IMG/VR virus record: IMGVR_UViG_3300046467_001092
Location: 1-33,319 of that record
DNA: 33,319 nucleotides
Direction: 5' to 3' (one strand)
Origin: a virus
The notes below the pieces were generated by a model that saw nothing but the letters and a program-made list of their open reading frames with translations, did no database searches and was not told the origin of the DNA. This document shows, in pieces, positions 1 to 33,319 of the stretch; positions within the stretch are counted from its first letter, which is position 1, and every line of letters starts with the position of its first letter. Both the position numbers and the translations under genes were made by a program.

Positions 1-1496
1 AAATAGTTCGCGTCGGTAGCCGTTACAATGGAGCTGGCAAAAGGATAATTTCGCGTACCTGCCTCAATCCACGCTCCACGCGCCAACGTCCCCACAGACC
101 ATAAATTCTCTGCATAGTTGAACGTAGCGTAGTTAGTGATCTCGGTGTCATCCGTGCCTACCGGGTAGTACCAGGTGACCTCGGAGAAATCCACGTTCGT
201 TGCTGCAAACACCTTAAACGCCTGACCGATATTGAGGTTCGAGAACACATGGTCCTTCACCGAACAGGGAACCGGCTGTACCGCACCGTTGTAAACAAAG
301 AAGCCGCCCCGATCCATGAAATACACCGAACCGCGGGCATTGGCTGCCGCATTCGGAGAGATCATCGAAATATTATGGCTTAACAACGCAAACTGAAAAA
401 TAAACGGCGAGCCGACAAACCGCATGGAGTGAATACTGCTATCTGTCCAGATCAATATTTCCTGCCGGGTCTGCAACGCCCCGATAATCTGCGAGCCCTG
501 TCCAATCCGTACACCGCCAGCAGTATTGATCGCCGTTGGCGTCCAGTCTGCGGCAGACTCCTGATCTGACCAGCGCACAAGGAGAGGATCAATGTCTGTT
601 CCCCCAAGCGTATTTACCCCGAAACAAATGACATGCTGATCAACGTCGGAAACCATGATCTGCAACGCAGCCGTGGGGGCATCGGAAGCCCCGGCAAGGG
701 CTGTTACAGAGATCGCTCTGGCCGAGGTGCCTCCGCTTGAATCCCAGTAATACATACCGCCGCCACGGACATTGGCGATCAAGTCCTCACCGAAATTATC
801 CTGACTGTAAAGCCGCAGCTGGTTGCCGCTGGAAAGCACGGAAGATGAGCCGAACGCTCCCGATCCCCAAGCGTTTGATCCCCAGCCGATACCATCAATA
901 TAGGTATTGAGGCCGGTATTGATCTGATATGCGCCTACAATACTGGAACCGCCATTACCGCTATCGCTGCCGTTCGCTGTGACCGCGTCCCCCGACGTGT
1001 CTTTGGCGGCAAACGTGAAAGTGTTCACCGTTGGTACTGTCGCTATCTGATATTCCTGATTGAGAACATCGGCGATGACCAACCCGCCAAGACTAGCCGC
1101 CCCTGAGAACGTCACAAAATCAGCGGGCACCGCGCCATGCGCTGTATCTGTGGCCGTGATCGTGGACGATCCGCTGGTGGCGGCGAAGGTGACATCCCCG
1201 GCCGAGGTCGTAGCCCTGATCGGGGTAATGTCATTAAAGCTCGTACCTTCCGCGACGTAGAGCTTCAGATGCGTACCTAACGCCAAATACTTATTCGATG
1301 CTAATGACGCCCAGTCATGGATAGAGCGGCATACGCCAAGAAAGCTATTCTCAGAATACTTTTCCCAACCGCCTATCTTTTCAGGGCGGCCCTTCCTGAA
1401 GCGCACCTTATCGGAGTCATACCAGCCCGCGTCGGCGCTGTATTCTGTGCCTTCTTTATTAACACCCGGCTGAAACGGCAACTTGCGAAGAGGCAT
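1..1496 (-). CDS. Large tail hub / DNA-stabilisation-like structural protein, 3' end outside window
   Basis: The frame is open from an ATG at 1496 to the left edge, giving at least 498 residues without a stop. It begins MPLRKLPFQPGVNKEGTEYS and continues with a GWYDSDKVRFRKGRPEKIGGW-type stretch, then LGTHLKLYVAEG and FNDITPIRATT. This N-terminal pattern is familiar from large structural proteins of marine tailed phages and loosely recalls P22 gp10-like tail hub or DNA-stabilisation proteins; that family link is from memory. The rest is Gly/Ser/Thr-rich beta-type sequence (NGSDSGNGGSSIVGAYQ). The start lies two bases after the stop of the upstream gene, so it is the last visible gene of the late operon. 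It is very likely a virion protein, but its exact place in the tail is uncertain. Confidence 0.75.
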   Translation of the reverse strand, partial: MPLRKLPFQPGVNKEGTEYSADAGWYDSDKVRFRKGRPEKIGGWEKYSENSFLGVCRSIHDWASLASNKYLALGTHLKLYVAEGTSFNDITPIRATTSAGDVTFAATSGSSTITATDTAHGAVPADFVTFSGAASLGGLVIADVLNQEYQIATVPTVNTFTFAAKDTSGDAVTANGSDSGNGGSSIVGAYQINTGLNTYIDGIGWGSNAWGSGAFGSSSVLSSGNQLRLYSQDNFGEDLIANVRGGGMYYWDSSGGTSARAISVTALAGASDAPTAALQIMVSDVDQHVICFGVNTLGGTDIDPLLVRWSDQESAADWTPTAINTAGGVRIGQGSQIIGALQTRQEILIWTDSSIHSMRFVGSPFIFQFALLSHNISMISPNAAANARGSVYFMDRGGFFVYNGAVQPVPCSVKDHVFSNLNIGQAFKVFAATNVDFSEVTWYYPVGTDDTEITNYATFNYAENLWSVGTLARGAWIEAGTRNYPFASSIVTATDANY

Positions 1497-1498
1497 CG

Positions 1499-2701
1499 TT
1501 ATCTCTGCCGATAAGCTGAAACAATGCCGCCGTTTGCTTTACCCGGTGAACCTCTATAACCGTTCATAATACCGTCCGGGCGGTAGACATGCGCAGGCGC
1601 TGGCTGCTGTTGCGCCTGATAGCCTCCAAATCCTCCTCCAAACCCCCCGCCATACGGCTGAGGTCTCATTCCCTTACCCGGACTACCGTAAGAACCAGGC
1701 TGGGGTCCGCGCCCGTATTCGGGTCTGGGACCGCCTAATCCAGCAATCCCTACCTCCGGCCCTTGTGGCTGCTGAAGCGGCGTAGGCATGGGCTGCATTG
1801 GAAACGGATTTTCTGGTGTTCCATCAGGAGCAGGTTTAGGTGTAGGCGGAACAAATGGGTTGTCACGCACGGATTGTTCCTGCTTTAGCCTTAGCCTTTG
1901 CTCTCTTCCTGCTATTCTTTTAGCTAGAGGACTATCATAATTATCTGGAGATAAATTTTTATCTTGTATCATTTTAAATAATAAACCAGGACTTTCTTTG
2001 TCCAACCTAAAATCATCTATTTGTTCTTGTGATATAGGGGGTGCAGGGACTCCAGGGTTAGTCGCTAACGGAGGAACAAATTTTCTAATTTCCTCATCAG
2101 ACATACTTGCATAATCTCTTGTATCTCCGAATGCTTCTTTTCCCCCGCTTTGTTGCAGCGGTGAGGGCACACCATGTACAAGTGGCTGGCTTAGGCCAAG
2201 TGCCGCTCGTGCTTGATCGGCGCTGCTAATCGGCGGCTCTGGCAGGTCCTGCCGTGCCCATTGATCCTGGTAGCGCCTGGTCTCGGCTTCTTCGTAGCGC
2301 CTGGTCTCGGCTTCGCTACGAACTACCGGGGTCCCCGGGGGTAGCCCTTCCGGATGACGCGTGCTAAAACTTAAATTTTCAGCCCTCCACCTGGGATCTT
2401 CCATTTGACGTCTAGACCGTTCCGTATTAAGTCGATCCGAGATTTTGCGGATGGCGGCATCCCGCTCGCCTTCGGGGCCGAGACGATACGATTCCAAGCC
2501 AGGCTGTGGGTTCCGATAGCTGGCTCGCTCCCACTCCTCGTCGCTTATGTCGCCGGCTTCGCCCTGTTGTGCCCAGCGACTACGAGCCTCCTCCCGCATG
2601 GCGTCCGGGCTTAATAACCCTGCTGGCTGATCGGGTCTGGGACCGCCTAATCCAGCAATCCCTACCTCCGGCCCTTGTGGCTGCTGAAGCAGCGTAGGCA
2701 T
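1499..2701 (-). CDS. Repetitive Pro/Gln/Gly-rich protein with duplicated N-terminal motif
   Basis: This 400-residue protein has no recognised domain. It opens with MPTLLQQPQGPEVGIAGLGG, and a near-identical copy (MPTPLQQPQGPEVG...) recurs at residue 305 because of a 71-bp in-frame direct repeat. The middle part (about residues 30-300) is charged, probably disordered, and contains repeats such as RYEEAETRRYQDQ. The DNA at about 1880-2160 is clearly richer in A and T than its surroundings. The C-terminus is Gly/Pro-rich (SPGKGMRPQPYGGGFGGGF) and shares the YGSPGKG motif with the next upstream gene. It has no signal peptide or membrane segment. It lies three bases after its neighbour, so it belongs to the late operon. 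A virion-associated or adhesive role is inference only. Confidence 0.75.
   Translation of the reverse strand: MPTLLQQPQGPEVGIAGLGGPRPDQPAGLLSPDAMREEARSRWAQQGEAGDISDEEWERASYRNPQPGLESYRLGPEGERDAAIRKISDRLNTERSRRQMEDPRWRAENLSFSTRHPEGLPPGTPVVRSEAETRRYEEAETRRYQDQWARQDLPEPPISSADQARAALGLSQPLVHGVPSPLQQSGGKEAFGDTRDYASMSDEEIRKFVPPLATNPGVPAPPISQEQIDDFRLDKESPGLLFKMIQDKNLSPDNYDSPLAKRIAGREQRLRLKQEQSVRDNPFVPPTPKPAPDGTPENPFPMQPMPTPLQQPQGPEVGIAGLGGPRPEYGRGPQPGSYGSPGKGMRPQPYGGGFGGGFGGYQAQQQPAPAHVYRPDGIMNGYRGSPGKANGGIVSAYRQR
1719..1789 (-). repeat. 71-bp direct repeat, internal copy
   Basis: This is the internal copy of a 71-bp direct repeat. It differs from the copy at 2631-2701 by one base (g versus a near the start-codon end). 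The two copies are 912 bp apart, exactly 304 codons, so both are read in the same frame. Confidence 0.9.
2631..2701 (-). repeat. 71-bp direct repeat, copy at the gene start
   Basis: This copy covers the start codon and first 23 codons of the Pro/Gln/Gly-rich gene. Recombination with the copy at 1719-1789 would remove 304 codons and leave an intact, in-frame gene of about 96 residues. Confidence 0.9.
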
Positions 2702-2704
2702 TGG

Positions 2705-4072
2705 CTACACGCGAACTGGACCCACGGGTGTATAACTTCCTGGTGGTGGATCTAAGCGGGTCCCAGCAAGGTCTGTAATGTGGTGTAAGTCCAAGCCATG
2801 CTCTATTCCTATTAAGTCTGGGCGGTGCCGGTACGGTGTGGTTGCAAGGCGATCGGTACCAGTGTGTGGACCTTTAGCTCCATAGTTTCCGTCTCCGCGT
2901 ACCACGCCATCACCCCGTGATGTTTGGAGCAACATCTCAAGCTGCTCAGGGGTATCATAGGACATACTGGAGCTAGCGTAAGGGTGGGGGCCGCCTGTGA
3001 TATCGCCAGGACCCTGCACGCCCTCCGAAGCGGAGCCAGCGTAAGGGTAGGGGTTGCCTGGTCCAGCACGCAGCTCGGCATTAATCACTGACGGAACTTC
3101 CTCAGACAGAGGCGGCTGCGGGCTCCTCCCCCCTTTCCCCTTGCCTGGACTGCCGTAAGAACCGTGTGCAATTGGCTCACGACTGATTCCTCCGCCTAAA
3201 GAACTGTGCGCCAATGGCGGCATATTCTCCTCACCTTTAGTTCCATAGTTTCCGTCTCCGCGTACCACGCCATCATCCCGTGATGTCGCAAGCCACGATA
3301 GAGCTGGGTCAGGCGCGGATGTTTTTTGCCGTGTCGGGTTTCCGGGCTGGCTTATCATTGGTCTACGGTATGGTGGTATCGTAGATTCTCTCGCCGGAAC
3401 CGGGTCCAGAATAACCCGATCTGGTGGATCTAAAATATCCCTCATCCCCGAAGGAATCCCATAGCTAAAACGATCCGGCGTATAATTCGTTTGTCCGTAA
3501 TTCCAAGGCATTGACGGCTGGGTATATGACGGTCCCGGCATTCGTCCTGGCGACCATCCCCCGTGGCCGGGATAGCCCGGTATACCCGGAAGTCTAGGTG
3601 GTTGAGGCCGTCCTTTGCCCGGTCCTCCGCCATAGCCTCCGCCCCATGGAGAAGGCTGTGGCTGCCCCCATCCTCCGCCATAGCCTCCGCCCCATGGCGA
3701 TGGTTGTGGCCGAAACCCGCCGCCATAGCCGCCGCCATAGCCTCCGCCATAGCCTCCGCCATAGCCTCCGCCATAGCCTCCGCCCCATGGAGAAGGCTGT
3801 GGCTGGAACCCGCTGCCATAGCCGCCGCCACCCCCAAAACCACGCCCCCATGGCGATGGTTGTGGCCGAAACCCGCCACCAAAAGCGGATCGGTCAACAC
3901 CGCCGCCATAGAAGTTCCCGCCCTGCCAGGGCGTCCGAGGCATAATGGCCGGCCGCATCATGCCGGGACCAAGCCCGGGGGGGCCAAACCGTCCACCGCG
4001 ACCCATGATGCCGCCACGGATACCCTGCAAACCGCTACGAGCCTGATCTAACTCTCTGTTTCTAAATGCCAC
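2705..4072 (-). CDS. Gly/Tyr/Pro-rich repetitive protein, GTG start
   Basis: This 455-residue protein has no recognised domain. The N-terminal half is extremely Gly-rich: blocks of FRPQPSPWG alternate with GYGGGYGGG runs (about residues 75-155), like silk- or adhesive-type low-complexity proteins. The C-terminal half has duplicated TSRDDGVVRGDGNYG / TSRGDGVVRGDGNYG segments and a YGSPGKG motif shared with the downstream gene. GTG is chosen as start because it overlaps the lysozyme stop (TAGTG) and no better ATG is near. There is no signal peptide. Other frames over the repeats are also open, but this frame has the co-directional context and the phage-like stop/start overlap. A structural or surface-sticking role is plausible but unproven. 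Confidence 0.7.
   Translation of the reverse strand: MAFRNRELDQARSGLQGIRGGIMGRGGRFGPPGLGPGMMRPAIMPRTPWQGGNFYGGGVDRSAFGGGFRPQPSPWGRGFGGGGGYGSGFQPQPSPWGGGYGGGYGGGYGGGYGGGYGGGFRPQPSPWGGGYGGGWGQPQPSPWGGGYGGGPGKGRPQPPRLPGIPGYPGHGGWSPGRMPGPSYTQPSMPWNYGQTNYTPDRFSYGIPSGMRDILDPPDRVILDPVPARESTIPPYRRPMISQPGNPTRQKTSAPDPALSWLATSRDDGVVRGDGNYGTKGEENMPPLAHSSLGGGISREPIAHGSYGSPGKGKGGRSPQPPLSEEVPSVINAELRAGPGNPYPYAGSASEGVQGPGDITGGPHPYASSSMSYDTPEQLEMLLQTSRGDGVVRGDGNYGAKGPHTGTDRLATTPYRHRPDLIGIEHGLDLHHITDLAGTRLDPPPGSYTPVGPVRV
2776..2812 (-). repeat. 37-bp exact repeat, copy inside the Gly-rich gene
   Basis: This is identical to 17417-17453. Here it lies inside the coding frame of the Gly/Tyr/Pro-rich protein, read in another frame. 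It still carries the ribosome site and ATG (at 2799) of the other copy and would encode MAWTYTTLQTLLGPA before a stop. Confidence 0.9.
3723..3782 (-). repeat. 12-bp tandem repeat (GYGG codons), five units
   Basis: Five tandem copies of ccatagcctccg are present, the first with one mismatch. They encode GYGG units in the Gly-rich protein. A unit of 12 bp keeps the frame if copies are gained or lost. Confidence 0.85.
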
Positions 4073-4530
4073 TAGCCCGGGTACTCCCCTGTTCGGATCA
4101 TTTGCGCCAACTCCGTTGCTCTGTTGCCGACCTGCCGTGCCCAGAGACTATCCATGAACTGTTCGCCCGCCTCTGCCCAGCTCCCTGTACTCATGGCAGC
4201 GAGAGCCTTCTTAAACTTCCTCAATCTTGTCTGCCCTAAGTTGAAACTGATATCGACCATAGCATCCTTGCGTACATCATCTAACCCCGAAAACCAGGAG
4301 TATTCATCACGCAACTCTTGTGCAACCCGGGCAATGTCATTTTTCAGCAAATAGTCGACCTCGTCTTCGGTAAGTCCCAGCCCCCGAGGGGCTCCGCGGT
4401 CAAGCGGTGTATAGCTGCGGCCGGGATCAATATTCCTGCCAACGCCTATTGTTAAAAAATCCTCACTGCACTTGTAAGCGTGGGTCTCCACGCCCTCGTG
4501 CCGGCGTAACATCTCAATCAACTTGCTCAT
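4072..4530 (-). CDS. Phage lysozyme (GH24, T4-lysozyme-like endolysin)
   Basis: This 152-residue endolysin should cut the glycan strands of peptidoglycan at lysis. The N-terminus MSKLIEMLRRHEG matches the T4 lysozyme start, with Glu12 as the catalytic acid and TIGVG following. The aligned catalytic triad is Glu12-Cys21-Thr27; the Asp of T4 lysozyme is replaced by Cys, a variant also common in phage lysozymes. The C-terminal part has DISFNLGQTRLRKFKKAL and RR/NRATELAQM features typical of the family. The ATG at 4530 is preferred over an upstream in-frame start because of the good ribosome site AGGAAGAAG and the family's usual length (T4: 164). There is no signal peptide, so release would need a holin. 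The gene overlaps the lipoprotein gene by 17 bases. Confidence 0.93.
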   Translation of the reverse strand: MSKLIEMLRRHEGVETHAYKCSEDFLTIGVGRNIDPGRSYTPLDRGAPRGLGLTEDEVDYLLKNDIARVAQELRDEYSWFSGLDDVRKDAMVDISFNLGQTRLRKFKKALAAMSTGSWAEAGEQFMDSLWARQVGNRATELAQMIRTGEYPG

Positions 4531-4903
4531 CTTCTTCCTGCCTGGCTTTATCGGTGTCTCGGTAATACCCGATGATCGAAAGCACTTGCTGAATGTATCT
4601 CTGAATCTGCGCCATATTGTTGCTGAGATTCTCATAGCCTTTCGTCGTCAGCGAATACCACGCATTCACAGGCGCTTCACCTGCCTTTAAGTCCTCAATG
4701 TACTCTTCCATGGTGTCTGGCGTAAGGATCTTCCACTCCACTGGTACCCCACTTACCGCCATCGGTAACGGCGGGTGATACATCGGAGCAGGCTTCTCAA
4801 TGGTTACCACCTCCACGGGCCGTACTTCCGGTGGGGTGAAGCGAGTGCCTCCCATTAGGGAGCAGCCGCTAAGTAGGACCAGCAGCAGTATCGTCTTCTT
4901 CAT
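4514..4903 (-). CDS. Small lipoprotein, probable outer-membrane spanin
   Basis: This 129-residue protein has a short lipoprotein signal, MKKTILLLVLLSGC, with a lipobox LLSGC, so it should be anchored in the outer membrane through Cys14. The mature part is Pro-rich at first (VEVVTIEKPAPMYHPPLP), as in many o-spanins, then carries a helical YENLSNNMAQIQRYIQQVL segment that ends in an acidic tail. The gene overlaps both the membrane-anchored coiled-coil protein before it and the lysozyme after it, the usual arrangement of a spanin pair beside an endolysin. ATG 4903 is used rather than the preceding TTG. The spanin role is inferred from layout and topology; similar lipoproteins occur in marine phages. 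Confidence 0.75.
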   Translation of the reverse strand: MKKTILLLVLLSGCSLMGGTRFTPPEVRPVEVVTIEKPAPMYHPPLPMAVSGVPVEWKILTPDTMEEYIEDLKAGEAPVNAWYSLTTKGYENLSNNMAQIQRYIQQVLSIIGYYRDTDKARQEEDEQVD

Positions 4904-5306
4904 CAAACTGATCCGGGTCCGTTAAATCTTTCAGTTCCTGAAACGCCCGCGCAGTGCCACGGTTCACCAGCTTTTCCACCAGACCGGGCTTGCGTAACGA
5001 CAGCATGTCCAAATCGTGCCGGGCAAACTTATTACGCAAATCCTCTACTTTCTCGTTGGCCTGATTGTTCGCCACGGTTAAGCCCTGAATGCGCTCTTGC
5101 GACGCCTTCTGCTCGGCCAAAGCCTTTTGAAGCTGCTCATTCTGCGTGGCTATGGCGTTCTCTAAGAGCTGCTGATTATCCATTGCCTGTTGCAACTGCG
5201 TTGCCATGGCTTGTTTCTCTGCTTCACTCTTATCGTAGTAGAGCTTAAAGCCACCAGCCATAGCGACCAGCACGATGCTTAACACAATGGATAACTTAAA
5301 TCCCAT
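4869..5306 (-). CDS. Membrane-anchored coiled-coil protein, probable inner-membrane spanin
   Basis: This 145-residue protein has one N-terminal membrane segment (residues 3-22, KLSIVLSIVLVAMAGGFKLY) followed by a long coiled coil rich in Q, E, K and A (about 25-90), then KFARHDLDMLSLRKPGL and an acidic end. The topology, with inner-membrane anchor and periplasmic coiled coil, is that of an i-spanin (Rz type). Start 5306 has the ribosome site AAGGA. It overlaps the lipoprotein gene by 35 bases, as Rz/Rz1 pairs often do. The HDLDMLSLRKPGL-type motif is recalled from T4-like marine phage proteins. It should join with the lipoprotein to fuse the two membranes at the end of lysis; this is inference. 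Confidence 0.75.
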   Translation of the reverse strand: MGFKLSIVLSIVLVAMAGGFKLYYDKSEAEKQAMATQLQQAMDNQQLLENAIATQNEQLQKALAEQKASQERIQGLTVANNQANEKVEDLRNKFARHDLDMLSLRKPGLVEKLVNRGTARAFQELKDLTDPDQFDEEDDTAAGPT

Positions 5307-7110
5307 TTGCCATCCTTAACGTAAATACCCTCACCGGAACCGCCTTCCCCTTGAGGGCCATCGGTTCCAACTCTTCCAGTTCATGACGGGAAGACCGTGC
5401 TGTCACCTCACCAATCAAAATATCGCGCTTGGCCTCCTTGGTCGCGCTCTCTAATCGAGCCGCCACATTCACCGCATCCCCGATGCAGGTGTAATCAAAG
5501 CGGCTGTCACTGCCCATGTTGCCGATCACGGCATCGCCGGTATTTACCCCGACACCAATCGCCACTTCTGGCAATCCTTCCTTCTTCATCTCATGACGCA
5601 ACCCTTCCATCCGTCGCTGGATCTCAATGGCGCAATCAATGGCCGCATTCTCATGATCATCCTGATCCAGGGGCGCATTGAAGACACCCATCATGGCGTC
5701 CCCGATAAACTTGTCCACCATGCCGCCAGCGTCCTTAACGCAATCTGCCTGAATGGTCAGCGCCCTATTCATGACCTCAACCACTGCAGGCGGCTCCAGA
5801 GCCTCGGAGAGGCTGGTGAAGCCTCTGACATCAGTAAACAGGTATGTTGCCCTGCGTCTGTCTCCACCCAGCCTGAGCAGCTCTGGCTGCGTCTGCAGAC
5901 GTTTCACCTGGCGTGGGTCCAGATAATGCTCGAATTGCTTCTTGATCTGTTGCCGCAGGACATACTCCCGATAGAACTGATTGAACAAACAATGCGCAAA
6001 CGCAATCAGGCTCGCCAGCACCGGGTAACTGGCATCCACCAGACGCGCCTCGGTGAAGGCGTAATACGACCCGCCGATGATCCCGCCGATGAAAATGATA
6101 AATGAGGGAAGCACGAAGCTAATAGGCAGTTTAGCCAGCAACGCAACGGTCAGAAGTAGAAGGGAGAGAACAACTATTTCCAACAGATTTACGTTGCTGG
6201 GCCGAACCAAGCCATCGTCATTTATCAATGCACTTAGCAGTGTAGCTAGTATGATATGTGCGTCTTTTAGGCCCACCGGCGTTGGGACCAACGGGGAAAC
6301 TCCTTCGGCGGTTACGCCGATTATGACCCACTTGCCAGCCACGACAGACAGATCCCCCGTTGCCTCCACTTTCTGGAAATCCTTATTCCAGCGCAACCAG
6401 ATGCGTCCATTGCCGTCAGTTGAGAAAGGCTCAAACGGAGGTATGCGTACCGCCGCGACGCCAGACTCGTCCATCTTTATCTGATACGACGGTTCCCCTG
6501 TCGCTACCCGTACCATTTCCAAAGGAAAGGAGGGGTATATCTTTCCGCCTACTGAAACGGCGAGCGGGAGCCGTCGTAAAACTCCATCAATCTCCGGGGC
6601 TGAACTCAGCATGCCGGCCCCGTCCGCGGCCTCTTCTAATGCAGGCAAATTTCGCGTTACGCCCGGGTAATTAAAAAGATAATCCTGTGCGTTGCCGCCC
6701 ATCACCGCCGTACCGACATGCGGCGCAGCGCCTTCAATGCCACGCGACGAAGCCGTTTGCCCTAAGACCACCGCAGGATCATCCAGTAATGCCTGCACGA
6801 ATGCCGCGTCGCCCCCGAAGCGATCCGGCTCGGGAAACATTATCGCCAGCCCTATCACCCCGGCCCCTGCCGCCCTTAGATCATGTATTAACTGAGCAAT
6901 ATACTCTCTAGGCCAAGGCCACTGGCCCCGGTCGCGCAAGCTCTGCTCGCCAATATCAATGAGGATGATGTCTTCAACTTGCTGCGCTTCGTCCAAACGC
7001 TGCAGCCAGTCAAACCCCTTGAGACGGATAACCTCAATCGGGTAGGGATCAAGCGCCCGCAGACCGACCAATAACAGGACGGTGACCACGATCGCCCTCC
7101 AAGAAAACAT
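5296..7110 (-). CDS. CHASE2-domain membrane adenylate cyclase (class III)
   Basis: This 604-residue sensor-type cyclase would make cAMP from ATP inside the host. Order: membrane segment 5-18; periplasmic CHASE2 domain about 20-300, with the typical RDRGQWPWPREYIAQL and VIGLAIMFPEPD stretches; three membrane segments at about 307-326, 331-350 and 359-378; then a class III catalytic domain at about 415-600. Metal-binding Asp427 (FTDVRGFT) and Asp471 (DKFIGDAMMGVF), purine-selecting Lys467 and Thr541 (FDYTCIGD), and transition-state Asn548 and Arg552 (VNVAARLE) are all present, so it looks active and ATP-specific. Its ATG overlaps the curlin gene stop (TGATG). CHASE2 cyclases often sit beside FecR-domain genes in bacteria, which suggests the whole block was taken from a host. 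Such a gene is very unusual in a phage. Confidence 0.95.
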   Translation of the reverse strand: MFSWRAIVVTVLLLVGLRALDPYPIEVIRLKGFDWLQRLDEAQQVEDIILIDIGEQSLRDRGQWPWPREYIAQLIHDLRAAGAGVIGLAIMFPEPDRFGGDAAFVQALLDDPAVVLGQTASSRGIEGAAPHVGTAVMGGNAQDYLFNYPGVTRNLPALEEAADGAGMLSSAPEIDGVLRRLPLAVSVGGKIYPSFPLEMVRVATGEPSYQIKMDESGVAAVRIPPFEPFSTDGNGRIWLRWNKDFQKVEATGDLSVVAGKWVIIGVTAEGVSPLVPTPVGLKDAHIILATLLSALINDDGLVRPSNVNLLEIVVLSLLLLTVALLAKLPISFVLPSFIIFIGGIIGGSYYAFTEARLVDASYPVLASLIAFAHCLFNQFYREYVLRQQIKKQFEHYLDPRQVKRLQTQPELLRLGGDRRRATYLFTDVRGFTSLSEALEPPAVVEVMNRALTIQADCVKDAGGMVDKFIGDAMMGVFNAPLDQDDHENAAIDCAIEIQRRMEGLRHEMKKEGLPEVAIGVGVNTGDAVIGNMGSDSRFDYTCIGDAVNVAARLESATKEAKRDILIGEVTARSSRHELEELEPMALKGKAVPVRVFTLRMANGI

Positions 7111-7895
7111 CAATCCGCCTGGGTAATCGTGACCGTCTTGTTACAACTGCTGACACAATCCAGCACCACCGCGTATGCCTTCGCGCTGACGCCGCTCTGC
7201 GTAGCGTTCACTGTGTAGTTACCCTGCTCTACCCGGATGTTCCCAACGTGCGCCCCGTTCCCGCTCTGCGTTAGGTTAACCGTTGAGTTATCAGACGGGT
7301 TATTTCTGAACTCTATGTCCCCATCCTTATTTCCGCTACCTGACTGCGTGATCGTTGCGTCATTGTTATTGCAGTTGTTGCAGGACCGAATATAGGCGTT
7401 ATGGTTGCCGCTACCACTTTGGGTCGAAGTCCAAGTGCTGTCATCACCAAAAGCGTAGAACTTAGCGTAGTGGTTGCCTGTCCCTGATTGCGTAATGGTA
7501 TAGACGTTGTCATCACCGCTCATATAAAGCTCACCGGACATGTCATCACCATCCTGGGTGATGGTCATTTCGTTGTTGTCCTCGTCAGCGTCTATGTAGC
7601 CTGTGGAGTCATTGCCAGTCTGAGTGATGGTGTACTCGTTTCCAGTATGGAATGTATATTGTGAGTACGCTTTAGCCAGGTTGCCTGTACCGTCCTGGTC
7701 TATGTCTATCGTCGCGCTGCTACAAGTATGCGTGGCATAGGTTCCGCTGCTCAGACCGCACCACACGCGAGCCGTGTTACCCGATCCAATTTGGTCGATA
7801 TAGATGCTGGTGCCGCTGCCCTTGGTGTCAATATCCACGGAGTTGTCCGCCGCAAAAACGGGCAGGCTAAGGAGACTGATTAATATAAATCGCAT
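7110..7895 (-). CDS. Curlin-repeat secreted protein (amyloid subunit-like), second copy
   Basis: This 261-residue protein has a Sec signal peptide (MRFILISLLSLPVFA, cut before ADNS) and nine to ten curlin-like repeats of the form (I/T)xQxGxxN, for example IDQIGSGN, IDQDGTGN, ITQSGTGN, ITQSGSGN and LTQSGNG. It ends DCVSSCNKTVTITQAD, with two Cys near the C-terminus and four in all in the Cys/Asn-rich stretches. Curlin repeats stack into a beta-helical amyloid in CsgA/CsgB. ATG 7895 is preferred to the in-frame GTG because GGAGG lies eight bases before it. The gene overlaps the FecR gene by 29 bases and the cyclase start by one. With CsgG and CsgF upstream, it is the likely cargo of the pore. 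Whether it is the major or nucleating subunit cannot be told. Confidence 0.88.
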   Translation of the reverse strand: MRFILISLLSLPVFAADNSVDIDTKGSGTSIYIDQIGSGNTARVWCGLSSGTYATHTCSSATIDIDQDGTGNLAKAYSQYTFHTGNEYTITQTGNDSTGYIDADEDNNEMTITQDGDDMSGELYMSGDDNVYTITQSGTGNHYAKFYAFGDDSTWTSTQSGSGNHNAYIRSCNNCNNNDATITQSGSGNKDGDIEFRNNPSDNSTVNLTQSGNGAHVGNIRVEQGNYTVNATQSGVSAKAYAVVLDCVSSCNKTVTITQAD

Positions 7896-8997
7896 TCTCC
7901 CCACCTCCGTTGATCGTGATATCCAGCAACTTGCCGGCCGTCAAAACTGAAATGTTGTATGCGCTGTTCTTGTCCAGCTCAAGATCAAAGGTGTTCTCGA
8001 CGCTTCTGAAGATGGTCAGTACCTCTCCCTCGACGAACGTATAGGTCTGATTCTGCTGATCGAAACCGGGGAGGATTCCCTCAATCTTAACCCCGGCAAT
8101 CTCAGCACCTCTGGCGTCATCTTTGGTTGCCGACACTTCGATGATGTCTAACAGGTCAGTCAGAAAATCAACATTAAGAAGGTCTATGTCCAATCGGCCA
8201 ATTTCATCAAGCTCGTTCTCATCAAGCTCGTTTTCATCCAGTTCAGCTTCCTCAAGCAAGTCCACATCAAGAATATTTGAGACTGTACCGGCCTGCTCCT
8301 CAACCGCCTTCTCAATCTCATCCGGGGGGCTCACGATCAGCAGGTTGTCGATAAACCCCAGGGTCAAATTGTCCAGTACCACCGGGGCTGTGGGCGCTGT
8401 CTCTGCCATCGACACCATCGTCGCCTGAAAGGCTTCGGTCAGCACCACCTGTCCGGCCAGGCTGTTCACGGTAATCTGTCCGCTGGCATTGCCCATCGCA
8501 TCTGGCAGCAAGATCACCAGGCTTCTACCGATCTCATCGACCGTCATCGTAAAATCCGTACCGCGGATACCGATAACCGCCGTTGGGGTGGCAACGGTGA
8601 TATTGGATTTGTCGATCTTGCCAAGTATGCCGGTCAGGAACCGCGCAGTACCAGAGGCCATTCGGATGGCGAGTTTGCCCTTGCTGGGATTAGGGTCAAA
8701 CACATATTCATCGATAATGATCTTGCTATGCTCGGTGAGCCGCAACATGGAGTCATCTAGGAAAGTAATCGCGATACGACCGTTCCCGGTACGCACATCA
8801 TCGTAAGCTGCAATACCTAGATTTAATTCGGCTAAGAGCGCAGCCGCTCCTTGGCGCACGACCTCGCCGTTCCCTCTCAGCTCAGAGATAGCGCCTACGC
8901 CCTCGCTGACACTTTTCGCATTGGACGCGATGGAAACCGATGAAACCGATTCAGCCGCTAAAAACAGCAGCAGAGTGGCTAACAGCCACTTGAGCAT
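7867..8997 (-). CDS. FecR-domain secreted protein
   Basis: This 376-residue protein has an N-terminal signal peptide (MLKWLLATLLLFLAAESVSS) and a FecR domain at about residues 38-170: VRTGNGRIAITFLDDSMLRL, the SGTARFLTG segment and TPTAVIGIRGTDF are the classic signatures. A Leu/Asp/Glu repeat (ELDENELDENELDEIGRLD) follows at about 248-270. The last residues, ITINGGGENAIYINQ, resemble a single curlin repeat, so it may dock on the fibre. It lacks the cytoplasmic anti-sigma part of true FecR and is probably a periplasmic or surface protein. It lies between the two curlin genes and overlaps both. Signal-peptide FecR proteins next to CHASE2 cyclases are known in bacteria; their role is poorly understood. 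Confidence 0.9.
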   Translation of the reverse strand: MLKWLLATLLLFLAAESVSSVSIASNAKSVSEGVGAISELRGNGEVVRQGAAALLAELNLGIAAYDDVRTGNGRIAITFLDDSMLRLTEHSKIIIDEYVFDPNPSKGKLAIRMASGTARFLTGILGKIDKSNITVATPTAVIGIRGTDFTMTVDEIGRSLVILLPDAMGNASGQITVNSLAGQVVLTEAFQATMVSMAETAPTAPVVLDNLTLGFIDNLLIVSPPDEIEKAVEEQAGTVSNILDVDLLEEAELDENELDENELDEIGRLDIDLLNVDFLTDLLDIIEVSATKDDARGAEIAGVKIEGILPGFDQQNQTYTFVEGEVLTIFRSVENTFDLELDKNSAYNISVLTAGKLLDITINGGGENAIYINQSP

Positions 8998-9695
8998 TGG
9001 TCAATGTCGATGGTCCCGCCCGTTGTGATACCAATAATATTCACGATTCCAGCCGTAGAGCCCGTGCTACTTGTCTGGTCTATGTCGATGTTGTTCGTAT
9101 TACCAGTGACGTCCGCCGTGATGGAATGGTTGGCATTTCCGGTCTGCCTCGTGTCAATATCGTTGCTGTCGCCGTCTACGTCCCAATTATTAGTTGCGCC
9201 GACCACTTCTGTAGTGATATTCAGATCATTGCTGGTGCCAGTGATAACGATATCGGTGTTACCGCTGGTAGCTGTCGATGCTGCACCCTGAGTGAACGTA
9301 AGAGCGTTGGAATCTCCGGTTGCAGCGAAATCAAAGTCACTGCCAGCAACATCTCCTGTCGCGCCAACTGCGAGCGTTTGTGTGTTGGAGTCACCTGTAG
9401 AAGACAACGTGAATGAAGTGCTATTGCCTTGCGCGACCGTAGCGGCAATCACATTGCTGTCACCGATCTGGTCTATATCAACGGTCATGCTGGTTCCAGT
9501 TAAAGACACCCTGGCCGCTGTAGTACCCACGATATTGCTAGCACCGATCTGGTCGATGTTCATCGTGAGGGCGGTAGAGCCGCCGCTCTGAGTGATATAT
9601 ATCGAGTTGTTGGCAGAATAAGCCGAAGGCATATACGCCAAAGAGCAGAAAAATACGAGGTAAACGAGAGAGTATTTAATTACTTGGAATTGCAT
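8979..9695 (-). CDS. Curlin-repeat secreted protein (amyloid subunit-like), first copy
   Basis: This 238-residue protein has a Sec signal peptide (MQFQVIKYSLVYLVFFCSLA..., cleaved near AYSANN) and Asn/Asp/Thr-rich curlin-like repeats: IYITQSGGS, MNIDQIGASN, VDIDQIGDSN, LSSTGDSN, IDIDQTSS and IDIDQCSSG. The repeats are more degenerate than in the second copy, with several losing the Gln. It ends in DQCSSGC, a Cys pair that also recalls the Cys in the second curlin protein. ATG 9695 is chosen over an upstream in-frame ATG because AGGAGGAGG precedes it at good spacing and it opens directly into the signal peptide. It overlaps the CsgG gene end by 20 bases. It is the first cargo gene after the pore gene. 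Confidence 0.87.
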   Translation of the reverse strand: MQFQVIKYSLVYLVFFCSLAYMPSAYSANNSIYITQSGGSTALTMNIDQIGASNIVGTTAARVSLTGTSMTVDIDQIGDSNVIAATVAQGNSTSFTLSSTGDSNTQTLAVGATGDVAGSDFDFAATGDSNALTFTQGAASTATSGNTDIVITGTSNDLNITTEVVGATNNWDVDGDSNDIDTRQTGNANHSITADVTGNTNNIDIDQTSSTGSTAGIVNIIGITTGGTIDIDQCSSGC

Positions 9696-10539
9696 GAGAT
9701 GCCTCCTCCTGTGGCTTGTAGTCCCACAGATCATCCTCAATGCCTTGGATGATTACTGCATAAACCGCCGCCTCAATTGCACTCCGCGTAGCATAAGTCG
9801 CGGTTTCGTTCTTGGCTATCCCGGCCTCTAGCTCCACCAGTTCAGTGCCGTTTTCTGTAAAAATAAACGTGTCAAAGCCAGTAGCTGCCGAATAAATTCT
9901 TTTGCTCGTAATCACGTTCAACAGCACCTGGCCGGTCTGGACCAGTATAACTCTCAGAGCCACCGTGACCTCGTCAATCCGATACTGCGTATTCAAACCA
10001 ATCCCGAGATACCTCGCGCCTATGCCTGCAGACCGGGTATTCGCATCGTAGCCGATGATGCCGCCGGTCAGGATTAAGCCTGAAAACAATAGCGGCGCTA
10101 GCTTATTGGAGCCCTCGCCATCGTAGCTATTTCGAGTTGAAATAATGAGTTGCCGCTCCCTGGTGAGAGCGTCCAAATTGCCCCGCTCCGCCACTAAAAA
10201 CCACTTCCCACCCCCGGCTGCCAGAAGCGCATCAATGAGAAACGAGTCTGCGCCTTGGGTGACCGCGGTGGAGAACAACGCCATGTTGTCAGCAGTAGCG
10301 CGTTGACCAGTCAAATCTAAGAAAGAATAAACCGATACCACGGCCTTCTGCCTGGGCGCTGGCAGATTGACTAAATCTCGGAGTGTTGGCCGTTCAATCC
10401 GTGGCCCGCGAGGACAATCATTAACCTCGAAACCTTTCGCATTGATATAGTCCTGACTCAGACTGGCGCATTCACGCGCTGAATTGACGCTCGCGCATCC
10501 AGCAATCAGGACTAGAAAACATAAACCTAAATACCGCAT
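9676..10539 (-). CDS. csgG: CsgG-like outer-membrane lipoprotein, curli secretion pore
   Basis: This 287-residue protein has a lipobox signal (MRYLGLCFLVLIAGC, Cys15). CsgG forms a nine-fold outer-membrane channel that exports unfolded curlin subunits. The CsgG domain is clear along its length: AVVSVYSFLDLTGQ, LFSTAVTQGADSFLIDAL, KWFLVAERGNLDAL, GGIIGYDANTRSAGIGARYLGIG and NTQYRIDEVTVALRVI all match E. coli CsgG in order. In the constriction loop the Phe (E. coli F56, in FSTAV) is kept while the neighbouring Asn and Tyr are replaced. Length is close to E. coli CsgG (277). It overlaps csgF by 13 bases and the first curlin gene by 20, so synthesis of pore and cargo is probably coupled. It is placed inside the late phage operon. 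Confidence 0.96.
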   Translation of the reverse strand: MRYLGLCFLVLIAGCASVNSARECASLSQDYINAKGFEVNDCPRGPRIERPTLRDLVNLPAPRQKAVVSVYSFLDLTGQRATADNMALFSTAVTQGADSFLIDALLAAGGGKWFLVAERGNLDALTRERQLIISTRNSYDGEGSNKLAPLLFSGLILTGGIIGYDANTRSAGIGARYLGIGLNTQYRIDEVTVALRVILVQTGQVLLNVITSKRIYSAATGFDTFIFTENGTELVELEAGIAKNETATYATRSAIEAAVYAVIIQGIEDDLWDYKPQEEASHAIPSN

Positions 10540-10988
10540 TCCGCTGAACAGATGCCGAAAGTGCCAATTGGGATTCTGATTTCGGTAATGGCTCCATCGA
10601 CATCAGTGACTGTAAGGACGATCTCAGTTCCCGTATTCACAAACGCAATCTGATTGCCTTCCAGGTCTATGACGCCCCCTGTCCCGCCTCCCTCGCTGTT
10701 GAATAGGCTTTCTGCCAGGTCACGGGATAGCTGAGAAAAGATGCGTGATTCAAGATTCCGTATGAATTTAGCGAGCGTTGTATTTTCTGCCTCGCGCTCC
10801 AGCTCATTCAACCGCGCCTCTACTTCGTCTTGAATGGCGATCTTACGACTGCGCTCTTGCTCGTCAATCGTCAGATAATGAGCCGACTGCCCCGCACCGC
10901 TGAAGCTAGGGCTTTTGAATTGAAAGCTCAAACCGTCTGCCCACGCAGACGAAGCAAGTAACAAGCTAATCGACATCAATAGTTTCAT
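10527..10988 (-). CDS. csgF: CsgF-like curli assembly factor
   Basis: This 153-residue protein has a Sec signal peptide (MKLLMSISLLLASSAWA) and then DGLSFQFKSPSFSGAG, matching the mature N-terminus of CsgF (TMTFQFRNPNFGG in E. coli), the part that plugs into the CsgG channel. The body has a helical region ending in FIRNLESRIFSQL, then a beta-rich end (TEIVLTVTDVDGAITEIRIPIGTFG) like the CsgF C-terminal domain. Two Cys close the protein (CSAECGI). CsgF normally couples secreted subunits to nucleation at the cell surface. AGGTGAG precedes the start. It is the first gene of the curli block and overlaps the preceding holin-like gene by 23 bases. No CsgE, CsgC or CsgD homologue is visible in the window. 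Confidence 0.92.
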   Translation of the reverse strand: MKLLMSISLLLASSAWADGLSFQFKSPSFSGAGQSAHYLTIDEQERSRKIAIQDEVEARLNELEREAENTTLAKFIRNLESRIFSQLSRDLAESLFNSEGGGTGGVIDLEGNQIAFVNTGTEIVLTVTDVDGAITEIRIPIGTFGICSAECGI

Positions 10989-11226
10989 CTTTACTCACCT
11001 CCCTAATCTCAATCACCGTATCCAGTTTCTGCTGTAAGCGTATGATATCGTTATCTAACATACGGATGCGGTCAATTAACGCAATCAAGGTAACATTAGC
11101 CTCTGCCAGTTTTGCCTTGATGTTGTTTGTGATGAACGACCAAATATAATGGATCATGTATAGCAGACCCACAGTAGCGACAATCGGAAAGCCGTACTCG
11201 CTGACCGCTGAGGCAATGCCCTCCAT
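10966..11226 (-). CDS. Small one-span membrane protein, holin-like (BhlA/UviB type)
   Basis: This 86-residue protein has one N-terminal membrane segment (about 11-33, YGFPIVATVGLLYMIHYIW) followed by a long amphipathic helix (ANVTLIALIDRIRMLDNDIIRLQQKL) and a charged tail. This plan, a short start, one span with a GFPI motif and then a coiled coil, fits BhlA/UviB-type holins. It resembles the next upstream gene product (GDVGFPIAISLI...; NHDIVRLDATM), so the two are probably paralogues. Its ATG overlaps that gene's stop (TAATG) and its own end overlaps csgF. A role in lysis timing is likely by type; a role in curli export cannot be excluded from position. Confidence 0.75.
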   Translation of the reverse strand: MEGIASAVSEYGFPIVATVGLLYMIHYIWSFITNNIKAKLAEANVTLIALIDRIRMLDNDIIRLQQKLDTVIEIREVSKDETIDVD

Positions 11227-11507
11227 TAGTCTCGACGTGCATCTTCTTTACCGTCCGCCCTAGCGATACGCTTCAGGTCTGGCCTGATCCCAAGCACCGC
11301 GCACATCGTCGCATCCAGCCTAACAATGTCGTGGTTCATGGTCTTGACCCGGTTATCCAATGCCTGAACGATCCCGTGTATGCCGTTGACCTGACCGATA
11401 ACTGACTCCAAGATATACTTGATCGTGAGAAACATGAACCCACCAGCGATCAGAGATATAGCAATAGGAAACCCGACATCCCCTATCAGTGAGAAGGCTT
11501 CGTTCAT
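11226..11507 (-). CDS. Small one-span membrane protein, holin-like paralogue
   Basis: This 93-residue protein has an N-terminal membrane segment (about 12-33, GFPIAISLIAGGFMFLTIKYIL), then a helical stretch (VQALDNRVKTMNHDIVRLDATM) and a basic tail (RIARADGKEDARRD). It shares the xxGFPI span start and the N(D/H)DI(I/V)RL motif with the downstream neighbour, which points to gene duplication; such pairs may act as holin and antiholin. The start overlaps the preceding gene by four bases (ATGA type) and the stop overlaps the next start. The family assignment to BhlA/UviB-like holins is by topology and motif only. Confidence 0.72.
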   Translation of the reverse strand: MNEAFSLIGDVGFPIAISLIAGGFMFLTIKYILESVIGQVNGIHGIVQALDNRVKTMNHDIVRLDATMCAVLGIRPDLKRIARADGKEDARRD

Positions 11508-11821
11508 GCTTCCTCGCCCTTAAACTTCTTGCTCTGCCCAGAAGTCCCGGCATAGATTCCAAATACTGCTGCCATTGCGCCAACCGTTATGCTTACCAAA
11601 CCGGCCTGCTCTAAATTAGGTTCTTCCAAAGTCATAAACCAAGTCACAACATCGTATAACAACACGATGTAAACGGTTACAAAGACGCGGGGGAAGATAC
11701 GCCAGGCGTCAACAGTCTTCGCCAGATGTGTCCATTTCTGGTACGGGTTGACCCCGCGCTCAACGGTTGTGGTGCCGACCTCAATCTCTAATTCTATTTT
11801 CTTCTTGGTTGCTTCGCTCAT
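11504..11821 (-). CDS. Two-span membrane protein of phage holin-like type
   Basis: This 105-residue protein has two membrane segments (about 46-66, RVFVTVYIVLLYDVVTWFM, and 76-95, QAGLVSITVGAMAAVFGIYAG) and a soluble N-terminus (MSEATKKKIELEIEVGTTT). ATG 11821 is chosen because it overlaps the upstream stop by four bases; longer in-frame starts would run into the neighbouring gene. The NPYQKWTHLAKTVDAWRIFPR segment is recalled from marine phage proteins of unknown function. Its place between other holin-like genes suggests a membrane role in lysis, but no activity can be read from the sequence. Confidence 0.72.
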   Translation of the reverse strand: MSEATKKKIELEIEVGTTTVERGVNPYQKWTHLAKTVDAWRIFPRVFVTVYIVLLYDVVTWFMTLEEPNLEQAGLVSITVGAMAAVFGIYAGTSGQSKKFKGEEA

Positions 11822-12000
11822 AAGAATTTGGCGGCTATGATCGTGGCGACGATAAATGGATAAACGCCCCACAAAAGCATCTCTAATTTCTTAAATTTAG
11901 CAGACCCTTCATCGAGTCTTTTTTCTATGTACTCGTATCTAATTGCGCACTCTCGTTCGTGAGCCCTAATCTCTGCCAGAGCTTCGGAGCCACTGTCCAT
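11818..12000 (-). CDS. XhlA-like small membrane protein
   Basis: This 60-residue protein (MDSGSEALAEIRAHERECAI...) has a charged N-terminal helix (RYEYIEKRLDEGSAKFKKLE) and a single C-terminal membrane segment (LLWGVYPFIVATIIAAKFL). This order matches XhlA-type haemolysin/holin accessory proteins. The start at 12000 is one base after the stop of the preceding small gene, so it probably depends on translational coupling; no strong ribosome site is seen. A longer in-frame start would overlap the preceding gene fully and is less likely. Confidence 0.72.
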   Translation of the reverse strand: MDSGSEALAEIRAHERECAIRYEYIEKRLDEGSAKFKKLEMLLWGVYPFIVATIIAAKFL

Positions 12001-12001
12001 C

Positions 12002-12163
12002 TTATTGTTTGGCCTTGCCGATATTGAGGGCCGCAATCTCTAGGATCTTGTATAAGCGGCCGATGAGTGCGTCGTCTTTTGGCGTCGGGGTAAGGCTGCA
12101 GATAATACTTGCTGCGCAAACCACTCCGGCTACCACCCCAACCAATTGTGTAATCATTTCCAT
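12002..12163 (-). CDS. Very small membrane protein, phage type
   Basis: This 53-residue protein starts MEMITQLVGVVAGVVCAASI, with one membrane segment at residues 5-23, then PTPKDDALIGRLYKILEI and a basic end (NIGKAKQ). The Pro-Thr-Pro-Lys turn followed by a YK(I/V)LE(I/L)xALNIGKAK helix is a pattern seen in small proteins of many tailed phages. AGGAG lies six bases before the ATG at 12163; a second ATG at 12166 is also possible. It sits in line with the other small membrane genes and may be another holin component; function is unknown. Confidence 0.75.
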   Translation of the reverse strand: MEMITQLVGVVAGVVCAASIICSLTPTPKDDALIGRLYKILEIAALNIGKAKQ

Positions 12164-12208
12164 CATCTTCTCCTATGCTGTTTGCGGCCTTTCTTGCTTC
12201 GTCTACTA

Positions 12209-12496
12209 TCAAGTATTCGCTGCGACGTAAGCGTTGCCCCTCGTTACGGCCGCCGTGTAGCTGGTCTTGCTTACAGACGAGCCTGCTACATCGGGCGTAT
12301 CGTCATCTGAATCAACCGGGGCATAGAGCAAAATAGTAGATAGATGATCTACATTTCGCTGAACCTGCTCGTTGATCTCAGCTTGGGTTGCTCCCGCTGC
12401 AACACGATCTGAGGAACTGCCGTTGCTGTTGATGTCCGTTATCAGCGTCACCGAATCGGTAGCCGCTGTTAGCACGTCCGTTACTGTTTGTGCCAT
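12209..12496 (-). CDS. Small phage protein of unknown function, probably structural
   Basis: This 95-residue protein starts MAQTVTDVLTAATDSVTLIT and is rich in Ser, Thr, Val and Asp, with a central helix (ATQAEINEQVQRNVDHLSTIL). It has no signal peptide or membrane span. It lies five bases after the tail-fibre gene and is co-directional with it. Similar short proteins next to fibres occur in marine phages, by recall. A tail-associated role is likely from context but cannot be shown. Confidence 0.75.
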   Translation of the reverse strand: MAQTVTDVLTAATDSVTLITDINSNGSSSDRVAAGATQAEINEQVQRNVDHLSTILLYAPVDSDDDTPDVAGSSVSKTSYTAAVTRGNAYVAANT

Positions 12497-12501
12497 ATCT
12501 A

Positions 12502-14568
12502 TTATCCTTCTAAGGTTGTTATGCGAGCAGTAAGTGACTCGATTAGGGTTTGCTGCTCTTGGATTGCTTTGACTAAGATCGGTACGAACTTGCTGTACTG
12601 AAGTCCCATTTGCTTGCCGTCACCTGAATGGCTAGAGACTAGGTTGGTCTTGTTGTCCTTGTCGTATCCTGCTGCAATCTCAAGGGCTTCAACCGCTTGA
12701 GCTTTGAAGCCTACGTCCAGCCAATCTTCTTTGTGAGTGCCGTCGTGTGTGATTGCATCTAAATCAGCGCCCTCTTCAGCGTACTTAGCGCGCTTGTCCC
12801 ACTTGTAAGTGACAGGGGCTAGGGCTTTAACAAAGTCTAAGCCGAGATCTAGGGCGGTAAAGTCTGTCTTGTCGCGTTCATCTGAAGCTATTGTCCAGTC
12901 TACTTGGATATGGGCTGCTGTGACATTCTCATCACCCAAACAAATAAAATTATCTCCAGTAGTAATAGCGCCGCCGGGACTGCCTGATATGCCAGCTTGA
13001 TACCCGAGACATAAATTATTATCACCTGTCGTGATTGCATTTCCCGAATCCCTACCCACAGCAGTATTCGAGTGACCTTCCGTGTTGGCTGTTAAAGCAT
13101 CCATACCCACGGCGACATTATTTGATGCTGTGGTATTAGCTATCAAAGCATCTTTACCGACTGCGACATTCCCAGCACCTGTGGTGTTGGCCTCCAGCGC
13201 AGTACGACCAATGGCGACATTATTATCTGCTGTGGTATTCGCCGTTAGCGATCCGTAGCCTAATGAAACATTGTTGTCGCCTTCCGTGTTGGCATCTAAG
13301 GCTAAAGAACCGACAGCGACATTCTGTGCGCCTGTGGTGTTTTGTTCCATTGAATTTCTACCCACAGCAGTATTGTCACTCGCCGTTGTATTTCGGTGTA
13401 GTGCTTGCAGACCCAAAGCGGTGTTAGTATTTCCCGTGGTATTAAATCTTAAGGCATACATGCCCAGAGCAGTATTCTCCAGGCCCGTGGTATTAGTTAT
13501 TCCTGCGCTAAAACCTACAGCCGTGTTGTCTCTTCCGGTCGTGTTCGCGTATAGAGCTGAGAAACCCACGGCGGTGCTATTAGATGCGGTTGTATTAGCT
13601 TGCATTGCTTGTTTGCCCAGTGCTGTATTACTAGCTCCTGTGCTGTTAAGTTCTAAAGCTTTATATCCAACCGCTACGTTGTCAGCTGCCGTAGTGTTCG
13701 CCTCTAACGCTGAGTAACCGAGGGCAGTATTATTAGAACCCGTATTGTCAACCTCTAAAGCCTTGTAACCAACAGCAACATTGTTATCCCCCGTAGTGAT
13801 CGCCGTACCCGCTTCATCACCGACAACCACATTGTAATTGCCGCCAGACTCAATGCTGTTACCTGCGTTGACGCCTGCTCTGAAGTTTGAGGTTCCTGCT
13901 GAAGCGGTGATGATGTCTGCACCATCCGCATACGTTACGTCTGCGGCAAAGTTGACAGCGCCGTCCACGTCTACGATATCTAGGTTGGCGGTGCCATCAA
14001 TGTCGATATCACCAGCAACGGTCAGCCCAGCAGCACCGACCAGCTTCAAGTCATCGGCTGATTCATCCCATAGCATGTATGCGCCAGAGGTGGCTCCAAA
14101 GAACTTAACGTCGTGTCCGGTGTCGTCTACGCCTACGGTGAGCGTCCCGCCTAGTTCCAGGTCTTCTAAACACTCGTAGACAATCGCTCCAGATCCTGCG
14201 CCATCTGTCGAAACGATTTTCGCTTGGCCTGCAGCGATAATTACATTGGCCCCAGACCCTTGCGTAAAGGTCAGGGCGTAACTGGTCGCGTTCCTAATGA
14301 TCCATGTGTGGGATACCGTATTGGGGGCCAGCGTGACTGTACAAGCCTGACCGCCGCCTGTGAGCCGTAGAAATGTACAGCGGAATCCGTCTGTAGCTCC
14401 GTCTGCCATGGTGATGGTATGCGTGGAGGCATTGGCTATTGCCTCTGTCCCGGCACCCATCGCTTCGGCTATTAACTCATACTGAGTATTTACGCTTGCG
14501 CCCCAGGTTCCCGACTCATCGCCAGTTGCGATTTCTTTGAGCCGCAGATCGTTTACATATGTCGCCAT
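12502..14568 (-). CDS. Tail fibre with 17-residue repeats and C-terminal S74 self-cleaving chaperone domain
   Basis: This 688-residue fibre protein has three parts. The N-terminal 140 residues (MATYVNDLRLKEIATGDESG) form the virion-attachment part typical of phage fibres. Residues about 244-530 hold about sixteen repeats of 17 residues with the consensus N(T/V)A(L/V)G..AL..NTT, as in the YadA-type adhesin head (beta-roll). The C-terminus (SDERDKTDFTALDLGLDFVKAL, then APVTYKWD) is a peptidase S74 / endosialidase intramolecular chaperone, which helps trimer folding and then cleaves itself off; the Ser-Asp dyad is present. It probably binds the host surface and sets host range. The repeat array could change length by recombination. 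Confidence 0.93.
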   Translation of the reverse strand: MATYVNDLRLKEIATGDESGTWGASVNTQYELIAEAMGAGTEAIANASTHTITMADGATDGFRCTFLRLTGGGQACTVTLAPNTVSHTWIIRNATSYALTFTQGSGANVIIAAGQAKIVSTDGAGSGAIVYECLEDLELGGTLTVGVDDTGHDVKFFGATSGAYMLWDESADDLKLVGAAGLTVAGDIDIDGTANLDIVDVDGAVNFAADVTYADGADIITASAGTSNFRAGVNAGNSIESGGNYNVVVGDEAGTAITTGDNNVAVGYKALEVDNTGSNNTALGYSALEANTTAADNVAVGYKALELNSTGASNTALGKQAMQANTTASNSTAVGFSALYANTTGRDNTAVGFSAGITNTTGLENTALGMYALRFNTTGNTNTALGLQALHRNTTASDNTAVGRNSMEQNTTGAQNVAVGSLALDANTEGDNNVSLGYGSLTANTTADNNVAIGRTALEANTTGAGNVAVGKDALIANTTASNNVAVGMDALTANTEGHSNTAVGRDSGNAITTGDNNLCLGYQAGISGSPGGAITTGDNFICLGDENVTAAHIQVDWTIASDERDKTDFTALDLGLDFVKALAPVTYKWDKRAKYAEEGADLDAITHDGTHKEDWLDVGFKAQAVEALEIAAGYDKDNKTNLVSSHSGDGKQMGLQYSKFVPILVKAIQEQQTLIESLTARITTLEG
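12990..13835 (-). repeat. 51-bp (17-codon) degenerate repeat array in tail fibre
   Basis: About sixteen units of 51 bp encode N(T/V)A(L/V)G-type beta-roll turns. The units differ in DNA sequence, with many silent changes, so the array is old rather than freshly expanded. The limits are approximate. Confidence 0.85.
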
Positions 14569-15330
14569 TCAGGCTACCTCTTTCCAGTCCGGGTCTTGGC
14601 TTGAGCTAACGCCCGACCAAGATGGTGTTTGTGATGCCGATACTTCGCTCCAGTCAGGGTCTTGACTTGAGCTAAGGTCCGACCAAGACGGTGTTTGTGT
14701 TACTGATGTCGCGCTCCAACTTGGGTCTTGGCTGGAGTCGACAAGGCCCCAGATGAGGAAGCCCGTGATTTCTCCTGTTCCGGCAAGCCCTGTGATCGCA
14801 ACATCCGATCCTCCTGAAGCTGTAACCGATCCCAGACCGCTCGTAGCCGCGGCCAGAGTAAGCGCCAGATTAGCATTACCTGTGACTGTAACCGAGCCAA
14901 GTGCCGAGGTACTTCCAAGGCCCGTAAGCGCAATTGTTGCGCCGCCCGCGGCAACCACCGTTCCGACAGAACCAGTTCCTGCAAGTCCCGTAACAGATAA
15001 ATCAGCCGCTCCGCTGGGCGTGACCAGGCCAAGAGCACTCGTACCCGCGTTACCAGTAAGGGCAACGCTAGCAACTCCCGTGACGGTGAGCGAGCTAACC
15101 GCTCCTGTGCCAGCGACTCCTGTCGGATAGACATTGGCATCGCCGGTGACGGTTTCCTCACCCAGCGCAACCGTGGATGCCGTACCGCTAACGCCAGTAA
15201 CCGCATAGCCTGCCGCCAGTAAGGTACCAACCGCCCCAGTACCGGCAACGCCGGTAAGCTCAATCGGATCTTCTTGGCCCCATGTGCCCGATCCCCAGGC
15301 TCCGCGGCCCCAGCCTGTAACATTCGCCAC
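14569..15330 (-). CDS. Repetitive Gly/Ala/Thr-rich tail protein with C-terminal tandem repeats
   Basis: This 253-residue protein begins VANVTGWGRGAWGSGTWGQ (GTG start at 15330, with GAGAGGAAT before it). Residues 25-195 are low-complexity beta-type repeats of the form (V/L)TG.AGTGAVG. The last 55 residues are tandem copies of SSSQDPDWSEVS / ASQTPSWSGVS, two and a half units of about 25 residues. The WGRGAWGSGTWG start is common in phage structural proteins near fibres. It lies directly before the S74 fibre gene. It is probably a tail or fibre-connecting virion protein; no enzymatic motif is seen. Confidence 0.8.
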   Translation of the reverse strand: MANVTGWGRGAWGSGTWGQEDPIELTGVAGTGAVGTLLAAGYAVTGVSGTASTVALGEETVTGDANVYPTGVAGTGAVSSLTVTGVASVALTGNAGTSALGLVTPSGAADLSVTGLAGTGSVGTVVAAGGATIALTGLGSTSALGSVTVTGNANLALTLAAATSGLGSVTASGGSDVAITGLAGTGEITGFLIWGLVDSSQDPSWSATSVTQTPSWSDLSSSQDPDWSEVSASQTPSWSGVSSSQDPDWKEVA

Positions 15331-15340
15331 ATTCCTCTCG

Positions 15341-15772
15341 CTACGCTATGCGGATCACCGCATTACTGGCATCCGCCGTTGGAAACGTAATCGTGAAGTT
15401 GCCTGCCGTACTAGTCTTATCCGCGCCAAAATCAAACACGGCCACTGCCGGATCGCCGGATGCTGAATCATTCAAAATCATGCAGCCTCGTGCCGTGATC
15501 GTGCAGGTGCCGAAAGTTAAATCGGCAAAATCAGTGAACGCCGTGGTGCCGGAAGTCGTCGGATTTATCCGCGTCAGGGCAGAACCCTTAGCCGTATAAT
15601 TCGTCCCCGTCGCCTCCTGCGAAGTGCTATACGCCGTGGTTGCAGCACTCATCGTGGCGGAACTGGTATACAGCGCCAGATTAAACGTGCTTCCCCCTGA
15701 GAGTAAAAAATTATGCTTGGCTTCCATCAGTTCTTTCTTGAAGCTCGTACACATTGCCTGTGTGATCGCCAT
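15341..15772 (-). CDS. Phage structural protein, function unknown
   Basis: This 143-residue protein starts MAITQAMCTSFKKELMEAKHNFLLSGG and continues with Thr/Ser/Ala-rich beta-type sequence (FNLALYTSSATMSAATTAYS, TFGTCTITARGCMILND). The pattern KKELxxAKHNFxxSGG near the start is shared by many structural proteins of marine phages, by recall. Its start overlaps the upstream stop (TAATG). A tail-tube- or decoration-like role is possible. Confidence 0.8.
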   Translation of the reverse strand: MAITQAMCTSFKKELMEAKHNFLLSGGSTFNLALYTSSATMSAATTAYSTSQEATGTNYTAKGSALTRINPTTSGTTAFTDFADLTFGTCTITARGCMILNDSASGDPAVAVFDFGADKTSTAGNFTITFPTADASNAVIRIA

Positions 15773-16062
15773 TACAGTCTCCTAATAATCTCGGCCATAT
15801 CACCATGACCGTGTTCTTCCAAGTTATTCCCTATCGTACACATATGGCTTTCAATCGCCTTGCGAAGGTAATCCGCAAGCAACACTTCCACCTGCTGTTT
15901 AAACGCATGTGCCTGCTGCCGAATAGGCTCGGGGGCCGTATCGCTAATGCTCACAATCCTGTTCGCCGCCATCCTCGCCCATTCTTCCGGGGTATGGCCC
16001 CGATAGCTTGTGGTTTCTATCCCAAGGCTTCCGATCGACGATTCTAAAGGACCTTGCAACAT
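15772..16062 (-). CDS. Small phage protein of unknown function
   Basis: This 96-residue mostly helical protein (TPEEWARMAANRIVSISDTAPEPIRQQAHAFK, VEVLLADYLRKAIESH) is mildly acidic with several His. It has no signal peptide or membrane span. It overlaps both neighbours by one base or more, so it is translated with the tail genes. Similar short proteins are found near tail genes of marine phages; function is not known. Confidence 0.78.
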   Translation of the reverse strand: MLQGPLESSIGSLGIETTSYRGHTPEEWARMAANRIVSISDTAPEPIRQQAHAFKQQVEVLLADYLRKAIESHMCTIGNNLEEHGHGDMAEIIRRL

Positions 16063-16799
16063 CAGTAACGCATTGGCTCAACGGGCTTTACGCCCGCTTG
16101 TTTCATCGGTCCCACATCATCCTCGCGACCATGAATCGATACCACAACCTCCTCTTCCTTCTCAATATTAGAGAAAGCTGTCACCTTTAAGCATCCTTCC
16201 TCGGCGTACACCACCGGGGGATTCTCCAGTCGGTGATAGCCATACAGTTTCCTTTTCTCGGAAATATTGGTATCCAGAAGAGGAGAACTCGGGGCCACCG
16301 CAACATCCACGCCTGCCGCCAGACAACGGGCCAGCCAGAACTCACAGCACGCTCGGCCTAGCTCGCCAAAGTGCATGTTGGTGGTGTAAGTGAAATCTGC
16401 CCCAAATACGCTAAGACGCTTGACCCGCTTCCATAGCGCAAAGGCAATCGCATAAGAAATGGTGTTGTTGAAATAGCCGCAACCCAGCTCCCCGACAATC
16501 TCTTCTAAGGGATACAGTTCAACCCCTGGGACACGCTCATCCAGCTCACAGGAATAGATGGGACACGTCAGCGTCGGTAACGTCTTCCGCATCACCTGGG
16601 TTTGACCGCCAGAGTCTTCGCTATCAAAGAACCGGGATACCGGGTCCATCATAAAGACGCGATCCGCCTTTACGACGGCACACATCGAATTTACCGCCCA
16701 TACCTCGTCGTATTCTTCGCTATGCGTAATCGAGAGATGGTAGTCCAGCTGGCTGTGACCCAGCCCCAGAAGCGCCACATGCCCCAACCCTTCCGCCAT
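16062..16799 (-). CDS. Conserved phage protein with Rossmann-like features, unknown function
   Basis: This 245-residue protein starts MAEGLGHVALLGLGHSQLDY, a GxGxS turn after a hydrophobic strand that looks like a nucleotide-binding Rossmann start, and later has VKRLSVFGADFTYTTNMHFG and CLAAGVDVAVAPSSPLLD. It loosely resembles the DUF115/MptE-like or glycosyltransferase-like folds, but no catalytic motif is certain. ATG 16799 overlaps the upstream stop (TGATG) and is preferred to the TTG just before it. An enzyme in the middle of tail genes is unusual; it could modify virion proteins or surface sugars. This is a guess. Confidence 0.75.
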   Translation of the reverse strand: MAEGLGHVALLGLGHSQLDYHLSITHSEEYDEVWAVNSMCAVVKADRVFMMDPVSRFFDSEDSGGQTQVMRKTLPTLTCPIYSCELDERVPGVELYPLEEIVGELGCGYFNNTISYAIAFALWKRVKRLSVFGADFTYTTNMHFGELGRACCEFWLARCLAAGVDVAVAPSSPLLDTNISEKRKLYGYHRLENPPVVYAEEGCLKVTAFSNIEKEEEVVVSIHGREDDVGPMKQAGVKPVEPMRY

Positions 16800-17440
16800 C
16801 AAGCCCGCATGCTCCTCACCGCACCGCTACGGTAACTGTCGGTGGTGCTATAACCTTCCCCTAGCGTCTTCAGCTGGCCTATCGCTTCCTGATAACGGGC
16901 TTCATACACTTGCAGCAGATCCGCCTCACCCTTCAGAAAGGTGTAGGACTCTACCAAGGAGGCGTAAAGCAGCGCCGATTCTGCATTGGTGCCAAGCCAA
17001 CTGGTACCGCTACTGGCTGCCGTGATCGACTCCGGTTTATAAAAATAATGCAGCTCCACCGCATAGCCGCTCCCGGGGGTGGGACCGAGAATAAACGAGG
17101 TCTCGTCAAACAACCCGTAATACTTGGGTACCCCGGTGGTTGCCGCTACCGGGTAGGCTCCTCGAATAAAATTTACGTCTTTAAAGATCAGGTACTCATA
17201 ACCGCTGTTATCGAGGGCCAGGGAGTAAGGGGAGAGAAAATCGGATGGGGTTGCCAGGTATGAATTGCCAGAGGTCATGGTGCCGGTGGTATTTTTACGA
17301 AAGTCCGGCAGTTGCGCCGACTTCAAGATACGATCTTCAGCTTGGCTGATAATCGTGCCGAGATCATCGACAAACGTGGTTTCAGTCGTCTCCAGATAAT
17401 CCTGAATCGCTGACTTTAATGTGGTGTAAGTCCAAGCCAT
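16799..17440 (-). CDS. Head-tail connector / tail-tube-like protein
   Basis: This 213-residue protein starts MAWTYTTLKSAIQDYLETTE and contains ISQAEDRILKSAQLPDFR, YLATPSDFLSPYSLALD, YYGLFDETSFILGPTPGSGYAVELHYFYKP and a helical end (ALLYASLVESYTFLKGEADL). These are hallmarks of podovirus-like adaptor or tubular proteins (T7 gp11 / P22 gp4 group in function), often found as two paralogues; the gene at 17865-18557 is the likely partner. Its ribosome site and first seven codons lie in a 37-bp sequence that recurs at 2776-2812. Confidence 0.82.
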   Translation of the reverse strand: MAWTYTTLKSAIQDYLETTETTFVDDLGTIISQAEDRILKSAQLPDFRKNTTGTMTSGNSYLATPSDFLSPYSLALDNSGYEYLIFKDVNFIRGAYPVAATTGVPKYYGLFDETSFILGPTPGSGYAVELHYFYKPESITAASSGTSWLGTNAESALLYASLVESYTFLKGEADLLQVYEARYQEAIGQLKTLGEGYSTTDSYRSGAVRSMRA

Positions 17441-17453
17441 GCTCTATTCCTAT
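17417..17453 (-). repeat. 37-bp exact repeat, copy at the connector gene start
   Basis: This is identical to 2776-2812, 14.6 kb away. It spans the ribosome site, start codon and first codons of the connector gene and the last bases of the 24-codon gene before it. Confidence 0.9.
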
Positions 17454-17524
17454 AACAGCTTGCCAACGTCACCCGCGCTGTTACTGACGTAGTAACCGGC
17501 GGGTACTGTCTGTTCATCGGCCAT
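17450..17524 (-). CDS. Very short gene (24 codons) between connector genes
   Basis: The peptide is MADEQTVPAGYYVSNSAGDV followed by GKLL. Its ATG overlaps the stop of the preceding gene (TAATG), and it ends ten bases before the next start, filling the only gap between the two connector-region genes. The stop/start overlap is the same as for its larger neighbours, which argues that it is translated. It has no recognised function; it could be a small virion peptide or only a coupling device. Confidence 0.5.
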   Translation of the reverse strand: MADEQTVPAGYYVSNSAGDVGKLL

Positions 17525-17865
17525 TAGCTAATCGTAACCGTCAAGAACCCCGTCTGACCGTGCATGGTCAATCCGACAGTCCGGCTGCCGAGAGAGGTCA
17601 CCCCGCCGCCAATGGGATTCCAGGCATAAAGCCGCCGGCTGGCCGAGAGGCTTGACTCGGGTCGAGGATGCCGCAAAGCATTATTATCCCCGGTACGAGT
17701 CTGGCCCAGCAAGAGTTGCGGCTGATCCTCGTCCACTACGTCCTTGCCAACACGCATTCCCGTTGGCCTTCCGCCTTTATACTGCTCGACCATGTCTTTC
17801 AGTTTGTAGCGAAAGCCAGTGCGATCGCAGTAACCGAAAGCGTATTTACCATTTGCGTAACCCAC
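17524..17865 (-). CDS. Phage structural / head-completion protein of unknown function
   Basis: This 113-residue protein starts MGYANGKYAFGYCDRTGFRY, then KLKDMVEQYKGGRPTGMRVGKDVVDEDQPQLLLG. The CDRTGFRYKLxDL and GLRVGxDVxDxDQPQ pattern is recurrent in head-tail regions of marine phages. The Cys may join metal binding, but only one is present in the motif. It overlaps the preceding gene by one base and the following small gene by one base, so it belongs to the connector set. Confidence 0.8.
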   Translation of the reverse strand: MGYANGKYAFGYCDRTGFRYKLKDMVEQYKGGRPTGMRVGKDVVDEDQPQLLLGQTRTGDNNALRHPRPESSLSASRRLYAWNPIGGGVTSLGSRTVGLTMHGQTGFLTVTIS

Positions 17866-18557
17866 TAGAACCGATACCCTCCCGGCGTTACCTTGAACGC
17901 AGCTTTTTCACGATCGGCATCCGCCGCCAGGGTCCACTGCTCTTCGTAATCCGCCTTCAGCGCCGGAGCCCTGTCGGCAATCTCCGGGCGCTTCAGGCTC
18001 AGCTGATAAGCCAGCCCGGAAACCAGACACGGCAAATATCGAGAGGGCATATCCATCTCATTTGATCCCGGGGAGCCGGAGTCTTCTATCCGCTGCATGT
18101 AGTAATAGCCGAGCGTGTAGGACTCCACACTATCCGGTACCGGCCACAGGTTTAATGCAATGGCACCGGGATCTTTCTCGACCCAATACTGCAACGGCTT
18201 CGCCTGCGTCAGCTTATTAGACAGATGCGCATATGCGCTGATCGAAACCCGTGTCATCATCTGATCGAACTGGGTGCTTGAATCACCAGAATTGGTGCGG
18301 ATATAGACCTCAATCACATCGAGAATATCGCTGGACAGCGCATAACGTGCAGTTCCCGCGGTAATCGACGTAGTCCCTTCCTGTATTGTCCACAGGTTTA
18401 AACCCCGGTTCTGCCATTCAAGCATTAACAGATCAATGCTTCTCCGCGCCGAACGGTAGTCATAACCGCTCCGTAGCTCCAAACCCGCACGCTCGAACGA
18501 CTCCTCGATCATATCCGTCAGATCGAGAGTGAACGCATAAGTGCCGCTAGTTGCCAT
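17865..18557 (-). CDS. Head-tail adaptor-like protein
   Basis: This 230-residue protein starts MATSGTYAFTLDLTDMIEES, then FERAGLELRSGYDYRSARRSIDLLMLEWQNRGLNLWT, SSDILDVIEVYIRT, and near the end LPCLVSGLAYQLSLKRPEIADRAPALKADYEEQW. This domain layout fits adaptor proteins that bind under the portal in podovirus-like phages (gp4/gp11 type in function). It probably pairs with the 213-residue relative downstream. It directly follows its upstream neighbour. Confidence 0.82.
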   Translation of the reverse strand: MATSGTYAFTLDLTDMIEESFERAGLELRSGYDYRSARRSIDLLMLEWQNRGLNLWTIQEGTTSITAGTARYALSSDILDVIEVYIRTNSGDSSTQFDQMMTRVSISAYAHLSNKLTQAKPLQYWVEKDPGAIALNLWPVPDSVESYTLGYYYMQRIEDSGSPGSNEMDMPSRYLPCLVSGLAYQLSLKRPEIADRAPALKADYEEQWTLAADADREKAAFKVTPGGYRF

Positions 18558-18923
18558 TTAGGTGGTTCGCCCTCGTGTTCTCCCTCGCTGCGCTTTACCA
18601 TCACCACGGGGTAGCCGCGCTTTACCATCACCACGGGATAGACGAACCATACCGCCAGCTTTAGCATAGCTCGTACGCTGTGGGTCCATTCCAGTAACCT
18701 CCTGAAAGCGCGCTCTCATCTCCTCCCATTCCTTGCTTTTTCTTTTTGCAACCTCGCGCTTGTGTTCTTCCTCTTCTTCTTTCATCAGCCGTTTTCTATG
18801 CGGATGAAGATAGCTTTCAGCAGGAATAATCTCTTCAGCCATTACTTGTGGAGAAATCCATTTGTTCCCGGTGCTGTACAGAGGATCGACAGCGGTATCC
18901 ATTACCTTTTTCCAACTTGGCAT
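18558..18923 (-). CDS. Charged hypothetical phage protein
   Basis: This 121-residue protein starts MPSWKKVMDTAVDPLYSTGN. A very charged helix follows (RKRLMKEEEEEHKREVAKRKSKEWEEMRARF, about 43-73). The C-terminus is basic and repeats (L/R)SRGDGKAR, LPRGDGKAQ, which gives two tandem copies of about 8 residues. It has no known domain. Placed among head and connector genes, it may be a virion or scaffolding-type protein; function unknown. Confidence 0.7.
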   Translation of the reverse strand: MPSWKKVMDTAVDPLYSTGNKWISPQVMAEEIIPAESYLHPHRKRLMKEEEEEHKREVAKRKSKEWEEMRARFQEVTGMDPQRTSYAKAGGMVRLSRGDGKARLPRGDGKAQRGRTRGRTT

Positions 18924-18928
18924 GGTCT

Positions 18929-19129
18929 TTATCCTTCGCCCCGCCGCTTAGGCGCTTTTTCCTTTGCGGGTTTTTCCGCCGGAGATAGCGCCTTCATCGC
19001 GACCTCGGCCTCTTTTTGGGTCATAGGCTCACTGACAACGACAACGTCATCCGCCGTCGCTACCTGATAGATCGCCTCACCACCCGGGACCTTTACGCCA
19101 TTCTGAATAACTTTATATTTTGATTTCAT
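18929..19129 (-). CDS. Small hypothetical phage protein
   Basis: This 66-residue protein (MKSKYKVIQNGVKVPGGEAI...) has a beta-type N-terminus (YQVATADDVVVVSEPM) and a Lys/Pro/Ala-rich basic tail (KPAKEKAPKRRGEG). No known domain is seen. It is co-directional with tight spacing to both neighbours. Function unknown. Confidence 0.65.
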   Translation of the reverse strand: MKSKYKVIQNGVKVPGGEAIYQVATADDVVVVSEPMTQKEAEVAMKALSPAEKPAKEKAPKRRGEG

Positions 19130-19133
19130 CAGC

Positions 19134-19565
19134 CTAACTCGGATTGGCGTAGTGCTTTAATGCCCAGACTAGGACGCTATAGGTATCACCACTGGTGTGA
19201 TCGTTGGTCGTCAACAACAGGTCGCCGTTAACGCCGGCTCCCGCATTGTTGGTGATTCCGGGCAAATCATTCATGCCCATGCTGAAGTCCCACGTATCGG
19301 TCCAGTCCTTCGGCGCTTGGCAAATAAATACATTGCTGTCGGCATTCCATAACAACTGGAAACCCATGCCCACATTACTGAACCAGAGGCGATTAAGCAC
19401 CACCCGGTTACACGCCTGACCTGTAACAGCGTTAACTGTTAAACCGGAAACGTCGATCTTCGCGACCGCACTTTCACCTGTACCATCGCTAATATTGGTG
19501 AACTTCATCACCAAATTGCGACCGCCATCGTCGAGAATAGTCTGAGAAGTGACTGCATCAGCCAT
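19134..19565 (-). CDS. Probable virion structural protein
   Basis: This 143-residue protein starts MADAVTSQTILDDGGRNLVM, then KFTNISDGTGESAVAKIDVSGL, with a beta-rich body (RVVLNRLWFSNVGMGFQLLW, DWTDTWDFSMGMND). The DGGRNLVMKFTNISDGTGE pattern is familiar from structural proteins beside capsid genes in marine phages. It is likely a decoration or tail-associated protein; the exact role is unknown. Confidence 0.78.
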   Translation of the reverse strand: MADAVTSQTILDDGGRNLVMKFTNISDGTGESAVAKIDVSGLTVNAVTGQACNRVVLNRLWFSNVGMGFQLLWNADSNVFICQAPKDWTDTWDFSMGMNDLPGITNNAGAGVNGDLLLTTNDHTSGDTYSVLVWALKHYANPS

Positions 19566-19576
19566 GTAACTTCTCC

Positions 19577-20134
19577 TTATTCAAATGGGGTAGCGAGCGT
19601 GCCGTCACCATGAAGGAATGCCTCACAGTGCCAAACCGCCGCACTGGTTGCTACCAGACGAATAATCCCACCGACCAGCCAGCCTTGTCCTGCCGATCCC
19701 AGGTCAATGGTATCGTCGTTAGAGGCGTCTGGGATGAAGGTATTCATGTCAGTTGCAGTTGCCGGATCAAACAAATGGGCAAAACCAGAGAATAGGTCGC
19801 TGGCGTTGTCCGTATTGATCTGGCCTGCGCCAGTGAAGGTGGTGCCGACGATGAAGGTGTAGTTAATACCCGCAGCCGCCGTTGGTAGCGTTACCACGAT
19901 ACCCGCCGCCCTGTTCAGGGTATAAACCGTACCTGAGTCGGTTGACTCAACGCTCTTGGTAGCAGACGTAATGCTGCTGACGTTGGCATAAGCGGACAGA
20001 TATCCCGTCGTTGTGATATTGCCGCTGGAGTCGACGTCCAGGTTGGTAGTAATCGCGCCCGTAGTCGAGTTCTTGCTGATCTGCTCGAACCCGCCTTCCG
20101 AACGGACTGGGCCATTGAATGTTGTGTTAGCCAT
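19577..20134 (-). CDS. Probable head fibre or decoration protein
   Basis: This 185-residue protein starts MANTTFNGPVRSEGGFEQIS, then KNSTTGAITTNLDVDSSGN and a beta-rich domain (AAGIVVTLPTAAAGINYTFIV). The N-terminal FNGPVRS(E/K)GGF motif is found in structural proteins following the capsid gene in marine phages. It is the first gene after the capsid terminator and has the ribosome site ACAGGAG. Its leader carries a parS-type site, so it may have its own promoter. Confidence 0.78.
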   Translation of the reverse strand: MANTTFNGPVRSEGGFEQISKNSTTGAITTNLDVDSSGNITTTGYLSAYANVSSITSATKSVESTDSGTVYTLNRAAGIVVTLPTAAAGINYTFIVGTTFTGAGQINTDNASDLFSGFAHLFDPATATDMNTFIPDASNDDTIDLGSAGQGWLVGGIIRLVATSAAVWHCEAFLHGDGTLATPFE

Positions 20135-20166
20135 TAAAATCTCCTGTCGTGGCTAGTGTCTGCCTA

Positions 20167-20182
20167 TGTTTCACGTGAAACA
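20167..20182. promoter_or_regulatory. Exact canonical parS site (ParB-binding palindrome)
   Basis: The 16-mer TGTTTCACGTGAAACA is a perfect palindrome and matches the chromosomal parS consensus bound by ParB/Spo0J. The expected number of exact matches in 33 kb of random sequence is about 1 in 100,000. It lies in the 99-bp gap between the capsid terminator and the next gene. A second short dyad, CTGACAGTCAG, lies just beside it at 20183-20193. No parA or parB gene is seen in the window. Confidence 0.85.
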
Positions 20183-20194
20183 CTGACAGTCAGG

Positions 20195-20226
20195 ATAAAA
20201 AAGAAGGGGGCGGTTGCCCGCCCCCC
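20195..20226 (-). terminator. Rho-independent terminator after the major capsid gene
   Basis: On the minus strand, an 8-bp G/C stem (GGGGGCGG / CCGCCCCC, loop of four) starts eight bases after the capsid stop and is followed by CTTCTTTTTT-type U-rich sequence. It is the strongest terminator seen in the window. It should limit read-through from the head genes and so raise the ratio of capsid protein to tail proteins. Confidence 0.88.
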
Positions 20227-20233
20227 GCATGCC

Positions 20234-21172
20234 CTAGCTGGAGCCGGGCGATCCGTAAATTCCAAGTGGATCTGATACCCCGAAAGAGTAACGCTCTCGC
20301 GCTTTGTAGCGCACGTTACCTGTATCGAAGTCGCCATCCATGCTGGTTTCCAGCGGAGTTCTCTCAAACATCTTCAAGCCATTCGGGATATCGGTGATGA
20401 CAAAGAAGGCATTCGTATCAGTCAAATAATGATTGACAGAATAACCATCAGGTATCGCACCCATATTACGAATCGCGTTGATGTCGTTGTCAGCCGTTGC
20501 CACACGCTGCGTGGTTTCCAGCAATCGATTTGCCGTAAACATTAACGCAGGCGGAACAACCAAGCGGCGTGGTTGGGCAGCGATCAGCAATCCACGCTCG
20601 TCGGTGAGACCCGCAATCGTGATGATCGCGTTCTCTAACGAGGTTTCATTCAAATCTGCTGCCGTCGAAGGCCGGTTGTCGTTCTTGCCGCCAGAGACCA
20701 AGGGATGCCCGTCACCGCCGGTTACACCATCTCCAGACGCCGTGAACAGGTTGACCCCGTCACCGGACTGGAAACTATTGGTGAAACCATTGTTGAGCGG
20801 GTTTACCGCCTTCACTTGCTTCGTATAGCTCATTGCACGGGCAAGGGCTTTGGTATAGCGAGCGGAAAGAGAGTCATAAAGATTATCCTCCATGGCCTCC
20901 TCGGTAATCGCAAATCCCATCGCAATCGTCTCATGATTGTATCTGGCCGTGAAAGCCTCCTGTGCGGCGTCATAGCTGATCGCCGAACCCTCGTCTTTCA
21001 CCGGAGCCGCCTCGAAGCCGGACAGCTTCACCTCTTCCTCAAAAGACCGTTCCGAAGATTCGGTCTCATAAAGCAGAGTGTGCTCGTCCTCGTACTTTTC
21101 GTACTCCAATCCGAACAAGGCATTCAAGCCCGGGAGGAGTTCTTTGAGCATTTGTGCTCTTGAAATAGCCAT
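20234..21172 (-). CDS. Major capsid protein
   Basis: This 312-residue protein (MAISRAQMLKELLPGLNALF...) builds the head shell. It has an N-terminal helix with acidic E-loop-like region (YEKYEDEHTLLYETESSERSFEE), the MGFAITEEAMEDNLYDSLSARYTKALARAM spine-like helix, a Gly-rich insertion, and the PRRLVVPPALMFTANRLL and GLKMFERTPLETSMDGDFDTGNVRYKARERYSFG segments seen in HK97-fold capsid proteins of marine podovirus-like phages. It ends GIYGSPGSS. Its position after portal, scaffold and decoration genes and before a strong terminator agrees with high expression. The HK97 fold is inferred. Confidence 0.92.
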   Translation of the reverse strand: MAISRAQMLKELLPGLNALFGLEYEKYEDEHTLLYETESSERSFEEEVKLSGFEAAPVKDEGSAISYDAAQEAFTARYNHETIAMGFAITEEAMEDNLYDSLSARYTKALARAMSYTKQVKAVNPLNNGFTNSFQSGDGVNLFTASGDGVTGGDGHPLVSGGKNDNRPSTAADLNETSLENAIITIAGLTDERGLLIAAQPRRLVVPPALMFTANRLLETTQRVATADNDINAIRNMGAIPDGYSVNHYLTDTNAFFVITDIPNGLKMFERTPLETSMDGDFDTGNVRYKARERYSFGVSDPLGIYGSPGSS

Positions 21173-21190
21173 GCGCTAAGGCTCCTTTTC

Positions 21191-21769
21191 TTAAATACCA
21201 GTGGTATTGGTTAACTGATGACCTACATTGAATTTCACAATGACATCAGTATATGTGTCGCCAACCGTACTCGTCGGGCCCTCGACAAAGTCGACAACCT
21301 TAACCGGCAGCGTGTTTGTGGTTGCAACCGCCGAACCGTCAAAAGCATTTTTGCTATTGCCGATAGACGTAGAACCCGCCGTCTGAACGACGGCAGCGTT
21401 CGCACCGAGAGCCGCTTGAGCAACGGTTTCGTCGCCCTGCATCTGAAACAGCACGTTCGGATCGACCAAAACATAGGCTGCCGCATCGGAAGCCGATGTA
21501 GAAGCGGGCCATGTTTGATTGAACGTCATCTGATTCGAGGTGGGATCGGTGTATTTGCATCCTAGAAAGATGCCAATGGGCGTCAGGGTGGCGGTGCCGG
21601 CGTCTTTTTCAATCGTCCCGGCAGTTACCAACTTAACAAAGTCCCCATTGAATATCGCGGTACCGTAAGCACTGGCAATTTTGATGTGCTGAACTTTTCC
21701 CGTGAAGGAACCGCTCGCGCTCGTCGTATTGACAGGGCGGGCACCATAAGGTGTGGCGCTAGTAGCCAT
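21191..21769 (-). CDS. Probable capsid decoration / head structural protein
   Basis: This 192-residue protein starts MATSATPYGARPVNTTSASG, then SFTGKVQHIKIASAYGTAIFNGDFVKLVTAGTIEK. It is all-beta in look, with no charge clusters and many Thr/Ala. The order (scaffold, this, capsid) and the YGARPVN start are shared with marine phage genomes where such proteins are virion-associated. It lies 18 bp before the capsid gene. Confidence 0.8.
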   Translation of the reverse strand: MATSATPYGARPVNTTSASGSFTGKVQHIKIASAYGTAIFNGDFVKLVTAGTIEKDAGTATLTPIGIFLGCKYTDPTSNQMTFNQTWPASTSASDAAAYVLVDPNVLFQMQGDETVAQAALGANAAVVQTAGSTSIGNSKNAFDGSAVATTNTLPVKVVDFVEGPTSTVGDTYTDVIVKFNVGHQLTNTTGI

Positions 21770-21816
21770 TTAAAATTTCTCCAATTCAAAAATATTTATG
21801 AGCCAGCCCCGAAGGG

Positions 21817-22272
21817 TTAGCGTTTGCCAAAGGTGGTGCGCGAACTGCGCTCCGGTTGCATCAAAGGCATACGAGGATCATTTTCACGCATATAGTTCTT
21901 GTCCACCGATTCCATTTGCCGACTGGCAACCTCTTGGAAATGCTCAGTGCGCCCCCTGATTTTTTCTTCAGGAGCCTTACACAGAAGCAATCCACCGACT
22001 TCGACGTTGCCCTCGAAATTGGAATTGATATCGGACTGAACCATCAACTCGGGATGGTCTTCGGCCCTCACGGGCTCCCAGCCTTCCCGAAACATCTGTG
22101 AGACATGCGTGTTATCGGGTTGTCCCTGAATGCCGGTCCTGACGTAACGAAATACCCAGCCGTCCCGCGGTGCGGGGTCTGGTAAAATCGAGGCAGGAAC
22201 CCAGCGATCACTGGGACGCTCCGCTGTTTCTCGCGTTGTGCTTTGACGTGGAGTGCGCTCTTCATCAGACAT
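21817..22272 (-). CDS. Conserved head-region protein of unknown function
   Basis: This 151-residue protein starts MSDEERTPRQSTTRETAERP and is charged and likely flexible at the N-terminus, then has WVPASILPDPAPRDGWVFRYVRTG and GREGWEPVRAEDHPEL-like segments. ATG 22272 overlaps the scaffold stop; longer starts are less likely. The DGWVxRYVRTGIxGxxDxxxVSxxFxxGW(E/V) pattern recurs in marine phage head regions. It may be part of the head or act in assembly. Confidence 0.75.
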   Translation of the reverse strand: MSDEERTPRQSTTRETAERPSDRWVPASILPDPAPRDGWVFRYVRTGIQGQPDNTHVSQMFREGWEPVRAEDHPELMVQSDINSNFEGNVEVGGLLLCKAPEEKIRGRTEHFQEVASRQMESVDKNYMRENDPRMPLMQPERSSRTTFGKR

Positions 22273-23338
22273 TGCCGGTCTCCTTAACAAGTTGGGCAGC
22301 GTACTGTTGGGGGGTTATCCCAAGTTTCTTGGCGAGTTTAACCTGGGTAGACGTTAACTGCACTTTGCGTGGTCTTGCTCCGTTATTCCTTGCAGAAGGA
22401 GCAACAACCGACGTAGCTCTCTGGGCCGTCGCAGGCGCGGGGAGTCCATCTCCGCTTTCATCCGACCAAGAGTAACTGGGGAAATGCTCGCGCATTCCCG
22501 AATTGATGTACTGGAAATAATCCTCTGAATTCGGGACCAGGCTGTGGTCCTGCAGCGCCTCCTCGTGAAGGGCATAAGCCGTTGCGCTCATAACCTTTTT
22601 AGCAGGATCGCCGAACCAAGTATTACGCTCAGCCCATGCCGCCGCCCTTGGGTCAGGCTCTGCAGGCCGGGCTTGTCCCTGTTGGGCCGCCGTATAAGCT
22701 GCCTGCTGCGCTGCCTGCTGCTGCTGCTGCTGCTGCTGCTGTGCATACACATTCGGATCAGGCTGCGGCGGCAGGTTACGCTCGTAACGCTCTGCCTCAT
22801 TAAGTTCTGTCTGCGCCCGGAGCAGGCCCTCTTGGGACTCAACCACCTTATCGGTGTCGCCCTCTTCATAAGCCTGACGATACGATGATTTGGCGCTATC
22901 CAGAGAAAGCTTTGCCCGCTCCTTCACTTGCGAAATCAGCGCGCCCTCACCCCGCTGGATGAGCGCCTCATACTCCCGGTTTTTCCCAGCTAACTGCTGG
23001 GCAACCCTGACCGCTTCTTCGCGCATCCGCTCCGCCGCTTCACGCTGACGGCGCTCCTCATGCTGCTCGTAACGCAGCTTGTCGATGCGCTTGCGGACCT
23101 TTTCGCTGTATCCCTCCAGCTCTTCGTCGGCGACATCACCATCGTCAACATTCACAGCACGCGAAGGGCGACGGTCCTCGGGCGGCCGATCGTCTACGAC
23201 CTCAATATCTAAGCCAGGGGTCTCTGGAGTCTGATCCTGAGACCTCTGACCTATCTGGGTGCGCACCCCGAAAAACTTATCTTCTTCGGATTGCGGGTTT
23301 TCTGCGCCATCGTCGATGGTGTTTTTTGCTTCGCTCAT
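22265..23338 (-). CDS. Scaffolding-like protein with poly-Gln tract
   Basis: This 357-residue acidic protein precedes the capsid genes. It is highly charged and mostly helical: about residues 80-190 are a coiled coil (KVRKRIDKLRYEQHEERRQREAAERMREEAVRVAQQL). A run of nine Gln (residues about 199-207) follows, encoded by nine CAG codons. The C-terminal TSTQVKLAKKLGITPQQYAAQL is a small helical domain as in the capsid-binding ends of scaffolds. Position and composition suggest an assembly scaffold that leaves the head during packaging; there is no protease motif. Confidence 0.82.
   Translation of the reverse strand: MSEAKNTIDDGAENPQSEEDKFFGVRTQIGQRSQDQTPETPGLDIEVVDDRPPEDRRPSRAVNVDDGDVADEELEGYSEKVRKRIDKLRYEQHEERRQREAAERMREEAVRVAQQLAGKNREYEALIQRGEGALISQVKERAKLSLDSAKSSYRQAYEEGDTDKVVESQEGLLRAQTELNEAERYERNLPPQPDPNVYAQQQQQQQQQAAQQAAYTAAQQGQARPAEPDPRAAAWAERNTWFGDPAKKVMSATAYALHEEALQDHSLVPNSEDYFQYINSGMREHFPSYSWSDESGDGLPAPATAQRATSVVAPSARNNGARPRKVQLTSTQVKLAKKLGITPQQYAAQLVKETGNV
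22715..22741 (-). repeat. Nine-unit CTG/CAG microsatellite
   Basis: Nine perfect CTG triplets (CAG on the coding strand) encode a run of nine Gln in the scaffold-like protein. Perfect triplet runs of this length are prone to slippage. Confidence 0.95.
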
Positions 23339-23727
23339 ACCTTGAGTATACCTCGCGGGTCTTCGACTACAGCCTCAATGCTGTCGTCATTGATTAACCG
23401 GAATTCCCTTCCTTGAACCAAAATACGTGTGCCTGAATAGGATCGCATTAAAATCCAATCCCCTTCTTGGCAATACGCCCCGGACGGAAAGCGTTTCAGG
23501 TCGCTGTAGGCATCTGCTCCTAGCTTCAGAACAAAACCAACAATCGATCCTACTTCCTCCGCGTGCAACGTCTGCACGGCCTTTACAATGCCGCCTTCCG
23601 TTGTTTCTTCGGGTTTAGGGAGAGCAATCAGTATCTTGTACCCTTTCGGGTCTGGTAGTTGCTGCGCAATACGAGCGTCTTCGCCAATGGCTTCGACCTC
23701 GTCTTTTGTTGTCGCCGGTTCGCTCAT
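23335..23727 (-). CDS. GroES-like co-chaperonin
   Basis: This 130-residue protein aligns with Cpn10/GroES: DPKGYKILIALPKPEETTEG has the core strand and the mobile-loop TEGGIVKA anchor, then VGSIVGFVLKLGADAYSDL, GDWILMRSYSGTRI and FRLINDDSIEAVVEDP match the GroES beta barrel in order. Like T4 gp31, it may fit onto host GroEL to help fold the capsid protein; it sits two genes before the scaffold-capsid block. Start ATG 23727 is preferred; an in-frame ATG at 23778 would add 17 residues of no family likeness. It overlaps the scaffold start. Confidence 0.82.
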   Translation of the reverse strand: MSEPATTKDEVEAIGEDARIAQQLPDPKGYKILIALPKPEETTEGGIVKAVQTLHAEEVGSIVGFVLKLGADAYSDLKRFPSGAYCQEGDWILMRSYSGTRILVQGREFRLINDDSIEAVVEDPRGILKV

Positions 23728-23787
23728 TAAGAGTCGCCTTGCACTGGAAAAGGGCGTCCAGAGTCGCCTGCACCGCATATGCGGAGA

Positions 23788-24009
23788 TTATGCCTTCTCA
23801 AGCCGCTCCTGCAGGTCAAGAAGTTCCCGTTCTGCTAGTGCAAGTCCCTCGATGACTCCGCAGCAACGGGCGTATTCGCTGTAATCCTTGCAAGCACCCG
23901 TACTCAGGTGATCGCTGGTTTCATTCATAAGCCTCCGTAACTGCTGACGCAGGTACGAAAGGGTATTGTCCGGTATGGCGTCGTAACGCTCAACGATAGC
24001 TTCACTCAC
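23788..24009 (-). CDS. Small helical phage protein next to portal
   Basis: This 73-residue protein (MSEAIVERYDAIPDNTLSYL...) ends in a helix (YARCCGVIEGLALAERELLDLQERLEKA) with a Cys pair. It overlaps the portal gene end by eight bases. Short proteins with the YxxxxGxIxGLxxAxxxLLD pattern are common after portal genes of podovirus-like phages; their function is not known. Confidence 0.75.
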   Translation of the reverse strand: MSEAIVERYDAIPDNTLSYLRQQLRRLMNETSDHLSTGACKDYSEYARCCGVIEGLALAERELLDLQERLEKA

Positions 24010-26458
24010 CCATCAAATCCTTGGCAATATCGACCCCAATCTTGACTCCCTCAATCTCTTCCTTGGAAGCAATCTTCCGGCTCTCCAATTCCCCCTTGGA
24101 GTTCTCGGCTGCGATCCTTGCTCCCAGCTTCGCGCGCTCAATGCGCTCCTGAAGACTCATTTTCTCTCGATCCAGCTGATCTTTATTCGCCAGCTTCTCC
24201 CTATCGAGATTGATCTTCGCCATTTCGGCCTGAGCCTTGCCTTGCGCGCTTTCGCGCTTGATTTCAAGCTCCTGACGCTGGATTTGCAGGATCGGATCTT
24301 CTGCTTCTTCCTGCCGCTTCTCCATTTCCGCTTCTTTTTTGTCTCTATCGAGCAATTGTGCCGCAGCAGGGGCAACAAGTTGCGATAAGCGGTATTCAAT
24401 GTCTTCAGGCAGCTTCTCTTCGGGTGGCGGCAGTGGTACGCCAAGCTCTTTTTCGATTTCGTGGCGATACTGGAAGGCCAAATGCTCGGAAAGGTGGGCC
24501 GCCATGGCCCCCTCTATGACATTTGCGTTTGGGCTCTTACTAAGCAGCTCAAGGAGCTTCGGATCTTGCACTACCGCCAAATGTGTCTGGATATGGGCCT
24601 CGTGATCCTGGTAAATGAAGGCTTTCACTGGCTTGGAATTGATAATCGCCATGTTTTCGCCAACCGGATCAACCGGGTCCAGGGCTTCTTTCGACGGAAT
24701 AATGTTATCAACGTCCTGAATCCCCAAAACTTCCAGCATTTGCCGGTGCAACAGCGGGAGATCATACATCTCGGGCGCTTGCACGGCCAGTTGAAGTGCA
24801 GCCTGGTACTGCATGATGCGTTGCGCCATGGTTCCGGCGTTGGGATCGCTGACCGGGATGATATCGACGCGATCATCGAAGTCTTCACGGGTCACTTCCC
24901 CGTCTGTTTCCTCGTAGGGGTACTCCGTAGGGCCAAAATCATGCACAACGCCTGACAAAATGCGTAATTCTTTGCGCATCGAGGCATGCATCCGGGCCTG
25001 CACCGCGCTCATGACCTTCATTTGCCGCTCTAGGAGGGCAAGGGTCGTGCCGACGGGAGCTTCGGCATTCATGTCTGCCACTTTTACGTCAGCGGCGGAA
25101 GCAAAGCGGCGACCTTCCTCAACAATATCGCCCAGCATCTGGTAGAGGACGTTCGACGGCTCTTTATAGGGCAGGAAGGAAATATTGTCACGGATCGTGC
25201 CGCCGGGCACGTCCACGTCCCGAAACTCGCCGGGCATGATCGGGGTGTCATCACCCTTAATTCTGAGGCCCCGCGACTTTAGCCCGCCGGGGAGGTTACT
25301 CAAGGTTCCGGCATCAACCAGTTGCCGCAATAACGACGTGGCTGATTTCGCCAGGCCGCCAATCAGGTGGATCAGGCCGAAACCATAGAACCCCAAGCCG
25401 GGCATGTACTGGTAGTGAACGAAGTGTTCGCGCTTTATTTTCAGGGGGTCGTCTTCGTACCAGTTGCGCCGGATGGCAAGAACTGTGCGTGATGACTTAT
25501 CAATGCTTACTACATAAGGCAGCGCGATGCCTGTTTCTTCACCTTTCTCGGTGTCCTCAAACCCCGGTAGGTCCAGATCGGCCTGGATCTCCAGAATGGT
25601 GTGCCGGCTATCCATGTCGTAGTTAGCGGAATCACCCGTCAACTCATTGTACTTTCGCTCAATCTCTCCGGTATCCGGGCTGGGGGAGGGCAGCTCCACG
25701 TCGAGATAGAACCCTGATACCTGCAGCTTGCGGACCTCATTTTTGCTGCGCTTCATGACGTGCGTGGCACGTTCGCAGGTCGTCAGGTCGGGGGCCCCGT
25801 AACTGACAACAAAGTCTTCTGCCGGAACAAACATCGAACAAGGACGGCCCAGGTTCGGGTCGTAATACACCTTGCGGAACGCGGAGCCCGCGAGAGGCAG
25901 AGAGAACAGCATTTTCTCGGTCTCGGAGCGATATTCGGTCATCCGCTCCGTGATCAGGTAATTCAGGTAGTTCTTAACGCGATCCGCCTGTTCCTGCTTT
26001 TCCGAGGTCAGCGTCCCGACAACGGTCGTTTTTACCGGGCCGCTGGCGGGGAACAGCTCTTGAATGGCTTGAGCCTGAAAGCGTACAACGGATTCTGTTA
26101 ACAGCGGATGAAATACACCGCACGCGCCATCCCAGGGAACGGTTCGGTCTTCGTGCTTGAGGCCCAGGAGATCCAGGCCGTTGATATAGGTTCCTTCCCA
26201 GTCGCTGCGGCTCTCGCGATCGGACTGGTAGGCCGAGACCAGCTCTGAGGCTACGCCGCGGAGGTCAGATTCTTCCAGGTGTTCGGCTAGATTAGCGTCA
26301 TGAGAGACATCCTCTTCTCCGGCCTGCGGATCAAAGTCAATCAACATGCCGCCATCGGGAGTTTCTACCGAGACAGATTCCGGGTTAGCGATTTCAATCT
26401 CGACGCTCGGCTCGGCAACCGATACTGGACCCTGCCCTAGCGGACGATCTACTGCCAT
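24002..26458 (-). CDS. Portal protein
   Basis: This 818-residue protein forms the dodecameric ring for DNA entry. The order is an acidic N-terminus, FHPLLTESVVRFQAQAIQEL and KNYLNYLITERMTEYRSE (clip and wing region), YMPGLGFYGFGLIHLIGGL and RQLVDAGTLSNLPGGL, PVGTTLALLERQMKVMSAVQARMH (crown/stem helix), and a long charged coiled coil at about 690-800 (DREKLANKDQLDREKMSLQE). These are hallmarks of the large portal proteins of marine podovirus-like phages. Length is at the upper end for portals, owing to the C-terminal coiled coil. It follows terminase as usual. Confidence 0.92.
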   Translation of the reverse strand: MAVDRPLGQGPVSVAEPSVEIEIANPESVSVETPDGGMLIDFDPQAGEEDVSHDANLAEHLEESDLRGVASELVSAYQSDRESRSDWEGTYINGLDLLGLKHEDRTVPWDGACGVFHPLLTESVVRFQAQAIQELFPASGPVKTTVVGTLTSEKQEQADRVKNYLNYLITERMTEYRSETEKMLFSLPLAGSAFRKVYYDPNLGRPCSMFVPAEDFVVSYGAPDLTTCERATHVMKRSKNEVRKLQVSGFYLDVELPSPSPDTGEIERKYNELTGDSANYDMDSRHTILEIQADLDLPGFEDTEKGEETGIALPYVVSIDKSSRTVLAIRRNWYEDDPLKIKREHFVHYQYMPGLGFYGFGLIHLIGGLAKSATSLLRQLVDAGTLSNLPGGLKSRGLRIKGDDTPIMPGEFRDVDVPGGTIRDNISFLPYKEPSNVLYQMLGDIVEEGRRFASAADVKVADMNAEAPVGTTLALLERQMKVMSAVQARMHASMRKELRILSGVVHDFGPTEYPYEETDGEVTREDFDDRVDIIPVSDPNAGTMAQRIMQYQAALQLAVQAPEMYDLPLLHRQMLEVLGIQDVDNIIPSKEALDPVDPVGENMAIINSKPVKAFIYQDHEAHIQTHLAVVQDPKLLELLSKSPNANVIEGAMAAHLSEHLAFQYRHEIEKELGVPLPPPEEKLPEDIEYRLSQLVAPAAAQLLDRDKKEAEMEKRQEEAEDPILQIQRQELEIKRESAQGKAQAEMAKINLDREKLANKDQLDREKMSLQERIERAKLGARIAAENSKGELESRKIASKEEIEGVKIGVDIAKDLMGE

Positions 26459-26465
26459 GCCTTAC

Positions 26466-26699
26466 TCAACCGTTCTTCTTAAATCTTTGGGTACGCGCTG
26501 CACCGCTGCCACGGGCGTCAGTGACATCGTGTCCGTTTTCGACCCGGCCGCCATCACGCATTTTCTTGGTTGCGCGTGAGGCTCTAGATTTAGCGATGCC
26601 TTCGGCTTTATCTTTTCTATATTTAGCGGTGGCAGCTTTACCGGCTGCAGCTTTACCGGCTGCAGTATAAGGAAACACCTTCTTACCTACTTTTGGCAT
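26466..26699 (-). CDS. Small basic phage protein before portal
   Basis: This 77-residue, Lys/Arg/Ala-rich protein starts MPKVGKKVFPYTAAGKAAAG, with AAGKAAAGKAA internal repeats encoded by a short tandem DNA repeat (ctgcagctttaccgg). A similar small basic KFPYTxxGxxAA protein occurs between terminase and portal in marine phages. It may bind DNA or be part of the virion. AAAGGGG lies nine bases before the start. It lies seven bases before the portal gene. Confidence 0.72.
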   Translation of the reverse strand: MPKVGKKVFPYTAAGKAAAGKAATAKYRKDKAEGIAKSRASRATKKMRDGGRVENGHDVTDARGSGAARTQRFKKNG

Positions 26700-26740
26700 G
26701 TAACTACCCCTTTACTCTTGCTGTCGTAATAACTTGGCAT
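26687..26740 (-). CDS. Possible leader peptide (17 codons) with perfect ribosome site
   Basis: ATG 26740 is preceded by AAGGAGGT, the best Shine-Dalgarno match seen in the window, yet the frame MPSYYDSKSKGVVTCQK ends after 17 codons, overlapping the start of the small basic protein in another frame. It could be a real peptide, a translation-coupling leader or the start of a gene lost by frameshift. Confidence 0.35.
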   Translation of the reverse strand: MPSYYDSKSKGVVTCQK

Positions 26741-26766
26741 CGAGACCTCCTTACATGTTATCGCCA

Positions 26767-28278
26767 TTAGTAATAGTTCGCCGTTCGCTTATACAGGGGC
26801 TCGTCTTCCTCGTCAGTCCCGAGCCGGAGAAAGCCGCCCTGCCTGAAGCGCAGGAGGGCCTGTGTTGAGGAGTCGACGAGGTCGTCGTGTTCGCCCACCG
26901 GAAAAGCGGCGAATTCCTCGATGACCATTTCTCCAAACCGAGTTTCTGGACACCAGACAATGCCTGAAGCGAACAGGTCTGCCACGGCGTTTACCCGGGC
27001 GACCTTATCATTTCCCCGTGACGGGCTGTATTCGGACACGGGGATACCCATGGCCCGCAGCTCAAAGATCAGCGGAGTTCCTGCCGCCTTGGCCTCGACC
27101 ACAAAAGCATCGGGCTGCCAAGCCTGATAGAAATCAAAGGCGGTCTTTTTCAATTCGGGAAACTCCAGGCGCTCTTTATAAGCGTCGAGGAGGATAATGT
27201 TCGGTTGCGTGAGGCCCTCGTCATTGGGGCGGTAAAAAACACCCCAGGTCGTACAGGCCGAGTAGTCCGCGCGCTGAGTCTTTAGAAACGCGGTGTCCCA
27301 GGACTGGATGACGAACTCGCAAACAGGCGGTTCATCCTCCTCCCATCGCCGCCACCACTCACGTTTCACCAGTGCGCCCTCTTCCGAGGTCGGGCTCTGC
27401 TGATACTGGGCAGACCACTTCGAGACCGGCAATTCGTTGCGCAGGGCTTCCAGCTCGGCCATCGGCCAGAATTCCGGCCACAGCGCGTCTCCTGACGGCA
27501 TAATGGCGGGGAACTCAATGACTTCCCACTCATCTACGCCGGTACGCTGGGTCGATGATTTAATGATCTGGCCGGTCAGGTCGCGTTTGTGCCAGCGAGT
27601 CATGACAACTACGATCGCTCCGCCGGGCTGTAGTCGTTGTCGAGGGCCGGATGTGTACCAGTCATAAACCTTATCGAACACCGATGCGTCTATGCTCTGG
27701 CCTTCCTGCTCAGAATGGGGGTCATCAATGATGAGCAGATCCGCGCCTTTCCCGGTTACCGCACCCCCAACCCCGATAGCGAAGTATTCGCCACCTTGGC
27801 TGGTACTCCATCGCCCAGCGGCTTTGGAGTCGGCCCTCAACGTCACTTCAGGGAAAATTGTTTTGTAGTCGTCGCTATCGACGAGGTTTCGCACCTTCCT
27901 GCCGAACCCCACCGAAAGTTCAGCGGTGTGTGCCGTCTGAATAATCTTTTTATCGGGGTACTGACCCAAGAACCATGCCGGCAGAAGATACGATGCAAAT
28001 TCAGACTTGGTGTGCCGAGGCGGCATATTAATAATCAGCCGCTTCAACTCACCCTTGGCAACGCGCTCAAACGCCTTCGCCATGATTTTATGGTGCCGCC
28101 CCTCAATAAATGCAGGCCAGACATCTTTAACAAAGCCTAAGTAGGTGGATCTCGACGTCTCACGCCGCCCAGCACGCTCCAATTCCACCAAGAGATCATG
28201 AAACCCAGCCTGATCTTCAGGCGGCAGACGGGCAATGCTCTGCAAGGTAGACGTATCAATGCGTTCTTCAATGGGCAT
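26767..28278 (-). CDS. terL: Terminase large subunit
   Basis: This 503-residue ATPase and nuclease pumps and cuts DNA. The N-terminal ATPase has the variant Walker A MPPRHTKSE (85-93), Walker B LLIIDDP (181-187) and the coupling-type VVVMTRWHKRDL (223-234). The C-terminal RNase-H-like nuclease has VIQSWDTAF with Asp328, then VVEAKAAGTPLI and the late acidic motif GEHDDLVDSS. Length matches the usual TerL. No strong ribosome site is seen before ATG 28278. It is separated from the small subunit by an unusual 414-bp dyad-rich region. Confidence 0.96.
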   Translation of the reverse strand: MPIEERIDTSTLQSIARLPPEDQAGFHDLLVELERAGRRETSRSTYLGFVKDVWPAFIEGRHHKIMAKAFERVAKGELKRLIINMPPRHTKSEFASYLLPAWFLGQYPDKKIIQTAHTAELSVGFGRKVRNLVDSDDYKTIFPEVTLRADSKAAGRWSTSQGGEYFAIGVGGAVTGKGADLLIIDDPHSEQEGQSIDASVFDKVYDWYTSGPRQRLQPGGAIVVVMTRWHKRDLTGQIIKSSTQRTGVDEWEVIEFPAIMPSGDALWPEFWPMAELEALRNELPVSKWSAQYQQSPTSEEGALVKREWWRRWEEDEPPVCEFVIQSWDTAFLKTQRADYSACTTWGVFYRPNDEGLTQPNIILLDAYKERLEFPELKKTAFDFYQAWQPDAFVVEAKAAGTPLIFELRAMGIPVSEYSPSRGNDKVARVNAVADLFASGIVWCPETRFGEMVIEEFAAFPVGEHDDLVDSSTQALLRFRQGGFLRLGTDEEDEPLYKRTANYY

Positions 28279-28692
28279 AAATCGGGGTGAAAACCTCTTA
28301 GGACGTTCCTCAGTAGGAATGTCCTAGGTTTAGAACATTACCTAATCAATATTCAGGACATTACCCGAAGTAAGTCCTCCCCTGAATATTCATCCTAGGA
28401 TCGTCCTAAGGGAACTCTCCTGAGATTTTAGCGAATTTAGCCCCTTGACAGCTAAAGTCAAGTTTTTGCTGGAGAAATTAGCTCTGAAAATTTGCAAAAA
28501 ATTTTTTAGGACGAAAAGCCTAGGCTTTTTCCAGTAAATACTAGGGTCAGGGCACACCATGCAAAGTGTGCATATGTGGAAAAATAGGTAATCGTATGCG
28601 CAGAACTCTATTCCTAGGGATCACACCCGCGTATATCACACAGGGGGGGTCCGGGGGTAGGCATGGGGCTCTGCGCCTACCTAGAATCTACC
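28279..28692. other. Dyad-rich non-coding region between terminase genes, possible packaging or control site
   Basis: No gene is seen in this stretch. It is AT-richer than the flanks and full of AGGAC / GTCCT and CCTAGG words in both orientations: a 14-bp stem with CAGT loop at 28297-28328; a long hairpin at 28348-28390 with arms AATATTCAGG / CCTGAATATT; the palindrome ATCCTAGGAT at 28392-28401; AAAAGCCTAGGCTTTT at 28514-28529; GCACAC / GTGTGC at 28552-28571; and GTAGGC / GCCTAC at 28657-28680. At 28444-28467 a 6-bp stem is followed by five T on the plus strand. Its place between the terminase genes suggests a packaging (pac/cos) or operator role; this is inference. Confidence 0.6.
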
Positions 28693-29223
28693 TTAACTTC
28701 CACCCGTAACTATTTTCAGTTCGTGCGCTGCCTTGTCACCAACGTCCACGTCCTTGTCACCAGCGTCCACGTCCTTGTCAGCCGCTTCGGCGGTCAGCAG
28801 CAGATCCCGCAGACGCTGCTCGATCTCAGCCGTAATCTCAGTTGTTGCCCGGTCGCCGCTGCCCGTCTGGATCACATCGCGAAACAGACCTACCGTTTTG
28901 CCCAGCAGCTCGGCCGCCCGGATCCGGTTGGAGTCCGTGTCTGCCTCATCGATCCATTCCCGCAGCCTGGACAGAACCCTGTCTCTATCCGAGAGCGCGG
29001 AAGCTACCTCAGCCTGGGCATTCTGTGCTCGCACCTGCTCCACCATACGGGCGACATGGGGGTTCGCCGCCAACCGGCTCGCTTCCCCCCTCACCGTGGC
29101 CGCGCTCATGTTTCCGGCGCTGTACACCGCCCGGTACGCATCGCTAATCGAATGTCCACCGGCCGCCAGCGTTGAGGCGAACAATCGCTGTTTATCGGTC
29201 AATCCTGATCGTGGTCTGCCCAT
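28693..29223 (-). CDS. terS: Terminase small subunit
   Basis: This 176-residue protein starts MGRPRSGLTDKQRLFASTLA, with an N-terminal helix-turn-helix-type region (HSISDAYRAVYSAGNMSAATVRGEASRLAANPHVARMVE) of terminase small subunits, a central helical region for oligomerisation (RDRVLSRLREWIDEADTDSNRIRAAELLGKTVGLF), and a variable end with the tandem repeat DKDVDAGDKDVDVGDK. It recognises phage DNA and guides the large subunit. It is the first gene of the leftward operon, divergent from the plus-strand genes. The opposite strand is also open over most of it but lacks likeness to known proteins. Confidence 0.88.
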   Translation of the reverse strand: MGRPRSGLTDKQRLFASTLAAGGHSISDAYRAVYSAGNMSAATVRGEASRLAANPHVARMVEQVRAQNAQAEVASALSDRDRVLSRLREWIDEADTDSNRIRAAELLGKTVGLFRDVIQTGSGDRATTEITAEIEQRLRDLLLTAEAADKDVDAGDKDVDVGDKAAHELKIVTGGS

Positions 29224-29403
29224 AATTTTTGTCTACCTATATACCTGTTATCTGGTCAGATTTTAGAGCGCCGGAGGCGTGGTGTATGCGGGTTGTATTG
29301 TGTAGCCTGTTCTGCGATACTAATCGGACCACAGATAACTGTGGCCTAGGACCACTGTACAAACATACAGTGGGTAGACATTAAGGAAACACAAGGAATT
29401 ATC
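29224..29403. promoter_or_regulatory. Divergent control region between leftward and rightward operons
   Basis: This 180-bp gap separates the divergent operons. It holds a plus-strand sigma-70-like promoter candidate, and two hairpins ahead of the first rightward gene: CCACAG / CTGTGG at 29330-29345 and CCACTGTA / TACAGTGG at 29352-29373. Another CCTAGGAC word lies at 29345-29352, as in the terminase gap, so one regulator could act on both regions. Confidence 0.5.
29293..29321 (+). promoter_or_regulatory. Candidate promoter for the rightward operon
   Basis: TTGTAT and GATACT are separated by 17 bases (four of six matches each to the sigma-70 boxes). It is the only reasonable candidate seen before the first plus-strand gene. 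It is moderate in strength and not proven. Confidence 0.4.
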
Positions 29404-29730
29404 ATGTTCGATTTACTCTTCTCAACAACCGGCATACACACCGTACCGGCACCGCTCGATGCTCTGACCGAAGAGCTTGCCACTCTGCAAGCCAGCCTCA
29501 ATGCTGGCGGTGACGAGCAGGACGCGGCAAGACTCTGCTTCGACCACAACCTAGTCGAGGTCGCAACCCGCGCTCTTCGGCACGTCAACGACGGTATCAG
29601 TGACGAGCTTTTTCGCACCTCTTGGTACTGGCGTGGAGAGAATGGCGAAATCAGCGCGGAGGAAGCCCTTCAAGGCGAAGTCATCTATAACCGGGCCATA
29701 ACCCGCCACGTCACCGACCCGCTCCAATAA
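29404..29730 (+). CDS. Hypothetical early phage protein
   Basis: This 108-residue protein starts MFDLLFSTTGIHTVPAPLDA, is mostly helical and acidic, and has LATLQASLNAGGDEQDAARL and EVIYNRAITRHVTD stretches. No family is recognised. AAGGA lies before the start. It is the first gene of the rightward operon, and its stop codon is directly followed by the hammerhead ribozyme, so its mRNA probably ends there after self-cleavage. Confidence 0.72.
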   Translation: MFDLLFSTTGIHTVPAPLDALTEELATLQASLNAGGDEQDAARLCFDHNLVEVATRALRHVNDGISDELFRTSWYWRGENGEISAEEALQGEVIYNRAITRHVTDPLQ

Positions 29731-29787
29731 TCCTACTGATGAGATCCACGGGGGTGGATCGAAACGCCGAGAGGTCGGCGTCTGGGA
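29731..29787 (+). ncRNA. Type I hammerhead ribozyme
   Basis: All core bases are present. CTGATGA is at 29736-29742; stem II GATCCAC / GTGGATC (7 bp, GGGG loop) at 29743-29760; GAA at 29761-29763; stem III from A29764 to T29781 (7 bp, GAGG loop); cleavage base C29782; stem I TCCTA (29731-29735) pairs with TGGGA (29783-29787) with one G-T pair. Stem I is open to the flanks, so it is type I. Cleavage is expected between 29782 and 29783. A 3-bp extension (AAT 29726-29728 with ATT 29793-29795) across an internal loop could help folding. It begins at the base after the stop codon of the upstream gene and lies in the leader of the ArdC-like gene. Confidence 0.92.
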
Positions 29788-29817
29788 ACCCAATTAACCA
29801 AGGACCATTGGATCATC

Positions 29818-30663
29818 ATGAAAAAAGACGTAAAACAAATAGTTACGGACCAAATCATCGAGCTGATTGAAGAGCACGGTGCGAACTGGACCCAGCCTTT
29901 CGCGAGCCTATGCGGCACACCACGTAATGCCCTCACCGGCAATAAGTACCGTGGACTCAACGCCTTCTGGCTTGGGCTTAAAGGGTTCTCCTTTGTGGGA
30001 ACCTACAAACAGTGGCAGGAGCTGGGCGCTCAGGTTCGCAAGGGCGAAAAGGGCACTTCCATCACCGTTCCTTTGCCGATCAAGAACAAGGAAACGGGTG
30101 AGCAAAAGGGTCTCTTCTTCAGGGCCGCGACCGTGTTCGATTCATCGCAGGTCGATGGCTGGGCGGCGCCGGTAGTGGAGACCGTGGACACAACGACGAA
30201 GCTCGCGCTAGTCGATGAGTACATTGCCAACACTGGGGCTGACATCCGTCATCACCCCGTGGGCGGTGCGTTCTACCGCATTAGCGAGGACTTCATTAAC
30301 CTGCCGTTCCGCCACCAGTTCAGTGCCACTGAGACCAGCAGCGCAACCGAGACCTACTACAGCACAAAGCTCCATGAGCTGACGCACTGGACAGGTCATA
30401 AGTCGCGCTGTGATCGCCTTGATCTCAAGAACCGCAAGGGCTACGCCTTCGAAGAGCTGGTTGCTGAGATTGGCGCAAGCATCCTGTGCGTTGAACTCGG
30501 GGTATCCCCCGTAGTGCGTGAGGATCACGCGCAGTACATCGCGAGCTGGCTGCAATCGCTGGGCAATGACAAGTCCTACGTCTTCGACGCCGCGAGTGCG
30601 GCTCAAAAGGCGGTGGACTTCCTCGATGGAACCCAAGCGCAAGAAGAGAGGAGGGTAGCATAG
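29818..30663 (+). CDS. ardC: ArdC-type antirestriction protein with zinc metalloprotease motif
   Basis: This 281-residue protein has the N-terminal ssDNA-binding ArdC domain (NWTQPFASLCGTPRNALTGN, YRGLNAFWL, KQWQELGAQVRKGEKGT, FRAATVFDSSQVDGW) and a C-terminal zinc-metallopeptidase domain with HELTH (186-190) and FEELVAEIGASIL after it, the likely third ligand. ArdC proteins protect incoming DNA from host restriction. The early position fits that role. AAGGA at 29800-29804 lies in the loop of a small hairpin CCAAT / ATTGG (29790-29811), so translation may be affected by the folding of the leader that remains after ribozyme cleavage. Confidence 0.93.
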   Translation: MKKDVKQIVTDQIIELIEEHGANWTQPFASLCGTPRNALTGNKYRGLNAFWLGLKGFSFVGTYKQWQELGAQVRKGEKGTSITVPLPIKNKETGEQKGLFFRAATVFDSSQVDGWAAPVVETVDTTTKLALVDEYIANTGADIRHHPVGGAFYRISEDFINLPFRHQFSATETSSATETYYSTKLHELTHWTGHKSRCDRLDLKNRKGYAFEELVAEIGASILCVELGVSPVVREDHAQYIASWLQSLGNDKSYVFDAASAAQKAVDFLDGTQAQEERRVA

Positions 30664-30735
30664 GGATTAGATCCCCGTGCCTGTTCACCAGAGCAGGCAT
30701 CTGGATGCAATCCCGCATCAACAAACAGGAAACAC
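30661..30735 (+). ncRNA. Structured intergenic element, copy 1
   Basis: This element follows the ardC stop. Hairpin 1 at 30677-30700 (GTGCCTGTTC / GAGCAGGCAT, 10 bp, ACCA loop); hairpin 2 at 30704-30719 (GATGC / GCATC, loop AATCCC); then AACAGGAAACA with the ribosome site. GGGATT at 30663-30668 can pair with either ATCCC at 30671-30675 or the loop of hairpin 2, which may give a pseudoknot or a switch. It has no U-run and so is not a plain terminator. Confidence 0.8.
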
Positions 30736-30739
30736 GAGC

Positions 30740-31066
30740 ATGCAAACGATTATTTTTAACAGAAAACCTCTACGCGTCAGCGCAACCGATCACAGATTCC
30801 TTCTGATTCTCCGCAGTCAGGATTTCGCGGCGCGGCGCAGCGATTTCGAAGAAGGCCGGGGGAATTACCGTAGCTCGATCCTTCCGCCAACCGACTCGCT
30901 GGCACAACTTGGCGCGACCGAAAAGTACGCCAGCGCCCCGCTGTCCACGCGCGAGGCGCGATTTTTTGAGGCACATCCGCGCTGCAAGACGGGGATCTTC
31001 GGCAATCCGCGCAGAGTCAACGCGATTCTCAACAAGCTCCAGGGCCGAGCCGGTTCGCGCCTTTGA
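30740..31066 (+). CDS. Hypothetical early phage protein
   Basis: This 108-residue basic protein starts MQTIIFNRKPLRVSATDHRF and contains many Arg (AARRSDFEEGRGNYRSS, GNPRRVNAILNKLQGRAG). No family is recognised. The ATG at 30740 has AGGAA eleven bases before it, within the tail of the structured element. A longer in-frame start would run through that element and is rejected. Confidence 0.68.
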   Translation: MQTIIFNRKPLRVSATDHRFLLILRSQDFAARRSDFEEGRGNYRSSILPPTDSLAQLGATEKYASAPLSTREARFFEAHPRCKTGIFGNPRRVNAILNKLQGRAGSRL

Positions 31067-31070
31067 CTGG

Positions 31071-31140
31071 TAGGGATTAGATCCCCGTGCCCGTTCGAGA
31101 GAGCGGGTATCTGGATGCAATCCCGCGTCGACAAACAGGA
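31071..31140 (+). ncRNA. Structured intergenic element, copy 2
   Basis: Hairpin 1 at 31087-31110 (GTGCCCGTTC / GAGCGGGTAT, GAGA loop) and hairpin 2 at 31114-31129 (GATGC / GCGTC, loop AATCCC), with the same 5' GGGATT and 3' ACAAACAGGA as copy 1. A T-A pair of copy 1 is C-G here, and other changes keep pairing through G-T. The next gene starts 32 bases further on, with its own ribosome site. Confidence 0.8.
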
Positions 31141-31172
31141 TTTGATAAACATAAATTGAACTGGAGAAAGAA

Positions 31173-31445
31173 ATGAGCAACCCATTCAGAAACGAATTGA
31201 TGCGGAACATGTACGATTCCTGTACAGATTCTGCTCGTCGCGAAATTTGGATATTGGCAGACGGTTCTCAAAAACGCGGGTCAAGTCACTCTGCCGCCTT
31301 TTGGGACGGGTACAACAATCGCCCAACTGTTTTCCACAACCCTGCCGATCCAGCATTCAGAACCACTCTGGGTTATGCCGCATATCGTGCTGGACAGGAT
31401 CGGAAAAGCTTGGAAATGACCAATGACACACCACCAAGAGGCTAG
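31173..31445 (+). CDS. Hypothetical early phage protein
   Basis: This 90-residue protein starts MSNPFRNELMRNMYDSCTDS and has polar sequence with several aromatic residues (SAAFWDGYNN, TTLGYAAYRAGQD). The AFWDGY...AYRAGxD pattern is seen in small phage and plasmid proteins of unknown role. GGAG precedes the start. Its end overlaps the next gene by 23 bases. Confidence 0.7.
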   Translation: MSNPFRNELMRNMYDSCTDSARREIWILADGSQKRGSSHSAAFWDGYNNRPTVFHNPADPAFRTTLGYAAYRAGQDRKSLEMTNDTPPRG

Positions 31446-31617
31446 CGCCCTCCATGTGCTGACGGTGATCGCGGGAGTCGTATTGCTGCTGGGTCTTCTC
31501 GGACTCACTGGCAATATGGACTATCGCGATGCAGTGCTGGCCGAGGAGCGTTACACGACGATGGTTTGCGACGGTCATTGGCCTGACTACCAACATCTAT
31601 CGCCCCAATGTGAATAG
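31423..31617 (+). CDS. Small membrane protein of unknown function
   Basis: This 64-residue protein starts MTHHQEASALHVLTVIAGVV, with one membrane span (about 10-28, HVLTVIAGVVLLLGLLGLTG), then MDYRDAVLAEERYTTMVCDG. The MDY(x)AxxxExxYxxMV motif is seen in small proteins of phages and plasmids. It overlaps the preceding gene and ends exactly where copy 3 of the structured element begins. Confidence 0.72.
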   Translation: MTHHQEASALHVLTVIAGVVLLLGLLGLTGNMDYRDAVLAEERYTTMVCDGHWPDYQHLSPQCE

Positions 31618-31680
31618 ATCTCAGCCTCATGCCCACGTGGATGGGCATTTGGGTGCGATTTTGCATCGACTAACAGGAAA
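31618..31680 (+). ncRNA. Structured intergenic element, copy 3
   Basis: This is the second sub-type of the element. Hairpin 1 at 31629-31648 (ATGCCCA / TGGGCAT, CGTGGA loop); hairpin 2 at 31652-31667 (GGTGC / GCATC, loop GATTTT); then GACTAACAGGAAACA and the start codon. 53 bases are identical to copy 4. It begins the base after the TAG stop of the upstream gene. Confidence 0.8.
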
Positions 31681-31684
31681 CACT

Positions 31685-32029
31685 ATGAGAACCGAAGAGA
31701 AACAAGCGCGACATCACGCCATGGCAACGCATGGGCGCATTGCTGGCGATGAAGGCAGAAGAGGAAAGCGAGGAGGCAAGCCGCGTCAAGCAGGGGGCCG
31801 TCGGGGGTATGATTGCAAGTTGCAACAGGCATTGGATAATCAGCAGAACCAGACGATAACGGTCACGGTCAAAAACCAGTACGGCAACGACGTGATCCAC
31901 CCCGCATGCGCGACATCACGTTTGTTTGCGCGGATCGCCGGAACCGTCACGCTGACAACGGAGACGCGATCGCTGATCAAAGAGTTGGGCTACCGGATCG
32001 AAATAGCCGCCCCCACTTACAAAATTTAA
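31685..32029 (+). CDS. Hypothetical early phage protein
   Basis: This 114-residue protein starts MRTEEKQARHHAMATHGRIA. The N-terminal part is very basic and Gly-rich (GRRGKRGGKPRQAGGRRG), which suggests nucleic acid contact. The C-terminal half (TVTVKNQYGNDVIHPACATS, RLFARIAGT, TETRSLIKELGYRIEI) resembles small phage/plasmid proteins of unknown function. The start at 31685 is set by the AGGAA in the element just before it; an in-frame upstream start would cover the element and is less likely. Confidence 0.7.
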   Translation: MRTEEKQARHHAMATHGRIAGDEGRRGKRGGKPRQAGGRRGYDCKLQQALDNQQNQTITVTVKNQYGNDVIHPACATSRLFARIAGTVTLTTETRSLIKELGYRIEIAAPTYKI

Positions 32030-32046
32030 CGAGGAATAGACCTAAG

Positions 32047-32103
32047 ATCCCAGCCTCATGCCCACGTGGATGGGCATTTGGGTGCGATTTTGCATCGACT
32101 AAC
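32047..32103 (+). ncRNA. Structured intergenic element, copy 4
   Basis: Hairpin 1 at 32058-32077 and hairpin 2 at 32081-32096. Sequence 32051-32103 is identical to 31622-31674, while the bases before and after differ, so the unit limits are clear. It precedes the ATPase gene, whose AAGGA lies just after the element. Confidence 0.8.
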
Positions 32104-32120
32104 TGACCAAGGAAATCAAC

Positions 32121-33152
32121 ATGGACCTACCAAAAGTTAATCTCGTTCAGGCGGCAGAGTTCCTGAACGCCTGGATTTCAGGCGGAAACAAAAAGCCGGT
32201 ATTTCTCTGGGGGCCGCCGGGCGTTGGGAAAAGCTCCACCTTCCACGCCCTGGCCGATTCGATCGAATATGCATTCCTAGACACGCGCCTGTCTCAGCTC
32301 GACCCGGTCGACGTAAGGGGCGTGCCTTCGGTGATCAAAGGCGTCACGACCTGGAACGTGCCGTCCTGGCTCCCCCGCGTCGAGACGCACGGCGAGCGCG
32401 GAATTTGGGTTCTCGATGAGTTCTTCTTAGGCTCGCCGGCTGTACGCAACGGGTTTTACCAAGTGCTGCAGGATCGTGCGGCTGGCGACTGGAAACTCCC
32501 GCCGAACTGGATCATTCTCGCTGCTTCTAACCGCCCAGAAGACAAGGCCGGGATCGCGGGGGGCCAGTTTGACTCGGCTCTGACTAACCGCTTTGCTGCA
32601 CACTTTGAGATCGTCCCCGACGTGGACGCCTGGGCGGAATGGGCGCTGGGTAGTGATGTCTCGCCTGAGTTAGTCGCGTTCATTCGCTTCCGGCCGGAAT
32701 TGCTGCACGAATTCCCCGAAGGCGGAATACCGAAGGGCCGAATCGCCTACTCCACTCCGCGATCGCTGGTTTCGGCTGGCGACATCATCAAGCTTGGTTG
32801 CGCGCCTCGGCTCGAACAGGCCGCGCTTGAAGGCTGCATTGGTGCTGGCGTGGCGGCTGAACTCGCCGGTTTTCTGCAGATCATCAGAACCTTGCCCGAC
32901 GTTGGGTCAATCTTGCGGCATCCCGACACGGCCGATATCCCGACAGAAACGTCGACGCTTTATGCGCTGGCGAGCCTGTTAGGAAAACGCGCCGATGCAG
33001 CGACCTTTGCTGCCGTCATCCGCTACCTTGAACGGGCATCGGAAGAGTTCGCGATTCTCGCAGTCAGTATCGCGACGAGCCGGGACGAGTCTCTCAAATT
33101 CACCGAGGCGTACATCCAATTCAAAATCAACCATAAAGACATCAATATTTGA
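32121..33152 (+). CDS. MoxR-like AAA+ ATPase
   Basis: This 343-residue ATPase has Walker A GPPGVGKS (31-38), Walker B IWVLDE (95-100), sensor Asn137 in ILAASN and an arginine-finger-type NRF (Arg157). The order and the DPVDVRGVPS and FDSALTNRF segments fit the MoxR group. Phage and bacterial MoxR ATPases often act with a VWA-domain partner in a neighbouring gene to remodel protein complexes; the next gene here is cut by the window edge, so the partner cannot be checked. It is framed by structured elements 4 and 5. Confidence 0.93.
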   Translation: MDLPKVNLVQAAEFLNAWISGGNKKPVFLWGPPGVGKSSTFHALADSIEYAFLDTRLSQLDPVDVRGVPSVIKGVTTWNVPSWLPRVETHGERGIWVLDEFFLGSPAVRNGFYQVLQDRAAGDWKLPPNWIILAASNRPEDKAGIAGGQFDSALTNRFAAHFEIVPDVDAWAEWALGSDVSPELVAFIRFRPELLHEFPEGGIPKGRIAYSTPRSLVSAGDIIKLGCAPRLEQAALEGCIGAGVAAELAGFLQIIRTLPDVGSILRHPDTADIPTETSTLYALASLLGKRADAATFAAVIRYLERASEEFAILAVSIATSRDESLKFTEAYIQFKINHKDINI

Positions 33153-33160
33153 GGAATATT

Positions 33161-33225
33161 GGGAGGGATCTATCCCCGTGCCTGTTTTTGCGAACAGGCA
33201 TCTGGATGCACCCCGCATCACAATC
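33161..33225 (+). ncRNA. Structured intergenic element, copy 5
   Basis: Hairpin 1 at 33178-33201 (GTGCCTGTTT / GAACAGGCAT, TTGC loop) and hairpin 2 at 33205-33219 (GATGC / GCATC, loop ACCCC). It keeps the copy 1 pattern with compensatory change near the loop (T-G of copy 1 becomes T-A). It follows the ATPase stop and precedes the last partial gene. Confidence 0.8.
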
Positions 33226-33238
33226 GATAAGGAAAATC

Positions 33239-33319
33239 ATGAACATCCAAGAACAGTCGCTACTGGCCCGTGTCTCGATCAAGAAGTGGTCGAACGCGAA
33301 AACCGATCGCCGCCTCACC
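33239..33319 (+). CDS. Partial phage gene, 3' end outside window
   Basis: The visible 27 codons read MNIQEQSLLARVSIKKWSNA, then KTDRRLT. AAGGAAAA lies just before the ATG at 33239. The (L/V)SIKKWSNxKxDRRL(T/S) start is like conserved proteins found after AAA+ ATPase genes in phages and plasmids, by recall. Too little is visible for a function. Confidence 0.65.
   Translation, partial: MNIQEQSLLARVSIKKWSNAKTDRRLT

Follow-up and report, generated by a model that had tools for sequence, protein, structure and literature searches.

The DNA analysed here, called the window throughout, is a stretch of 33,319 nucleotides that makes up a partial phage genome (IMG/VR record IMGVR_UViG_3300046467_001092, positions 1 to 33,319). 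Its minus strand carries, in order, a gpT-like capsid gene, a terminator-like stem, a 16-bp parS sequence, and a gene of unknown function with a match to phrog_36974 (Table 1). The PF10124 score of the capsid gene is 24.8 bits against a cut-off of 20.1. Gene order makes the phrog_36974 gene a probable cement or minor capsid protein, and the gene in this position is annotated as such, by position, in the related phages DSL-LC04 and Pag-Yong1. Elsewhere in the window, a curli-type cluster on the minus strand (5296-10988) encodes CsgF, CsgG, two curlin-repeat proteins, a FecR protein, and a CHASE2 adenylate/guanylate cyclase. CsgG occurs in none of 45 capsid relatives and is present in Pelagibacter phage HTVC008M and in the Methylophilales Melnitz phages. 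An ArdC-like antirestriction protein with a zincin-like metallopeptidase domain lies on the plus strand at 29818-30660.

Table 1. Features at and around the parS sequence of the window
Feature	Position	Strand	Basis
Next gene, phrog_36974, unknown function	19577..20134	-	phrog match
Mu-gpT-DE structured RNA (RF03012), 5' leader of the next gene	20132..20195	-	Rfam, 51.4 bits against a gathering score of 49
Extended apical hairpin with parS, six bases on either side of the 16-mer	20161..20188	-	RNA fold/model
Exact parS palindrome TGTTTCACGTGAAACA	20167..20182	no strand	Letter match and Markov expectation
Terminator-like stem of the capsid gene, intrinsic	20205..20226	-	Predicted
Major capsid protein, Mu gpT-like	20234..21172	-	PF25209 and PF10124 above cut-off; phrog_371

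The 16-mer is a perfect palindrome that matches the chromosomal parS consensus TGTTNCACGTGNAACA, as tabulated in PMC7022226, at 16 of 16 letters. It is the sole match in the window at three or fewer mismatches, and Markov models of orders 1 to 4 predict between 4.6e-6 and 6.9e-6 copies per window. The sequence-only reading had described an exact, canonical, palindromic parS far from chance, and this description holds, with about 6e-6 copies expected. By its letters, the window 16-mer is parS and no accident. The only other perfect 16-bp palindrome in the window is AAAAGCCTAGGCTTTT at 28514-28529, near a poly-A/poly-T palindrome at 28496-28507; it is possibly a two-way terminator.

The parS sequence is intergenic, 32 bp upstream of the start codon of the next gene and 22 bp beyond the terminator stem of the capsid gene. 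The earlier description of a non-coding gap past the capsid terminator is right in that the site lies between genes and misses that the gap holds a Mu-gpT-DE RNA of which parS forms the tip. The Mu-gpT-DE model consists of an outer helix, CCUG/CAGG, and an apical hairpin of variable length, and the helix includes part of the CAGGAG that precedes the start codon. In the window, the RNA covers this Shine-Dalgarno-like CAGGAG (20141-20146), and parS is the apical stem-loop at the end of the variable-length hairpin. The minimum-energy fold forms the tip hairpin and leaves the outer helix unformed. The window RNA thus resembles other Mu-gpT-DE members in scoring above the gathering threshold, in following a gpT-like capsid gene, and in covering the start of the next gene. 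It differs in its tip, which is 28 nt long and contains parS, whereas the usual tip is 17 nt. Tip lengths were taken from 120 loci among the matches listed, fetched by the outer parts of the RNA alone and regardless of the palindrome, which gave 114 distinct gaps; 72 of these have the 17-nt tip. The helix of the 17-nt tip shows real covariation in relatives: across 52 distinct tips, standard pairs fill 88.5% of the pair cells and up to six pair types occur, whereas dealing the 3' letters anew as a shuffle control gave a mean of 71% and a maximum of 76%. Relatives whose leaders are not of the Mu-gpT-DE form (L140, L145, L148, L158, and others) have other conserved leaders in the capsid gap, such as CTAGG...CGACTGACCTAGCAGAC..., and these resemble additional structured RNAs.

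How often, and where, do related phages carry the palindrome? Among the matches listed, a 16-mer that departs from TGTTNCANNTGNAACA at no more than one of its 11 fixed positions, here called parS-like, is present in 22 of the 114 distinct gaps; it lies in the tip in 15 of them and upstream of the RNA in seven. The other 92, about four in five, hold none. Across related capsid gaps the palindrome takes three positions. It can sit in the RNA tip, between the terminator and the RNA (L227, L241), or straight past the capsid stop codon and before the terminator (L213, L215, L220, L232, L275, and L434, the last a locus from a bacterial assembly). One relative, L135, has a parS-like site although its leader lacks the Mu-gpT-DE form. 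In a set of 50 related contigs, 17 have a single copy of TGTTYCAYRTGRAACA, placed in the capsid gap, and none has the reversed pattern; visibility of the RNA by eye was among the reasons for choosing these 50 of the 80 capsid loci, which means that neither 17/50 nor the 31/50 from the same set is an unbiased rate. Most relatives have a CACATG or CATGTG center, which is noncanonical. ParB of Pseudomonas aeruginosa does not bind parS with two mismatches in vivo, as related in PMC5098823; one-mismatch sites lie outside that test.

A capsid tree places these sites in context. The tree began with 248 matches, reduced to 225 by length and a gap of at least 120 nt, to 193 by merging identical rows, and to 178 proteins once loci retrieved through the palindrome were excluded. 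The 16-mer appears in 28 rows with at least 12 changes of state, in a FastTree topology with many weak forks and with the "tip" state assigned by distance from the stop codon. L147, L241, and the group around L215 are placed at a distance from the main clade, to which the window belongs. As to whether related phages carry the same site at the same place, the answer is divided: the nearest capsid relatives (L128, L129, and L293) keep a parS-like site, whereas the sister group (L126, L272, L134, and L291), with the same gap and RNA, either lost it or never had it. Eight of the capsid relatives are cultured phages. Of these, Alcaligenes phage vB_Af_QDWS535 carries TGTTCCACGTGGAACA exactly, and Pelagibacter phages HTVC027P and HTVC023P have CGTTTCACGTGAAACA and TGTTACACATGTAACA, both intergenic. 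The other five are without a close parS: four have none at one or fewer mismatches of the degenerate pattern, and DSL-LC04 has a poor one only, in a comparison whose one-mismatch matches include poor ones.

The strongest evidence on the identity of the phage element comes from bacterial chromosomes. In the marine gammaproteobacterial family to which a Porticoccaceae-titled assembly belongs, TGTTNCANNTGNAACA occurs in 77 of 80 genomes and at least twice in 63. In the one family genome that was read, both sites fall inside recF of the dnaA-dnaN-recF-gyrB block, which is the origin region. These recF sites are coding and, from their sequence, putative ParB sites. In the best 30 of 77 recF matches, site 1 is TGTTCCACGTGGAACA in 21 and TGTTCCATGTGGAACA in five, and site 2 is TGTTCCACATGGAACA in 12, TGTTCCATGTGGAACA in six, and TGTTCCACGTGGAACA in two. 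At site 1, the Val, Phe, Val, and Glu residues use one codon in 97-100% of cases, whereas the mean over conserved residues in other places is 0.55. At site 2, the encoded residue switches between Val and Met while the palindrome is retained. Seventeen of 37 listed family genomes have a CACATG/CATGTG site, 16 of them at 627 bp and one at 633 bp from a canonical site. The CACATG, CATGTG, and CACGTG centers of the phage sites are the same set that this family keeps in recF near oriC. The recF palindrome is kept at the nucleotide level and the phages carry its set of variants, so the phage element is probably a host-type parS. It shares with bacterial chromosomal parS all 16 letters, and the phage forms share the variation at positions 5/12 and in the YR center seen in marine gammaproteobacterial recF. 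It differs in being on a phage, single, beside a capsid gene, and away from a host oriC. A search of bacterial assemblies for capsid relatives gave 25 loci spread over many phyla, most of them phage contigs that had been binned, and points to no one host.

The same word is widespread in phage collections. IMG/VR gave at least 120 matches for each of four parS forms, and the reversed palindrome gave one match in the whole collection. Among the matches listed, 69/132, 50/91, 46/120, and 42/107 are intergenic by a simple ORF picker, and random places in the same loci are intergenic in 14, 11, 13, and 15% of cases, respectively. In a separate set of 50,697 annotated phage records, a count that includes near-identical phages and some Listeria records that may be host DNA, TGTTTCACGTGAAACA is present in 315 (Listeria 87, Microbacterium 62, Arthrobacter 34, Gordonia 25, Bacillus 11, Lactobacillus 11, Enterococcus 6, and others), the TTCC form TGTTCCACGTGGAACA in 108 (Mycobacterium 27, Pseudomonas 20, and others), and TGTTCCACATGGAACA in 20, six of them Pseudomonas phages. 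Three scrambled palindromes of the same composition (reversed, keeping the CACGTG core, and inner-shuffled) are present in none of these records. The parS sequence is strongly over-represented in phage collections, with 315 and 108 records against zero. Laboratory phage-host pairs in which the phage naturally carries parS include DSS3P8 of Ruegeria pomeroyi DSS-3, Woes of Gordonia terrae, and vB_Af_QDWS535 of Alcaligenes faecalis. Among the best 60 of the 315 TGTTTCACGTGAAACA records, 45 are annotated, and the site lies outside coding genes in 33 of the 45, in no feature in 31 of these and in annotated promoters in two. The TTCC form found in Pseudomonas phages is the Pseudomonas chromosomal parS as given in PMC5098823, and the phage parS variants look host-matched, judging by their letters.

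Several further occurrences were seen. Record G140 (locus L086, 116,662 bases) has 24 parS-like sites at 91.7-95.7 kb and 105.7-112.4 kb, 23 of them identical TGTTTCACGTGGAACA in one orientation and one TGTTTCACGTGAAACA; the 12 that were viewed are intergenic and near start codons, and a ParB_N gene was not found in this record. Two short viral contigs (L016, L043) each hold five exact copies of parS, several of them flanked by similar sequence, and a group of viral contigs (L026, L041, L044, L100, L110, L118) has an exact parS in common noncoding surroundings. Exact parS also occurs in several Microviridae and in Spiroplasma phage 4, which are tiny ssDNA phages. A padded parS query matched only 18 of 72,556 plasmid records, including some as large as chromosomes, under a stricter E-value limit that makes the rate not strictly comparable with that for phages; plasmids may avoid host parS.

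The observations above could be explained in other ways. The site could be only the tip of a Mu-gpT-DE leader hairpin that acts as RNA in the control of translation or stability, its parS letters being a coincidence of a palindromic stem. The Rfam match to RF03012, the pairing of the 52 distinct 17-nt tips, and the majority of tips without parS all agree with such a role. However, the 16-mer also lies outside the RNA in seven of the 114 gaps and, in some loci, before the terminator. Its core is constrained as well. A table of 19 distinct parS-like tips, which includes loci retrieved through the palindrome, shows 13 forms of the outer stem, whereas the core varies almost exclusively at parS positions 5/12 and in the central YR, with one change each at positions 1 and 7. 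The unpaired loop letters A-YR-T are kept across parS-like tips. A pure stem would let every pair change and the loop drift, so the need for a hairpin does not by itself explain the parS letters. Among the matches listed, 15 of 17 tips of at least 20 nt are parS-like, and the remaining two look like odd matches. Moreover, where the asymmetric TGTTTCACGTGGAACA lies between codirectional genes among the IMG/VR matches listed, the sense that puts a C-A mismatch into the RNA stem occurs 24 times and the sense that allows U-G nine times; the commoner sense spoils the stem, which speaks for a DNA role. With the out-of-RNA sites, the core constraint, the recF variants, and the TGTTTCACGTGGAACA sense all weakening it, we regard an explanation by RNA alone as unlikely.

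Another DNA-binding protein, of phage or host, might instead use the motif as an operator that happens to equal parS. The sites are often intergenic, the 24 sites of the 116-kb L086 record (23 in the same orientation between genes) resemble a repeated operator, and in some Microbacterium phages the site lies within a helix-turn-helix gene. Against this, the variants match chromosomal sites near oriC of marine bacteria that are under nucleotide constraint, the published Pseudomonas parS (PMC5098823) is found in Pseudomonas phages (20 of the 108 TTCC records), and all three scrambled palindromes are absent from the 50,697 phage records. We hold a coincidental operator to be quite improbable. Some records are likely to be host DNA, such as a 24.6-kb Listeria record whose ten listed places amount to five sites. 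For the window, chance or host contamination is refuted: the expectation is 6e-6, and the window and its relatives are phage contigs of structural genes in which the site occupies a shared gap. Stray DNA or chance has next to no probability as its source. The points that count against a host-type parS are the CACATG or CATGTG centers of most relatives, the 92 of 114 gaps without a site, the sister group that lacks it, and the five of eight cultured relatives without a close match. With these weighed, we think that the window 16-mer is probably a host-type parS and a candidate loading site for host ParB, one that would tie the phage genome to host ParA/SMC. The window site is real and not stray, and it is best seen as a captured host centromere.

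What would read the site? ParB_N (PF02195) has no match in the window, a 33-kb partial genome. Among 26 viral records, 25 are without a match, including the relatives G001 and G006 of about 57 kb, and one has a weak match below the cut-off. A phage-encoded Par system was set aside on these grounds, and the same absence makes host ParB the likely reader. Integrase (PF00589), sought as a sign of a temperate family, is absent from all 22 relatives searched. The window phage is thus likely to be lytic, with a candidate site for host ParB.

These results suggest that phages borrow the chromosome-sorting protein of their hosts. ParB is known to load at parS, close with CTP, and slide from the site (summarized in PMC12704722). 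Nucleation of ParB at the phage site seems quite likely. Host ParB would then load at the phage parS and close as a CTP clamp, and such clamps could slide over the capsid and neighboring genes, connecting phage genomes to the host ParA/SMC machinery. In cells that divide slowly, the genome of a lytic phage, injected or replicating, might in this way be retained, positioned, or distributed together with the host origin, much as has been proposed for phi29 and Spo0J in Bacillus. For a marine host, retention or placement of the genome is the benefit we favor, although that it is the main one is less likely than not; sliding clamps might instead damp the capsid region, or the site might titrate ParB. 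The roles named in the sequence-only reading (placing the genome in the cell, recruiting SMC, controlling late genes, acting as a decoy for chromosome segregation) are likewise hypothetical. The variable RNA tip would be a permissive place for such a site, as a perfect palindrome lengthens the hairpin and would leave the RNA unbroken. A parS in the RNA tip would allow the DNA and RNA readings together, and a functional link between the two is supposition.

It is instructive to compare this arrangement with known systems. Phage-encoded ParABS, of the P1 and mycobacteriophage RedRock type, combines the phage's own ParB with a non-host site; it too places a centromere on phage DNA, whereas the window, a partial genome, has no ParB_N match. 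Some phages use host dif/XerCD, which likewise involves capture of a short host chromosome-maintenance site, in that case a recombination site rather than a centromere. Phi29, which itself has parS sites and whose family members B103 and Goe1 have exact parS, offers a precedent. Its chromosome becomes trapped in spores via Spo0J, the Bacillus ParB (Meijer 2005, as related in PMC9437464), and phage use of host ParB is thus already known. Both cases would involve a virulent phage using host ParB, which for the window phage is a proposal. The differences are that phi29 is entrapped in spores, whereas the likely host of the window phage is a marine bacterium and its site is in an RNA tip. Apart from this phi29/Spo0J account (PMC9437464), the literature searched yielded nothing on host parS in phages generally. 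As far as that literature shows, three things are new: the site sits in the loop of an RNA, its variants look matched to hosts, and it occurs widely.

More broadly, we tentatively propose that capture of host centromeres is common among lytic phages, many unrelated phages having host-variant parS that host ParB would read. In this lineage a cis-regulatory RNA would have taken the site into its loop. The same 16 bp could then be read as DNA by ParB and as an RNA hairpin in the leader of a capsid-accessory gene, which would couple the chromosome cycle of the host to late expression or to placement of the phage genome. If ParB does load, phages would enter or drain the segregation/SMC system of their hosts while encoding no protein for it, and ParB-parS would be part of phage-host biology well beyond spore formers. 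The parS variant would then serve as a sequence mark for testing phage-host pairs, and the phage CACATG and CATGTG sites offer natural variants for work on ParB specificity. Finally, the RNA tip would present a testable case of a single sequence under both RNA and DNA selection.

Follow-up and report, generated by a model that had tools for sequence, protein, structure and literature searches.

The window and its plus-strand operon

The window analysed here is the whole stretch of DNA, a virus record 33,319 bases long. It has Mu-like features, with a gpT-like capsid gene and a Mu-gpT-DE RNA (RF03012; 20132-20195, minus strand; 51.4 bits), and its terminase genes lie on the minus strand. An operon on the plus strand runs in the order ORF1, hammerhead, ardC-like gene, small genes and AAA ATPase. 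ORF1 scores best for coding in its own frame among all six, and homologues of it were sought with none found. The ardC-like product was recognized by its ArdcN and zincin metallopeptidase domains (PF08401, E 2.3e-23; PF18818, E 1.2e-38) and by phrog_7245, an anti-restriction protein (E 3.8e-72). No terminator-like site turned up in a plus-strand scan of the interval from ORF1 to ardC, and we infer that the two genes lie on a common transcript. When the DNA of the locus was compared with annotated phages, no similarity was found. The features at this locus are as follows.

29404-29730, plus strand: ORF1, unknown protein of 108 amino acids
29728-29730, plus strand: TAA stop codon of ORF1, flush with hammerhead stem I
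29731-29787, plus strand: type I hammerhead ribozyme of 57 bases (stem I, core, stem II, stem III), from sequence reading, fold, pattern and covariance models
29731-29735 (UCCUA) with 29783-29787 (UGGGA): stem I, 5 bp with one G-U
29736-29742, plus strand: core CUGAUGA
29743-29749 with 29754-29760: stem II, 7 bp
29750-29753, plus strand: loop II, GGGG, possible pseudoknot partner of the 3' tail
29761-29763, plus strand: core GAA
29764-29770 with 29775-29781: stem III, 7 bp, loop GAGG
29780-29782, plus strand: GUC of the hammerhead
29782/29783, plus strand: predicted cleavage site GUC^U, from sequence and analogy with the hammerhead family
29783-29817, plus strand: ardC leader after predicted cleavage, 35 nt
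29788-29791, plus strand: 3' tail ACCC, partner of loop II by complementarity
29818-30663, plus strand: ardC-like antirestriction gene, with its ATG at 29818

Passages of PMC10085705 describe the ribozyme association as strongest for Mu-like phage genes, and such neighbourhoods as having been used to seek new ribozymes. Our window resembles the ribozyme-associated Mu-like phages of earlier work cited there by virtue of its capsid gene, which is like Mu gpT, and its Mu-gpT-DE RNA. Unlike our analysis, that work was discovery by neighbourhood, and the present locus is not named in those passages.

Complete type I hammerhead abutting a stop codon

Positions 29731-29787 hold the type I core (CUGANGA...GAAA...UH at a three-way junction), with all core bases present and 19 of 19 pairs intact by sequence reading. 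The predicted minimum free energy structure is exactly the hammerhead three-way junction (-26.2 kcal/mol, z -2.25), and it has type I topology, stems II and III being closed by loops and stem I open. A pattern with the core spacing matched once in the 33,319-base window and never in 100 shuffles. An earlier note on this DNA had proposed a complete type I hammerhead with these boundaries, and sequence, fold and pattern bear it out. Its predicted cut between 29782 and 29783 agrees with our reading of the sequence, as do its 35-base leader to the ardC ATG and its placement of the ribozyme between the first gene and ardC, stem I starting on the base after the TAA.

The same note had called for a check by hammerhead covariance model. 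Our own model, trained on 31 other phage hammerheads with the window left out, returned 29731-29787 as its single match in the 33 kb window (49.7 bits, E 3.9e-12). The Rfam scores fell short: Hammerhead_1 (RF00163) gave 22.4 bits (E 0.004 on 351 bases), under its gathering score of 34, and RAGATH-1-hammerhead (RF03152) gave 24.4 bits. The window copy shares the hammerhead core with RF03152 and aligned over the whole of that model, but its stem II has 7 bp where the model consensus has one pair, and the upstream hairpin of the model matches poorly. Membership of RAGATH-1-hammerhead was rejected, since 24.4 bits lies far under the gathering score of 56.3. At the gathering threshold, Rfam found no match in 14 relative loci either, most of which have one to six hammerheads by our own descriptor or model; the gathering threshold is thus insensitive for phage hammerheads.

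Stop-codon register of hammerheads in relatives

Counting paired cells in an alignment would be circular here, because the sequences were picked by a helix-requiring descriptor. The fair test is stem I, which our search pattern did not demand, as it was restricted to the core plus three pairs in stem III. We applied this pattern to viral contigs (at least 120 stretches) and to bacterial and archaeal genomes (57 stretches). Stem I (at least 4 bp) was formed in 119 of the 125 viral matches listed, compared with 12.8 when partners were shuffled, and in 42/59 bacterial and archaeal genome matches, compared with 5.2. The helix is therefore supported by the relatives in both samples.

The position of these hammerheads relative to genes was evaluated with open frames of 70 codons or more, which are mechanical gene calls and not curated annotation. 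Among the matches listed were 154 non-redundant viral type I hammerheads, and 114 of them had a stop codon ending at -12 to +4 of the core, where random sites gave about 8, and the antisense strand showed no such pile-up. In 32 of these 154 the UGA of the core is itself the stop codon. Gene starts concentrate 20-45 nt past the cleavage site in the same set, and SD-like sequences stand at 88/127 of the downstream starts among the matches listed (random rate 0.17). The stop-codon geometry was replicated in bacterial and archaeal genomes (28/45). Type II forms followed it in 5/7 cases and type III forms in 0/7, both being small samples. In the terminase relatives L268, L276, L296 and L299, the hammerheads likewise lie on the strand opposite to terminase and directly past stop codons. 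Taken together, these counts show the stop-flush, gene-separating geometry to be the rule for phage type I hammerheads. Of the 98 downstream genes scanned among the matches listed, most are without named function; those with a name include RNA polymerase, exonuclease, anti-restriction, GemA, AcrIC5 and SAM lyase genes. Type I hammerheads were also observed in two contigs labelled Thaumarchaeota (L203, L248).

Hundreds of bacterial hammerheads were reported by Perreault et al. 2011 (PMC3088659), among them sets that flank single prophage genes including ardA, and the ardA-flanking copies cleave in E. coli. Our locus resembles these prophage type I hammerheads, including the triple set at Agrobacterium tumefaciens ardA, in having the same ribozyme in an intergenic phage position with an antirestriction neighbour, and differs from the A. 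tumefaciens set in that the neighbour is ardC. The same study proposed cutting by these ribozymes as a way of turning long phage transcripts into gene-length mRNAs, so the idea of a message separator for phage hammerheads is already in the literature. Of the suggestion in the earlier note that the hammerhead is a notable operon separator, the geometry holds, but the placement is typical of phage hammerheads and not exceptional. A text search of the main text of PMC3088659 gave no mention of stop codons, and no mention of the stop-codon register was found in the literature searched, which mostly lay outside subscription papers; we do not claim it as unreported.

Pseudoknots have been described in bacterial hammerheads (PMC3088659), and the window copy may form a comparable tertiary contact, with three G-C pairs predicted to be possible between loop II GGGG and the 3' tail ACCC. 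Complementarity of at least 4 bp between loop II and the 3' tail occurs in 28 of the 154 hammerheads among the matches listed, compared with 7.8 after shuffling (maximum 15). We also observed that copies within one phage tend to have a stem I sequence in common (38/95 pairs, among the matches listed, compared with 3.8 shuffled), while stems II and III differ (L157, L090, L134, L153, L182, L200 and others). Such sharing could reflect products that pair or ligate in trans, or common descent of the copies.

An unrelated structured RNA in the slot before ardC

Our own model found hammerheads in 18 of 80 ArdC loci (30 matches; the 80 include some near-duplicates). All were on the ardC strand, some shortly before ardC and some shortly after. 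The nearest sibling of the window, L003, encodes an ArdC that is 96% identical and has no hammerhead in the slot before ardC, from which it follows that the hammerhead is not essential in this phage group. Homology between the window and L003 starts again at 29795, which lies 12 nt beyond the cleavage site. The slot in L003 is filled by an unrelated structured RNA, here called element E, which likewise precedes ardC in a third phage, L262. In both, the DNA upstream of the slot differs from that of the window. Upstream of element E in L003, a region of about 400 nt (2500-2920) is without a long plus-strand open frame. Seven copies of element E were found, five of them in the window operon, where they are intergenic and come after stop codons.

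30663-30719, plus strand: element E1, structured RNA past the ardC stop, sharing the last base of that stop
31073-31129, plus strand: element E2
31616-31667, plus strand: element E3, diverged copy (35.5 bits, E 2.2e-7)
32044-32096, plus strand: element E4, diverged copy (27 bits, E 8e-5)
33165-33219, plus strand: element E5
L003 2921-2975 and L262 8964-9018: sibling copies before ardC

Element E folds as a three-helix rod that contains two 2x2 internal loops and has a conserved GCAUC tail. When the seven copies are compared, compensatory changes are seen in helices P1 and P3. In 7/7 copies the 3' strand of the rod (GAUGC/GGUGC) can pair with the tail (GCAUC/GCGUC) as an alternative to helix P2; this GAUGC-GCAUC pairing is a possible switch or pseudoknot. 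A known Rfam family was rejected as the identity of element E, with no Rfam match at E <= 10 for the window copies or at E <= 5 over L003 2450-3010. Further copies were sought in ArdC loci and in other hammerhead-bearing loci and none was credible, which suggests that element E is restricted to this phage group. One candidate, L260, was a chance match within a coding gene.

Element E may perform the job of the hammerhead, either as an unknown ribozyme or as a processing site for a nuclease. The stronger claim, that it is a self-cleaving ribozyme not yet described and that it and the hammerhead are interchangeable occupants of one intergenic slot, seems to us improbable. RNase III processing hairpins between the early genes of T7 are a familiar case of structured RNA that separates messages and is cut by a host protein. 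This likeness concerns element E, for which it offers a rival reading, and not the hammerhead.

Proposed separation of the ORF1 and ardC messages

Our preferred reading, to which we give a probability of about 0.78, is that the hammerhead severs the transcript of the early operon between ORF1 and ardC and so separates the two messages. The early operon would be transcribed as a single RNA. A ribosome at the ORF1 stop would cover stem I, and folding of the ribozyme would thus probably wait for termination; it would probably be aided by pairing of loop II GGG with the CCC just past stem I. Cleavage at GUC^U would then leave an ORF1 message whose stop codon is kept and whose 3' end is the stem III hairpin, carrying a 2',3'-cyclic phosphate, and an ardC message that begins with a 5'-hydroxyl leader bearing its own ribosome-binding site. 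The outcome would be separate mRNAs with separate lifetimes, obtained without a terminator or a second promoter. Catalysis by the window copy, its timing relative to ribosomes and its effect on mRNA lifetimes are what we infer; observed here are the structure, position and orientation of the ribozyme, the independent backing for its helix from relatives and the repeated occurrence of the geometry.

It is possible, though on balance doubtful, that the ribozyme works while its stop-flush placement has no mechanistic meaning and simply reflects a tight genome that squeezes both flanks to the minimum, with nothing following the stop and a ribosome-binding site ahead of the start. The flanks of the hammerheads listed are indeed near the minimum, both for stops (-12 to +4 of the core) and for starts, and element E shows a similar but looser stop and start geometry. 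Compaction alone sits less easily with the 45 of 154 stops, among the matches listed, that occupy exactly the three bases immediately upstream of the core or coincide with its UGA. Nor does it fit well with how rare the permuted type III form is when the same stem III is demanded: 6 matches were found, 3 of them with a credible stem I hairpin, compared with at least 120 in the type I list. Compaction is nonetheless compatible with both facts.

We consider it rather unlikely that the hammerhead is a passenger, brought in when a cassette of a moron gene plus hammerhead displaced element E upstream of ardC, so that any effect on ardC would be incidental. The presence of element E in the slot of L003 and L262, with different DNA upstream, and the return of L003 homology only 12 nt past the cleavage site are what such an exchange would leave. 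Arrival in a cassette is nonetheless compatible with function, and hammerheads recur beside ardC elsewhere, always in sense orientation.

Cleavage might instead unmask the ribosome-binding site of ardC and regulate translation, given that the ribozyme sits directly in the ardC leader. We rejected this as very unlikely on the near-constant predicted accessibility of the start region, which moves from 0.375 to 0.394 on cleavage in the window and from a mean of 0.578 to 0.623 in 127 cases among the matches listed. Since it hardly changes, cleavage would not be needed to unmask the ardC start; and because cutting is not predicted to expose the leader, separate mRNA fates are likelier than translational switching. 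Finally, a decayed or chance hammerhead-like sequence, for which a score under Rfam gathering might speak, is scarcely credible with the core and all 19 pairs intact, an E of 3.9e-12 against an independent model and shuffles that lack the pattern.

Implications for phage hammerheads

What phage hammerheads do biologically is still described as an open question (PMC6155905). We regard the exchange of the hammerhead with element E as the part worth following. The same ardC, its leader almost unchanged, follows a hammerhead in one phage and a structured RNA of unrelated kind in the sibling, which makes the purpose of the slot testable. If element E were a ribozyme, the stop-to-start slot of this phage group would accept any RNA cleaver. 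The stop-codon rule is in addition a quantitative signature, and it could help to find such ribozymes, as well as candidate new classes, in other phages.

Follow-up and report, generated by a model that had tools for sequence, protein, structure and literature searches.

A structured RNA in the slots of hammerhead ribozymes between phage early genes may be a new self-cleaving RNA

Small self-cleaving ribozymes of natural origin fall into only about nine or ten known classes. In the early mRNA of phage T7, rod-like RNase III sites lie between cistrons and are repeated along the operon. Hammerhead ribozymes flank ardA, and a halovirus hammerhead sits 13 nt 5' of an early gene (PMC3088659). Co-location with ribozymes is the route by which pistol, hatchet and twister-sister were discovered (PMC10085705), but not every RNA near ribozymes is one itself, as RAGATH-18 turned out to be a guide RNA (PMC11061315). 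The element described here lies in slots that hammerheads hold in related phages, and it may therefore be a new self-cutting RNA.

The window is a stretch of 33,319 nucleotides from a phage (IMG/VR record IMGVR_UViG_3300046467_001092, positions 1 to 33,319), and all features given here lie on its plus strand. A type I hammerhead ribozyme at 29731-29787, whose fold gives stems I-III, lies 5' of an ArdC-type anti-restriction gene at 29818-30663 (Pfam ArdcN and MPTase-PolyVal, phrog_7245). It has TCCTA/TGGGA as stem I, the core CTGATGA...GAAA and a predicted GUC cleavage site after 29782, and it matches RAGATH-1-hammerhead at 24.4 bits, under the Rfam gathering score; an earlier sequence-only reading had missed it. 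The element copies follow in the same operon, 0.9 kb downstream of the hammerhead. Copy 1 (30663-30719; 80.7 bits with covariance model R1, 67.0 bits with model R2) is followed by a small ORF of 108 aa (30740-31066), copy 2 (31073-31129; R1 77.9 bits), which has GCGUC with a G-U pair in its helix P2, by one of 90 aa (31173-31445), and copy 3 (31615-31667; R1 76.1 bits) by one of 114 aa (31685-32029), none of the three ORFs having a family match. Copy 4 (32044-32096; R1 71.5 bits) is directly 5' of a MoxR-type AAA ATPase gene at 32121-33152 (Pfam bpMoxR/AAA_5, phrog_1297), and copy 5 (33165-33219; R1 70.4 bits) is 5' of the last gene, which is cut. As the sequence-only reading had claimed, there are five copies on this strand in two sub-types, AUCC for copies 1, 2 and 5 and AGCC for copies 3 and 4 (AGCC / GGGUGC in copy 3), and each follows a stop codon and precedes a gene: the 5' edge is at or just past the stop codon and the 3' edge is 18-43 nt ahead of the start codon.

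The covariance models and searches that the sequence-only reading had proposed were built and run, and they bore out its central claim of an unrecognised RNA element with compensatory changes. Searches of IMG/VR gave 55 copies, which represent 47 distinct sequences on 38 phage contigs, and place the element between early genes of the window phage and dozens of other uncultured phages. Model R1, built from seven sequences, scores members at 60-81 bits, and model R2 scores them at 43-70 bits, whereas 0.93 Mb of other phage contigs gave no score above 18.6 bits; by these scores the motif is far beyond chance. No copy matched Rfam at gathering or permissive thresholds (E<=10 for the window copies). 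Among about 85,000 genomes of bacteria and archaea the pattern had 98 matches, all of them chance and none a real member, and a bacterial or prophage origin was rejected on that result. A blastn search of named phages returned chance matches only, and neither KPP25 nor phiR18, both related to L212, has the element in the regions examined. Four pattern matches (L125, L126, L208 and L213) were dropped as lying inside coding sequence or lacking the fold, and L216 has a diverged further copy (about 4755-4820), its third, that was too uncertain to include. The five copies belong to one structured RNA family that is uncatalogued in Rfam and restricted to phages. Of the distinct sequences, 45 of 47 are in sense just 5' of a Shine-Dalgarno sequence and start codon (median 19 nt), and the genes that follow are of various kinds, among them ArdC, MoxR and small ORFs.

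The element opens with helix Pa (4-6 bp), a conserved A-[U/G]-C-N, 2+2 unpaired bases and a free hairpin, P3; after P3 come N-G-R-U-G-C, the 3' strand of Pa and GC-R-Y-C. In copy 1 these parts are Pa5 at 30663-30668, Pb5 at 30671-30674, P3 at 30677-30700, N48 with GRUGC at 30703-30708, Pa3 at 30709-30714 and GCRYC at 30715-30719. GRUGC can pair either with AnCN (helix Pb) or with GCRYC (helix P2, 5 bp), each pairing excluding the other. Both a conserved core and covarying helices are present across the 47 sequences. P3 and Pa show strong covariation: when 1128 column pairs are ranked by APC-corrected G, all six P3 pairs and five Pa pairs fall within the first 25. This statistic, like the shuffles used with it, is uncorrected for the relatedness of members. 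Pa positions are paired in 88.6% of cases compared with 65% when partners are exchanged between members. Compensation in P2 is seen at columns 50-63 (A-U 43, G-U 2, G-C 2), with additional G-C members in L335, L435 and L437, and no structured A.C member turned up when all A/G x C/T combinations were permitted in a scan. Compensation in Pb is seen at columns 19-48 (C-G, U-G, G-C, A-U) and 17-50 (U-A, C-G). Under a relaxed P2 descriptor the P2 sequence was not swapped for arbitrary pairs. The conservation of GRUGC/GCRYC is partly ascertained because the searches demanded it. The minimum-energy folds of copies 1 and 2 are long rods (-31.7 and -32.0 kcal/mol), and the nearest-neighbour ensemble is a mixture with mean probabilities of 0.60 for Pb and 0.30 for P2.

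These results refine the hairpins originally described. The first, P3, keeps its pairing through two-sided changes, and the second is real as P2, but its 5' strand has an exclusive second partner, Pb, in the AGAUCY / CAGCC stretch. GGGATT can indeed pair with two places, of which the loop in the second hairpin is the one that covaries with it, forming Pa. The ACWAACAGGA stretch had been listed among the shared parts of the element; it lies outside the structure, is the ribosome-binding leader and is unconserved in the wider family. A model of P3 and P2 alone was kept in part, as it misses Pa and Pb, and a rod-only model accounts for Pa, Pb and P3 but fails on the compensation at columns 50-63. 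Base triples of AnCN with P2 were rejected for unsuitable strand polarity.

Comparison of related phages by computation showed that the element and hammerhead ribozymes interchange in identical gene slots. Before ArdC, the window has its hammerhead whereas L127, whose ArdC is 96% identical, has the element, and homology between the two restarts at 29795 in the window and 3165 in L127, right past the hammerhead and the element respectively. The reciprocal replacement is found ahead of MoxR: its relative L002 carries a type II hammerhead (Rfam, 47 bits) in the slot that copy 4 occupies in the window. In L104 a single operon contains both the element and a type II hammerhead motif. As a point against a ribozyme, element contigs of the freshwater phages contained no hammerheads, save one weak motif-scan match inside L333.

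Compared with hammerheads of types I, II and III (RF02276 and relatives), the element shares the early-operon slots, a similar size, sense orientation and a position just 5' of the Shine-Dalgarno sequence. However, it is without the CUGANGA...GAAA...UH core and the three-way junction, and its topology differs. A hammerhead variant was rejected because of the absent core and the lack of any Rfam hammerhead match on any copy (E<=10 for the window copies); motif scans found hammerheads outside element copies only. Pistol (RF02679) likewise is a short hairpin with a loop paired to a distant strand and about ten conserved nucleotides, and it was also found by neighbourhood logic. In pistol the loop partner is downstream, between P2 and P3 and enclosed by the P2 helix, whereas in the pseudoknot that is possible for the element the partner is upstream, the conserved bases differ, pistol's P2 is absent and there is no Rfam match; a permuted pistol was rejected for want of an enclosing P2. 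HDV-like ribozymes share a nested pseudoknot with a hairpin between strands, but the element's P3 hairpin precedes P2a, it has no P4 between P1b and P2b and does not match in Rfam, and this reading was rejected on strand order. The H-type pseudoknot riboswitches (SAM-II/V, preQ1) also place a pseudoknot just 5' of the ribosome-binding site. The element differs from them in its unrelated downstream genes, peripheral P3, Shine-Dalgarno sequence outside the structure and lack of an Rfam sequence match.

Among the four functions that had been suggested for the element, a self-cleaving RNA is the one favored by position, given the interchange with hammerheads. The leading explanation, to which we give close to an even chance, is that the element is a small self-cleaving ribozyme that is interchangeable with the hammerheads of the same operons and punctuates polycistronic early mRNAs. 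It would cut the transcript between genes, and each downstream message would thereby begin a few nucleotides ahead of its ribosome-binding site. In the active fold that we propose, the P2 hairpin (GRUGC/GCRYC, 5 bp) forms and its loop (4-6 nt) pairs almost fully with the upstream Pa strand to make a pseudoknot; the active site would consist of the AnCN strand, the internal loop with its fixed 2+2 bases and the invariant core of P2, and P3 would be peripheral. GRUGC can instead pair with AnCN (Pb), before cutting or after it, to give the long rod, which would be an inactive state or folding intermediate. Cleavage, where the cut falls, how the pseudoknot is arranged and which of the two states comes first are all inferred. 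The fuller proposal, a new phage-restricted structural class that alternates between active pseudoknot and inactive rod by GRUGC exchange and is freely swapped with hammerheads as an mRNA-processing module, is more tentative and falls somewhat short of an even chance. Judging only from the breadth of phages that carry it, the element may act independently of host proteins.

Instead of a ribozyme, the element could be a translational switch or a site for RNase III. The two exclusive helices would equally suit a regulatory switch, which counts against the ribozyme. In such a non-cleaving bistable leader, GRUGC would toggle between Pb and P2 and regulate translation initiation or coupling to translation of the upstream gene. 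The mixed ensemble, the compensation of one base in both helices (50 with 17, 50 with 63), the tight spacing to the start codon, the P2 helix adjoining the edge of the 30S footprint and the frequent overlap of the upstream stop codon with Pa all fit this reading. However, it leaves the hammerheads in the same slots unexplained, the Shine-Dalgarno sequence itself is not sequestered, and one ligand is not suggested because the genes after the element are so varied; on balance we consider it rather unlikely. Processing by RNase III or another host endonuclease, with the Pa-Pb-P3 rod as substrate, would do the hammerhead's job in that slot, and it agrees with the rod-like minimum-energy folds of copies 1 and 2 and with an enzyme nearly universal among hosts. 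The element is intercistronic, repeated and rod-like as the T7 sites are, but differs in its invariant core, fixed 2+2 loop and exclusive second helix. Neither an invariant AnC...GRUGC...GCRYC core nor a fixed 2+2 loop is required by RNase III, nor is a GCRYC left unpaired 3' of the rod, and rod length varies widely, with P3 down to 6 bp in L207. This makes the explanation improbable.

Recognition by a phage or host RNA-binding protein, for autoregulation or CsrA-like control, could be argued from GGAUG, which resembles the CsrA consensus. GGA is not conserved, though (members have GGGUGC, CGAUGC or UGGUGC), and it is paired rather than in a loop; without a conserved hairpin-loop GGA, a CsrA site was rejected. 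The protein-binding operator of the sequence-only reading is very unlikely, as the phages that share the core differ greatly in their genes and no companion gene common to them was found. Several copies per genome, and in L216 two identical copies inside 150-bp repeats, would suit a repeat or mobile cassette that acts as DNA and has no role as RNA, but the covariation including G-U pairs, the sense orientation of 45 of 47 sequences, the divergent flanks and the absence from the bacterial genomes searched leave this idea with hardly any credibility.

Hammerheads alternate in the same slots with an RNA family that Rfam lacks and whose fold is backed by covariation. Should this family cleave, it would be one more ribozyme class, and cutting between early genes would be the selected function because two unrelated RNAs do it. 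Should it not cleave, it would nonetheless be a new bistable leader RNA and offer a direct test of what the slot needs. Hammerhead-like motifs numbered 55 in 33 of 80 ArdC phage loci, all in the sense of ArdC, compared with 1, 0 and 0 in three control sets.

The five copies of the element that the sequence-only reading had picked out are real, and all five lie on the + strand of the window (30663-30719, 31073-31129, 31615-31667, 32044-32096 and 33165-33219). The division of these copies into two sub-types was also correct. The window is an IMG/VR virus record of 33,319 bases. Its structural genes are on the - strand, and the + strand carries from 29404 an early operon made up, in order, of a small ORF, the anti-restriction gene ArdC (29818-30663), small ORFs, a MoxR-type ATPase gene (32121-33152) and a cut gene. 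Each copy starts at or just past a stop codon and ends 18-43 nt 5' of a start codon.

The window copies were aligned with two matches from IMG/VR (L088 and L104), and this alignment served to make an RNA model of the element (R1). Relatives of ArdC supplied more members (L127 and L202); others came out of a pattern scan that took structure into account (L207-L216) and out of two scans tied to the 3' part of the element. The strict set holds 55 copies, which represent 47 distinct sequences on 38 contigs. With model R2 members scored 43-70 bits compared to a maximum of 18.6 bits among other phage contigs (0.93 Mb), and a search of ~85,000 bacterial and archaeal genomes with the element pattern gave 98 matches, none of them a real member. 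The family thus has a wide spread among uncultured phages, and the search of cellular genomes did not find it. No copy was found in named phages by blastn, a weak test given so short a sequence. Of the 47 distinct members, 45 are in sense ahead of a Shine-Dalgarno sequence and start codon (median 19 nt), and G-U intermediates maintain pairing in the helices. This placement and these intermediates argue for an RNA element rather than a DNA feature.

Several element-bearing contigs had other features. In L216 (4425-4642) the 150-bp direct repeats of a GGGCTGGGC-rich stretch between genes hold two identical copies, and a third, diverged copy may lie ahead of the next gene. In L127 a 300-nt GC-rich stretch with apparent hairpins (2780-3090) lies upstream of the element, and neither an obvious gene nor an Rfam match was found in it. 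Two freshwater phages (L368, 304-6302, and L207, 1371-3466) have in common an early operon that encodes both a SprT-like protease and an ATPase of the MoxR type; in L368 the operon also has a VWA-type protein and stands opposite a terminase-like gene (all named by eye). Its layout resembles that of the window.

From 5' to 3', the element consists of one strand of helix Pa (4-6 nt), junction J1 (2 nt), the 5' strand of helix Pb (A-[U/G, rarely C]-C-N), junction J2 (2 nt), the P3 hairpin of any sequence, junction J2' (2 nt), N-G-R-U-G-C, the other strand of Pa (4-6 nt) and G-C-R-Y-C, after which comes an unstructured leader with the Shine-Dalgarno sequence. J2 and J2' keep their length in nearly all members regardless of sequence. 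When 1128 column pairs were ranked, the top 25 included every one of the six P3 pairs together with five from Pa, and Pa was paired at 88.6% of positions compared to a mean of 65% with partners exchanged among members. Helix P2 (GRUGC with GCRYC) was completely paired in 47 of 47, with A-U, G-U or G-C at alignment columns 50-63. A final scan with no constraint on 50 and 63 (GGRTGCAATCTCGCAYC) returned structured members with these same three pairs; A.C occurred in two matches, neither structured. L434 and L435 were judged by eye. Pb showed compensation at 19-48 (U-G, C-G, G-C, A-U) and at 17-50 (U-A, C-G in L435 and L437, the remainder mostly G.purine), and in the G.purine cases of the strict set position 15 is always a C, facing G52. 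The search patterns partly fix the sequence conservation of P2 and Pb; the compensations are independent of them. Since both helices show compensation, GRUGC has two mutually exclusive partners. Pa is compatible with both states, forming a rod with Pb and, with P2, a pseudoknot that leaves hardly any of the hairpin loop unpaired; the P1 loop of the pistol ribozyme is a known case of this geometry.

Rfam gave no family for any of the five window copies at gathering or permissive thresholds, and none, at either level, matching the element copies at the other element-bearing loci searched. Nothing like the element was described in the papers searched, which does not by itself prove its absence in print. 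For these libraries, the element is without counterpart.

A type I hammerhead, with a predicted fold of its three stems, lies before ArdC in the window (29731-29787, +), where Rfam gave a weak match to RAGATH-1-hammerhead under the gathering score. In L127, whose ArdC is 96% identical, the element precedes that gene instead (3103-3173). The local alignment of the two contigs resumes at 29795 and 3165, 7 nt past the hammerhead and 2 nt past the element, and runs on through ArdC; none was found upstream of the two RNAs. Conversely, a type II hammerhead (Rfam, 47 bits) stands before the MoxR gene of L002 (44% identical) where the window has its fourth copy. In L104 the element shares one operon with a hammerhead-like type II motif. 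A motif scan of 80 ArdC loci (L127-L206) found 55 hammerhead-like motifs in 33 of them, all in ArdC sense, whereas three control sets of about the same size had 1, 0 and 0; the Rfam gathering threshold confirms a subset. All three hammerhead types recur in the early operons of ArdC phages, many under Rfam thresholds.

Given this precise mutual replacement, in the same orientation and between the same genes, the element and the hammerhead, though unrelated RNAs, most likely do the same thing. For the hammerhead this is transcript cutting, and the element would cut likewise. Such neighbourhood logic has been stated in the literature and led to pistol, hatchet and twister-sister (PMC10085705), and active hammerheads have been reported flanking phage ardA and mapped near a halovirus early transcript end (PMC3088659). 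Free helices around a core common to phages of differing gene sets are also more in keeping with an RNA that works by itself than with a site for a protein. Based on the slot interchange, this precedent and the common core, we give self-cleavage roughly an even chance. A regulatory leader rather than a ribozyme also fits, as two exclusive helices would suit it too, and neighbourhood alone misled in the case of RAGATH-18, which is a guide RNA (PMC11061315). If the element does cleave itself, the candidate cut sites are just past GCRYC, where conservation stops sharply, or at the 5' edge of Pa.

Elsewhere in the window, a set of genes for curli (type VIII secretion) at 5296-10988 (-) adjoins phage lysozyme and tail genes. 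It encodes CsgG (Pfam, 154 bits) and CsgF, a pair of curlin-repeat proteins of which the second falls slightly under the Pfam cut-off, a protein with a FecR domain, and one that combines CHASE2 with a nucleotide cyclase. Such a set is very unusual phage cargo. A Mu-gpT-DE RNA (RF03012, 51.4 bits) is located at 20132-20195 (-), directly downstream of a Mu gpT-like capsid gene.
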